A stretch of DNA of 47,984 nucleotides from Methanosphaera stadtmanae. Its GTDB lineage: Archaea; Methanobacteriota; Methanobacteria; Methanobacteriales; Methanobacteriaceae. Made by a program: the position numbers and the translations under genes. Location: the NCBI GenBank assembly GCA_015062825.1, contig SUTR01000015.1, positions 1 through 47,984 of the forward strand, in the 5' to 3' direction. Shown in pieces: positions 1 to 47,984 of the stretch. Each line of letters begins with the position of its first letter. The stretch's first letter is position 1. The notes below the pieces were generated by a model. The model ran no database searches and was not told the origin of the DNA. It saw only the letters and a list, made by a program, of their open reading frames with translations.

Positions 1-3000
1 TTCATTAAAGACTGCTTTAATTACTAATGTACTATTATCTGTTGGAGTGTAGCTTACAACAACTTTACCACTAGCATTCGTTAGTGGAACATTGCTAATT
101 GCCACATCATTAACTGTTATAACAACAGCTTTACCACCAATAGCATTAGTGTTATCAGTATTGTTGTTTAAGGTTACTTCTATGTCAAATGGAACATTTA
201 CACTAGCATTTTGAGGTACTGTTAGTGTTATTGTGGTGTTCATTTTATTTACAACATAACCCGTCGTGCCATCATCACCTATGATTGTGTTGTTTACACC
301 TTCATAGACTGCTCTTACTGTATATTCACCTTTAGCTAAATCATCAATAACATATGAATATTCACCAGTACTGTTTGTAAGTACAATTGCCTCAAAGGTA
401 TTGTTGATGTATAGTTTTACTACTGCATCAGTTATATCTTTGTTTTGTCCATCCACTAATTTACCTGTGATGTTTACACTTTCTGAAGCATATAATGATG
501 ACTTGTTCACATCTACTGTGATTGTAGATTCAGATAAGGCAATATTATTTACTGTACCTGTAGCACTAACAGGATAATAGTAATCATCACCAGCAAATGT
601 TGCTCTTATTACAAGAGTGCTGTTGTTTTGTGGAGTGTAACTTACAACAATTTTACCATCATTATCAGTAAATGGAACTGATCTGATTGGTACATCATTA
701 ACTGTTATAACAACAACTTTACCACTAATAGCATTATCATTATCTGTATCGTTGGATAGAGTTACTTCAATGTCAAATGGTACGAATACTTCTACAGTTC
801 TAGGTACTGATAAATCTAGCGTTGTTGGCATTTTTTCTACACTATAAGCTGTTGTGTCTTCATCACCAATAATTGCATTGGCTACTCCATCATATACTGC
901 TCTTACTGTGTATTCACCTTCTCTTAAGTTAGATACTACATATGAATATTCACCACTAGCGTTGGTTGTGACTGTGGTTGCTATGTTACCATTTATGTAA
1001 ATGGTTACTTCTGCACCGACAAGGTTATTTCCTTGACCATCAACTACTTTACCACTAATGTTTACACTTTCTGAAGCATATAAATCTGATTTGTTAACAT
1101 TTGCAGTTACCACAGATTGTGATAGTGCTACATCAACAACAGTTGTGTTTTCACTAGCAAGGTATACTTCACTGCCTCCATAAACTGCCTTAATTTCTAA
1201 GGCTGTATTATTATGAGGTGTGTATGTTATATTTGTTTTACCATCAGCACCAGTTACACCTACACCTGTAAGTTCCACACCATTTACAGTTATTTTAACT
1301 ACTTTACCACTGATTGGATCATTGGTATTGTTGGTTAATGTTACTTCAATTGTAAATGTTTTATTAACTTCAACATCAGTTATTGGAGTAATTGTGATAC
1401 TTGTAGGTATTTTATTTACTGTTAATTCTATTGTTTGACTTGTTACCACAACTTCATCGTCTTTAATAAATGAAGCGTTAATTAGTATTGTTCCATTATA
1501 TTCTGGTATGTAGTCAATGTAATAGGTTCCAGTATTTGAATCAAAGGTAGCTGTGTAATCTGTACCATTGATTGATACTTTTATATTTGCATCTGCTTTG
1601 TAAGCTTGACCTGTTTGGTTATAAAGTATTCCACTTACTCTTACAGATTCTCCTACAAATACTGCTGTTTTATTTAGATCTATTGTAATTTCTGGATCTA
1701 CCGTTACTGTAATGACTGTAGTGTTTTCTTTGCCTACAGGTGCATTTAATCCAGTAGCGTTGCTTGGTAAGTATTTGTCATTTCCTTGATATGTGACGTT
1801 GACTTCTATGTCTCCAGGTTCTGTTACATCAGTCAGTGTAATGTTAACTTTACCATTTGTTAAGTCTCCTTCTCCTAATATTGTACCATCGGTAGCATTG
1901 AATACTATTACATGACCTGTTGGAATTAGGTCTTTTGTATCATTTGTTACATTGATTGCCAATGTGACATTTGATGATTTGTTTGATAGTATCTTTTCAA
2001 TATTAGTTGTACTTGGAGCTTTTTGTATATCAATTACTATTACATCCTTATCTAATGCGAATGCTGATTCGTTTCTTGCATTGCTTTCAAGGTACTTATC
2101 AGTTCCACTGTATGATACTAGAAGTTTAATGGTTTCTGCTGTGTCATAATTGAGTTTGTACTCAATATTTCCACCAGGGACATATAGATATGATGTGTAA
2201 TTTCCACTTATGAAATCATATACATATACAAGTCCTTCTGTTGCAAATTCTTCAGGATTTCTAGCATCAGTTACATTGAATCTTATGGTTACATTACCAT
2301 AAGTGTTGTTAAGGATTGTTACATTTGTAATTGTAGGTATCTTGTTTACAACATAATCCACTTGTGTGCTGGTTAGTTCATTTACTGTGTCATTGCCATG
2401 ATATGTGGCGTTAACTGTAAATGTACCGTTAGCAGTTGCCTGTATACTTGCCGTGAAATTACCGTCAATGACTTCTATTAAGTCTTTGGATATAGCCACA
2501 TTGTTGATGTAGATATCCACGTCGTCAATATCGGTGATTTGATTGCCCATTCCATCGGTTATGTTTACATTAATCGTTACGTATTCATCGACGAATAACT
2601 CCCTTGGGTCAACGTCGATACTGATAGCAGCATCCTGTTTTTCAACAGATATTTCTACTGTAGCAGAGCTTTCAAGATACTTATCGTTTTCGTTGTATGT
2701 AACTTTGACATTTAATGTTTCAATATCCTCTGAGGGGATTGTTATATTCACTTTACCGTTTGTCAGGTTTTTAAGTGTTATAGGTGTTCCATCAGCAAAT
2801 TCCACAGTTACGTTACCCATGTCAACAAGTTGACCTGTCTCATTTGTAACCGTGACTTCTATTGTTACATTTGCGATACTCTTATTTACAACTTCAATAC
2901 TTGTTATCGTTGGCATTTGAATGACGTCTTGGTCTTCAATCACAGTTGAACTTTCAGTGTAGTTTTTGTTTCCAAGGTATTCTACAACTATGTCATACTC

Positions 3001-6000
3001 TCCAATTTCTTGAATGTCTGTGACGATTGTTGCATTACCGTTTTTGATGTATCCTACACCTACAATTTCATCGTTGACTTTGACCAGTACAGCTCCTGAG
3101 GTTACAGGTGCTTCCGTCTCTTTATCAGTTACCGTTACGTTTAAAGTAACGTTTCCGATTGTGTTGTTTATTACGGTTGCACTTGTCTGGCTTGGTCTTT
3201 GTTCAACTATTACTCTTAGGGTTGTGTTTGTGCCATTGTATGTATCGTTACCTGGATAGGTTATGATTAAATCATTTACTCCCACAGGTATGTCAACAGC
3301 TATGTCCACAATTCCCTGTGAATTAGTTTTGCCTGTTAGGTTTGTACCATTTGGTAATGTGATGATTACATCTGCATCTGGTAAAGCTGCATTTGTTTCA
3401 TCATCAGTAAGGTTTACGCGGATACTTGTATTTCCAAGCGTTGTGTTTGTAGCGTTTGCAGTTATGTCTGCTAGACGTCCTACTATTTCAACGTTTGTTA
3501 GATTTTCCTTGGTTGCCATGTCGTCATCTGTACTACTTTCTAAGTAGTAATCATTTCCTTCATAGCTAACAACAAAGGTGTAATATCCTTTTTCTGTGAT
3601 ATTTGTTACTATTGTTACATGTCCATCTTCACTGTTGAATGTGACATTTGCAACATCACTGCCGTTTGCCTTAACTGATACGGTACCGTTGGTTACTGCT
3701 TGGCCGGTTACAGCATCGGTAATATATGCTTCAAGTGTTACGTTGAGTGCTACATTGTCAGCAACATTAGCTGTAATTGAGCTGTTACGTTTGTCTAATG
3801 TGACTTCATAGTCAACAGAGTTTTCATTGAATGTATCTGATCCCGTGTATTTTATAACAAGGTTATAAGTGTCCGGTTTATCAAGGTATCCTTCAATGAT
3901 ATTGACTGTTGCTTCACCATTTTCCACATCAGCCTGTCCGATGAGTGTTTGACCATCATCAAGATATATTTCAACTGTTCCATTGTTTACGTTTTCTTCA
4001 AATAGACAGTCAACGTCAACTTTTATTGAAACATTGCCTGCTGTTTTGTTTACAGCATCAGGTGTTAATGAAACATCAAGTTTAAGTACTTCTAGTGGTC
4101 CTACTGTTTGGTTTGCAAAGTATGTGGTTGTTCCACCATATGTTACAATGATTGTGTAATTTTTGGATACATCAACATCATGTAACTGTATGATTGCCTT
4201 GCCATCCACAACATTTCCACGTCCAAGTTCTATTCCTCTCTGTAGGGTATCGGTCATGTTGTATATGATTACTTCACCCTCACTGATGATGTTTGTTGGG
4301 TTTTCCAAGTCTTCAACGTTTACTTCAAGTGTTGTATTGTATACAGTATTGTTTAGTACTGTGTATGTTACCTTATCATCTAACCTGATGATATAGAAGT
4401 TAATACTTTCAGTTACTCTGTTATATTCTACTGTATCATTTGTAAATATACCTGTCAGGTATACATGCTCTTCTCTACCACTAGAGTAGTTGTACAGTCC
4501 AACTCCATCTTTAACAGGAACTAATGCTAGAACATGACCTTCTTCATCAAAGATTGTGAATGTACCGTTTACCGGAGTTCCACTTGCATCATTAATAGTG
4601 AATGTCAGGAGGTTGTTCTGATATATTCTTACTGTCCTGTTAGCATAGACCCAGTCACTGTATGTTAGTATTTTATCATCAAATACTTTCTTAAAGTCAT
4701 AGCTTATGTAACGATCACTTCCAAAGTATTCAAATCCTATGGTAAAGTTATCATGGGAGAATTCTTTTCTGAAGTTAAATTCGAAGTTACCTGTAGCATT
4801 TGTTCTGTAGGTTCTAGTTTCACTGGTGCCGTTCTGATAGAATATCGTGATGTTAACATCTTCATTTGGAATTGTTATATTATTACCGTTTTTGTCTTTA
4901 TAGAAGAGTAATCCGATAAATTCAACAAATCTTTCCGTATGATATTCTGTTTGATTGAAGATACGACCTAATGTTGCAATCTTACTAACTTCTAATATTG
5001 AGTTATTGCTTGCAGTGTTGTATTCAACATCCATACGTCCATCAAATGTTGCCGTTATATTATAAACGAATTCACTTGTTGGTTGCCATATGATTGATCC
5101 TTCACCGTTTTCATCAAGATGTACTACTTCTGAATATACGAATTCATTATAATCATCGACGTTTGTGATTGTTATTGTAACATCCTTGTTTGGAATAATA
5201 TCTCCATATTGATCTTTGAGTACAACTGATATAGTTACATTGTCTTCTGGTGCCACATTTAATGTAGTTCTATCATCACTTAGAGTTAATTCAACTGTAG
5301 TATTGGTTTTATCCAACTTTACAATTGTCTGAGTGATTGCCTCATTATATAAGTCATTTTCGACATATTTAAGAGTTACAGTTGTTGATTCTTCCAATTC
5401 ATCAATAGGAATTAATACAACACCGTTTTCAACATCATATTCAACATCTGTTGAATCTACTGTGAATATTAATTTTCCACTTGGTATCTTTGATGAATTT
5501 CTGTCATCAACTTTAACCAGTAATACACGCTTATTATCAGAGGTAATCTCTTCGATTGGTGTAAGTACTACATCGTGTTTGACAGCAGTTAATGTTAGAT
5601 TTTCACTGGTTACAGGGTTTGTCACATTGCTTATACCGTTGAATGTGGCATTGATTAAATATGTACCAGGTAATTTTGCCTGATAGTCATATGAATAACC
5701 ACTCTGATTAAGATCTAAGGTGAATTCTTCATCATTTACCCTTATTGTAACTGTTCCTTCCGTAATTTCACTACCGTCAACATCAATTACATGACCACTG
5801 ATTGTTGTGGTTTTATCAAATGGGATTTCACTTTCACTTAGAGCAATGTCAATTGTCACATTTTTATTCTGTACATCAATTATCATTATCTCTTCGTTAG
5901 GAAGTCCTGGTATGCTGCTGTTTTTAGCATTGCTTGATTCATACAAATCATTTTCATTGTATGTTACAACAATCTGCATTTGACCTGATCTTGCTGCTGG

Positions 6001-9000
6001 AATTGAAATGTTTGCAACTCCACCAATTAGTGTCTGGTTAGCTATTGGATTGTTTTCCATGTCATATACTGTGATGTTTCCGATTATTACATTATCACCA
6101 GTCATGTTTGTTACATTGACTCCTATCACTACATTTCCAACAGTATTGTTTATTATTGTTACGTTTGTTTTTGTAGCAATCTTGGATACTGTGTAACGAG
6201 TGTTTTCTGCATCTCCAAGAATTATTCCAGGAATACCAGTAAATATCGCCGTTACACTGTATGAAGTGTCTTTTTTCTGGAGATATTTAGCTAATTCCTC
6301 TGTAGCAGTTAATGTGTATTCATAGTAACCGTTTGAGTCTGTTTGAACTGTTGCCACTTCAACAGAATCTATTCTTATTATTACATCTACATCTGTTATA
6401 GGCTTGTAATTGCCTGTTGCAGCATCAATTAATGTGCTGTTTAATGTACCGTATATTTTTACCGTTTCGTTTACTATTAACTGTGAATTGTTTACTTCAA
6501 CGGATATTGATGAGTTGAGCAAATCAATTGTTTCCTTGTACTGCAATGCAGTGCTGTTTCCGTAATACAATTCATCTTCACTGAAGACTGCTTCGATGAT
6601 GAATTCGTTGTTGTTGTGTACAGTATAATCAAAGATTAACTGTCCGTTTTCATCGGTTTTGCCCAGATTTTCTACTGGAACACCGTTTACTTGTACATAG
6701 ATATCTTTGTCTGCTATTGAAGTACCTGTTCTGTTTGTAAGTGTTATGACTACTGGGAATGACTGGTTTATTGCCACATCACTTATTGGAGCGATGGTCA
6801 TATTTGTAGCGAATTTATCAACCTTGTAGGTTGTACTTGCTGCTTTACCAAGAATTACACCCGGTTCACCACCATATTCAACTGTTACCACATATTCAGT
6901 AGTTGAATATGCAAGTAACTGTGGATAGGTATCCTTGGTTAATGTAACTGAATAATTTCCATGTTCATCGGTTGTAGTCTGAATAATTACATCGTTAATA
7001 GTTACAGTCACTAAAGCATCCGCTATAGGATGAGTGTAAATACTTGTGTATGTATCATTCATGAAACTATCATTCAATGAACCGGATATTACAATGCTTT
7101 CATTGGCAAATATTGGAGTACTATTCACACTAGCACTGATATTTGATGTAAACAAGTTTATTGTATCCTCATACAATAGATATGTACTGTTTCCACGGTA
7201 CTCTTCATCTTCCTCGAATTCTGCTTCAATTAATATTTTACCATTATTATGAACCATGTATGGGAAGATTAATTGTCCATTTTCATCAGTAGTGCCTAAA
7301 TCTGTAATTTCAACCTTATTTATAAGAACCTTGATAGCTTTACCTTCTATAGCATCACCGGTTCTATTGGTAAGGTTTATTGTGACTGTGAATGTCTTGT
7401 TAATTTCAATTCCACTTAATGGGTCTATTGTGATGTTGGTTCGGTGCTTGTTTACTTCCACAACAAATGTTGTATTATTTGTTGATTCAAGTACCTTGAT
7501 GTTATCATTAGTATCAGTTAGCCCATTGAAGTGTACTTCAACTGGTATTATACCAACTATATGTGTTGTGAATGTCTTTGAGTATCCGTCGGCGGTTACA
7601 GGTATTTCTGTGAATTCTTCAGTACCTATTGTTATGTCAACGGTACCCTCCGTGATTTCAACACCTGCCTCATCGTATACCCTACCACTTATTACAACGT
7701 CACTGCCACTTACTACCGGATCTGGCTGTACATTTATTGTCATATTTGATGCAATAGGCTCAACGATAATATGTGTAAATACTTGGGAAACATCAGAATA
7801 GTTACGTCCAGTACTGTTTAGATGAGTGTTACTTTCATTGAATGCAACATTCACATTTACTCTGCCGACTACATCTATATCATCAAGCAGGATTGTCGTG
7901 TTAATACCCATTATAGGATATTGTACTGGGTTTCCACCATTTACTCCTTCAATTGTCACATTGATAAATCCATCCTGGACATAATTTGTGAATCTGCCAG
8001 TAACGTTTTCCTGTACCACTACATCAATTGATACATGTCCTATTGTAGTGTTTAGAACATTTACAGTTGTAATTGTAGGTATCTTAAACACATTAAACAT
8101 TTTGTTTTCACTGGTAGCTCTTATCTTATCATTCAGGATATAGGAAGCGTTCAAAATGTATGTTCCATTATTCAGGAATACTGGTTCAATCAGATACATA
8201 GCTGTTGAGTCAAGTGGACATGTAATGTTTGTTCCATTGCTGAGTGTAATATTTACACTACCCTCAGTTACACTTCGACCATAACCATCGGTTACTCTAC
8301 CGATAATCATCTGTGACTCTGTCACATAGATATCAGATAGTTCATTGATTGTAATAACCTGTCTTCTTACAACAAATTCATTTGAAACAACACGATCATT
8401 GTAGTTATCATCATTCTCGTATGTGACTTTAACTGTATAAGTATCTGGTTCATACTCTGTTAAATCAAATTCAACTGGATTGCCTGATTTAAGAGTGTAT
8501 TGTCTTGTATCAATGACATCACCTGTTGAATTTATGATTTCAACTGTTATGTCACCACTGGCATTATAGCTATTAGTGCTGATTGTAACAGTCTCGGTTT
8601 GTCCATAACTTATATTTGACACACCAATGACAATTGCAGGATCTGCTTTTGTAACATTGAATAACATTGAACTGGTGTTTGAACGGAAGTGTTCATCTGC
8701 AGTGTATGATACTGTTAGATTATATGTGCCAACTACCAGTTTTCCGTCACTGACAATGTTTGTTAAGCTTGCCGTATCGATTTGGATAAGTCCATCCTCA
8801 TCTATAGTGTATCCTGTTAATAGTGTATCATTGAGTTTGATTTCCAGGTTGTCAGGGTTGCTTGCAGCCGGTACTGTAATGTTAATTAGTTGGGTTTCAC
8901 CATAGGTCATGTTGACCAATTGGATATTTATAGGATAGTTATCGATGGTTACTGCAAATTGGGTTTTGTTTGAACCTTCGAAGTGGTTTTTATCCCCATA

Positions 9001-12000
9001 ATAGTTAACAGTTACGTTATATGTTCCGACTGGTAGTGCTTCCAGTAGCTGTGATATTCTTGATTCATCCAGAGTGTAGGATTGATCCAAGAATACACCA
9101 CCGGTTTGGTTGACTACACTTATTCTGACAGTGCTTGTTGATACTTCAGGTTCTACATGAACATCTATTCTGTAGATTTCATCACCTGTATCTACAGCCT
9201 GAAGGTCAATTACAGGATTAGCTTTGTTGACCGTGAATCTATGTACAGTAGTGTTTGAGGTGTAGTTTAGGCTTTCATTATAGAATGCTGTTACTTCATA
9301 TTCACCTGCATTAAGTATTGGTAATTCTATTACATTACCAGTTACTTCTTCACCGTTTACTTGGATGTTTAATACAATATCGTTCCAGGAATAGATTGTA
9401 CCATCACTTTCACGTCCTGTTATGTTAACAAGAACTGTTCCTGCCATTGGCATATCTTCAATACCTGTTAGGTTAAAGCTAATGTTGCCTGTTTGGTTGT
9501 AGGTATAGTTACTTACATCAAAGTCAAGCTTACTTTGAGCTTTGGATACTGTGAAGTTTGCAGTTGCTATCTCGGATAGGTATCTTCCATCACCATTATA
9601 TCTTACATATACATCATAGTCTGCTGCACTTAGCAAGTTCAGTGGTGGTGTTGATATTTCAACTACTCCATCACCAATATCCCCTATTTCAAAGGTCTGA
9701 TTGACAAATCCTTCAAGGGTACTGTTAAGATATACTGTTAGACTACCTGTTGGTAATTGATCATCATCTGATGTCCTATTTACTCTGATTACTATGATTT
9801 CTTCTTCACCATAGGTGATGTTTGTTACATTTATTGTTAAGTTAGCGATTAACTTATCAAATGTATCTACTATGTATGTATAATAGTCATCTTCCAAGTG
9901 ATATAATCTGAAACTGTCATCAGGATCATATGGGAAATCAAATTCATAATTACCAAATTCATCAGTCCGTGTTGTCATATTGTATTTAAGTACATTGTTC
10001 CTATCATATACTTCTAATGTAACATTCTGGTAGGTTTCATTCAAATGAACCGTAGGAGCAGGAACTTGAGTGTCTATGTTAACCACACCGTTTAATCCTA
10101 GATATAGTACATTTTCTGCAAGGACATTTCCACCAAGCACATATATACCGTTTAGGTAGTTGTCACAACCGAGGAATACTCCAAGTAGATGTTTTGTGTC
10201 ACCATCAACATATTCACGTTTATTAGCACTGATATTTGCACTATGTGCCTGGTTGTCTAGAAGCCTTATGTTTGTAAGTCTTACTGTACCACCGTTTACA
10301 TATATACCAGAACCATTTGTAGCATTGTTGTTTGTAATGTTACAATCGGTAAGGTTTGTATCTTTGGTAATGTATAATGCTCCACCGTTTACTGCCAGGT
10401 TATTAGTGAAGTTAATGTCAGTTAACGTTACTGGAGCATTTATATAGATTGCTCCACCATTGGATGCATTGTTATAATCAAAGGTGATGTTAGTAATATT
10501 ATAATTACTTATACTGTTAATATATAATGCTCCACCATCATTTGAAGCTGAACCATTATAGAAAGTAGTGTTTGTAATGATTACATTAGGACCACTAATA
10601 TAAATGAATCCAGCATTTGTTGCATTAGTATTGTTAGAGAATACACAATCTCTTACAATAAGTCCATTCTTTTGAGGATAGGTTGAAGAATAACTATAAT
10701 AAATAGCACCACCAGTTTCATTTGCAGTATTATTTATAAATACACAGTTTTCATAGGTGTTATTTGATGTACAAAGATATAATGCTCCACCATTTCTACC
10801 AACAAAATTATTTTCAAAAGTACAGTTGATATGGGTGTTATTTGAACATCCACCACTGTGATGACGATAGTAAATGGCACCACCATCCCATAGAGCTGAA
10901 CAATTCGTAAAATTATTATTAATTATTAAATTGTTATTAGCAGATTCGAAATAAACTGCTCCACCTTGTCCAGAATATTCTGGTCTATCTCCTGACATAG
11001 AAGAACAATTTATAAACTTATTATTTATTAGTAAACCATTATTATCTTTCCAACAAATAGCAGCACCAGAACGGAATACTGAATAACAGTTCATGAAAGT
11101 ACAATTTGATAATTGAGAACCGACTGAGCTAGATGATGAAACGAAAAATGCTCCACCGTCTTTTTCACAGAAACAAGTGTCAAAAGTACAATTATCTATA
11201 AGGTTTCCTGTATTTCCTTGGAAATTAATTGCTCCACCGTGATGACTATCACCAGTAGCAGTTGAAGCTTGAATTCTACCACAACTACAGTTATAGAAAT
11301 ATGAATCTCTCAATTGAATATTTTCACTTTTTTGCCAGGAAATAGCACCACCAAGAATTTGTGCATAACAATTAGTAAAGTTACAACCAGTAATATTACC
11401 ATTGTTAGAACCTGACAGGTACAGAGAACCTCCATTAGAACCTAAACTTGAATTAAAGTTAGAATAATTAATATTCAATAATTTACCATTACAGGCTATA
11501 TCTCCACCAGGTTGATTACCATTACCGGCAGAATTACTAGTCATGTTTACATAAGAAATTGTAGCACTATCACCATAAATGTAGATAGCTCCTCCACTTG
11601 AACTAGCTGCCTTGTTATTTTCGAAAATTGAATATTCAACAGTAGCATTTCCTCCTTTAATATTCACTGCTCCACCATTAGTTGTAGCATTGTTCAGAGT
11701 AAAGTTTGAATTTGAAACTTTACCATAAATACCATTAATATATACTGCTCCACCACCTTTTCCGGCAACGTTTTCAGTGAAGTTTGAATTTGAAACTGTT
11801 CCATTAGCACCGTTTAAATATACTGCTCCACCATTACCAAAAGTATCACTACCGACTTTATATCCAATAACTCTGTTATTTGTGTAGGATGAATTTGAAA
11901 TAGCAGCATTTTTACCATTTACATATACTGCTCCACCTTCTTTTAAAGCAGTGTTATTTTCAAATTTTGACAAATCAATAGTACCATTTTCACCATTAAC

Positions 12001-15000
12001 ATATATTGCTCCACCAGTATTGTTAGCAAGGTTATTAGTGAAGTTTGAATTTAATATAGTACCATTTGTACCGTTGAGATATATTGCTCCACCATTATTT
12101 GAAATAGTGTTATTTTCAAAATTTGAATAATCGATTGTGGCATTAGCACCTTGTACATATATTGCTCCGGCACCATCTCCACGGTGATTGTTGGTGAAGT
12201 TGGAGTATGAAATGTTAGCATTATCTCCTTTAATATATATTGCTAAACCCCATGCATATGGTGTTGAACTAGAATCATAATTTCCATCAAAGGCAGTGTC
12301 ATTTACAAATGAATTGTTTCCATCTAATCTTAATGCTGCACCAGTGCTGTTTGCTGTGTTATTTTGGAAGTAAGATGAAGTAATGTTACCATCATTTCCT
12401 TCGAAACGAACGGCTCCACCAGCCCATTTTGCTGTGTTGTTAGTAAATGTTGATGAATTAATTACACCATTGTTACCTTTCCAGTCAACAGCTCCTGCAT
12501 TAGCATATGCGGAATTGTTTGTAAATGTTGAATTGTCAATAAGACCAGCATTACAACCTTCTCCAAAGCTGATTGCTCCACCATCTCCATAATCACGAGT
12601 ATCAACAGTATATCCAATTGCTTTATTATTAGTGAAATTGGAATTTAATATTTGAGTATTGTTAGCATCATCATCAATGTTTATAGCTCCACCAGTAAGT
12701 GTTGCATTGTTATTGGTAAATACGGAGTTATTGATTGTAACATTCTCGTTTTTCTCCAAATGAACTGCTCCACCAATAAATGCTGAGTTGTTGATGAATG
12801 TGTTGTTTTCCAATAGCTCATTTGAACCGTCAATAGCGATTGCTCCACCAGTATTAGCTCCATGTTGGTTTGTGAAGTTTGAATTGGTGATGTTGGTATT
12901 GTTACCGGTTAGGTATATTGCTGATCCCCAGGAATAGTTTCCCATTGGATCAAGATTACCATCAAATAGAGAATCATTTACAACCAGATATTTTCCATTT
13001 AGTCTTACTGCTCCTGCAGCATATGGTGCCGTGTTGTTATAGAATTTACTTGAGGTAATATTACCGTATTGACCATTCCATACTACAGCCCCACCATTTG
13101 CATTTGCACTGTTGTTTATAAATATGGAATTATCTATAAGACCATATGATGAATCAACACCAAAGAATACTGCTCCACCATCACCATAGAATCTTCCAGA
13201 TTGATTATATCCTACTACAGTGTTATCAGTGAAGTTTGAGTTTAATATTTTGGTGTAGTTTGCTGATTGGTTAATCATTACAGCTCCACCATTGTTTATT
13301 GCAGTGTTGTTTTCAAAGAAGCTGTTGTCAATGGTTAGATTCTCATTTCTAAGAACAAATATTGCTCCACCAAATACTGTTGCATTGTTGTTTGTGAAGT
13401 TTGTATTGTTTATTGTACCGTTGCTTCCAATCCAGTTTACAGCTCCACCATTTCCTCCATTGATTGTGTAATTGAATAATCCGTTACGTTCATAGTCGGT
13501 TGTATGGTTTGCTATACGTGGATCATTATTTACATTTCCGCTTATGGTGTTGTTGTTGAATTTTGAGTCTAATATTTTACCCTCAAATCCATTCCAGTAA
13601 ATTGCGCCACCACTACGATTTGCAAAATTGTCTTCAAATGTGGAATTTATCACAGCCCCCTGAGTTGAGCCGTTGAAGAAGTCAACTGCTCCACCGTTTA
13701 ATCCGGCTGTGTTATTTGTAAATATACAACTGTCTACAGTACCATTTTCAGTTATTTCATCCTGTAATGATCTAGTATAGAATACTGCTCCTCCACGATA
13801 AGCCGCATGATTTTCTGTGAAGTTGGAATATTCTATTGTTGCATTACTTCCACCCATAAGTACAGCTCCTCCGTCACCACCAGTGGTGTTGAAGTCTGTA
13901 CCGTTAGCAGTGTTGTTTTTGAAGTAGGAATACATAATGGAACCGTTGTATCCGTTCCAGAATACTGCTCCACCACTACGTAAAGCCAGGTTATCGTTAA
14001 ATGTTGAGTTTAATACCCTACCATTTGTTGCTCCTTCACGGAAGTCTACTGCTCCACCATTTTCATTTGCAACGTTTTTGGTGAAATTGGAATTGTTTAC
14101 TGTTACATTATCACTTTGAATGAGAAATACTGCTCCACCACTCCTATTTGCAGTGTTATTATAGAAGGTTGAATTGTCTATAAGACCATCTTGACCTCTC
14201 CATAGGATAGCACCACCATAACCAGGACCTACAGGGTATATTTCACTAGCAGGTACTCCTCCAGGTAAACGATCTTCGGAGTGTACTCCTGTTGCTAGGT
14301 TATTGTAGAATGTTGAGTTGATTACATTTGTCTGATGTCCAGCAAAGTAAATAGCTCCAGCACTACGGTTAGCAACATTGCTTGTGAAGTTAGATGAAAT
14401 GATTATTGCATTATATGCACCTTCACTCCAGTCTACTGCCCCACCATTAGTTCCTGCCATGTTTTCTGTGAAGTTTGAGTTTTTAATTGTGATATTTTCA
14501 CAGTGACTGTGTTGATTTTCTGGTCTGAATAATAATGCTCCACCACGGTAATATGCAGTGTTGTTTATGAAGTATGAATCAGTTATGTTACCATTTGATC
14601 CTGTCCATAAAATAGCACCTCCACCTCCACCATATAATGTGTAGACTGTTTTACCTGTGGCATCATCTATGTGTGAATTTGATCCATTTAAAACACCTGA
14701 TGCGGTGTTATTAATGAATTTGGTATTTGTTAGATTACCATTATTAGCATTCCAGTATATTGCACCACCATCACAACCAGCTGAGTTGTTAATGAATGTT
14801 GCATTGTTTATAGCTACATTGTTGTTGTAGATATAAATTGCCCCACCATTTTCATTATAGTTACATTCTGATGAATTACCATTTGCAAATGTTATGTTAT
14901 TTAGTGTTATCTTATTGGTTCCACTTATAACAAATATTCTTGCAAGGTTACTTGCATCAAGAATATGATTATTACCATTTATGGTAATACTTTGAGATAT

Positions 15001-15465
15001 CATTATACCATTTTTGTAGTCGGAGTCACTTTCAACATATTTATAGTCATCAAGTAACTCGAGTACTCCTCCAGCACTTGTCTGGGAGATGGTATTTGCC
15101 AAATCTGTAAAGGTCAGTTCACCCTCACCTTTTAATGTCTTTCCAATATCGTCGTTAATATTAATTGTCTTAATATTGTTATCATTTGTTGTTACTTGAT
15201 TTTCTGTTTGTTTATTTGTCGTCTGTGTATTAGTGTTTTTACTTGTGTTTGATATTTTTTCTACGTCTGCATCTGACTTAACATTTGCTAAATCAGATTG
15301 TACCACATTATCCACATCATAATTGGCGGGTGTGGATAATTGATTATTATCTTTTACTACTTGTGTAGTATTGTTAGTATCGGCTGCCGACACTAATGAA
15401 GTCCCCAGTAGCAGTACCAACATTACCACTAGTAATATAAGACAATGTTTTTTATTTAAGGTCAT
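1..15465 (-). CDS. ALP1: giant secreted adhesin-like protein, beta-helix plus Ig-like array (C-terminus beyond window)
   Basis: An open frame runs from ATG at 15465 to the left window edge (at least 5155 codons, no stop seen), so the gene is cut by the window. An AAGGAAG ribosome site precedes the ATG. Residues 1-27 form a signal peptide (basic start, Leu/Val-rich core, SLVSA cleavage region). Residues 28-150 are a polar Asn/Thr linker. Residues about 155-1795 are dozens of short rungs of the type GGAIY-x-N...S-x-F-x-N-N-x-A, the polymorphic-outer-membrane-protein style of right-handed parallel beta-helix. From about residue 1800 onward come Ig-like beta-sandwich repeats with recurring Y-x-V/T-x-A-x-F/Y-x-G, DENGQ-like turns and NITV-type strands. 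This is the 'asn/thr-rich large protein' or adhesin-like family of Methanosphaera and Methanobrevibacter, thought to act at the cell surface; the ligand is unknown. Membrane or wall anchoring cannot be judged because the C-terminus is missing. Confidence 0.93.
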   Translation of the reverse strand, partial: MTLNKKHCLILLVVMLVLLLGTSLVSAADTNNTTQVVKDNNQLSTPANYDVDNVVQSDLANVKSDADVEKISNTSKNTNTQTTNKQTENQVTTNDNNIKTININDDIGKTLKGEGELTFTDLANTISQTSAGGVLELLDDYKYVESDSDYKNGIMISQSITINGNNHILDASNLARIFVISGTNKITLNNITFANGNSSECNYNENGGAIYIYNNNVAINNATFINNSAGCDGGAIYWNANNGNLTNTKFINNTASGVLNGSNSHIDDATGKTVYTLYGGGGGAILWTGSNGNITDSYFINNTAYYRGGALLFRPENQHSHCENITIKNSNFTENMAGTNGGAVDWSEGAYNAIIISSNFTSNVANRSAGAIYFAGHQTNVINSTFYNNLATGVHSEDRLPGGVPASEIYPVGPGYGGAILWRGQDGLIDNSTFYNNTANRSGGAVFLIQSDNVTVNNSNFTKNVANENGGAVDFREGATNGRVLNSTFNDNLALRSGGAVFWNGYNGSIMYSYFKNNTANGTDFNTTGGDGGAVLMGGSNATIEYSNFTENHAAYRGGAVFYTRSLQDEITENGTVDSCIFTNNTAGLNGGAVDFFNGSTQGAVINSTFEDNFANRSGGAIYWNGFEGKILDSKFNNNTISGNVNNDPRIANHTTDYERNGLFNYTINGGNGGAVNWIGSNGTINNTNFTNNNATVFGGAIFVLRNENLTIDNSFFENNTAINNGGAVMINQSANYTKILNSNFTDNTVVGYNQSGRFYGDGGAVFFGVDSSYGLIDNSIFINNSANANGGAVVWNGQYGNITSSKFYNNTAPYAAGAVRLNGKYLVVNDSLFDGNLDPMGNYSWGSAIYLTGNNTNITNSNFTNQHGANTGGAIAIDGSNELLENNTFINNSAFIGGAVHLEKNENVTINNSVFTNNNATLTGGAINIDDDANNTQILNSNFTNNKAIGYTVDTRDYGDGGAISFGEGCNAGLIDNSTFTNNSAYANAGAVDWKGNNGVINSSTFTNNTAKWAGGAVRFEGNDGNITSSYFQNNTANSTGAALRLDGNNSFVNDTAFDGNYDSSSTPYAWGLAIYIKGDNANISYSNFTNNHRGDGAGAIYVQGANATIDYSNFENNTISNNGGAIYLNGTNGTILNSNFTNNLANNTGGAIYVNGENGTIDLSKFENNTALKEGGAVYVNGKNAAISNSSYTNNRVIGYKVGSDTFGNGGAVYLNGANGTVSNSNFTENVAGKGGGAVYINGIYGKVSNSNFTLNNATTNGGAVNIKGGNATVEYSIFENNKAASSSGGAIYIYGDSATISYVNMTSNSAGNGNQPGGDIACNGKLLNINYSNFNSSLGSNGGSLYLSGSNNGNITGCNFTNCYAQILGGAISWQKSENIQLRDSYFYNCSCGRIQASTATGDSHHGGAINFQGNTGNLIDNCTFDTCFCEKDGGAFFVSSSSSVGSQLSNCTFMNCYSVFRSGAAICWKDNNGLLINNKFINCSSMSGDRPEYSGQGGAVYFESANNNLIINNNFTNCSALWDGGAIYYRHHSGGCSNNTHINCTFENNFVGRNGGALYLCTSNNTYENCVFINNTANETGGAIYYSYSSTYPQKNGLIVRDCVFSNNTNATNAGFIYISGPNVIITNTTFYNGSASNDGGALYINSISNYNITNITFDYNNASNGGAIYINAPVTLTDINFTNNLAVNGGALYITKDTNLTDCNITNNNATNGSGIYVNGGTVRLTNIRLLDNQAHSANISANKREYVDGDTKHLLGVFLGCDNYLNGIYVLGGNVLAENVLYLGLNGVVNIDTQVPAPTVHLNETYQNVTLEVYDRNNVLKYNMTTRTDEFGNYEFDFPYDPDDSFRLYHLEDDYYTYIVDTFDKLIANLTINVTNITYGEEEIIVIRVNRTSDDDQLPTGSLTVYLNSTLEGFVNQTFEIGDIGDGVVEISTPPLNLLSAADYDVYVRYNGDGRYLSEIATANFTVSKAQSKLDFDVSNYTYNQTGNISFNLTGIEDMPMAGTVLVNITGRESDGTIYSWNDIVLNIQVNGEEVTGNVIELPILNAGEYEVTAFYNESLNYTSNTTVHRFTVNKANPVIDLQAVDTGDEIYRIDVHVEPEVSTSTVRISVVNQTGGVFLDQSYTLDESRISQLLEALPVGTYNVTVNYYGDKNHFEGSNKTQFAVTIDNYPINIQLVNMTYGETQLINITVPAASNPDNLEIKLNDTLLTGYTIDEDGLIQIDTASLTNIVSDGKLVVGTYNLTVSYTADEHFRSNTSSMLFNVTKADPAIVIGVSNISYGQTETVTISTNSYNASGDITVEIINSTGDVIDTRQYTLKSGNPVEFDLTEYEPDTYTVKVTYENDDNYNDRVVSNEFVVRRQVITINELSDIYVTESQMIIGRVTDGYGRSVTEGSVNITLSNGTNITCPLDSTAMYLIEPVFLNNGTYILNASYILNDKIRATSENKMFNVFKIPTITTVNVLNTTIGHVSIDVVVQENVTGRFTNYVQDGFINVTIEGVNGGNPVQYPIMGINTTILLDDIDVVGRVNVNVAFNESNTHLNSTGRNYSDVSQVFTHIIVEPIASNMTINVQPDPVVSGSDVVISGRVYDEAGVEITEGTVDITIGTEEFTEIPVTADGYSKTFTTHIVGIIPVEVHFNGLTDTNDNIKVLESTNNTTFVVEVNKHRTNITIDPLSGIEINKTFTVTINLTNRTGDAIEGKAIKVLINKVEITDLGTTDENGQLIFPYMVHNNGKILIEAEFEEDEEYRGNSTYLLYEDTINLFTSNISASVNSTPIFANESIVISGSLNDSFMNDTYTSIYTHPIADALVTVTINDVIIQTTTDEHGNYSVTLTKDTYPQLLAYSTTEYVVTVEYGGEPGVILGKAASTTYKVDKFATNMTIAPISDVAINQSFPVVITLTNRTGTSIADKDIYVQVNGVPVENLGKTDENGQLIFDYTVHNNNEFIIEAVFSEDELYYGNSTALQYKETIDLLNSSISVEVNNSQLIVNETVKIYGTLNSTLIDAATGNYKPITDVDVIIRIDSVEVATVQTDSNGYYEYTLTATEELAKYLQKKDTSYSVTAIFTGIPGIILGDAENTRYTVSKIATKTNVTIINNTVGNVVIGVNVTNMTGDNVIIGNITVYDMENNPIANQTLIGGVANISIPAARSGQMQIVVTYNENDLYESSNAKNSSIPGLPNEEIMIIDVQNKNVTIDIALSESEIPFDKTTTISGHVIDVDGSEITEGTVTIRVNDEEFTLDLNQSGYSYDYQAKLPGTYLINATFNGISNVTNPVTSENLTLTAVKHDVVLTPIEEITSDNKRVLLVKVDDRNSSKIPSGKLIFTVDSTDVEYDVENGVVLIPIDELEESTTVTLKYVENDLYNEAITQTIVKLDKTNTTVELTLSDDRTTLNVAPEDNVTISVVLKDQYGDIIPNKDVTITITNVDDYNEFVYSEVVHLDENGEGSIIWQPTSEFVYNITATFDGRMDVEYNTASNNSILEVSKIATLGRIFNQTEYHTERFVEFIGLLFYKDKNGNNITIPNEDVNITIFYQNGTSETRTYRTNATGNFEFNFRKEFSHDNFTIGFEYFGSDRYISYDFKKVFDDKILTYSDWVYANRTVRIYQNNLLTFTINDASGTPVNGTFTIFDEEGHVLALVPVKDGVGLYNYSSGREEHVYLTGIFTNDTVEYNRVTESINFYIIRLDDKVTYTVLNNTVYNTTLEVNVEDLENPTNIISEGEVIIYNMTDTLQRGIELGRGNVVDGKAIIQLHDVDVSKNYTIIVTYGGTTTYFANQTVGPLEVLKLDVSLTPDAVNKTAGNVSIKVDVDCLFEENVNNGTVEIYLDDGQTLIGQADVENGEATVNIIEGYLDKPDTYNLVIKYTGSDTFNENSVDYEVTLDKRNSSITANVADNVALNVTLEAYITDAVTGQAVTNGTVSVKANGSDVANVTFNSEDGHVTIVTNITEKGYYTFVVSYEGNDYYLESSTDDDMATKENLTNVEIVGRLADITANATNTTLGNTSIRVNLTDDETNAALPDADVIITLPNGTNLTGKTNSQGIVDIAVDIPVGVNDLIITYPGNDTYNGTNTTLRVIVEQRPSQTSATVINNTIGNVTLNVTVTDKETEAPVTSGAVLVKVNDEIVGVGYIKNGNATIVTDIQEIGEYDIVVEYLGNKNYTESSTVIEDQDVIQMPTITSIEVVNKSIANVTIEVTVTNETGQLVDMGNVTVEFADGTPITLKNLTNGKVNITIPSEDIETLNVKVTYNENDKYLESSATVEISVEKQDAAISIDVDPRELFVDEYVTINVNITDGMGNQITDIDDVDIYINNVAISKDLIEVIDGNFTASIQATANGTFTVNATYHGNDTVNELTSTQVDYVVNKIPTITNVTILNNTYGNVTIRFNVTDARNPEEFATEGLVYVYDFISGNYTSYLYVPGGNIEYKLNYDTAETIKLLVSYSGTDKYLESNARNESAFALDKDVIVIDIQKAPSTTNIEKILSNKSSNVTLAINVTNDTKDLIPTGHVIVFNATDGTILGEGDLTNGKVNITLTDVTEPGDIEVNVTYQGNDKYLPSNATGLNAPVGKENTTVITVTVDPEITIDLNKTAVFVGESVRVSGILYNQTGQAYKADANIKVSINGTDYTATFDSNTGTYYIDYIPEYNGTILINASFIKDDEVVVTSQTIELTVNKIPTSITITPITDVEVNKTFTIEVTLTNNTNDPISGKVVKITVNGVELTGVGVTGADGKTNITYTPHNNTALEIKAVYGGSEVYLASENTTVVDVALSQSVVTANVNKSDLYASESVNISGKVVDGQGNNLVGAEVTIYINGNIATTVTTNASGEYSYVVSNLREGEYTVRAVYDGVANAIIGDEDTTAYSVEKMPTTLDLSVPRTVEVFVPFDIEVTLSNDTDNDNAISGKVVVITVNDVPIRSVPFTDNDGKIVVSYTPQNNSTLVIRATFAGDDYYYPVSATGTVNNIALSESTITVDVNKSSLYASESVNITGKLVDGQNKDITDAVVKLYINNTFEAIVLTNSTGEYSYVIDDLAKGEYTVRAVYEGVNNTIIGDDGTTGYVVNKMNTTITLTVPQNASVNVPFDIEVTLNNNTDNTNAIGGKAVVITVNDVAISNVPLTNASGKVVVSYTPTDNSTLVIKAVFNE
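10100..14910 (-). repeat. PMP-like beta-helix rung repeats inside ALP1
   Basis: A GCTCCACC-type octamer recurs every roughly 60-150 bases on the + strand. On the coding strand it encodes the Gly-Gly-Ala of GGA[VI]-[YFD], followed by an N/S-rich turn and an F-x-N-N motif. The spacing is irregular in DNA but matches one or a few beta-helix turns. Several blocks are near-copies of each other (for example the YGDGGAV-F segments and the NRSGGAV segments), which suggests growth by internal duplication. Confidence 0.85.
15307..15340 (+). other. Site A: 10-bp inverted repeat, candidate recombinase site inside ALP1
   Basis: ATTATCCACA (15307-15316) and TGTGGATAAT (15331-15340) are perfect inverted copies around a 14-base spacer. 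The element lies within ALP1 codons 42-53, just after the signal peptide. A close homologue (site B, 25348-25379) is in opposite relative orientation across the recombinase gene. The match extends beyond the arms: ATTATCCACATCATA is shared exactly, as is GTGTGGATAA. Function as a recombination site is inferred. Confidence 0.45.
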
Positions 15466-15514
15466 TTTGAAAACTTCCTTTTAAACATTGAATTTTTTTA
15501 CAATTTAATTACTT

Positions 15515-15540
15515 GGTACAAAAGCTTTTAAAAGGTTAAC
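15515..15540 (-). promoter_or_regulatory. Putative ALP1 promoter (TATA-like, overlapping palindrome)
   Basis: Read on the minus strand, AACC-TTTTAAAAG resembles an archaeal BRE/TATA element about 60-70 bases upstream of the ALP1 ATG, which would leave a leader of about 35-45 bases containing the ribosome site. The palindrome AAAAGCTTTT (15520-15529) overlaps it and could be an operator. Confidence 0.4.
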
Positions 15541-16065
15541 GGTTAGAAATAATAAATTTAATATAATTAAAGATTATGATAAATCTAATGTATTTATGAT
15601 TATTGTCTGAAATAAATGATTTATGATAATATTTATCATAAATATGTAATTATTTGTTTAATTTTGAAGTTTTTGGAATATATAACCTTTAAAGTAATAA
15701 ATTTACATTAATATCCGTTATGTTATTTATTTCTGTATTTAATACTTTATATAGTTTTTTTTTGATATTATTGAACATTAACATAATTTATAATGATTAT
15801 TAAAGTTTTAATATAAAAGAAAATCTTAATTTTATTGAAAATTAAGTATGGTTATTTGTTAGTTTATCTATAATATTATAGAGTTAATATCTTTTTACAA
15901 TAGAAAAATTAGTCAAATATGATAAAATAAGATGAGTTAATATAAATTAATATAACATATTATAATTGGTTTTGTAGAATTATATTTGATAAAAAAAAGA
16001 TTTTTAATTGGATTATTATTCTATCATATATTTTTATGGCCGTAGAATATATTAGTTACAAATAT
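15541..16065. other. AT-rich intergenic stretch between ALP1 and ALP2
   Basis: About 525 bases of very A/T-rich sequence without a plausible gene, RNA fold or repeat that I can recognise. It separates the ALP1 promoter from the end of ALP2. Confidence 0.6.
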
Positions 16066-16122
16066 CAGTAGAAAAAAAAGGAATATGTAGATTGAAGTAT
16101 TGTTATACTTCAACTTCTACAT
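16066..16122 (-). terminator. Hairpin plus T-run terminator of ALP2
   Basis: TTGAAGTAT (16092-16100) and ATACTTCAA (16105-16113) form a perfect 9-bp stem with a TGTT loop that overlaps the stop codon at 16103-16105. An outer GTAG/CTAC pairing with a small bulge extends it. On the minus strand a run of eight T follows about a dozen bases later, fitting intrinsic-like archaeal termination. Confidence 0.6.
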
Positions 16123-19100
16123 TAGAAGAATCCATCATGCCATCATGACCTGATGATCCTGATTTATCTATGGTATCACTGGATGTTGGTATATCACCTT
16201 TTGTATTGGATAATTCTATAGAATCAGGCACGCCATCTATATTATCATAGTCTATAGTTATAACACCTTCATTATTCCAATTGTTGAATTGTTCTATTGT
16301 TATTCCAGCCTGTTGCATTGCTGCAATAAAGTCACTGTAGGTCATGTTTCCAAAGAAGTATGACTTGTATAAGTATATGAATAAGCGATATTTTAATACA
16401 CATCCCCTGTATTGATATGAGCCATGTCTATTAATATTTCTAGTAAAATGCTTCATAGAAGCATATCTTTTGTTATAATGGTATTTGTTAAATCCTTTAA
16501 TTGAATAAGTTTTAATGTTATTCTTAATTATAGGTTTATTTAAACTGTTGACTGTACCATCATCGTTTGAGACATTTCCATTATAACATTCCGTGTAATT
16601 TATTAATTTCCATGCCCATATGAATTTTAGTGGTGTGTAATTTAGTGTATTTGTTATCTTCCATGTGTTCTGATTGTTTTCTAATGTCTTTGTATAGTTA
16701 GCTACTTCTATTTCATCGACTGTATAGTTTATGAGTTTACCTTTGTTGTATTTTAGTAAGTTATCAAATGAGTATGTCCAATTATTTTCATCATTTAATT
16801 TAGTTGTATTTGTTTTTTCCCCATCCATGTAAAGTACTATAGTTACATCAGCTGGTCTTATATTATGCTTATCATCCTCATCAAGCCATACTTTTGTCAC
16901 ATTGACATGAGTAGTTTCTATAACATGTGTGTTTGTAATTGTGAAATTGTTTGAACTACCATTTATTTCTTTGATGTATCCTGCTGTCATGTTTTCTTCA
17001 TCAACTTTGTAGATTATTTCTTTTTGATTATTATATCTTGGCAGATCTTCAAATGTATATGTCCATTTGTTATTGCAGGGTAATGTTATTGTATTTACAA
17101 TTAAATCATCTGCATATAATAGAATTGTAACATTATCTGGTCTTAGATTATCGTTGTTGTCTGAATCATTCCATATTTTTGTAACTGTTATGTTTATGAG
17201 TTCTTGTTTATGGGTGTTTGTGATTGTGTAGGTATTATTGTTTTGTGTTACTTGTTTTGTATAGTTTAGTGGTGTGTTTATTTCATCAACGGTATAGTTT
17301 ATTAGTTTTCCATTGTTGTATTTTGTAAGGTTGTTAAATGAGTATCCCCAATTGTTTTGTTGATTTAGTTTTACTGCTTGACCATATTTGATGCCATCAG
17401 CATATAATTGTATTGTGATTTCTTTTGGTCTTAGGCCATCGTTATTGTTTGAGTCATCCCAGACTTTTATCACGTTTATTTGTGTTGTTGTCTTGTTGTG
17501 TGTGTTTATTATTGTGTATTTATCATATGTTACCTGATATTCTTCAGGTAGGCTTACTTCCTGTACATAGTAGTCTATTACTTCTCCATTGTCATATTTT
17601 GTTAGGTTTTCATATGTGTATGTCCAGTTGTTTTCTATACATAGTATGATGGATTTTCTTATTGCTTCTCCATTTGCATATAGTTGAACTTCTATACGAT
17701 CTGGTCTTAGGTTATCGTTGTTGTCTGAATCATTCCATATTTTTGTGACTGTTATGTTTGTATATATAATTGTATGGTTGTTTGTTATTATGTATTGGTT
17801 GTTGCATCCGGTAATTGATTTATCATATCCTGTTGGAATATCTGATTCATCTATTGTATATATAATCTCCCGGGAGTTATTGTATTTGTCCAAGTTTGTA
17901 AATGTATATGTCCAGTTGTCTATTTGGGTTAATATGATAGTTTTTATTATGTTTGAATCTGCAAGCAGGTTAATTGTCACATTATCGGGTCTTAGTCTAT
18001 CATTGTCATCATCAATCCATACTTTAACTACTGTGATGTTTATCTTTTTAGTTATGTGTGTGTTGATTATCTGTGTCTGGTTATATTCTACTGTGTAGTT
18101 GTCTGGAACTATTTCTTTTACTGTGTAGTTGATTTCTTTTGTATTGTTGTATTTTAATAGGTTGTCAAATGTATATTTCCAGTTATTATCTTTAGTCATT
18201 ATTGCAGTATTAGTTATTTTTCCATCAGCCAGCAATAATACTGTTATGGATTCAGGTCTTAGGCCGTCATTGTTGTTGTCATCTATCCATACTTTTGTTA
18301 TATTTAAGCTTGTCAAATATTTTTGATGTGTATTGATGATCTTGAAGGTATCGTTACAGTATACTATTTTACTATTATAGTCGGTTATTGTATCTTCACT
18401 AATGCCATACGTGATTAATTCACCATTTTCATATAGGGGCAAATCTGTAAATGTGTATTTCCAATCATCATCAGCATGTATATTTATTGTCTTGATATTA
18501 TTTCCATTTGCAAATAGTTTAACTGTGACATTTTCTGGTCGGATGTTATCATTGTTGTCTGAGTCATTCCATTGTTTTGTTACTGTTATGTTTTTGGTTA
18601 ATGCTTCATGTGTATTTGTTATGGTCATATTCTCTATTGTAGCAGTATATCCTATTGGAATACTTATTTCTTCGATTGTATAAAGTATTTCTTTACCATT
18701 AGCATATTTTGTTAAATTTGTAAATGTGTATTTCCAGTTATCTTCTTTGGTTATTTGCTTTGTAATTATAGCTTTGGAATCTGCAAGGAGATTTATGGTA
18801 ATAAATGCCGGTCTTATACCATCATTGTCATCATTATCATCCCATAGTTTGGTTACTGTTAGATTAGTTACTTCTGGTATGTGTGTGTTAATGATTTTAA
18901 ATGTATTTGAGCTATTTTTAATTGTTACTTCATATTTATCTGATATACTTGATTCAGAAACGGTGCATATGATTTTTGTACCATTGTTGTATTTGGTTAG
19001 GCCTTTAAAGGTGTATGTCCAATTGTTTGATAAGTTAAGTAGTGCTGTTTGTATTTCTTTTCCATCAGCATATAGTGTGACTGTTACATTATCTGGTCTT

Positions 19101-22100
19101 AGGCCATCATTGTCAAGAGAGTCATTCCATTGTTTAGTTACGGTTATCATAGTTGCTTCTGGTATGTGTGTATTGGTTATTGTAGTATCATTTATGCTTG
19201 ATGTGTATCCTTTTGGAATGTTAATTTCCTGAATTGTATAGTTTACTTTTGTAGCGTTTATGTATTCGGGGAGATCTTTTACTGTGTATCTCCAGTTGTC
19301 TTTTGAATTTATTATAATAATAGTATGTCTTTGATTGTTTGCTAGTATTTCTACTGTTATGTTGTCTGGTCTTAGTCCATCATTATTGTTTGCATCATCC
19401 CATACTTTGCTAATGTTTAATTCAACTAGACTGTTTTCATGAGTATTTGTTATTATGAAGTTTCCACAGGGGGTTACTGTAATGTTACTTGTATAACCTG
19501 GAATTTCTACTTCACTTATTGTATAATTAATTAGTCTACCTTCATGATATTCTGTTAGATTGGTAAATGTATGTTTCCATTGATTATCATTTGTAATTGT
19601 TGCCTCTTGTATTTTGTTTCCATCAGCATATAAGTATACTGTAATGTTTTCTGGTCTTAGTCCATCGTTGTTGTTTGCATCATCCCATAGCTTGGTTACA
19701 TTTATTTGTTTAGTGTATGTTTCATGTGTGTTGGTTATGGTCATATTATCTGTTGATACATTATAACCAGGTGGTATTCCTGTTTCTTGGATAGTGTATG
19801 TTATCTGATTACCTTTTGAATATTTTAATAGGTTGTCAAATGTGTATTTCCATTCTGTATCCTTAGATAGTATTGCTGTAGTAAGTACTTTGCCATCTGC
19901 TAGTAAAGTTATTGTAATATTGTCTGGTCTTATGCCATCCTGATTATCTTTATCATCCCATATTTTTGTAACATTTAGTGATATGACTTCGGGTATGTGA
20001 GTGTTAGTGATAACTGTTGAATTTACTGTTGCTGTATAGTATGTGGGAACATCCGCCTCTTCAATAGTATATTTTATTTCTTTACCATCAACATATTTTG
20101 GAAGCCCAGTAAATGATCCTGTCCAGTTGTCTTTTTCTTTGATTGTAATTGTATCAATTACTTGATTTGAAACAAGCAGGTTAACCTCTATACTCTCCGG
20201 CCTTAGACCATCATTATTGTCATTATCCATCCATACTTTTGTAACGTTTATAGTGGTGTTTTCTGGTATGTGGGTGTTTATAATCTGTGTACCATTAATA
20301 GATGAGGTGTAACTGGTGGGAACATCTGTTTCTATGATTGTGTAATTAATTATTTTACCATTGTCATATTTTGGCAGATTATTTAATGTATATGTCCAGT
20401 TGTTTTGTTTGGATAATTTGATTATCTTGTATTCTTTGTCATCCCTATTTACTTGTACATATACATAATCGGGTCTTATTCCATCCTGATTATCAGAGTC
20501 ATTCCATACTTTTGTAATGTTTAGTGATGTTACGATAGGAGTGTTGGAAATTTCCAATAGGTAGTCATCAACATTGGCAACATGTTCATAATTTATTCCA
20601 ATTAATCTTTGATATCCATTATTGAATGGTTCATAGATGAAGAATTGATAGGTCATATTACCATCTTCAACATCAATGCAATCATATGGATTTACTATAT
20701 TGCCATTTTGAACGTTGTGATAAACGTCATTTATTATATTCTGACATTTTTGTGTAAGTCTCCATAATGAACTGGGATTATTATATCTGGCACCCCACTG
20801 AACATCTGGTCCTTGACCTAAAAATACATATAATGCTGTGTTGATTGTGTATGAATCATTATTGCCCTGATGATATAATAAATATCTTACATATGGCATT
20901 ACATTTTCTTGTGTATATCTATTGATTAGTTCATAGTTTCCATCATCTGTTAATCTTACATATGGCATGGTTGTGATGTTTGCTATATCTGAATCCCATA
21001 CTGTATAGTTGATTTTATAAAGAGGATTTCCTGTTATGTTAAAGGATACTAGATTACTTGATGGATCAGGCAGTGTATAATTCATACAGTAGGCTATTGT
21101 ATTATCATCCATTAGCCATGGATGGATACCCTGCATGCTCCATGTATGTATTATATCATTAGTGTCATATGTGGAGTTACATTGCTGGTAGATTTCATTT
21201 TCTTCATATTGTATAGATACATTGAAGCTGTCTAGGGGTAATGAAAATATTAATTCATCATCATCCATTGTGAATGATTTATTGTATAATTCCTGACCAT
21301 TTATATCTTGGATTATTAATTTACCCATTGATACTGGATTATTGCTTAGATTTGTTACATATACTTTGAATATTGAGTTGTATGTGTTGTTTTCATATGT
21401 GACATTATATGAATCTACATGAATTACAGTTGGTATTTTAGAGTTTTTCTCAATATGAGTCATATTATATGATGCATTATGATTTTCAGGAACTATTTCC
21501 GTGAATGTGTAGTTAACGGTTTTTCCATCTATATACTTTGGTAATCCTGTCACGTGATAAGTCCAATTATTTGAGTTGTTTAATATGATTGTTTGATCAT
21601 ATAGTATGGATGCATCATCCATATTGGCATATATTTCTATTGTCACATTACTTGGACGTATACCTTCTATGTTATCATCATCATTCCATGTTTTATGAAT
21701 TGTTAGATTCATTTTATGTAGATATGATGCATTTATTGTATAATCATATGGATTATTGTCAATTAATGAATAACTATAATAATCTGGCAGGGATATTTCA
21801 TCAATGCTATAATTTATTAAATTTCCATTATCTTCATATTTAAGAAGAGAATATTCCATGTCATTCCATCCACTTGTTTGTCTATATTGAAAGAAATATA
21901 CCTCCACACCCATCTGGTCTGTCCAATAAAATGGCTTGCCATTTGCATATAATTTTGCATATACTATGTTGGGCCTTAGGCCATCTTGATTGTCCATGTC
22001 ATTCCAGATGATATTGGATGTTACATTTATATAGATTGAATTTATTGCATAGATATTTGTAGTAAATCCGGTTTCTGAAGATTGGTCATTAATTAGTGAT

Positions 22101-23032
22101 GTATAAGTGTTTGTAAAATGATAATCATCTATATCGGTTATTTTCTTAATTGTATATGTGTATGTGGCTAGATTGGTTAGATTTATTCTTGGTAGATTTC
22201 TGATTTTGTAATTCCAGTTATTGCTTTCATCCAGAGTCACTGTCTGAAGTAGTATGTTATTACGGTATATGCCTACTTCTAATGTGGAGGGTCTTTTGTT
22301 TTCAGCATTGTTTCCATCATGCCATATGGCTGTTATGTTTAAATCGGTTGTTTGGTTGATGAACTTATTTGATAATAAAAATGAATGTTCTGTAATCTTT
22401 GTAGGTGTGTCATCTATTACTTGTATGTATTCTGTTGTTGTCTTTGTTATTGTTATATTATACCAATCGGATAAGCTTCCTGAAGATGTTATTCTTCCAT
22501 TCTTATTTAAGTATTTTATGTAAGCTTCTACATCATAGTTATATTCATTTCCATTTAGATCATATTTGTCTAAAATAGCATAATCTTGCCAATTTTCATC
22601 ATCTGTAAGTGTGAAGAGTCCTAATATTATATCATTTTGATATAGTTTTACTGAGTATTTGGTTAAATTATCAGATAATCCATCACTATCATCAGTATTA
22701 TCCCATTGAGTATTTATGATTATTTTTGTTGCTTCTGGTAGGTTTTCTTCCTGTTTGAGTGTTGTTATATTATTTTTTGTTATATTTTTTAAGTTATTTT
22801 CATTTGTTTTATTTTCTAAATTATTGTTTAGGTTTTTATCCTCCCTATTTATATTTGATTCTATGTTTATATTTTTTATATTCACATCATCCTTTTGGCT
22901 GGTTATGGATGATGGACTATTATAATCTGCTTTTTTCATGCTACTTGTATCATTAGCTGATACTGCTGATACTGTCAATAATAGTATTGATATGAACATG
23001 ATAAATGCGAGAGAATGCTTTTTATTCATCAT
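16103..23032 (-). CDS. ALP2: secreted Cna-B repeat adhesin with a putative thioester domain
   Basis: 2309 residues. The start at 23032 has an AAGGTG ribosome site nine bases upstream of the tandem ATGATG. Residues 1-26 are a signal peptide; 27-95 are an Asn/Lys-rich linker. Four Cna-B-like repeats follow at about 97-535. Residues about 640-815 resemble a thioester domain: YCMN with Cys649, INTALY at 730-735 in the place of the TQxxPhiPhi motif, and YQRLI with Gln808. Then come 14 Cna-B repeats of about 85-90 residues (V-T-K-x-W-D-D...RP...Y-x-x-G...Y-x-x-x-E...ITNTH), all keeping Lys, Glu and Asn for an isopeptide bond. The last ~165 residues are unlike the rest: a Lys/Arg/His/Tyr-rich stretch, a small helical-looking part (MTYSDFIAAMQQAG) and an acidic tail. 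No C-terminal membrane helix or LPXTG signal is visible, so attachment is unclear. The likely role is a stiff fibrillar surface adhesin; the target is unknown. Confidence 0.93.
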   Translation of the reverse strand: MMNKKHSLAFIMFISILLLTVSAVSANDTSSMKKADYNSPSSITSQKDDVNIKNINIESNINREDKNLNNNLENKTNENNLKNITKNNITTLKQEENLPEATKIIINTQWDNTDDSDGLSDNLTKYSVKLYQNDIILGLFTLTDDENWQDYAILDKYDLNGNEYNYDVEAYIKYLNKNGRITSSGSLSDWYNITITKTTTEYIQVIDDTPTKITEHSFLLSNKFINQTTDLNITAIWHDGNNAENKRPSTLEVGIYRNNILLQTVTLDESNNWNYKIRNLPRINLTNLATYTYTIKKITDIDDYHFTNTYTSLINDQSSETGFTTNIYAINSIYINVTSNIIWNDMDNQDGLRPNIVYAKLYANGKPFYWTDQMGVEVYFFQYRQTSGWNDMEYSLLKYEDNGNLINYSIDEISLPDYYSYSLIDNNPYDYTINASYLHKMNLTIHKTWNDDDNIEGIRPSNVTIEIYANMDDASILYDQTIILNNSNNWTYHVTGLPKYIDGKTVNYTFTEIVPENHNASYNMTHIEKNSKIPTVIHVDSYNVTYENNTYNSIFKVYVTNLSNNPVSMGKLIIQDINGQELYNKSFTMDDDELIFSLPLDSFNVSIQYEENEIYQQCNSTYDTNDIIHTWSMQGIHPWLMDDNTIAYCMNYTLPDPSSNLVSFNITGNPLYKINYTVWDSDIANITTMPYVRLTDDGNYELINRYTQENVMPYVRYLLYHQGNNDSYTINTALYVFLGQGPDVQWGARYNNPSSLWRLTQKCQNIINDVYHNVQNGNIVNPYDCIDVEDGNMTYQFFIYEPFNNGYQRLIGINYEHVANVDDYLLEISNTPIVTSLNITKVWNDSDNQDGIRPDYVYVQVNRDDKEYKIIKLSKQNNWTYTLNNLPKYDNGKIINYTIIETDVPTSYTSSINGTQIINTHIPENTTINVTKVWMDNDNNDGLRPESIEVNLLVSNQVIDTITIKEKDNWTGSFTGLPKYVDGKEIKYTIEEADVPTYYTATVNSTVITNTHIPEVISLNVTKIWDDKDNQDGIRPDNITITLLADGKVLTTAILSKDTEWKYTFDNLLKYSKGNQITYTIQETGIPPGYNVSTDNMTITNTHETYTKQINVTKLWDDANNNDGLRPENITVYLYADGNKIQEATITNDNQWKHTFTNLTEYHEGRLINYTISEVEIPGYTSNITVTPCGNFIITNTHENSLVELNISKVWDDANNNDGLRPDNITVEILANNQRHTIIIINSKDNWRYTVKDLPEYINATKVNYTIQEINIPKGYTSSINDTTITNTHIPEATMITVTKQWNDSLDNDGLRPDNVTVTLYADGKEIQTALLNLSNNWTYTFKGLTKYNNGTKIICTVSESSISDKYEVTIKNSSNTFKIINTHIPEVTNLTVTKLWDDNDDNDGIRPAFITINLLADSKAIITKQITKEDNWKYTFTNLTKYANGKEILYTIEEISIPIGYTATIENMTITNTHEALTKNITVTKQWNDSDNNDNIRPENVTVKLFANGNNIKTINIHADDDWKYTFTDLPLYENGELITYGISEDTITDYNSKIVYCNDTFKIINTHQKYLTSLNITKVWIDDNNNDGLRPESITVLLLADGKITNTAIMTKDNNWKYTFDNLLKYNNTKEINYTVKEIVPDNYTVEYNQTQIINTHITKKINITVVKVWIDDDNDRLRPDNVTINLLADSNIIKTIILTQIDNWTYTFTNLDKYNNSREIIYTIDESDIPTGYDKSITGCNNQYIITNNHTIIYTNITVTKIWNDSDNNDNLRPDRIEVQLYANGEAIRKSIILCIENNWTYTYENLTKYDNGEVIDYYVQEVSLPEEYQVTYDKYTIINTHNKTTTQINVIKVWDDSNNNDGLRPKEITIQLYADGIKYGQAVKLNQQNNWGYSFNNLTKYNNGKLINYTVDEINTPLNYTKQVTQNNNTYTITNTHKQELINITVTKIWNDSDNNDNLRPDNVTILLYADDLIVNTITLPCNNKWTYTFEDLPRYNNQKEIIYKVDEENMTAGYIKEINGSSNNFTITNTHVIETTHVNVTKVWLDEDDKHNIRPADVTIVLYMDGEKTNTTKLNDENNWTYSFDNLLKYNKGKLINYTVDEIEVANYTKTLENNQNTWKITNTLNYTPLKFIWAWKLINYTECYNGNVSNDDGTVNSLNKPIIKNNIKTYSIKGFNKYHYNKRYASMKHFTRNINRHGSYQYRGCVLKYRLFIYLYKSYFFGNMTYSDFIAAMQQAGITIEQFNNWNNEGVITIDYDNIDGVPDSIELSNTKGDIPTSSDTIDKSGSSGHDGMMDSSNVEVEV
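16645..20537 (-). repeat. 14 tandem Cna-B-type repeats in ALP2 with complete isopeptide triads
   Basis: Fourteen consecutive units of about 255-280 bp. In each one I can see the first-strand Lys (x-x-K-x-W), the Glu of the Y-x-x-x-E strand and the Asn of the final I-x-N-T-H strand (ITNNH in the tenth and ITNTL in the last). In known Cna-B domains these three residues form a Lys-Asn isopeptide bond with Glu as catalyst. Neighbouring units are diverged at the DNA level, so this is an old array rather than a fresh expansion. Confidence 0.85.
20588..21115 (-). other. Putative thioester domain (TED/TQXA-like) coding segment of ALP2
   Basis: Residues about 640-815. Three landmarks of Gram-positive thioester domains occur in the right order: a Tyr-Cys-hydrophobic-Asn motif (Cys649), a T-I-N-T-A-L-Y-V-F strand (TQxAIW-like but Asn731 where Gln is usual) and F-x-Y-E-P...Y-Q-R-L-I-G with Gln808. 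The Cys-Gln spacing of 159 residues is close to that in streptococcal examples as I recall them. The bond itself is a prediction. Confidence 0.6.
21430..22745 (-). repeat. Four N-terminal Cna-B-like repeats of ALP2, three lacking the isopeptide lysine
   Basis: Units begin at NTQWDN, TAIWHD, NIIWND and HKTWND. They keep the W-D/N-D and RP framework, but the Lys two residues before Trp is replaced in the first three (T, A, I). Only the fourth keeps Lys and Glu. They lie on the N-terminal side of the putative thioester domain. Confidence 0.6.
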
Positions 23033-23091
23033 TACTTTTTACACCTTGCAAAAATCACTTTTCTTACTTTCATGTTTTTTTATTTGAAAAC

Positions 23092-23105
23092 AAGTCATGT
23101 GACTT
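23092..23105. promoter_or_regulatory. Palindrome AAGTCATGTGACTT upstream of ALP2
   Basis: A perfect 14-base palindrome 60-73 bases upstream of the ALP2 start, inside a longer imperfect symmetry (TTTGAAA on the left, TTCAAA on the right). Position and symmetry fit an operator near the ALP2 promoter. No TATA box is obvious beside it. Confidence 0.35.
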
Positions 23106-23593
23106 TCAAAACATTGTCCATGAGTAACAAGATGTAGAATGCTAATAATTAGTCTGATTATAATCCTATGCAGATTTATTAGATTATAGAGCATTGTGCA
23201 AATATTTTATTTTAAAATATCCTTTTGTAAAATTAACTTATCAGACAAAGGTTTAATTGATAAGAGATTAATATATTTTGAATTTTTGAATTTTAATTTT
23301 CTTTTAGGTTGTTAATTTTTTCAAGGATTGTGTATGAATAATTGCTGTATGAATCAAAATTAATACTTTTTATTAGAAATAATATGATTAAATAATAATT
23401 AATAACAGCGTTATAATAATTTAACCTTAAGAAATAATTATCACAACAATACATTAATTTTACTAAAATATTTCTAAATAAATAATAATTAATTAGATTT
23501 TTATATAACTGAATATAAACAAATGAAATTGTTTTATATACAAATACTAACAGTTTAATCACTATTTTATACTAGTAAAACCTATATTAGTTT
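23106..23593. other. AT-rich divergent intergenic region between ALP2 and the recombinase
   Basis: Contains the divergent upstream regions of ALP2 (leftward) and the recombinase (rightward). No convincing gene: the one sizeable open frame (23293-23562, minus) has the Ile/Tyr/Asn/Leu composition expected of translated A/T-rich spacer. No strong ribosome site precedes the recombinase ATG at 23594; the bases before it are CTATATTAGTTT, so it may be leaderless or weakly translated. Confidence 0.55.
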
Positions 23594-24667
23594 ATGAAAC
23601 TTGAAAGAAAAATACTAATAGAAAATCAAAAAATTATAAATGAAATAGCAATTGATAAAAATTTATCCAAAAGCACTATTTCTTCATATAAATCAACCCT
23701 GAAAGAATATTGTATGTTTAATAAAATGTCGATTGATGAATTGTTAAAGGAAGCAGAATATGAAGAAGAAAAAGGTATAATACTAAAAAAACGAAACATC
23801 AAAAATAGAATAAATTCCTATAAAATATATTTAATAAAACAAAAAAATCAACCTCTTACAATAAACACTAAGCTTGCTAAAGTAAAATCATTATATAACT
23901 TTTATGATATAGAAATACCCAATATAAGATTGTTAAAAAAAACAAATCATGAAACCATAAATGATTTACCCTCAAAGAAAGACATATTGCTTGTACTTCA
24001 AAATACTAATGATATTCGATTCAAGACAATAATCCTGTTTTTATTAAGCAGTGGTAATTCATTGAATGAAACATTAAATATTACCCTGGATGATTTCATT
24101 AAAGCTACAAAAGATTATCATAATGAAAATACATTAGGATCTTGTTTAGAAAAATTAGACAAAATAGACGTGATAATTCCAACATTTTCCTTATATAGAC
24201 AAAAAACGAATTATCCCTACATATCATTCTGTAGTCATGAAGCTACCAAATATTTGATTTTTTATTTAAAAATCAGATTATCACATGACAAGAATATTCA
24301 ATTAACAGATAAACTCTTTAACATCAAATACAATACACTTCAAGCCCAATTTCGTAGAATAAATGACAGACTGAATTTTGGATATGTTGGTCAATACAGA
24401 TTTTTCCATGCACATAGTTTACGCAAATATTTTGCTACAAATCTTCTTAAGGCAGATCTTGATCCCATGATTATTGATTTCTTATCAGGACGAAGCATCA
24501 GCAAAGTTCATGAGGCATACTTTAAAGCAGATCCTCAGAAACTTAAAGAAAAATATATTTCAATAGTTAATTATTTAGTAATCAATGATAATTATCTAAT
24601 AGAAGAAAAAAAATCCAAGAATGAATTTGATTCACCTTACATGTCCCAAAAAGAATATTTTACATAG
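23594..24667 (+). CDS. Tyrosine recombinase / phage-type integrase with atypical active site
   Basis: 357 residues, typical integrase length. Residues about 15-110 look like the helical core-binding (SAM-like) domain and 125-330 like the catalytic domain. The second catalytic block is clear: H274-S-L-R277 followed by KYFATNLL, then F-L-S-G-R-S and V-H-E-A-Y309-F with the presumptive nucleophile Tyr309. Lys204 in a YRQKTNYPYI strand could be the beta-hairpin lysine. Two positions are unusual. The TGLRxxE box reads S-S-G-N-S-L-N-E (152-159), so Ser156 stands where the first catalytic Arg is expected. Arg300 stands where His of LGHSS is usual, as in some archaeal integrases. It is a lone gene with no phage or plasmid genes nearby, between two giant ALP regions and flanked by a pair of inverted sites (15307-15340 and 25348-25379). 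DNA inversion is one possible role; a domesticated or decaying integrase is another. Confidence 0.85.
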   Translation: MKLERKILIENQKIINEIAIDKNLSKSTISSYKSTLKEYCMFNKMSIDELLKEAEYEEEKGIILKKRNIKNRINSYKIYLIKQKNQPLTINTKLAKVKSLYNFYDIEIPNIRLLKKTNHETINDLPSKKDILLVLQNTNDIRFKTIILFLLSSGNSLNETLNITLDDFIKATKDYHNENTLGSCLEKLDKIDVIIPTFSLYRQKTNYPYISFCSHEATKYLIFYLKIRLSHDKNIQLTDKLFNIKYNTLQAQFRRINDRLNFGYVGQYRFFHAHSLRKYFATNLLKADLDPMIIDFLSGRSISKVHEAYFKADPQKLKEKYISIVNYLVINDNYLIEEKKSKNEFDSPYMSQKEYFT

Positions 24668-24829
24668 AATTATTTAATAATACTTTTTATTTTATTTTCC
24701 TTTTAATATTTTCTATATCAATAATCTTTTATTCATTAAACATTGAAGACCATTTACCTTAAATTTTATTTTTAGTTTATAAAACAATATTAATTAAATA
24801 TACAAAGCAATATGAATATACTTAACTAA

Positions 24830-24934
24830 AGAAATAATCTAAAAGCAGAATTTATTGATACATGTAAAAAAAAATATAATTCCATCCTTAATCAAGCCCT
24901 ACTTAAATATATCATGCCAAAAAGAGATTTCTAA
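24830..24934 (+). pseudogene. Start-less coding-like fragment
   Basis: About 34 sense codons between a stop at 24827 and TAA at 24932, with a composition (KAEFIDTCKKKYNSILNQAL) more protein-like than the surrounding spacer. It has no start codon in a usable place. I do not recognise the parent family; it could also be chance. Confidence 0.2.
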
Positions 24935-25161
24935 AAAAAAACACTAGAATTATTATCCAATCCTATAAAAAATAATAATGTACAAAACATTTATTAACCA
25001 TTATCCATAAAGTAGAGTCAGTGCTAAATTGAAAAATAAAATATGACTGCAACTTTTATGAAAATTATCATAAAAAAAAGATTTATTTATATTAAAAAAA
25101 AGAATCTGTTGTTATATTTAAATGACAATGCTTAACTAATAGCAAAAAAAAGCAATGTTAT

Positions 25162-25257
25162 CTATTTAGCATTTTTAAACTGTTGATTTGTACCAATGAA
25201 CAATTTAATACTTTCAATGTTTAATGTGGAGTCAAATGACAGCAAATCAAAAAGCAT
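25162..25257 (-). pseudogene. Short frame, possible gene remnant (31 codons)
   Basis: ATG at 25257 to TAG at 25162, reading MLFDLLSFDSTLNIESIKLF and onward, with an in-frame extension (IYKKFQT) back to a stop. The composition looks coding, but there is no ribosome site. It may be the 3' end of a decayed gene or a micro-protein. The parent family is not recognised. Confidence 0.2.
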
Positions 25258-25347
25258 TGTCTGAAATTTCTTGTAGATTTATATGAGATTCATATGGTTA
25301 TGACAAACATGAACAATAATCTACAAAAAAAATAGAGACACAAACTA

Positions 25348-25379
25348 GTTATCCACACCCCATGTATGATGTGGATAAT
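25348..25379 (-). other. Site B: inverted repeat homologous to site A in ALP1
   Basis: TTATCCACA (25349-25357) and TGTGGATAA (25370-25378) flank a 12-base spacer. The minus strand matches site A over ATTATCCACATCATA and GTGTGGATAA, with a two-base shorter spacer. On the + strand, the frame corresponding to ALP1 hits TAG directly before the site and TGA within it, so site B does not belong to an intact ALP N-terminus. Candidate partner of site A for the nearby recombinase, or a relic. Confidence 0.4.
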
Positions 25380-25389
25380 TGAGCATAGT

Positions 25390-25413
25390 CTGACAAAATA
25401 AATAAATTGTCAG
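25390..25413. repeat. CTGACAA / TTGTCAG inverted repeat next to site B
   Basis: A perfect 7-bp inverted repeat with a 10-base A/T loop, 12 bases from site B. The right arm begins a 13-base motif TTGTCAGTT[GA]CAT that recurs directly at 25490-25502. This could be an accessory protein-binding array; the function is not known. Confidence 0.35.
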
Positions 25414-25502
25414 TTGCATACGTAGAAATATTACTTAAATTTCAATAATATGCAGATTAATTCCAGTAATTGAATATGATATAAAAAATTTGTCAGTTAC
25501 AT
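25407..25502 (+). repeat. Direct repeat TTGTCAGTT[GA]CAT, two copies
   Basis: Copies at 25407-25419 and 25490-25502 differ at one base and start 83 bases apart. They lie in non-coding DNA beside site B. Confidence 0.4.
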
Positions 25503-25766
25503 CTTTGTATATAAAACAATGAAACAAAAATAAATAGTAAAGCGGATATTTCTACATGGACATATTTCTCCACCAGATAATTTTTCTTATTTATTAAATC
25601 AGCCATTTAAATAACAAATACCCGATAAACACTATTTTTTTATGATAATTAAGTATAAACAATCCCAAAAATAAGAAATTTGATATTAAAAATAGAAATG
25701 AAAACTTAAAGCATATGATAAAATAATAGAAGTGATAAAAAAGAGAATTTAACAATGATAAATGAT

Positions 25767-26210
25767 TTATTCCTTCTTTGAATCTTTAAGCATTGAGAGT
25801 TTTTTGATGTTATTTTCCAAGTCATCCAGACTTTCATGAAATGCTTCAATTATGCTTTCATCAACGTTGAATTCATAGTAGTCGCCAAGCAGGTCAACAT
25901 ATTTATAAAGTTCCTTAAAGTCGTATTCTATTAGTTTTTCCGTATTGTCTATTCTGACTTGGGTTGCATCATTTTCCTGGTAGAATTCTTCAATGTCCGC
26001 CTCATGTCTTGCAAGTTCATTTTCACAGAATTCCAATTCAAATGCAAGATTATTGTTTTCCGGTTGCTTTACTATCTTATCCCTTAATTCTATGATTCTA
26101 TCATTGAGTTCACGGCAGACTTCTTCTTTTTCTATTATCTGTCCTTTTTCATGTATATATGATGCTTTGTCATACTTGATTACTTCCAGTAAATGCTTTA
26201 GTTCATACAT
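25767..26210 (-). CDS. Hypothetical coiled-coil protein
   Basis: 147 residues, Glu/Lys-rich and almost entirely helical-looking, with heptad-like spacing (ELNDRIIELRDKIV, FELEFCENELARHEADIEEF, ESLDDLENNIKKL) that suggests a cytoplasmic coiled coil. There is no signal peptide or membrane segment. The ribosome site is AAGTGATCC before ATG at 26210, matching the GGTGATC part of the anti-SD. A single gene without an evident operon partner. I do not recognise a family; the general shape resembles small archaeal coiled-coil proteins of unknown role. Confidence 0.75.
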   Translation of the reverse strand: MYELKHLLEVIKYDKASYIHEKGQIIEKEEVCRELNDRIIELRDKIVKQPENNNLAFELEFCENELARHEADIEEFYQENDATQVRIDNTEKLIEYDFKELYKYVDLLGDYYEFNVDESIIEAFHESLDDLENNIKKLSMLKDSKKE

Positions 26211-26575
26211 AGGATCACTTTGAGTAAATAATATTAGTTATAATTTTTTGTTTTAAATCTCATTTAATTCTATATAAATATAGGGTTTTCTATTAGTATA
26301 TCTATTTTTTATGATGTATTATATTTTTGATTAACATATCATAAATCATACTAATTAAGTGTAATTATTGACCTAATTTATCATTATTTATTATATTCTT
26401 GGACGATTTTGCAAAATTGCCAATATCATAATTTATATAGAATATGAACATATACATTATATTAAATATCAGCTTTATTTAAAGAAAATCCTCCTATGAA
26501 TGGATGAGATTTGAATAATAACGTATGTGTAAATTAGTAAATGTATCATAATGTTTTATATGAGGAGTAGAGATT
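26211..26575. other. Divergent AT-rich intergenic region
   Basis: Upstream region of both the coiled-coil gene (leftward) and the secreted protein (rightward). A perfect palindrome TTTTGCAAAA sits at 26407-26416. No gene or structured RNA is recognised. Confidence 0.5.
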
Positions 26576-27373
26576 ATGAAAAGTAATAAAACTAGAATTA
26601 TGATTCTTTTGATGATAATTATTATGTTTATCACATCTGTAAGTGCGATTAATTTGGGAGAATATGACACTTACTCCAATATCAAAAATTATACACATGA
26701 TAACATAAACACTATAAATATAACACAAGTTAACAATAGCATCATGGATAATAACATCAGCAATTATAAAAATGAATCTGCAGACAATTCCAAAATAAAT
26801 CCAATACTGGAGCAGATTTCAAACAACAACACTACTGCAGATGATGAAAACTTGATGGATAAAAGTCGTCCCATATACTTTGCAATGGATCATGCAGATA
26901 GCAATGATGAACAGATAAGAGATACTGTAGTTAATAAATTAAGAGAAAATGGATTTAATGTTGTGCAAGCAGAGATTGGTCCTAGTCAAATGCATGCAAC
27001 ATTACTATATTTATATGAAAATGATATACATGACGCGGTTGTTTTTCACCTATTAAATGGGGTTGATCCATCAAATATAAGAGAACTTGCACGAAATGGT
27101 GATGACAATAGGGGACGTGTTGTGCGCAGCAATGGAAATGATGTTGTATTGGCATGGTTCTATGATTCATCAGACCCAGTTCATGAAGGAGGAAACAGCT
27201 ATGACGTTGTACCAGCAAGTGAGACAGGCTCATCCCTTAAAAATCCGAAGGAATACATGGATGAAAATGACGTATATTACATATGTACAAGCAGTGATAT
27301 GGGAAAACATAAGGAAGATGCTGATTATACAGGTGAGAAAACAGCAGAAGAATTTATGAAACTCTTTAAATAA
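26576..27373 (+). CDS. Secreted protein with a methanobacterial extracellular domain
   Basis: 265 residues. Residues 1-24 are a signal peptide ending SVSA; 25-95 are an Asn/Ser-rich linker with many N-x-S/T sites; about 98-265 are a compact domain (RPIYFAMDHADSND, GFNVVQAEIGPSQMH, DAVVFHLLNGVDP, VVLAWFYDSSDPVHEGG, YICTSSD). From memory, this domain resembles the C-terminal domain of several secreted Methanobacteriales proteins (pattern 'I-Y-x-x-S-D...G-x-x-x...x-x-I-G-P-x-x-H...A-V-x-V-x-x-x-x-G'), whose function I do not know. GAGGAG lies eight bases before the ATG, so the start is well supported. It probably works in the pseudomurein wall or outside the cell. No operon partner. Confidence 0.82.
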   Translation: MKSNKTRIMILLMIIIMFITSVSAINLGEYDTYSNIKNYTHDNINTINITQVNNSIMDNNISNYKNESADNSKINPILEQISNNNTTADDENLMDKSRPIYFAMDHADSNDEQIRDTVVNKLRENGFNVVQAEIGPSQMHATLLYLYENDIHDAVVFHLLNGVDPSNIRELARNGDDNRGRVVRSNGNDVVLAWFYDSSDPVHEGGNSYDVVPASETGSSLKNPKEYMDENDVYYICTSSDMGKHKEDADYTGEKTAEEFMKLFK

Positions 27374-27424
27374 ACAATAACCTTCACTTATTTTTCTTTT
27401 AGGAATAGAATTTATCATTGTTGA

Positions 27425-27511
27425 ATAAGCATTCCTGAAATTAAAGCTCTTTGGAATACTGTAGGATTTAAAACATTAAAGATTTATGATAGATTTTACA
27501 TATTAAATATT
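27425..27511 (+). pseudogene. In-frame coding-like tail upstream of the PNPOx-like gene
   Basis: After a stop at 27422, 29 sense codons (SIPEIKALWNTVGFKTLKIY and onward) run in frame into the next gene's ATG. The ALWNTVGF pattern is typical of the C-terminus of acetyltransferase- or methyltransferase-like enzymes, so this may be the leftover 3' end of a deleted gene. Alternatively, the downstream gene starts earlier at a non-ATG codon. Confidence 0.25.
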
Positions 27512-27982
27512 ATGTTTAGAAAGATGCGCAGATATAAACAGCAGATACCAGAGGATGAATGCATTAACCTATTGAAAAGAGAAAAACGTGGTGTGCTTGC
27601 AGTACTGGGTGATGATGATTATCCATATACCGTTGCAATGAATCATGTTTATCTTGATGGTAAGTTATACTTCCATTGTGCTAGAGAAGGCCATAAGATT
27701 GATGCAATAGAAAAGTGTGATAAGGTATCCTATTGTGTAATGGATGAAGGAGTAAAAATAGATGATAACTGGTGGTATACATTCAAGAACGTAGTTGTAT
27801 TTGGCAGAATGTCAAAAGTCACAGATGATAAACTGATTGAAACTGTTTTATATAGATTGGGTGATACATTTAACGTTACTGAGGAATTTATGGATGAAGA
27901 AATGAAATTATTCAGAGACAGCGTTCTAATATTGGAATTGGATATAGAGCATATTAGTGGTAAAATAGTTAATGAAAAATAG
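27512..27982 (+). CDS. Pyridoxamine 5'-phosphate oxidase-like flavoprotein (NimA-type)
   Basis: 156 residues, the usual length of the NimA-like branch of the PNPOx split-barrel family. Recognisable parts are MRRYKQQIPEDECINLLKRE, then RGVLAVLGDDDYPYTVAMNHVY, L-Y-F-H-C-A-R-E-G-H-K-I-D and K-V-S-Y-C-V. These form the FMN- or heme-binding half barrel and the conserved G-x-K turn. Members bind flavin or F420 and reduce small substrates, including nitroimidazoles in some bacteria; the substrate here is unknown. It is probably cytosolic. No strong ribosome site is seen, and an ATG at 27524 (MRRYK) is an equally likely start. A single gene. Confidence 0.85.
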   Translation: MFRKMRRYKQQIPEDECINLLKREKRGVLAVLGDDDYPYTVAMNHVYLDGKLYFHCAREGHKIDAIEKCDKVSYCVMDEGVKIDDNWWYTFKNVVVFGRMSKVTDDKLIETVLYRLGDTFNVTEEFMDEEMKLFRDSVLILELDIEHISGKIVNEK

Positions 27983-28141
27983 GATTATTATTATCTTAGA
28001 AATGATCCTATTACAATTATTAAAATTATTATAATAGCAGATACTATTACGCTATTAATTGTTTTTCTATCCATCATTACACCTACTACTTTTTTTATTT
28101 AAATTATTTATGTTAATTCTAGTCTATAATACTTTCCAAAT

Positions 28142-28179
28142 ATAAACTGTTACAAAAAAATAAAAAGAGGGTTAAACAT
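28142..28179 (-). terminator. T-run terminator after ALP3
   Basis: On the minus strand, directly after the ALP3 stop, CCCTC is followed by TTTTTATTTTTTTG. This U-rich tract suits archaeal termination; no strong hairpin is seen. Confidence 0.4.
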
Positions 28180-31014
28180 CTAAATTGTTATCTTTGTTTT
28201 TGAATATTTAGATGGTTTGGTTACTTTATTTAAAGCTTTACTCCATGTTGGATACTTTGCATTCCAATAGTTGTTGTTGATATTTAATACTGTTCCACTA
28301 TTGGATATTGCATTACCACCAGCACTTGCCCTGTTTCCCATGAAGTTACTATAAGTAACTGATAGGTTACCAGTATTTGCTATTGCTCCTCCACCATTTG
28401 ATTTTCCAAGAGCCATATTCTGTTCAAAGCTAGTGGATGATATTGTAGTGTTTGCTGAGGAGAATATTGCACCACCAGCTGCACTGGTAGCATTTGCCTG
28501 ATTGTCCTTAATTAGTGTTTTTGTAATTGTTAGTTTACCTGTTGTAAATATTGCACCACCATATGCTACTTTGGCAAGTAACCTGTTTGAGGATAGTGTA
28601 TTGTTGTTGCTTGTTAGTTGTCCCTGATTAATATATAATCCTGCACCATATGCATTTCCACTTTTTGTATTTGCTGTTATATTGTTTGAGAGTATATTGC
28701 TGTTTTCTAGTGTTATAGTGGTATTGTATGTGAATATTGCTCCACCATAACCATTTATGCCTTTTATGGTATTTGATTTGAATGTGGAATTTTTTATATT
28801 CAATATACTGTTTTGATCAAATAGTGCTCCTGCATATGCTGTTTGATTACTAGTTACCCTATTGTTTTCAAATGTGTCATTTTTCATATTTATTTTAGTG
28901 TTTAAGCTTGTTATTGCTCCACCAATTATTAATCCATTTCCATTTGCCTGGTTGTTTGAGAGTTTTGTATTTTCCAGTGTAATGTTTCCACGTACTGTTT
29001 TTATTGCACCTGAGGATACGTTTGTTCCTGTTACTATGTTGTTGTTGAAGCTTGTTTTATTGATGATTGTGTTTGTATTATATGCATAGATTGCTGCTGC
29101 TGCAATATTGTTTCCGTTTAGTTTATTGTTGTCAAATTGACTGTTGGTGATTTTTAATAATCCACCGTTTGATTTTATTGTTGCACCTTCAGTATCATAT
29201 GCCTGGTTATTGTTGAATAGGCTGTTTTTTATTTCCAACTGGCCAGTGTTATAGATACATGATGAAGTTTGTAATCCTCTTGCGGTGTTGTTGGTAAATT
29301 GTATATTGTCAAGGCATAGTTTTCCTATGTTTAGTATGCATGCTGAATAGTTCTTGTTTTCTATTTTTGAATTCTTGATCGTCATGTTTGAGATATATAC
29401 TGTTGCATTTTGATTGTATACATTAAATAGTGTGTTGCCTTGTCCCTGTAGGTTGATTATTGTTTTATCTTTTGTTGATTGTGGTGCTATTGTTAGGGAT
29501 TTTTGTATGAATATTGATGATTCATTGTACACTCCTGGATTTATGTATATTGTTGCATTTTCAAATGCAATATTTACTGCCTTTTTAATAGTCTTGAATG
29601 GATTTGTCTTATTTCCATTGTTTGAATCATTACCATTTGCTGATACATATACCTTTTTATATGCATGGATGTTGATTTTTCCATTGAATTCTGTTGGATT
29701 ATAGTATTGGGAATTGTTGTATACTATTTTATAGTTGATGGTATTGGATGAGTCCTGTTTTGGTGCTGTGTAATTGAATACTACTCTGGAGTTTTTTACG
29801 TTTGCTGTGCTTATCTTTTTGTTGTTTACTATTAATGTTGCCTGTCCATTGGATATTGTTTTATTGTTTGCTGTGATTATTGTTGCATTTATTGTTGTGG
29901 TGTTTGCTGTTGTTATACCTCTTGTTTGTGCTGCTATTATCCTGGAGTTCTGTTTGTTGATTGTTATTGTTGTAGTATTGTTTGATGTGTAGTATTTGGA
30001 ATTTCCCACATATCTTATGGTAAGATTGTGTTGTCCAGGTGTTATTAATCCCACATTGACATTACATTCATCTTTTCCATTGGTTATGTTGGATTTTGCT
30101 ATTAATTTATTGTCTATATAGTAGTTTACTGTTCCATTATGTACCGGCTTATTTTTAGTGTCTGTTACTTTAGACTTTAGTGTAATGTTTTCTCCTACTT
30201 TTGCATTGACTTTTTCAATTGAGATAATTGGTTCAAGAAGTAGTGTGAAGTTTTTTGTACTGTTTGATGCACTATGTCTATATGTGTCACCTGTTTTTAC
30301 CAATAGTTCATAGTTGTTTTTTGTATATGAATTGTTGAATGTATAATTTAGTGTTGCTATTCCATTTGTATCAGTATTTGCCGTACCTATTGTCTTTCGA
30401 TTTATCTTATAGGCAACCTTTACAAATAGTGGATTTTTTTGTTCATCAATGACTTTGACCTTTATTTGTGTTGGCTGATTTTGTCTTGCATTTGTTGTTT
30501 GAATCTTTGTGGTTACATTTAATTTTCTTAGGTCTAATGTTGCGTTTATCCTTGCCGGATTATATTTTTCATTTCCAGAATATACTAACGTTAATGTCCA
30601 GTTGTTTGAGCGGTATTCTGGTTTGAATGTGTATTTTACACTGCCGTTTACTATTCTTATCGGATTTGTTATTGATTTTGAATCTACTTTAAATACTACT
30701 TTGCCTGTTGCATCTTTTGGTAGTTGTGCCTTTAGTGTTGTGCTTTGATATACCTTTGATGTTACATTGTTGAATCTTATTTTTGGATCTTTTTTTGTAG
30801 TGTTTGCTGTTTTAATCTCTTTGGTTATATTTGCTTGTTGTTGTATTTTATGTGTGTCTGTTGTATCATTGTCTTCTGTTGCAGATACAATAGTTATTGT
30901 CAAAGTTAGCATTAATAAGAATAATATTGCAAATGTAGCATATTTCTTATTAATAATTGTTTTTCCTCCAATTTTAATTGTTAAATAAATTTTTAATAAA
31001 AAAGAAATGTACAT
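28180..31014 (-). CDS. ALP3: secreted adhesin-like protein, Ig-like repeats then beta-helix
   Basis: 944 residues from ATG 31014, but the true start is doubtful. A perfect GGAGG (30965-30969) lies seven bases before an ATT codon at 30957, and the frame from there (IINKKYATFAILF...IVSA) matches the N-termini of the sister ALPs (MKNKKY, MMNKKH). A 925-residue protein from ATT is therefore likely, with the 19 extra residues spurious. After the signal peptide come Ig-like repeats to about residue 480 (Y-S-G-N-x-K-Y-x-P and G-x-A-T-L-x-Y strands). A turn VYVSANGNDSNNGN...NPFKTI then opens a right-handed beta-helix (GGAIF, FxNN rungs) that runs almost to the end, where a basic tail (KPSKYSKTKITI) follows. 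No membrane anchor is visible. The domain order is the reverse of ALP1. Confidence 0.9.
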   Translation of the reverse strand: MYISFLLKIYLTIKIGGKTIINKKYATFAILFLLMLTLTITIVSATEDNDTTDTHKIQQQANITKEIKTANTTKKDPKIRFNNVTSKVYQSTTLKAQLPKDATGKVVFKVDSKSITNPIRIVNGSVKYTFKPEYRSNNWTLTLVYSGNEKYNPARINATLDLRKLNVTTKIQTTNARQNQPTQIKVKVIDEQKNPLFVKVAYKINRKTIGTANTDTNGIATLNYTFNNSYTKNNYELLVKTGDTYRHSASNSTKNFTLLLEPIISIEKVNAKVGENITLKSKVTDTKNKPVHNGTVNYYIDNKLIAKSNITNGKDECNVNVGLITPGQHNLTIRYVGNSKYYTSNNTTTITINKQNSRIIAAQTRGITTANTTTINATIITANNKTISNGQATLIVNNKKISTANVKNSRVVFNYTAPKQDSSNTINYKIVYNNSQYYNPTEFNGKINIHAYKKVYVSANGNDSNNGNKTNPFKTIKKAVNIAFENATIYINPGVYNESSIFIQKSLTIAPQSTKDKTIINLQGQGNTLFNVYNQNATVYISNMTIKNSKIENKNYSACILNIGKLCLDNIQFTNNTARGLQTSSCIYNTGQLEIKNSLFNNNQAYDTEGATIKSNGGLLKITNSQFDNNKLNGNNIAAAAIYAYNTNTIINKTSFNNNIVTGTNVSSGAIKTVRGNITLENTKLSNNQANGNGLIIGGAITSLNTKINMKNDTFENNRVTSNQTAYAGALFDQNSILNIKNSTFKSNTIKGINGYGGAIFTYNTTITLENSNILSNNITANTKSGNAYGAGLYINQGQLTSNNNTLSSNRLLAKVAYGGAIFTTGKLTITKTLIKDNQANATSAAGGAIFSSANTTISSTSFEQNMALGKSNGGGAIANTGNLSVTYSNFMGNRASAGGNAISNSGTVLNINNNYWNAKYPTWSKALNKVTKPSKYSKTKITI

Positions 31015-31041
31015 AGTTGCACATATTAATTATTTTGTTAA

Positions 31042-31086
31042 AGGTAATATTTATACCTATAACTATTTGTACAGAAATTGTACAAA
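31042..31086 (-). promoter_or_regulatory. ALP3 promoter with TATA box and TTTGTACA palindrome
   Basis: On the minus strand TATAAATA lies within an AGGTA...TACCT symmetry (31042-31058). Immediately upstream, TTTGTACA (31066-31073) and TGTACAAA (31079-31086) form a perfect 8-bp inverted repeat around GAAAT. The layout is operator next to BRE/TATA. Transcription would start near 31020, giving a leader of about 60 bases to the SD/ATT start. Confidence 0.5.
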
Positions 31087-31185
31087 TTTAAATAATTGAA
31101 AAAAAAGCCATGCAAAATCCATTAAATAAACTATAAAATCAAATATAAAATTTAAATATTAAAATGAATTATTTTATTCATATTA

Positions 31186-31443
31186 TTAATCCTTAAATTC
31201 TATAATTTCCTTAATTTCCTGTAATCTTGATGGTACGATTCTTATATCCATTCCATGATATGTTTTGTATAAATTGATGTATTTTTGTTTTCTTAGTGAT
31301 TTGATACCTTTCTTGATTTCTTTACATGAATACTGATTTAAATTACGACACATATTAATTACAGGAGTATGATGCTTTCCAATACAGCCATGCTTAAATA
31401 ATGTTGATAAGATATCTTTCTCTAGTTGTGGATTACTTTGCAT
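31186..31443 (-). CDS. Small winged-helix-like hypothetical protein
   Basis: 85 residues from ATG 31443. A longer frame reaches ATG 31554, but its first 37 residues are A/T-spacer-like and overlap the divergent gene, so I prefer the internal start. The protein (LEKDILSTLFKHGCIGKHHTP, SCKEIKKGIKSLRKQKYINLY) has the helix-turn-helix-wing feel of a small DNA-binding protein, with a basic recognition-helix candidate around KKGIKSLRKQKY. A TATA-like ATTATATAAG sits about 25 bases upstream with no ribosome site, so it may be leaderless. It is divergent from the winged-helix/DUF3467 pair and next to the ALP3 promoter, so a regulatory role is possible but unproven. Confidence 0.6.
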   Translation of the reverse strand: MQSNPQLEKDILSTLFKHGCIGKHHTPVINMCRNLNQYSCKEIKKGIKSLRKQKYINLYKTYHGMDIRIVPSRLQEIKEIIEFKD

Positions 31444-31542
31444 ATATTTATATATAACAGTCTTCTTATATAATAATATGTATAAAAATTGTACATATTT
31501 TTTTGATGTGAATTTATTTTTAAAAGTAGAGGTATGATAAGT
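31444..31542. promoter_or_regulatory. Divergent promoter between two winged-helix-like genes
   Basis: Contains ATTATATAAG for the leftward gene and a TTTATTTTTAAAAG element for the rightward gene. A TTGTACA half-site (31489-31495) matches the arms of the palindrome in front of ALP3. GAGGT lies nine bases before ATG 31543. Confidence 0.4.
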
Positions 31543-32076
31543 ATGTATGAACAAATATTCGGAAACTATCCAAAAGTAAAGGTAATAAATTACATACTGA
31601 TAAATCCAGAACGTGAATATACAAAAAAGGAAATTGCCGTAGGAGCAAATATATCACGGGTAACACTAGATTCATTTGTAAACGACTTGGAAGAATTAAA
31701 TATTCTAATCAAAAACAAATCCAAATACAAATTAAATCTAAAGTCAAAGGTAGTTAAAACTCTAATTGATACACAGGTAAAAATTGCTGAACTAGTAATG
31801 CTTGAAAACCTGGAACAATCAGATATCATCATGGCAAAAGAAGTAAGTGATGATGAATTTGAAGAATTCATGGATGCATTAGACTATGAAGTAGACCTGG
31901 ATGAAGAATTAGAAAAAATAGAACATAACGAACACATAACAATTACCAAAAAGGAATATGAACTACTTAAAAGTCAGCAAGATCTGATAAATGCATCACA
32001 AAATACAGGTACAAATTTTATTATAAATGCTTATTACCCAGAAAAACAAAATAAAAGGATGATTAATTATGGATAA
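31543..32076 (+). CDS. Winged-helix transcriptional regulator
   Basis: 177 residues from ATG 31543; an ATG nine bases earlier (31534) abuts the GAGGT ribosome site and is less likely. Residues about 5-70 form a winged helix: NYPKVKVINYILINPEREYTKKEIA, a turn, then ISRVTLDSFVNDLEELNIL as the recognition helix and a K-rich wing. Residues 75-177 are acidic and helical (DDEFEEFMDALDYEVDLDEELEKIEHNEH) with a KKEYELLKSQQDL segment that may dimerise. Its last codons overlap the next gene by eight bases, so the two are probably translationally coupled. Likely a DNA-binding regulator with a DUF3467-like partner; its targets are unknown. Confidence 0.8.
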   Translation: MYEQIFGNYPKVKVINYILINPEREYTKKEIAVGANISRVTLDSFVNDLEELNILIKNKSKYKLNLKSKVVKTLIDTQVKIAELVMLENLEQSDIIMAKEVSDDEFEEFMDALDYEVDLDEELEKIEHNEHITITKKEYELLKSQQDLINASQNTGTNFIINAYYPEKQNKRMINYG

Positions 32077-32326
32077 CTTAAACAACCCCCAAATGCCAAA
32101 AATAATAATTAAAGAAGGAAAAACACAACCAGTATCAGGTGCAATATGTGCTGGATCAAACAATCAGATAAGAGTTGCATTCATTGAAGAAAAACTTGCA
32201 AACAATGACTATGGCGAAATAGAAATGATACAGGAAGTAACAACACAGATAGTGATGACACCAGAAATTGCAAGAAATGTCATTAGAACAATAGAAGACA
32301 ACCTTAACCAAAACGCAACATACTAA
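32069..32326 (+). CDS. DUF3467-like small protein
   Basis: 85 residues. It overlaps the stop of the winged-helix gene by eight bases; an AAAAGGATGATTAATT leader inside that gene gives GGATGAT as ribosome site. The fold pattern, a beta-rich middle (QIRVAFIEEKLANNDYGEIEMIQEV) followed by IVMTPEIARNVIRTIEDNL, resembles the DUF3467 family ending 'x-x-L-T-P-x-x-A-K-x-x-x-x-x-L-x-x-N'. That family is small and cytosolic with no established function. Pairing with a regulator suggests a cofactor or co-regulator role. The family assignment is from memory and moderate. Confidence 0.65.
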   Translation: MDNLNNPQMPKIIIKEGKTQPVSGAICAGSNNQIRVAFIEEKLANNDYGEIEMIQEVTTQIVMTPEIARNVIRTIEDNLNQNATY

Positions 32327-32358
32327 AAACTCCCCTTAACTACCCTCTTTTTTATTTC
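32327..32358 (+). terminator. T-rich terminator after the winged-helix/DUF3467 operon
   Basis: CTCCCC...CTACCCTC is followed by TTTTTTATTT about 15 bases beyond the stop. U-rich, without a strong stem. Confidence 0.35.
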
Positions 32359-32436
32359 ATAAAAAATAGAATATAATCACCCACCTAGTTAAATATATCA
32401 ATTCTAAACTACAAATTAACACATACTAAGAAAATA

Positions 32437-33453
32437 GTGGTTAGTATTATGAAAGATATATTCGACAAATGCAATATGGGCAATTTAGAACTTAACAGTC
32501 GCATAATCAGAACAGGACTATGGGAGTCTCAAATAACCAAACAGGGACAACTGGAATCCAGTGTATATGACCGATATGAAAAGATAGCCTCATCAGGAGT
32601 AGGACTAATTACAACAGAACTATTATCCATGTTTGCCAAGGATTCATTCAATGATTATACATATAAGATATACAATAAAAACTTCGTATTTGACTATAAG
32701 AAAATCACTCAAATAAGCCACAAATACAATGTACCAATACTAGCACAGTTAGGATTTGCCAAGTACAATCGCCAAATTGACTATAACATACAGGTAAATG
32801 ACTTGACAATAGATGACATCAGACGCATCCAGACTGAACTGATTATGGATGCAAAGAAACTGTCATTTACGGGATTTGATGGAGTGCAGCTGGCATTGGG
32901 AAACAATTTCTTCTTAAGCAAATTCATCAATCCATATTTTAATCAGAGAAAAGATGATTATGGTGGTGATACATTCAATAGATTAAAGCTAGTATTGGAG
33001 GCCATCAAGGTCATTAAGGATAATTTTAAACTACATATTAATGCACGTATCAATGCATATGATGGACGAAAAGGTGGAATCACCCAGCAGGAAAGTATAA
33101 AGATGTGTAGATTGCTTCAAGAATATGGATGTGACAGCTTGCAGATAACACGACCATTATCCCCATTATATTTTACACATGAAAGCAAGGAGAATAAACT
33201 CATAGAATTTACACAACAACTCAATGAAAATGTGGATATTCCAGTAATTGTTGGTGGAGGATTTACAAATAGGGATGAAATAAATAAGCTATTAAATGAT
33301 ACTAATATAGAATATATATCCATGTATAGGCCATTTGTTGCAGAAGGTGACTTTTTAAATAATTGGAGACAAAATCAGAATATTGAATCAAGATGTAAAA
33401 TGTGTAACAATTGTTACCGTACAAAAACCAGTACCTGCTATCATTTCAAATAG
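32437..33453 (+). CDS. Old-yellow-enzyme family NADH:flavin oxidoreductase, atypical
   Basis: 338 residues from GTG 32437; ATG at 32449 (MKDIFDKC) is equally possible. It is a TIM-barrel OYE protein: residues 13-26 are the usual N-terminal barrel strand, F163-I-N-P...NQRKDDYGG is the very characteristic 'FLSP..N.R.D.YGG' phosphate/FMN block, and IPVIVGGGF (about 270) with MYRPF (about 310) are the C-terminal FMN-binding loops. The substrate-binding His-x-x-His/Asn pair reads Ala153-L-G-Asn156, so the first His is missing. The protein ends with CKMCNNC-x7-C, reminiscent of the Fe-S site of long OYEs, although the FAD/NADPH domain of those enzymes is absent. Likely a reductase of an unknown unsaturated substrate, possibly altered in chemistry. 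A single gene. Confidence 0.85.
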   Translation: MVSIMKDIFDKCNMGNLELNSRIIRTGLWESQITKQGQLESSVYDRYEKIASSGVGLITTELLSMFAKDSFNDYTYKIYNKNFVFDYKKITQISHKYNVPILAQLGFAKYNRQIDYNIQVNDLTIDDIRRIQTELIMDAKKLSFTGFDGVQLALGNNFFLSKFINPYFNQRKDDYGGDTFNRLKLVLEAIKVIKDNFKLHINARINAYDGRKGGITQQESIKMCRLLQEYGCDSLQITRPLSPLYFTHESKENKLIEFTQQLNENVDIPVIVGGGFTNRDEINKLLNDTNIEYISMYRPFVAEGDFLNNWRQNQNIESRCKMCNNCYRTKTSTCYHFK

Positions 33454-33481
33454 AATTAGAAAAAAATGGATGAAAGATAGA

Positions 33482-33760
33482 TTATTCTTTTTCTTTCATT
33501 TTATACTGGATAAGTACCTGATTGGATTCTTTATCATATTCATCCCTTAAATAATACCAGCCGTCATCATTATCCAGTTCTTCCTTAACCTTAGCTATTG
33601 CATAGTCAACTGTATCATTATATTCATCAAAATCCTTGATTATGATACTTAAAAAGTCATCTCTCCAACCGCCAGGATAAATCAATAGTTTCTCATCCTT
33701 AATTTTTTCATCTTCATTTACTTTTTCACAAATATCGAATGCTGTTTCATAACCTTTCAT
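33482..33760 (-). CDS. Small acidic hypothetical protein
   Basis: 92 residues, strongly acidic, no signal peptide or membrane helix. An alpha/beta pattern with YPGGWRDDFLSIIIKDFDEY and a charged C-terminus (YKMKEKE). It converges with the OYE-family gene and is followed upstream by the ALP4 3' end. I do not recognise a family. Confidence 0.65.
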   Translation of the reverse strand: MKGYETAFDICEKVNEDEKIKDEKLLIYPGGWRDDFLSIIIKDFDEYNDTVDYAIAKVKEELDNDDGWYYLRDEYDKESNQVLIQYKMKEKE

Positions 33761-33883
33761 ATTATATCATATATTAATTATTTGATAAATATTTTTCAAT
33801 TAAGAATTATTCAGTGCATAAAAATAATAATTTATTTAGCATGAAAATAAGATTAAAGATTCAAAAAAAAGAAATAGTTTAAA

Positions 33884-33907
33884 GAAGAAAAAAATAAGTT
33901 TTTCTTC
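33884..33907 (-). terminator. Terminator-like hairpin after ALP4
   Basis: GAAGAAAAA (33884-33892) pairs with TTTTTCTTC (33899-33907). On the minus strand T-rich sequence continues downstream of the ALP4 stop at 33919. Confidence 0.4.
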
Positions 33908-33918
33908 ATTTTATTGAT

Positions 33919-36900
33919 TTAATTTATTACATTTAATGTTGTTGAATCGCTGATACGATCATATATTGTGGATATGAATATTGCTTCAACTTTATATGAT
34001 TTAGCCTTTAATTTTCCAATATTGTAATTATATGTTACTATACCATTGTCATCTACATCAAAGTATAATACTTTGCCGTTTTCATCCTTTAATGTTTTGC
34101 CGTTTAATTTAAAGACTACTCTACCACCGGTTATAGGCATGTCATTGTTGGATATTTGTACCTTTAAGGTAATGTTACTTCCAGTCTTTACTTCTTCATC
34201 AAATGGAGTTATTGTAATTTTAGTATTTTCAACAGGTGCTTTTACTAGGGTATTTGTTGAATTTCTAGCAGATTCCGTATTTGTTGTACCGGAATATACG
34301 GCTGTGATGTTTAGTTCTTTTGCCTTCCATGTTAGATTTATATAGTAATCAAGAGTTGCTAGGCCATTTTCTACTGTTACATAGATTACCTTGCCGTTGT
34401 CATCCTTAATTGTTTTGCCGTTTATCTTAAATATTACCTTTCCACCATTTACCATGTTGCCCTGCTTGTCTGTTATGTGTGCTGTGATTGTTGCATTTTG
34501 GCCTGCAGTAGCATCTACTTCATCTATTGTGATGATTGCTTCCTGTTTTGTAACTGTTACTGTTGTTGTTGAATCTATTGCATAGTATAATCCTTGTTCA
34601 TCCACATAGTTTATTGTTAGGGTTTTGGATTTTGTGTTTGATGTTGTATATTCAAAGGTATTTCCTTCGGATAGGTTAACTATTGCAATTGTTTCATCAT
34701 TATCCTTTATTGTAACAATTCCCTGTTCTACTTTTGGATTTGTGTTTATTGTTATTGTTTTTGTCATACCTACTGTTGTCTGTATTGCATCTGCAGTTAC
34801 TTCTATTTGTGTTGGCTCTACTACTTCGAATGTGAAGTTTTGTATTCCATCAAAGTATCCACTTTCTGTTTCAAATTCAAATGTAAATACATATGTTCCT
34901 GTCTGGGTAAATCCAAATGTTAATTCCTGTGAGATACTGTTTGGATTTGTGATTCTTCCCTTTTCTTCTCCATTTAATGTGATTGTAATATTACCTTCGG
35001 TTGTTAATGGACTGCTTGATGAATAGCTGTTTTCTACTGTTACATATAATGGCACATTCCTGTTTATTATTGTTGTCATATTGTTCTCTGAATATTCTAC
35101 TTCTTTGTTTTCATCTGCATAGAAGTTAAAGTATGTGTTTGCATTATATGCTTTCTTGGTTACTTTGAATGTTGTGTCATTTGCAATGTAATCATTGTCT
35201 TGGTCATTGTAGCTTATGGTATATGTTACTGGATATGAAATACTATCATCATATGCATATTCAAATGTGTCTGCATTGGATAGGTCAACTGTAGTGAGTG
35301 TTTGACCATTATTGTCGGTTATGGTTATGATTCCTTGTTCTACTTCAATATCGGTATTTATTGTTACTGTTTTTGTCTGACCTTCTTTTATTGTAAAGTC
35401 ATCTACTGTTATGGCGAGTGGTGTTGTTTTCTTGTTTACTGTGACGGTTATTGTAGCAATTTCTGCTTCATATGTATTTGATTCATCTTCATATGATAAG
35501 ATGAGTGTATATGGCTGTTGTGTTATTTCATTTAATTCCAATTCAAATGAGTTTGACTGGGATAGATCTACTGTTGCTATTATTTGATCATCTTTTGTTA
35601 TGGTTACTGTTCCCTGTTGTATCTGTGGATTTGTATTAATGGTAACGGTCTTTACATCTCCTACTGTTGCATTTATATTTTCTGCAGATATTTCTACTGG
35701 TATTTTTTCTTCCACTACAGTTACTGTGAAGTTCTGTACTATATCATAGCTTGAATATGAACACATGAAGTCAAATGTAATGTTGTATACTCCTGTCTTG
35801 TTAAATGAGAATGTGATTGGCTGTGTGATGCTGTTTGGATTTGTTATTGATGCTATTTCCTGTCCATCTATTGTTGCGGTTATATTACCTGCATATGTGA
35901 TTGTTCCATAATAGTTTTGTGGTTCTACATATATTGTTTCTTGCTTTCCTACTGTTGTTGTAAGTTCATTGTTGTATTCTGTTTGTTTTTCTTCATCTGC
36001 ATAATAGTTGAAGTAATAATTGTCGTTTGGTGTTCTTTTTTCTATTCTTACAGTTGTATTGTTAGCCTGATAGTCTTTCTGTGAGTCTGTATAGGTTAAT
36101 GTTAACGTTTCACTGTATGAATATGTGCTGCTGCTTGTGTAGGTGTAGTTGAATGTATTTGTTTGTGACAGGTCCACTTCTGCTATTAGTGTATCCTTAT
36201 TTTTTACTGTTACTATTCCCTGTTTGACTGTTGTATTTGTGTTTATTGTAAATGTTTTTGTCTGTCCTTCCATCATCCGGGTAGAGTCTACCTGCATGGT
36301 AAATGGTGTTATGACCTTGTTTACTGTGACTGTGATTTGCTTGTCTTCTGCTTGGTATTTGCCTGACGGATCATTGTATGATATTGTTAATGTATAAGGT
36401 TCTTGTGTTACTTCATTTAATTCCATATCAAAACTGTTAGTTTGTGATAGGTCTATTGTTGTTATTGTCTGGTCATCTTTTTTGACTGTTATTGTTCCCT
36501 GATTTACTTCTGGAGTTGTTGTTATGCTGACTGTTTTGGTATCTCCTACTGTTGCTTCTATATCATCGGCATCTATTGTTATTGGTATTGCCTGTCCTTC
36601 TTCCAGTACAACTACTGTAAATTCTCCTCTTCCATCATAGTATCCGCTTGCTGTTTCAAAGTCAAATGTTAATGTGTATTCTCCTGCATTGGTGAATGTA
36701 AATTTGACTGGTTGTGTTATGCTGTTTGGATTTGTTATTTTTGCAATTTGAATATCATTGCATGTGACTGTTATATTTCCTTCGGTTGTTATTGGACTGC
36801 TTGATGAATAGCTGTTTTCTACTGTTACATATAAGGATTCTTCTGTATTTGCATGTGTTGTTAATGTGTTTTGATCATATTCAACATTCTTCTGTTGATC

Positions 36901-38406
36901 CTGATAGTAGTTGAAGTATGTGTTTCTGTTGAGGTCTCTTCTTGTGACTTTAGCTGTTGTGCTGTCTGCTGTATAATCACCGTTTTCATCTTCATATGTG
37001 AATGTTAGTGTAATTGGATAGTAATAGTTGGAGTTGTATGTCAAATCAAAGGTGTTGGATTGTGCAAGGTTAACTGTTGCTATTATATCATTATCCTTTT
37101 TGACTGTAACTGTTCCCTGGTTGACTGTGGTGTTTGTATTTATTGTTACTTTTTTAGTCTCACCTGAGACAATTTTAATATCATCTACCTGCATGGTAAA
37201 TGGTATGACATATTTTTGTGTTGTGACTGTTGCGGTTGCATCTTCTGCTGTGTATTCTCCTGTTTCATCTTCATATGTGAATGTTAATGTGTAGCCTGTT
37301 TCATCAGTCAATAGATAGTCAAATGAGTTTGACTGTGCAAGATTAACTGTTGTGATTATTTGGCCATCTTTTTTAACTGTTATAATACCTTGATTTATAT
37401 TGGGAGTTGTTTGTATTGTAACAGTTTTTGTATCTCCGACATATCCATTTATTGCATCTACATTAATTTTTACGGTTTTTTCATCTGCCTGTGAATCTTT
37501 TACTATTATTGTAATTTCATTTGATTGTGATGATTTGAATACCTCGTTTTCAACGTATTTTGCCATGAATTTGTATGTTCCGGCTGTTGTAAATTGTACG
37601 GATGTTCCGGTTAATGTTTGTCCATTTTCTTCTCTGTTGTTTACTAGATAGGATGTTCCTAAATTATCATTGGAATATAATTCTATTAGTCCTACTGTCA
37701 CGTCACTTGATGAGCTGACTGGTGTGTAGAATGTTACATGGTCACCTACATTTACAGTATTTCCACCACTTATGTTAGTTGATATGGAAGTTGTTGTTGC
37801 AAGTTGAGCTGATGATGATTTGTAGTATACTTTTAGGATGTTGCTTTCGTATCCTGGATGATTACTGTATGTTGCATATAATGTGTTTAGTCCGGGATCT
37901 AATGTTATCTTGTTTCCACTATAGTTGTCATAGGATGATGCTGATATTGCATCTATTTCTGTATCTGTTGGTCCGTCAAAGACACTTATATATCCATTAT
38001 TGGAGAAGTATTGGCCATTATGGTATTCAAAGCTACTTCCATTGCTTAGTACTGGATTTACATATCCGTATACATATAGTGAATTTGATGTTGTAAAGTA
38101 TACTCCTGTATTTTGATCAAATGTATATGATGCGGAATTTGTACTTGGATGTATGTATATGTTTCCTGCTGCATTTTTGATGTTCTTCTGTGTTTTTGTT
38201 GTTTCTTTCTGTTTTGATACTTTTACTTCCTGCAAGTTATTATCTTCCTGGAGAGTTCTTGTTTGGATATTCTCCATATTACTTGTATCTTCCAGTTGGG
38301 TATCTGCTGTTTGGATATCTGTTGTATCAGTAGCAGATGCAAGGCTACAAGTGATTATTGTGATAAATAACATTACAAAGAAGGTGATATATTTCTTATT
38401 CTTCAT
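33919..38406 (-). CDS. ALP4: secreted adhesin-like protein made of Ig-like super-repeats
   Basis: 1495 residues from ATG 38406. An ATG 15 bases upstream (38421) also opens the frame, but AGGT lies six bases before the inner ATG and MKNKKYITFF is the family N-terminus. Signal peptide 1-25 (ends SLASA). After a Thr/Gln-rich linker, three super-repeats of about 280-300 residues follow. Each has an opening YFN[YF]Y-x-D segment, a Y-V-T-V-E-N strand block with TNPNSI, an 'A-x-V-G-D-x-K-T-V-x-I-x-T-x-P' Ig-like domain and a 'M-Q-V-D...EGQTKT' one. Two further Ig-like domains with F-K-[IL]-N-G-K-T and D-E/D-N-G-K close the protein. No beta-helix and no C-terminal membrane helix are visible. The protein is Asn/Thr-rich and beta-only, fitting an extended surface fibre. 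Confidence 0.92.
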   Translation of the reverse strand: MKNKKYITFFVMLFITIITCSLASATDTTDIQTADTQLEDTSNMENIQTRTLQEDNNLQEVKVSKQKETTKTQKNIKNAAGNIYIHPSTNSASYTFDQNTGVYFTTSNSLYVYGYVNPVLSNGSSFEYHNGQYFSNNGYISVFDGPTDTEIDAISASSYDNYSGNKITLDPGLNTLYATYSNHPGYESNILKVYYKSSSAQLATTTSISTNISGGNTVNVGDHVTFYTPVSSSSDVTVGLIELYSNDNLGTSYLVNNREENGQTLTGTSVQFTTAGTYKFMAKYVENEVFKSSQSNEITIIVKDSQADEKTVKINVDAINGYVGDTKTVTIQTTPNINQGIITVKKDGQIITTVNLAQSNSFDYLLTDETGYTLTFTYEDETGEYTAEDATATVTTQKYVIPFTMQVDDIKIVSGETKKVTINTNTTVNQGTVTVKKDNDIIATVNLAQSNTFDLTYNSNYYYPITLTFTYEDENGDYTADSTTAKVTRRDLNRNTYFNYYQDQQKNVEYDQNTLTTHANTEESLYVTVENSYSSSSPITTEGNITVTCNDIQIAKITNPNSITQPVKFTFTNAGEYTLTFDFETASGYYDGRGEFTVVVLEEGQAIPITIDADDIEATVGDTKTVSITTTPEVNQGTITVKKDDQTITTIDLSQTNSFDMELNEVTQEPYTLTISYNDPSGKYQAEDKQITVTVNKVITPFTMQVDSTRMMEGQTKTFTINTNTTVKQGIVTVKNKDTLIAEVDLSQTNTFNYTYTSSSTYSYSETLTLTYTDSQKDYQANNTTVRIEKRTPNDNYYFNYYADEEKQTEYNNELTTTVGKQETIYVEPQNYYGTITYAGNITATIDGQEIASITNPNSITQPITFSFNKTGVYNITFDFMCSYSSYDIVQNFTVTVVEEKIPVEISAENINATVGDVKTVTINTNPQIQQGTVTITKDDQIIATVDLSQSNSFELELNEITQQPYTLILSYEDESNTYEAEIATITVTVNKKTTPLAITVDDFTIKEGQTKTVTINTDIEVEQGIITITDNNGQTLTTVDLSNADTFEYAYDDSISYPVTYTISYNDQDNDYIANDTTFKVTKKAYNANTYFNFYADENKEVEYSENNMTTIINRNVPLYVTVENSYSSSSPLTTEGNITITLNGEEKGRITNPNSISQELTFGFTQTGTYVFTFEFETESGYFDGIQNFTFEVVEPTQIEVTADAIQTTVGMTKTITINTNPKVEQGIVTIKDNDETIAIVNLSEGNTFEYTTSNTKSKTLTINYVDEQGLYYAIDSTTTVTVTKQEAIITIDEVDATAGQNATITAHITDKQGNMVNGGKVIFKINGKTIKDDNGKVIYVTVENGLATLDYYINLTWKAKELNITAVYSGTTNTESARNSTNTLVKAPVENTKITITPFDEEVKTGSNITLKVQISNNDMPITGGRVVFKLNGKTLKDENGKVLYFDVDDNGIVTYNYNIGKLKAKSYKVEAIFISTIYDRISDSTTLNVIN
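34994..36834 (-). repeat. Near-identical 56-bp copies in ALP4 super-repeats
   Basis: 34994-35049 and 36779-36834 are identical except for one base, about 1.8 kb apart, within super-repeats that are otherwise clearly diverged. They encode the Y-V-T-V-E-N-S-Y-S-S-S-S-P-[LI]-T-T-E-G segment. Confidence 0.7.
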
Positions 38407-38522
38407 AATCTTACCTGTCATTTAATTGGTTTTATTTTTAAATAATACATGAGTGAATTAACTGATTTATCGTTAACGTTTAGTAATTATATTAATTATT
38501 CGTTAATGATTATTGATTTACG

Positions 38523-38546
38523 TTTTGTTTAAATGCTTAAACAAAA
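38523..38546. promoter_or_regulatory. 10-bp palindrome upstream of ALP4
   Basis: TTTTGTTTAA (38523-38532) and TTAAACAAAA (38537-38546) are perfect inverted copies around ATGC, about 120-140 bases before the ALP4 start. TCGTTAA motifs (one in a CGTTAACG palindrome) lie between. Operator-like; the cognate regulator is unknown. Confidence 0.35.
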
Positions 38547-38694
38547 AATAATTAATGAAAATTCACCATAGTAATAGTTTTGTAAAATATTGTATTTATA
38601 AATTTAGGTATACTTAAATTCATAGTTATTATGATATTGGAATAAATCAAGAACAAAAAGAAGAAAAAAATAGAAAAAAGATAGTTAATGTTAG

Positions 38695-38946
38695 TTATTT
38701 ATTAAATTTATAATTATAAAATACTAGAATATAAGATAGAATCATCAATATAACAAAAATCCACATTAAGGTCATATTCTCCATATGACCAAGAACATAC
38801 ACCCTGATAATCATATACACAGAAATTAAGGTAAACAATATGCTTACAACAAAATCCTGAATTTTAAACTTGGAATAACCCTTTACATCATTCTTGTCAA
38901 CATCCAATGATTTCATTATTATCTCATCATAATCCTTTTTAGGCAT
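38695..38946 (-). CDS. Small two-helix membrane protein
   Basis: 83 residues from ATG 38946; a TTG four codons earlier could also start. The N-terminal half is charged and cytosolic-looking (KKDYDEIIMKSLDVDKNDVKGYSKFKI). Two hydrophobic segments follow (about 43-62 and 68-85 on the longer numbering), and the protein ends YNYKFNK. It begins about 20 bases after the stop of the 156-residue gene and is probably co-transcribed with it. Function not recognised. Confidence 0.65.
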   Translation of the reverse strand: MPKKDYDEIIMKSLDVDKNDVKGYSKFKIQDFVVSILFTLISVYMIIRVYVLGHMENMTLMWIFVILMILSYILVFYNYKFNK

Positions 38947-38967
38947 ATAACCACACAAATAGACCTT

Positions 38968-39438
38968 TTATACAAGTGAATCAAGGGACTCAAAAAAGCC
39001 TGAATACTTATTGAGAACTTCCCTTAAATCACCAGCAGACATTGTAGTAAATGTCAATTCCCGAAGCTCATCATTTACATTATACTTGATAAAATCATCC
39101 TCCTCATCAAGAAAATACTTGTTAAATTCATCAAGTATTGCATTATATCTTTGCTCTGTTATATTATACATTCTTTCATGATTGAATATGTCCATCGCAT
39201 GTATAATACCAGTCTTATATATGCCAGTACAATGGGTTAGACTTACCTTGACCTGCATATAATATGGTACATCTATACGGTTGCAGCTTAATATGAAATG
39301 TATCTTACATGTTACATGATCATCTTTTACCGTATCCAATATATATTTTAAGAATGTGAAATGCTTAAGATTGACATCATTATAAAAATCCATTAAAAAT
39401 CCCATCCAATTATTATCATATATTATACTGTTTTTCAT
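38968..39438 (-). CDS. Hypothetical protein, 156 residues
   Basis: Cytosolic-looking alpha/beta protein: a beta-rich middle (VTCKIHFILSCNRIDVPYYMQVKVSLTH) followed by helices (ERMYNITEQRYNAILDEFNKYF) and a C-terminal helix pair. No signal peptide or membrane segment. Divergent from the flavodoxin gene, and first gene of a likely two-gene unit with the small membrane protein. I do not recognise a family. Confidence 0.65.
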   Translation of the reverse strand: MKNSIIYDNNWMGFLMDFYNDVNLKHFTFLKYILDTVKDDHVTCKIHFILSCNRIDVPYYMQVKVSLTHCTGIYKTGIIHAMDIFNHERMYNITEQRYNAILDEFNKYFLDEEDDFIKYNVNDELRELTFTTMSAGDLREVLNKYSGFFESLDSLV

Positions 39439-39526
39439 TCATCATTTAAATTTATTTAGAATATCGGATAAATTTAAATAATCATAGTAATAAAGCATTA
39501 CACATAAGATAACGGGAGTAATATAT

Positions 39527-39991
39527 ATGACAAATAGAATAGTAGCATATTTCAGTGCAAGCAATGTAACTAAAAATGTAGCAGAAAAAATAGCAAAGAC
39601 CATAGATGCTGATATCTTTGAAATAGAACCAAAAGAAAAATATTCATCTGCTGATTTGAACTGGAATGACAAGAACAGCCGTTCATCCATTGAAATGAAT
39701 GACAGAAGCTCCAGGCCAGAGATAGTATCAGCACTTGATGCAACAGACTATGATGAAATACTCATAGGATTTCCAGTATGGTGGTATACTGCACCAACAA
39801 TAATCAATACATTCATTGAAGCAAGCAATCTAGAGGGAAAAACCGTGATTCCATTTTGTACAAGTGGTGGCTCTGGTATTGGAGCATGTGAAGATGACCT
39901 TAAAAAGGCATATCCTGAGATTAACTGGAAGAAAGGATTAAAACTAACCTCATCAACAAGTGATGATAAAATCAGATCATGGATTGAATAA
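39527..39991 (+). CDS. Flavodoxin family protein
   Basis: 154 residues, the length of a flavodoxin-like single domain. FMN-binding landmarks: the phosphate loop in VAYFSASNVTKNVAEKIA (residues 6-23), the 50s loop region FPVWWYTAPTIINTFI (about 84-99) and the 90s loop FCTSGGSGIGAC (about 111-122). It belongs to the 'flavodoxin_4' type common in anaerobes, usually electron carriers or small reductases in the cytosol. The start is supported by GGGAG nine bases upstream of ATG 39527. Monocistronic; its partner is not evident from context. Confidence 0.88.
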   Translation: MTNRIVAYFSASNVTKNVAEKIAKTIDADIFEIEPKEKYSSADLNWNDKNSRSSIEMNDRSSRPEIVSALDATDYDEILIGFPVWWYTAPTIINTFIEASNLEGKTVIPFCTSGGSGIGACEDDLKKAYPEINWKKGLKLTSSTSDDKIRSWIE

Positions 39992-40112
39992 TAAAAATTG
40001 AATGTTTAAAACGTGACAGAAGAAAGTATTGGTTAAAATAGATGATGAATATAAATATCATGACATTCAAATTGACTATGCATAGTTTTAAGGAAATATT
40101 TGTGTGATTTAT

Positions 40113-40442
40113 ATGATTGATGAAAGCATTGATAAGTCTGATATAGAAAAGATGTTAAACTTCATAATAGTATATATTGATATGTACATAGAATATTGTC
40201 ATAATGAAAACTTATCCATAAACGGTGATTTAACAGCAGAAATCTATGATAATATTTATATTCTAGAAGAATATATCCAAAATGAGGAATCAATAAATAA
40301 AGAAAAGATAGAAGAAGTAGTTGATGCTCTTGTAGAAATTAAAGAGGAGATTCTATCAATAAATGACATAGACTTATTCAACCATGTTCACATCATATTC
40401 GAATATACAACTGATGAATTAATTAGAATTCTTAAAAAATAA
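40113..40442 (+). CDS. Small acidic helical hypothetical protein
   Basis: 109 residues from ATG 40113; an in-frame GTG at 40104 is the alternative. GTGTGAT six bases before the ATG and AAGGA before the GTG are both passable ribosome sites. The protein is acidic, Ile/Glu-rich and almost all helical (DIEKMLNFIIVYIDMYIEYCHN, KEKIEEVVDALVEIKEEIL), with no signal peptide. It converges with the acetyltransferase gene. No family recognised. Confidence 0.6.
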   Translation: MIDESIDKSDIEKMLNFIIVYIDMYIEYCHNENLSINGDLTAEIYDNIYILEEYIQNEESINKEKIEEVVDALVEIKEEILSINDIDLFNHVHIIFEYTTDELIRILKK

Positions 40443-40483
40443 TAAGATAGGATAATCCTATTCAATTAACCTCCACATTTCTT

Positions 40484-41059
40484 CTATAAATCATTTTCAA
40501 TATCCCGAATAACCCTAGCCGGAACACCAACAGCTAAGCTATCATCTGGAATGTCACTTGTTACAACAGCACCTGCACCAATAACTACATTGCTTCCAAT
40601 GGTAACTCCAGGAAGAATAGTTACATTTCCACCAATCCACACATCACTTCCTATCGTTACAGGACTAGTTACACACATATGATCTCGTCTTCCCCTGGGA
40701 TTTATTGGATGACCCACTGTTGTAATAATGGTATTTGGTCCAATCATCACATGGTCTCCTATATTAACATCAGTCACATCAAGTATGGTTACATTGTAGT
40801 TTGCAAAGAAATTATCACCCACATGTATATTTCGTCCATTGTCACATACAAAGTTCTGTTCAATACGTATGGAGTTTCCCATGCTTCCAAGCATCTGACT
40901 TAAATGTCTAGTTAGTGCCTCATCATCAGTGGCATCAATACTATTATATATTTTACATTGTCTGATTGCATTATTTTTTATTTCAGCTATCTGTTCATCA
41001 TCAAAACAGTAATCAAGTCCTGCCTTTAGTTTTTCCAATTCACTCATCATAACATTCAC
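40484..41059 (-). CDS. Maltose/galactoside-type O-acetyltransferase (LacA/Maa family)
   Basis: 191 residues, the standard length. The N-terminal Mac domain (EKLKAGLDYCFDDEQIAEIKNNAIRQCKIYN) is followed by left-handed beta-helix hexapeptide repeats from about residue 62 (VGDNFFANYNVTILD, IGDHVMIGPNTIITTVGHP, IGSDVWIGGNVTILPGVTIG). His117 in TTVGHPINP is the expected catalytic base; the enzyme transfers acetyl from acetyl-CoA to a sugar hydroxyl in the cytosol. AAGGA lies seven bases before ATG 41059; MMSELEK at codons 4-5 is an alternative start. It is a single gene with a promoter in the 41060-41238 gap. The natural acceptor is unknown. Confidence 0.92.
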   Translation of the reverse strand: MNVMMSELEKLKAGLDYCFDDEQIAEIKNNAIRQCKIYNSIDATDDEALTRHLSQMLGSMGNSIRIEQNFVCDNGRNIHVGDNFFANYNVTILDVTDVNIGDHVMIGPNTIITTVGHPINPRGRRDHMCVTSPVTIGSDVWIGGNVTILPGVTIGSNVVIGAGAVVTSDIPDDSLAVGVPARVIRDIENDL

Positions 41060-41238
41060 GTATCCTTAGTTATACTTATCTTTATATGAATAATCTATTA
41101 AATTTTTTAGATTGGTTATTATCATATATTTTTCTTTAAAAAGACAAATTATGTATTATTAAATTTAGAGTAACCTAAAAATTAATAGTTTTAAATATTG
41201 CTATTGTTATACATTTATATATATTAAGGAGTGATTAA

Positions 41239-41793
41239 ATGAAAATTATAGGAATAAATACCAGCCCTAGAGAAAACAGTAACTGTGAAATAGCACTTAA
41301 AAAAGCATTAGAAGCAGCAGAAAGCAAAGGTGCTGAAACAGAAATAATCAACACCAACAAATTAAACATTACAGCTTGTCAAGCAGATAACTACTGTAAA
41401 GAACATGAAGGAAAATGTGCAATCGACGATGATATGACACAAATATACAAAGCTATAGAAGAAGCAGATGGAGTCATTCTATCAGCACCTGTTTACTTCT
41501 TTGATGTAAATGCACAGGCAAAATTAGTAATCGACAGATTATATTCATATTTCATGTTCCCATTTGCAGAAACCTATGGAAAGAAAAACTTCTCCATGAT
41601 TGTTTCACAAGGAACACCTGATGAAGGAGCATTCAAACAAACAATAGACGTACAAGCTAATGCATTTGGATTTTTAGGCTTTGAAGTTAAAGATGTTGTA
41701 GTACTTACTGACAACAATGTTCCTGCAGCAGTAGCGGATAAAGAAGATCAACTTGCAAAAGTAGTGGAATTAGGAGAAAATATAGTAAACTAA
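41239..41793 (+). CDS. NADPH-dependent FMN reductase / iron-sulfur-flavoprotein-like protein
   Basis: 184 residues. Flavodoxin-like fold with KIIGINTSPRENSNCEIALKKAL as the FMN phosphate loop, an E-I-I-N-T-N-K-L strand, and LSAPVYFFDVNAQAKLVIDRLY as the second FMN loop and helix. A Cys segment (TACQADNYCKEHEGKCAIDDDM) sits where iron-sulfur flavoproteins of methanogens carry a compact cluster motif. Its spacing (C-x5-C-x6-C) has one Cys fewer than the usual C-x2-C-x2-C-x4-7-C, so a [4Fe-4S] cluster is doubtful. AAGGAGTGAT stands six bases before the ATG, a very strong start. It probably handles electron transfer or detoxification of oxidants. Monocistronic. Confidence 0.85.
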   Translation: MKIIGINTSPRENSNCEIALKKALEAAESKGAETEIINTNKLNITACQADNYCKEHEGKCAIDDDMTQIYKAIEEADGVILSAPVYFFDVNAQAKLVIDRLYSYFMFPFAETYGKKNFSMIVSQGTPDEGAFKQTIDVQANAFGFLGFEVKDVVVLTDNNVPAAVADKEDQLAKVVELGENIVN

Positions 41794-42001
41794 TTTTACT
41801 CATACTTAACCTCCCTTACATTTTAAAGAATTCACGAGTAATTATTTCTAAATTATCCCATACTTATTTAATAAGATACATATTTGCTAGTTTTAATATA
41901 ATAATTCAATAAAAAAAGACTTATAATTACATTAGTTAAGGTATTAGATTAAAATATCTAAAGTTGATAAAAAAATAGTTTTATTCAATGATTTGAATTT
42001 T

Positions 42002-42042
42002 TGAAAAAAAAAGTTATGAACATATGAAAATATTCATATGTT
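42002..42042 (-). terminator. Hairpin terminator of the marR-MATE operon
   Basis: ACATATGAA (42020-42028) and TTCATATGT (42033-42041) form a perfect 9-bp stem with a 4-base loop directly after the MATE stop codon. A run of ten T follows on the minus strand (42005-42012 region). Confidence 0.65.
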
Positions 42043-43410
42043 TTATTCGTAGTTAAGTAGGCGATTCATGTAAATGTTTGCCCATATAAAGCTTATTAAT
42101 CCACCAATGAATCCACCAGCTACTACACCATAATAAATTCCTATTTCTCCCCATCCAAACATGACACCGAAGAGATATGAAAATACTACTTCAAGAAGTA
42201 ATGCTCTGATGAATGTTAGGAATAATGATGTGAATCCTTTTCCTACTCCCTGGAACATCATAGCAGATACCATACCAAGACAGACTGCATAGATGAATAT
42301 TATCATTATCTGTATAAGACTGGCTATACGTGGTGCAAGTGCTGCACTTGAGGAATATGCAAATACTTGACTGATTTGTGGTGCAAAGAAGAAGAATATT
42401 ACTGCCATAACTGTACTTACAAGTAATCCTAATTTAAGAGTGTAATTATATGCATTTTTAAGTTTTCTGTAGTTTCTTGCTCCATATGCTGCTCCTACTA
42501 CTGTAAGAAGTGCTGTACCGAATCCCATAAGTGGAATCATTGATAGCTGTATGAGTCTCATACCTGCTGTATATACTGCTACTGCTGCTGTTCCTGATAC
42601 CAATACAAGGAAGTAGTTTTCTATGATACCCAATATACTGAATATAAGGTTTTCTGCAGTAGATGGTATTGCCACGTTTAGTATTCCAAATGTTATGCTG
42701 TTTTCATATTTGAAGTTTTTAATGCTTAAATCAAGGTATGTGTCCTTTTTAATGTGCATCCAGTATAAGAGAACGATACAACTTAGGAATCCGGATAATA
42801 CCGTTGCCCATGCTGCACCTTTTATACCCATATTCAGAACATAGATAAATACAGGATCAAGTATAATGTTGAATATTGCAGTTATTGCCATTACATACAT
42901 TGCTCTTTTTACATCACCCTCAGATCTTAGTATTGCTGTTCCAACATTACTATATATGAATATGATCATGAATGAGAATACAATTCCCCCATAATCAAGG
43001 GATGCTTGTGTTGCAGATCCTGCTCCCATAATATTGAGTACTGCAGGTAGTAAAAAGTACATTGCAATTGAACCTAGTATACTGATTATTATAGTCAATA
43101 ATAAACTGTGCAATGCAGTGTTATTTGCCTCTGATGTATTTTCTGCTCCGATAAATCTTGCAATTAAGGAGTTTGCTCCTGCTCCCACACCATTTCCTAA
43201 TCCTATGAGTATCATGAACAATGGACTTATAAATCCTATTGCTGCCAGTGCATCTGAACCTAGTCCTGCTACCCATATACTGTCTGCTAAGTTATATGCC
43301 ATGATAAGAAACATACTGACCATCATTGGCCATGCAAGTTTCCTAATTGCTATTTTATAGTCTCCTTTTATTAATTCTATATTGCTGTTTTTGCCATTTT
43401 CTTGGGCCAT
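42043..43410 (-). CDS. MATE family multidrug/Na+-coupled efflux transporter
   Basis: 455 residues with about 12 membrane helices, the standard MATE size. Landmarks: IELIKGDYKIAIRKLAWPMMVSM at the start, NLADSIWVAGLGSDALAAIGF in helix 1-2, the conserved GLGNGVGAGANSLIARFIGA loop, and its pseudo-repeat in the second half (IPLMGFGTALLTVVGAAYGARNYRK). Such pumps export cationic drugs or metabolites in exchange for Na+ or H+. GGAGGT stands six bases before ATG 43410, a perfect ribosome site. Only 16 bases separate it from the upstream MarR gene, so it is the second gene of a two-gene operon presumably controlled by that regulator. Confidence 0.95.
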   Translation of the reverse strand: MAQENGKNSNIELIKGDYKIAIRKLAWPMMVSMFLIMAYNLADSIWVAGLGSDALAAIGFISPLFMILIGLGNGVGAGANSLIARFIGAENTSEANNTALHSLLLTIIISILGSIAMYFLLPAVLNIMGAGSATQASLDYGGIVFSFMIIFIYSNVGTAILRSEGDVKRAMYVMAITAIFNIILDPVFIYVLNMGIKGAAWATVLSGFLSCIVLLYWMHIKKDTYLDLSIKNFKYENSITFGILNVAIPSTAENLIFSILGIIENYFLVLVSGTAAVAVYTAGMRLIQLSMIPLMGFGTALLTVVGAAYGARNYRKLKNAYNYTLKLGLLVSTVMAVIFFFFAPQISQVFAYSSSAALAPRIASLIQIMIIFIYAVCLGMVSAMMFQGVGKGFTSLFLTFIRALLLEVVFSYLFGVMFGWGEIGIYYGVVAGGFIGGLISFIWANIYMNRLLNYE

Positions 43411-43426
43411 TTAGTACCTCCTATTT

Positions 43427-43879
43427 TTATATATTTTCTTGATTATATTTTTGTGAGTTTTCCAGTAATCTTAGAGTAAAGTCTATCATTTCTTCTCTTG
43501 TTATTTGACTGTTTTTAAGTATTTCTTTTTCTCTTTTGACTCCTTCATCTCTAAGATCCATTGCTATTTCTTCACCTTTTGGTGTTAAACTAATTTTGTT
43601 TTGTCTTCTATTATCATTATCTTCTGTTCTTTTGATGTATCCGTTGTCTTCTAATTTTCTTAAGACTCTGGTTAATTGTCCATTATCTATTTGAAGGTGT
43701 TTACTAATATCTTTCTGATAGACATATCCATGATTTAATAATTTAAGAAAAATTGGTACAGATTGTACTGATAATTTATGATCTTTAAGATATGCACCAT
43801 AATAAGAATTTTGACTCTTTAAATACATCATAAAAAGTAGAGATAATGTTAGGTTATCTTTATCAATTGGACATTCCAT
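43427..43879 (-). CDS. MarR family transcriptional regulator
   Basis: 150 residues. MarR winged-helix layout: N-terminal dimer helix (LTLSLLFMMYLKSQNSYYGAYL), QSVPIFLKLLNHGYVYQKDISKHLQIDNGQLTRVLRKLEDNGYIKRTEDNDNRRQNKISLTPKG as helix-turn-helix plus wing (the D-N-R-R-x-N-x-I-x-L-T-x-x-G signature is textbook), then a C-terminal dimer helix. First gene of the operon with the MATE pump, so it likely represses its own operon and is released by a small ligand. A near-perfect operator candidate surrounds the TATA box 43-76 bases upstream of the start. Confidence 0.95.
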   Translation of the reverse strand: MECPIDKDNLTLSLLFMMYLKSQNSYYGAYLKDHKLSVQSVPIFLKLLNHGYVYQKDISKHLQIDNGQLTRVLRKLEDNGYIKRTEDNDNRRQNKISLTPKGEEIAMDLRDEGVKREKEILKNSQITREEMIDFTLRLLENSQKYNQENI

Positions 43880-43921
43880 GTTAATTAATGCCTCATTACT
43901 TTGATGTTAATATATTTATTT

Positions 43922-43955
43922 ATTTGACTATATATAATTATTGATAAAGTCAAAT
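43922..43955 (-). promoter_or_regulatory. Promoter and candidate MarR operator
   Basis: ATTTGACT (43922-43929) and AGTCAAAT (43948-43955) are perfect 8-bp inverted arms around an A/T core containing TTATATATA on the minus strand, a good TATA box for the marR-MATE operon. Binding here would block TBP/TFB. Confidence 0.55.
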
Positions 43956-43991
43956 ATTGCAAATAGAAAATATTAAAAACATCAAATATTG
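43950..43991 (+). repeat. Direct repeat TCAAATATTG upstream of marR
   Basis: Copies at 43950-43959 and 43982-43991, 32 bases apart (about three helical turns). The first copy overlaps one arm of the candidate operator, suggesting a second regulator contact. Confidence 0.35.
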
Positions 43992-44121
43992 AAGAGAATA
44001 ATATTTATTAAACAGAGACATTTCATATTTATACGATTATCACTTTAAAAATTAGTTTTACATAACAATTTAAGACCATACCAACTAATTATCTAAAAAA
44101 TATAAAAGAGGAGTTTAAAGA

Positions 44122-46554
44122 TTATCGTTTAATGATAACTGCACCAATTATTGCTATTAAAGCTATGGCTGCTATTGCAATTGGTATTATATTGTCTGAT
44201 TGATTGTTATTTTGTGGATTACTCTCTTGATTATTTGCATCAGAACCGCTTGAATTATCCATTGCGGACGTACTGTTATCTAGTTCTTCTATGTTATTTT
44301 CATTTTGAATATTGTCTTGATTGTTATTGTTGTCTTGAGAATTTTGATTGAGTCTATTAATGTTTTTAAGCAGGTTCTTTTTAGTGATTGAATTATTCAA
44401 GTTTTCATTTCTGTTTATTGTATTTTGATAATTTGAATCAGCATCATCAGTATTCTTTGTAGAATTAGTTGATACTTTTGTAACATTGCTATCCTTAGAA
44501 CTATCTGTAACATTTATGCCTTCTTTAGGACTATCTGTAACATTTGAATCAATATTTGAAGTATTCTCCGAACTATAATCAGTATTGTTTAACTCAGTGT
44601 TATTCATATTAGTAATGTTTTGATTATCTGTTGAAATGTCAGTATAATTCTCATCACTTGGTACATCAGCATAATTCTCATCACTCGGTACGTCAGTATA
44701 ATTCTCATCACTTGGTACATCAGTATAATTCTCATCACTCGGTACGTCAGTATAATTTACAATTTCAACAGTATCATTATTATAAGTTACATTAGAATCA
44801 GAGGATGTGTCATTTTCATGTGACAAATCATCATCAGTATGATTTGTATCTTCAGATTCCTCTGTTTGATTATCTTCTTCAACTAAATCATTTACTGTAA
44901 ATGATGCTGTGATAGTATATGGTTTAATGTATGGATTTTTATCATAGGTTACTGTAACATCATATATTCCTGGATTTGGTGAACATTCATAACTGAAGAA
45001 TCCATCACTATATGTAGTTTCAATGTAATATGCATAGTCAGATATGTTTATGTTTACATCATCCATTATAGGATTTCCTTCAGCATCTGTTAAATAACCA
45101 CTAATTATTACACTTTCTCCATCAGTCACATTATTAATCTCATCCAATGTTATAAGAGAATACCTTTGCTTGTGCTGTACATAATTAGTCTGGTTTCTGA
45201 TTATTACATCATCAGTTACACCCTCAGAATCCATGATAAAAGTATTTGATTCAACATGTATGCTTCTGTTGAATAAATCAGTATCTGTATCAGAAACTAT
45301 TTCATCAAATAGCCTTTTTCCAGGTTCAATTTCATCCAGTACATCTGACACATTATAGAACGTATTGTTTAATAACGTTATGGAAGCTCCATTATATATT
45401 AATGGATTGTCGTGATTATTCAAAAATGTGTTATTTAATAGTGTCATGTTTCCTATACTAATTATTTCATCAGTTTCACCATCAATCAAATAATTGTTGG
45501 ATATATCATTCATATCTGTATTATTTTCAAAGACACAATTAGTAACTGTTAATTTACCAACATTATTAATTATTTCACCATTATTGTCCTTAAAGTTACA
45601 ATTTATTACAGTCATGTTTCCATTATTGTTTATGGAGTTCATACTTGATGCTGTATTATTGGTGAAATTACAATTTTCAACCAGTGTATTTGCAGAACTA
45701 CTAACACCACTATTGTATAGAGCATAATTGTTTTCAAAGCTATTGTTTATACAGGTTATGTCTCCTGTATCAGAGTGTAGTAGATATGCACATTGCCGGT
45801 TATTGGTAAATCTTGAATTAGTAACCCTTAGTGATTCTTCACTATAGACTACACCAGCTATGGATAATGTATCATCAAATAGGGTATTGTCAACACTTAA
45901 GTATCCATGATTATATATGGCAGAACCTGTATATGCCATGGTCCTTGTAAATATGGAATTATTAACATATAAATTCTTATAATTATGGATATTTCCATGG
46001 TTAGTGTTTATTCCATAGAATATTTCACTTATTCGATTATAGTTTTCATCAGTAAATTCAGTTATGCCATTATCAGATAATGCTTTTGTAATGTTATCAT
46101 ATAATTTAGTACTTCTGACAGTTACATTATTAAGATTTAAATCCACATAGTTATCAATGTGATTATTTAATTCCAGTATTAAATTATTTATTGTAATATT
46201 ATTGGCATTTGTGAATTTTAAGTTATTGACAGTTAATTGATGATTGTTTCCATTGATTACTAAATTAAGGTATTCATTATCAATTTCTTCATCTATTGTA
46301 AGATCATCATCCAATTCAAGGGTATACTTACTACTTGACTGAATGTTATTTGCATCTGTTATTGCATCATGAAGATTATCAGATGTGTTTACATGATGTG
46401 TTGATTCATGTAAATCATCAGTACTTGAATCAATAGCAGAAGTATCAGATTCTTCTTGTATATCTCCAATTACATCCTGTGTTGTATCATTTGTTGCATT
46501 TACACACGTTAATGTAATAAATAATAGCAAAATCATAATAATATACTTTTTCAT
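44122..46554 (-). CDS. ALP5: membrane-anchored adhesin-like protein with beta-helix head and repeat stalk
   Basis: 810 residues. Signal peptide 1-20 (MILLLFITLTCVNA). Residues about 90-430 are a right-handed beta-helix with NCNF, N-N-T-F/FxNN and LTVTNC rungs, less Gly-rich than in the other ALPs. About 468-570 is one Ig-like domain (GESVIISGYLTDAEGNPI, YDVTVTYDKNPYIKPY). Residues about 575-785 are an acidic, Asn/Ser/Asp-rich stalk that includes four 9-residue repeats (NYTDVPSDE). It ends with a hydrophobic helix (IIPIAIAAIALIAIIGAVI) plus KR, a clear C-terminal membrane anchor with the head outside. GGAGGTGA precedes the gene, but the first ATG after it (46561) is out of frame; the real start seems to be 46554, 12 bases after GGAGG. 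Confidence 0.92.
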   Translation of the reverse strand: MKKYIIMILLLFITLTCVNATNDTTQDVIGDIQEESDTSAIDSSTDDLHESTHHVNTSDNLHDAITDANNIQSSSKYTLELDDDLTIDEEIDNEYLNLVINGNNHQLTVNNLKFTNANNITINNLILELNNHIDNYVDLNLNNVTVRSTKLYDNITKALSDNGITEFTDENYNRISEIFYGINTNHGNIHNYKNLYVNNSIFTRTMAYTGSAIYNHGYLSVDNTLFDDTLSIAGVVYSEESLRVTNSRFTNNRQCAYLLHSDTGDITCINNSFENNYALYNSGVSSSANTLVENCNFTNNTASSMNSINNNGNMTVINCNFKDNNGEIINNVGKLTVTNCVFENNTDMNDISNNYLIDGETDEIISIGNMTLLNNTFLNNHDNPLIYNGASITLLNNTFYNVSDVLDEIEPGKRLFDEIVSDTDTDLFNRSIHVESNTFIMDSEGVTDDVIIRNQTNYVQHKQRYSLITLDEINNVTDGESVIISGYLTDAEGNPIMDDVNINISDYAYYIETTYSDGFFSYECSPNPGIYDVTVTYDKNPYIKPYTITASFTVNDLVEEDNQTEESEDTNHTDDDLSHENDTSSDSNVTYNNDTVEIVNYTDVPSDENYTDVPSDENYTDVPSDENYADVPSDENYTDISTDNQNITNMNNTELNNTDYSSENTSNIDSNVTDSPKEGINVTDSSKDSNVTKVSTNSTKNTDDADSNYQNTINRNENLNNSITKKNLLKNINRLNQNSQDNNNNQDNIQNENNIEELDNSTSAMDNSSGSDANNQESNPQNNNQSDNIIPIAIAAIALIAIIGAVIIKR
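44639..44757 (-). repeat. 27-bp tandem repeats (54-bp higher-order unit) in the ALP5 stalk
   Basis: Four full copies start at 44639, 44666, 44693 and 44720, with a partial fifth at 44747. Copies 1 and 3 end CTTGGTACA and copies 2 and 4 end CTCGGTACG, so the array grew by duplicating a 54-bp pair. It encodes N-Y-[TA]-D-V-P-S-D-E and stays in frame when units are gained or lost. Confidence 0.9.
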
Positions 46555-46936
46555 TTTCCATTTTCACCTCCACTTGATTTTATAGAAAAAGTCTGTTAGA
46601 TAATGTTTTGTTAAAAATAGGATATAACATTTATGAAATTATCAAATAGAAGTGTTTTTGAATAATATTAAAATATGAAATTGTTTAAATAATGAGAATC
46701 ATTCACATATTCCCCTTGTTGATTATCATAATAATCATAATAAAAATAAGCCTTAAAAGAACCATTTTAAAAGCAATTTGTCAAGTATCCTATAATAAAA
46801 CATAATTAGCAGGAATCATATTATCCATCATTCAAAAATCATATCTTAGTCTGTTGATTTTGAGTATAAGTTAATGATGAATATACGTTATATATTAGAA
46901 AAAAAGAAAAAAAAGAAAGTTGATTAATGGATTCAA
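46555..46936. other. Intergenic region upstream of ALP5 and downstream of the PAP2 gene
   Basis: Holds the ALP5 leader (GGAGGTGA at 46566-46573, read on the minus strand) and A/T-rich spacer. A T-rich minus-strand tract at 46899-46918 could terminate the PAP2 transcript. No gene recognised. Confidence 0.5.
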
Positions 46937-47830
46937 TTATCCGTCATTATCCATCTTTTTAAATGCTAATGGATATATAGCAAGCATTATAAATGTAAAT
47001 AAAGAATATTTGATACATGCAACAACGTCACCGTTGCCCAGTAATTTTGGGATTATACCAAATAGCAATATAAATAATATGATTGCTCCTACAAGTCTGA
47101 CTATTGCATCCCGTCTGCTTTTAGGGTTTTCGAAGTTAACATATTTTTCTTCAACAAGAAAACCTAATGAAATTCCCAAAACAAGGGACACATATTTAAT
47201 ATAGTTAATTGCAGGACAGAATAGTATTCCCACAAATGATAGTATGCTAATTCCCAGATAGAGATGTGTCCTATACTCAATCTTATCATAAATACGAGAT
47301 AATATTAAGATTATCGCCAAAGCAATGATGAAACCTGCAATAGTATCTGTTGGAAAGTGAACACCTAATCCAACCCTTGAAAGTGCAACAATAAAGACTC
47401 CAATCAATCCAATAGCGACATACTTCATATTTCTAAGGTATACTGGAATAGCCAAAAACAAGTTGGTTGCCATCATTGAATGCCCACTTGGGAACGAATA
47501 TCCCTGAATTTTAAAGTTCATAGGATTCTGGCCTGCTACATTAGCATAAATACATTTGACCTTATCAACGGCTGCATAGGGCCTTAAACGTGCTACTGTC
47601 AACTTGATAAATTCACAGCACACTCCAGCCACTCCCAATGAAAGCAATGTGAATCTACCCCAATCCTTGTTGTATGCTAGATAGATTGAAATGAATAACA
47701 ATGCAAGGACATTTTTAGAAACGACCTCTGCTATAATTTGAAAGAATCCAAATACGAAACCAGGGAAGGTACTTTGTATGAATAATATCAGACTAACTTC
47801 CCATGGAAAATAAAAAACTGTTTCAAACAT
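46937..47830 (-). CDS. PAP2 family lipid phosphatase, multi-pass membrane protein
   Basis: 297 residues. All three PAP2 motifs are intact: K76-x6-R83-P84, P114-S-G-H117 and S151-R-x5-H158-x3-D162, the phosphatidic-acid-phosphatase active site with His158 as expected nucleophile. Several hydrophobic helices surround them, with further helices to the C-terminus, longer than the minimal family. Such enzymes dephosphorylate polyprenyl or other lipid pyrophosphates at the membrane; in a pseudomurein archaeon a role in lipid-carrier recycling is plausible but not shown. No ribosome site is evident before ATG 47830; a TATTTTATATT element close upstream suggests a short or absent leader. Single gene. 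Confidence 0.9.
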   Translation of the reverse strand: MFETVFYFPWEVSLILFIQSTFPGFVFGFFQIIAEVVSKNVLALLFISIYLAYNKDWGRFTLLSLGVAGVCCEFIKLTVARLRPYAAVDKVKCIYANVAGQNPMNFKIQGYSFPSGHSMMATNLFLAIPVYLRNMKYVAIGLIGVFIVALSRVGLGVHFPTDTIAGFIIALAIILILSRIYDKIEYRTHLYLGISILSFVGILFCPAINYIKYVSLVLGISLGFLVEEKYVNFENPKSRRDAIVRLVGAIILFILLFGIIPKLLGNGDVVACIKYSLFTFIMLAIYPLAFKKMDNDG

Positions 47831-47961
47831 AATATAAAATATATTGAATATTAGATAAAAAGATTACCAAAAAGTATTACAAAAAAAGATATTTGTCAGA
47901 TTCTCACTGAGACTTGGCATAAATTATTATAAAACAAAAAAAAGTATTACACTCATATTCA

Positions 47962-47982
47962 TAAAAGAAGGAATAACCTTCT
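47962..47982 (-). terminator. Hairpin, possible terminator of a gene beyond the right edge
   Basis: AGAAGG (47966-47971) and CCTTCT (47977-47982) form a 6-bp stem with an AATAA loop. On the minus strand TTTT follows. The rest of 47831-47961 is A/T-rich upstream DNA of the PAP2 gene without a recognisable gene. Confidence 0.3.
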
Positions 47983-47984
47983 AA

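Follow-up and report, generated by a model that had tools for sequence, protein, structure and literature searches.

The stretch of DNA analysed here (the window: 47,984 nucleotides of the Methanosphaera stadtmanae contig SUTR01000015.1, from a gut-type methanogen) encodes a large adhesin-like protein, ALP2, that is probably an archaeal counterpart of the bacterial TIE adhesins: a surface rod of CnaB domains displaying an internal, amine-reactive thioester domain built on Cys649 and Gln808. The analysis found class I-like thioester-domain homology, co-conservation and co-loss of the Cys and the Gln, and complete isopeptide triads in the stalk. By analogy with bacterial thioester domains (TEDs), the protein would form a thioester and adhere covalently; the reactivity, target and adhesive role of its domain are predicted on the same grounds. 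Three approaches, in part independent of one another, support the homology itself: a held-out profile, a template-free structure model, and profile and profile-profile alignments. The open reading frame lies on the minus strand, from an ATG at 23032 to a stop at 16103, and its product of 2309 amino acids is laid out as follows:

16103..23032, minus strand: whole gene of the secreted adhesin-like protein including the stop, an open frame from ATG with a signal peptide MNKKHSLAFIMFISILLLTVSAVSA
22952..23032, minus strand: predicted N-terminal signal peptide, residues 1-27 (from the sequence)
21413..22723, minus strand: four N-terminal CnaB-like repeats, residues ~104-540 (Pfam and repeat alignment)
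21197..21412, minus strand: spacer, Ig-like by eye, residues ~541-612 (sequence comparison)
20567..21181, minus strand: thioester-type domain, residues ~618-822 (profile searches, AlphaFold2 model, Foldseek, hhalign)
21086..21088, minus strand: codon of Cys649, the predicted thioester Cys, in the YCMN motif (column conservation, bacterial alignment)
20822..20848, minus strand: middle helix motif TINTALYVF, residues 729-737 (family form xQxx[IVL]WxFT)
20609..20611, minus strand: codon of Gln808, the predicted thioester Gln, in the YQRLI motif (column conservation, joint loss with the Cys)
16628..20530, minus strand: stalk of fourteen CnaB repeats, each with its Lys/Glu/Asn triad intact, residues ~835-2135 (Pfam, repeat alignment, PDB match)
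16106..16399, minus strand: C-terminal module of ~98 amino acids, a candidate surface anchor (copies in other Methanosphaera adhesin-like proteins)

By sequence comparison, a spacer-type module also precedes the homologous thioester domains in genomes G006, G012 and G015.

The three landmarks of a TED described by the first-pass annotation are all present: Cys649 (in IAYCMN), TINTALYVF (729-737) and Gln808 (in YQRLI), with the claimed 159 residues (808-649) from Cys to Gln. The thioester-forming Cys of TEDs lies in a [YFL]C-hydrophobic-hydrophilic motif (PMC4450167), to which YCMN at 648-651 conforms, while YQRLI at 807-811 has the hydrophobic-Q-x-hydrophobic-hydrophobic form found near the end of the domain. 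Among the archaeal copies of the domain (n = 110), the Cys and the Gln columns are each conserved in 103 of 109 (94%). Both residues also occupy nearly invariant columns, of which an alignment of 86 sequences has five at a mean column identity of only 16%, and their position in such columns of so divergent an alignment takes the landmarks beyond chance. The middle motif of the window domain, INTALY, differs from the form common to most TEDs, TQxx-hydrophobic-W, which is not essential. At position 731 Gln is the commonest residue (46 of 110 archaeal copies) and the window copy has Asn, the change pointed out by the first-pass annotation; Tyr735 is divergent too, Trp being found there in 63 of the 110, and the Phe at 737 is shared by 101 of them, the window copy included. 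Since Gln is the most frequent residue in column 731 and Trp in column 735, the TQxx-hydrophobic-W motif emerges unprompted in the archaeal family. Mutagenesis of Cpa showed the Gln and Trp of the middle motif to be dispensable for the thioester bond (PMC4450167), and for this reason Asn731 does not disqualify the window domain.

The Cys and the Gln are also kept or lost together. In the 108 copies in which both columns are present, 101 have both residues, five have neither, one has only the Cys and one only the Gln. Of the 45 pairs that the conserved columns form, this one is the most strongly coupled (phi 0.82); its Fisher's p of 3e-7 takes no account of relatedness and serves as description only. 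The copies with neither residue require three separate losses, as the starred branches of the tree force them: in the first domain of the G006, G012 and G015 proteins, in one member of a tandem pair of domains in G001, and in a Methanobrevibacter-side copy in G144. The G001 and G015 proteins that contain a domain without Cys and Gln also carry an intact sister domain. Joint loss fits a single covalent bond made by two residues, as such a bond predicts it, and the copies that lack both provide built-in negative controls.

Two further readings of the window domain bear on these residues. It might be a structural remnant that has kept the TED fold and no longer forms the bond, in line with Asn731 and Tyr735 in place of the common Gln and Trp, with its long terminal branch (1.45 in the tree), and with other copies of the same genus that lack Cys and Gln altogether. 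However, the window copy keeps both bond-forming residues whereas degenerate copies lose both, and the substituted positions are those found not to be essential in Cpa, so we consider a remnant rather unlikely. Alternatively, no thioester would form at all, with Cys649 serving in a disulfide or in redox chemistry and Gln808 in a structural role. Further cysteines do occur in the window domain (618 and more), but only the one at 649 is conserved family-wide, its joint loss with the Gln in three lineages is not predicted by a disulfide, and both residues align to the thioester residues of bacterial domains, which together make this reading very improbable. A predicted thioester between Cys649 and Gln808 remains our preferred reading.

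A search with PF08341, the Pfam TED profile that the first-pass annotation had named as a check, went against it: the window domain was not matched even at E <= 10. It therefore lies below the curated cut-off of this profile (22 bits), a threshold that other archaeal members of its family exceed. The second Pfam profile, PF20610 (TED_2, curated cut-off 27 bits), gave nothing in the window genome; relatives reached up to 21.6 bits, and three archaeal copies were matched weakly (best 4.4e-4). An NCBIfam scan of the window domain returned no match. A direct search recovered relatives within the same genus, and in a scan of genome contigs the single window sequence gave no match and profile A4 seven loci. 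Profile A1 located the domain in 21 of 139 Methanobacteriaceae genomes and profile A2 in 64 of them, compared to 16 of 139 with PF08341 above its curated cut-off; many of the PF08341 loci coincide with A2 loci (e.g., G120:C333, G131:C37, G022:C3 and G135:C65). Viral contigs were scanned for the domain and yielded nothing.

Profile r1, built on 98 archaeal copies with the window domain held out, recovered the window at 3.1e-18 for the whole protein and 2.8e-20 for the domain. This result was obtained with the composition-bias filter of HMMER off; as the filter drops the window protein, default scans can miss the domain in such proteins. A profile of the 88 copies from outside the genus also reached the window domain (5e-10 at Z = 100000), and the two key residues, Cys and Gln, were aligned in register. 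A profile made from the PF08341-positive archaeal copies alone failed to do so (E 40) and, as there is no direct Pfam match either, the homology of the window domain to the Pfam TED is transitive, running through intermediates.

Several loci recovered in these searches deserve mention in their own right. The small proteins at L076, L077, L079-L081, L083 and L085-L090 (~270-350 amino acids, other Methanobacteriaceae) consist for the most part of a single thioester domain and are the ones best recognised by PF08341. The window genome has a second thioester-type domain (G000:C67:55040-55753), located in an ORF of 2606 amino acids and retaining Cys and Gln. Up to four such domains occur per protein: at L010 (G015:C15) an ORF starting at 3750 encodes a protein of ~4112 amino acids with four, the first without Cys and Gln and the second located at L010:5832-6482. 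In the homologous gene at L011 (G012:C112, ~3000-3070) a frame change falls inside the second thioester-type domain, reflecting either a mutation or an assembly error.

The link to bacterial domains was also found in alignments. Searched against PDB sequences, profile A3 gave 4c0z (Cpa) as its best match (E 9.3e-4), followed by 5a0g (CpTIE, 0.14) and 5dcq (SfbI, 2.2), with one unrelated match, also at 0.14. In the alignments to these three bacterial class I domains the archaeal Cys column falls on the YC motif and the Gln column on YQNLL or FQNLL; in 5a0g the paired residues are 129 apart, equal to the published Cys138-Gln267 (PMC4450167). With hhalign, A3 aligned to class I at 90.8% and E 1.2e-6, an E-value that is optimistic because the bacterial segments had been cut out with the same profile, while against the class II domain of pLS20 only the Cys motif aligned (probability 3%). 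The A1 profile aligned weakly to class I. The same small profile, when searched against PDB sequences, matched only glycogen synthases, which we regard as chance.

A template-free AlphaFold2 model based on the 86-sequence alignment reached a pLDDT of 82.2 and a pTM of 0.80, with low confidence in the loop after the Cys (residues ~675-680). Foldseek compared this model to 350,542 PDB chains, and ranks 1 to 12 were all bacterial class I thioester domains (probability 0.99-1.00), among them 4c0z (Cpa, E 1.5e-4), 5a0d (C. perfringens, 5.8e-4) and 5a0l (SfbI, 6.9e-4), before noise set in at rank 13 (E 0.65, probability 0.03). The model thus resembles a TED, with a bundle of helices set between beta regions, as had been anticipated, although the global match is loose, the TM-scores of the thioester-domain matches being 0.34-0.45 against a usual threshold of 0.5. 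An earlier model from 11 sequences (pLDDT 53) returned only Foldseek noise and was discarded, and the good model had no credible match in a library of viral structures; the Foldseek result is therefore not promiscuous. TM-scores below 0.5 and the failure of the Pfam thioester models to match the window domain are what an unrelated domain with three motifs resembling by chance would give. That explanation is hardly credible, as the twelve best PDB folds all belong to thioester domains and no other fold is a credible match, and held-out profiles and PDB sequence matches agree. Together with the Cys/Gln-paired alignment to bacterial domains, these results support the TED identity first proposed for the window domain.

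Among known TEDs, class I (Cpa 4c0z, SfbI 5a0l, CpTIE 5a0g/5a0d; PF08341) appears to be the closest: the predicted fold, the Cys in a YC motif, the Gln in a YQN or YQR motif and, in the archaeal family as a whole, the xQxx[IVL]W helix are alike, the window copy having Asn and Tyr in the latter. The class I domains have no beta-sandwich insert of ~75 residues and stand on an isopeptide stalk, as in the archaeal protein. The Cys-Gln spacing of 159 compares to 152 in SfbI, 153 in PnTIE and 129 in CpTIE. On the other hand, the window domain has an archaeal host, is too divergent for Pfam, has no LPXTG that we could see, and its model does not evidently contain helix alpha0, which precedes alpha1 in class I. 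Class II domains (BaTIE, SaTIE, EfmTIE86, pLS20 TIE; PF20610 in part) share the three motifs and the CnaB stalk, but a slipknot beta-sandwich is inserted in them after alpha3, ahead of the last strands; in the window model only ~8 residues separate the last helix from the next strand. Their spacing is wider (171-204), and they are absent among the Foldseek matches.

Pfam recognised 18 Cna_B stretches (PF05738, 1150 bits) and nothing else credible in the protein. The fourteen complete downstream triads claimed for it are all there: 14 of 14 repeats have the Lys in a KxW motif, the Glu, and the Asn in I/TNTH or an equivalent, which supports a predicted isopeptide-locked stalk. Three of the four upstream CnaB-like repeats are without the isopeptide Lys; the fourth has both the Lys and the Glu, its Asn being ambiguous. 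In the PDB the stalk repeats match the B repeats of the S. aureus collagen adhesin Cna (E 9.9e-77; 1d2o/1d2p), and with their Lys/Glu/Asn triads they are clear members of this family; whereas Cna has a collagen-binding A region, the window array, in an archaeal host, has a thioester domain in its place. At the C-terminus no LPXTG was seen. Instead there is a module of ~90-98 amino acids (YKLYIYLLYLEGKISYxDLVAIIG ... IPTTSDxIDTSNPDG..PVMDAGI), without a Pfam match or an evident membrane helix, that recurs in thioester-domain proteins of Methanosphaera as well as in further adhesin-like proteins: three more copies are found in the window genome (G000 C87, C130 and C67), and others at L024 and L040. 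The module may be a new surface anchor.

Bacterial TIE proteins combine a signal peptide, a TED near the N-terminus, an isopeptide stalk and LPXTG. The window protein shares the signal and the stalk by sequence, and it is TIE-like in its proposed working and not a TIE by definition, because its TED is internal (residues 618-822 of 2309) and no LPXTG was seen. In the proposed mechanism the protein would be secreted and then held at the cell surface, possibly via the shared C-terminal module, with its CnaB domains forming a long stiff rod locked by Lys-Asn isopeptide bonds. By homology, Cys649 would attack Gln808 with loss of ammonia, giving the internal thioester, and an amine (of a lysine or other) on a partner surface could then open it and end up joined to Gln808 through an isopeptide bond (PMC4450167). 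The partner surface might be that of a syntrophic bacterium, a protozoan, host mucus or another methanogen; hydrogen-producing bacteria and protozoa have been suggested as partners of methanogen adhesins (as cited in PMC12134236).

The position of the domain behind four repeats was correctly noted as unusual, as bacterial class I domains are single and placed at the N-terminal tip (PMC4450167) and the archaeal ones internal and often multiple. This placement, with up to four domains in the G015 protein, would suit a real thioester that bonds the methanogen's own surface (neighbouring adhesins, pseudomurein or sister cells) and so holds a fibre layer or aggregates together; self-crosslinking is conceivable for domains that are internal and repeated. 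A bacterial family member moreover works between cells in conjugation (PMC8092201). Against this, hydrogen-producing partners are reportedly bound by one adhesin-like protein of M. ruminantium (work cited in PMC12134236). Bonding to the own surface appears to be the less likely use, if a realistic one, than covalent attachment to a foreign partner.

Little is understood of the way methanogens attach to hydrogen-producing partners, protozoa or the gut wall, and few binding mechanisms have been assigned to their many adhesin-like proteins. A thioester head would provide a specific, amine-reactive covalent chemistry that would explain firm attachment in the flowing gut, and would extend to another domain of life a mechanism described by Walden et al. 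as occurring "exclusively in Gram-positive bacteria" (PMC4450167). A 2025 survey of isopeptide domains reported archaeal ones with few co-occurring domains detected (PMC12617251). Full-text searches of literature mostly without subscription journals gave no publication on thioester domains in archaea, and none of the papers located, PMC12617251 and PMC12134236 among them, reported such domains in adhesin-like proteins. As PF08341 already matches some methanogens, database users may have met traces of them. What is new here is a divergent archaeal form of a known thioester domain, widespread in related methanogens, by which archaea may stick covalently. ALP2 resembles the adhesin-like proteins of Methanobrevibacter and Methanosphaera, which are likewise large, secreted and repeat-built and come from methanogens that live with hosts. 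We lean slightly towards a broader view in which such methanogens use thioester adhesins to bond covalently to partner microbes or host surfaces. These adhesins would form a large family that is still diversifying, in which a single protein can have several reactive heads and inactive copies occur naturally, and covalent adhesion by this chemistry would then extend beyond Gram-positive bacteria.

The gene is flanked, ~560 bp upstream and on the opposite strand, by a tyrosine recombinase of the archaeal phage-type integrase kind (23594-24667, plus strand); no tRNA was found in the window. It is possible that the adhesin locus is mobile or phase-variable. Further adhesin-like proteins, of the Big_3_5 Ig-like and beta-helix types, are clustered on the contig at 28180-31014, 33919-38421 and 44122-46554.
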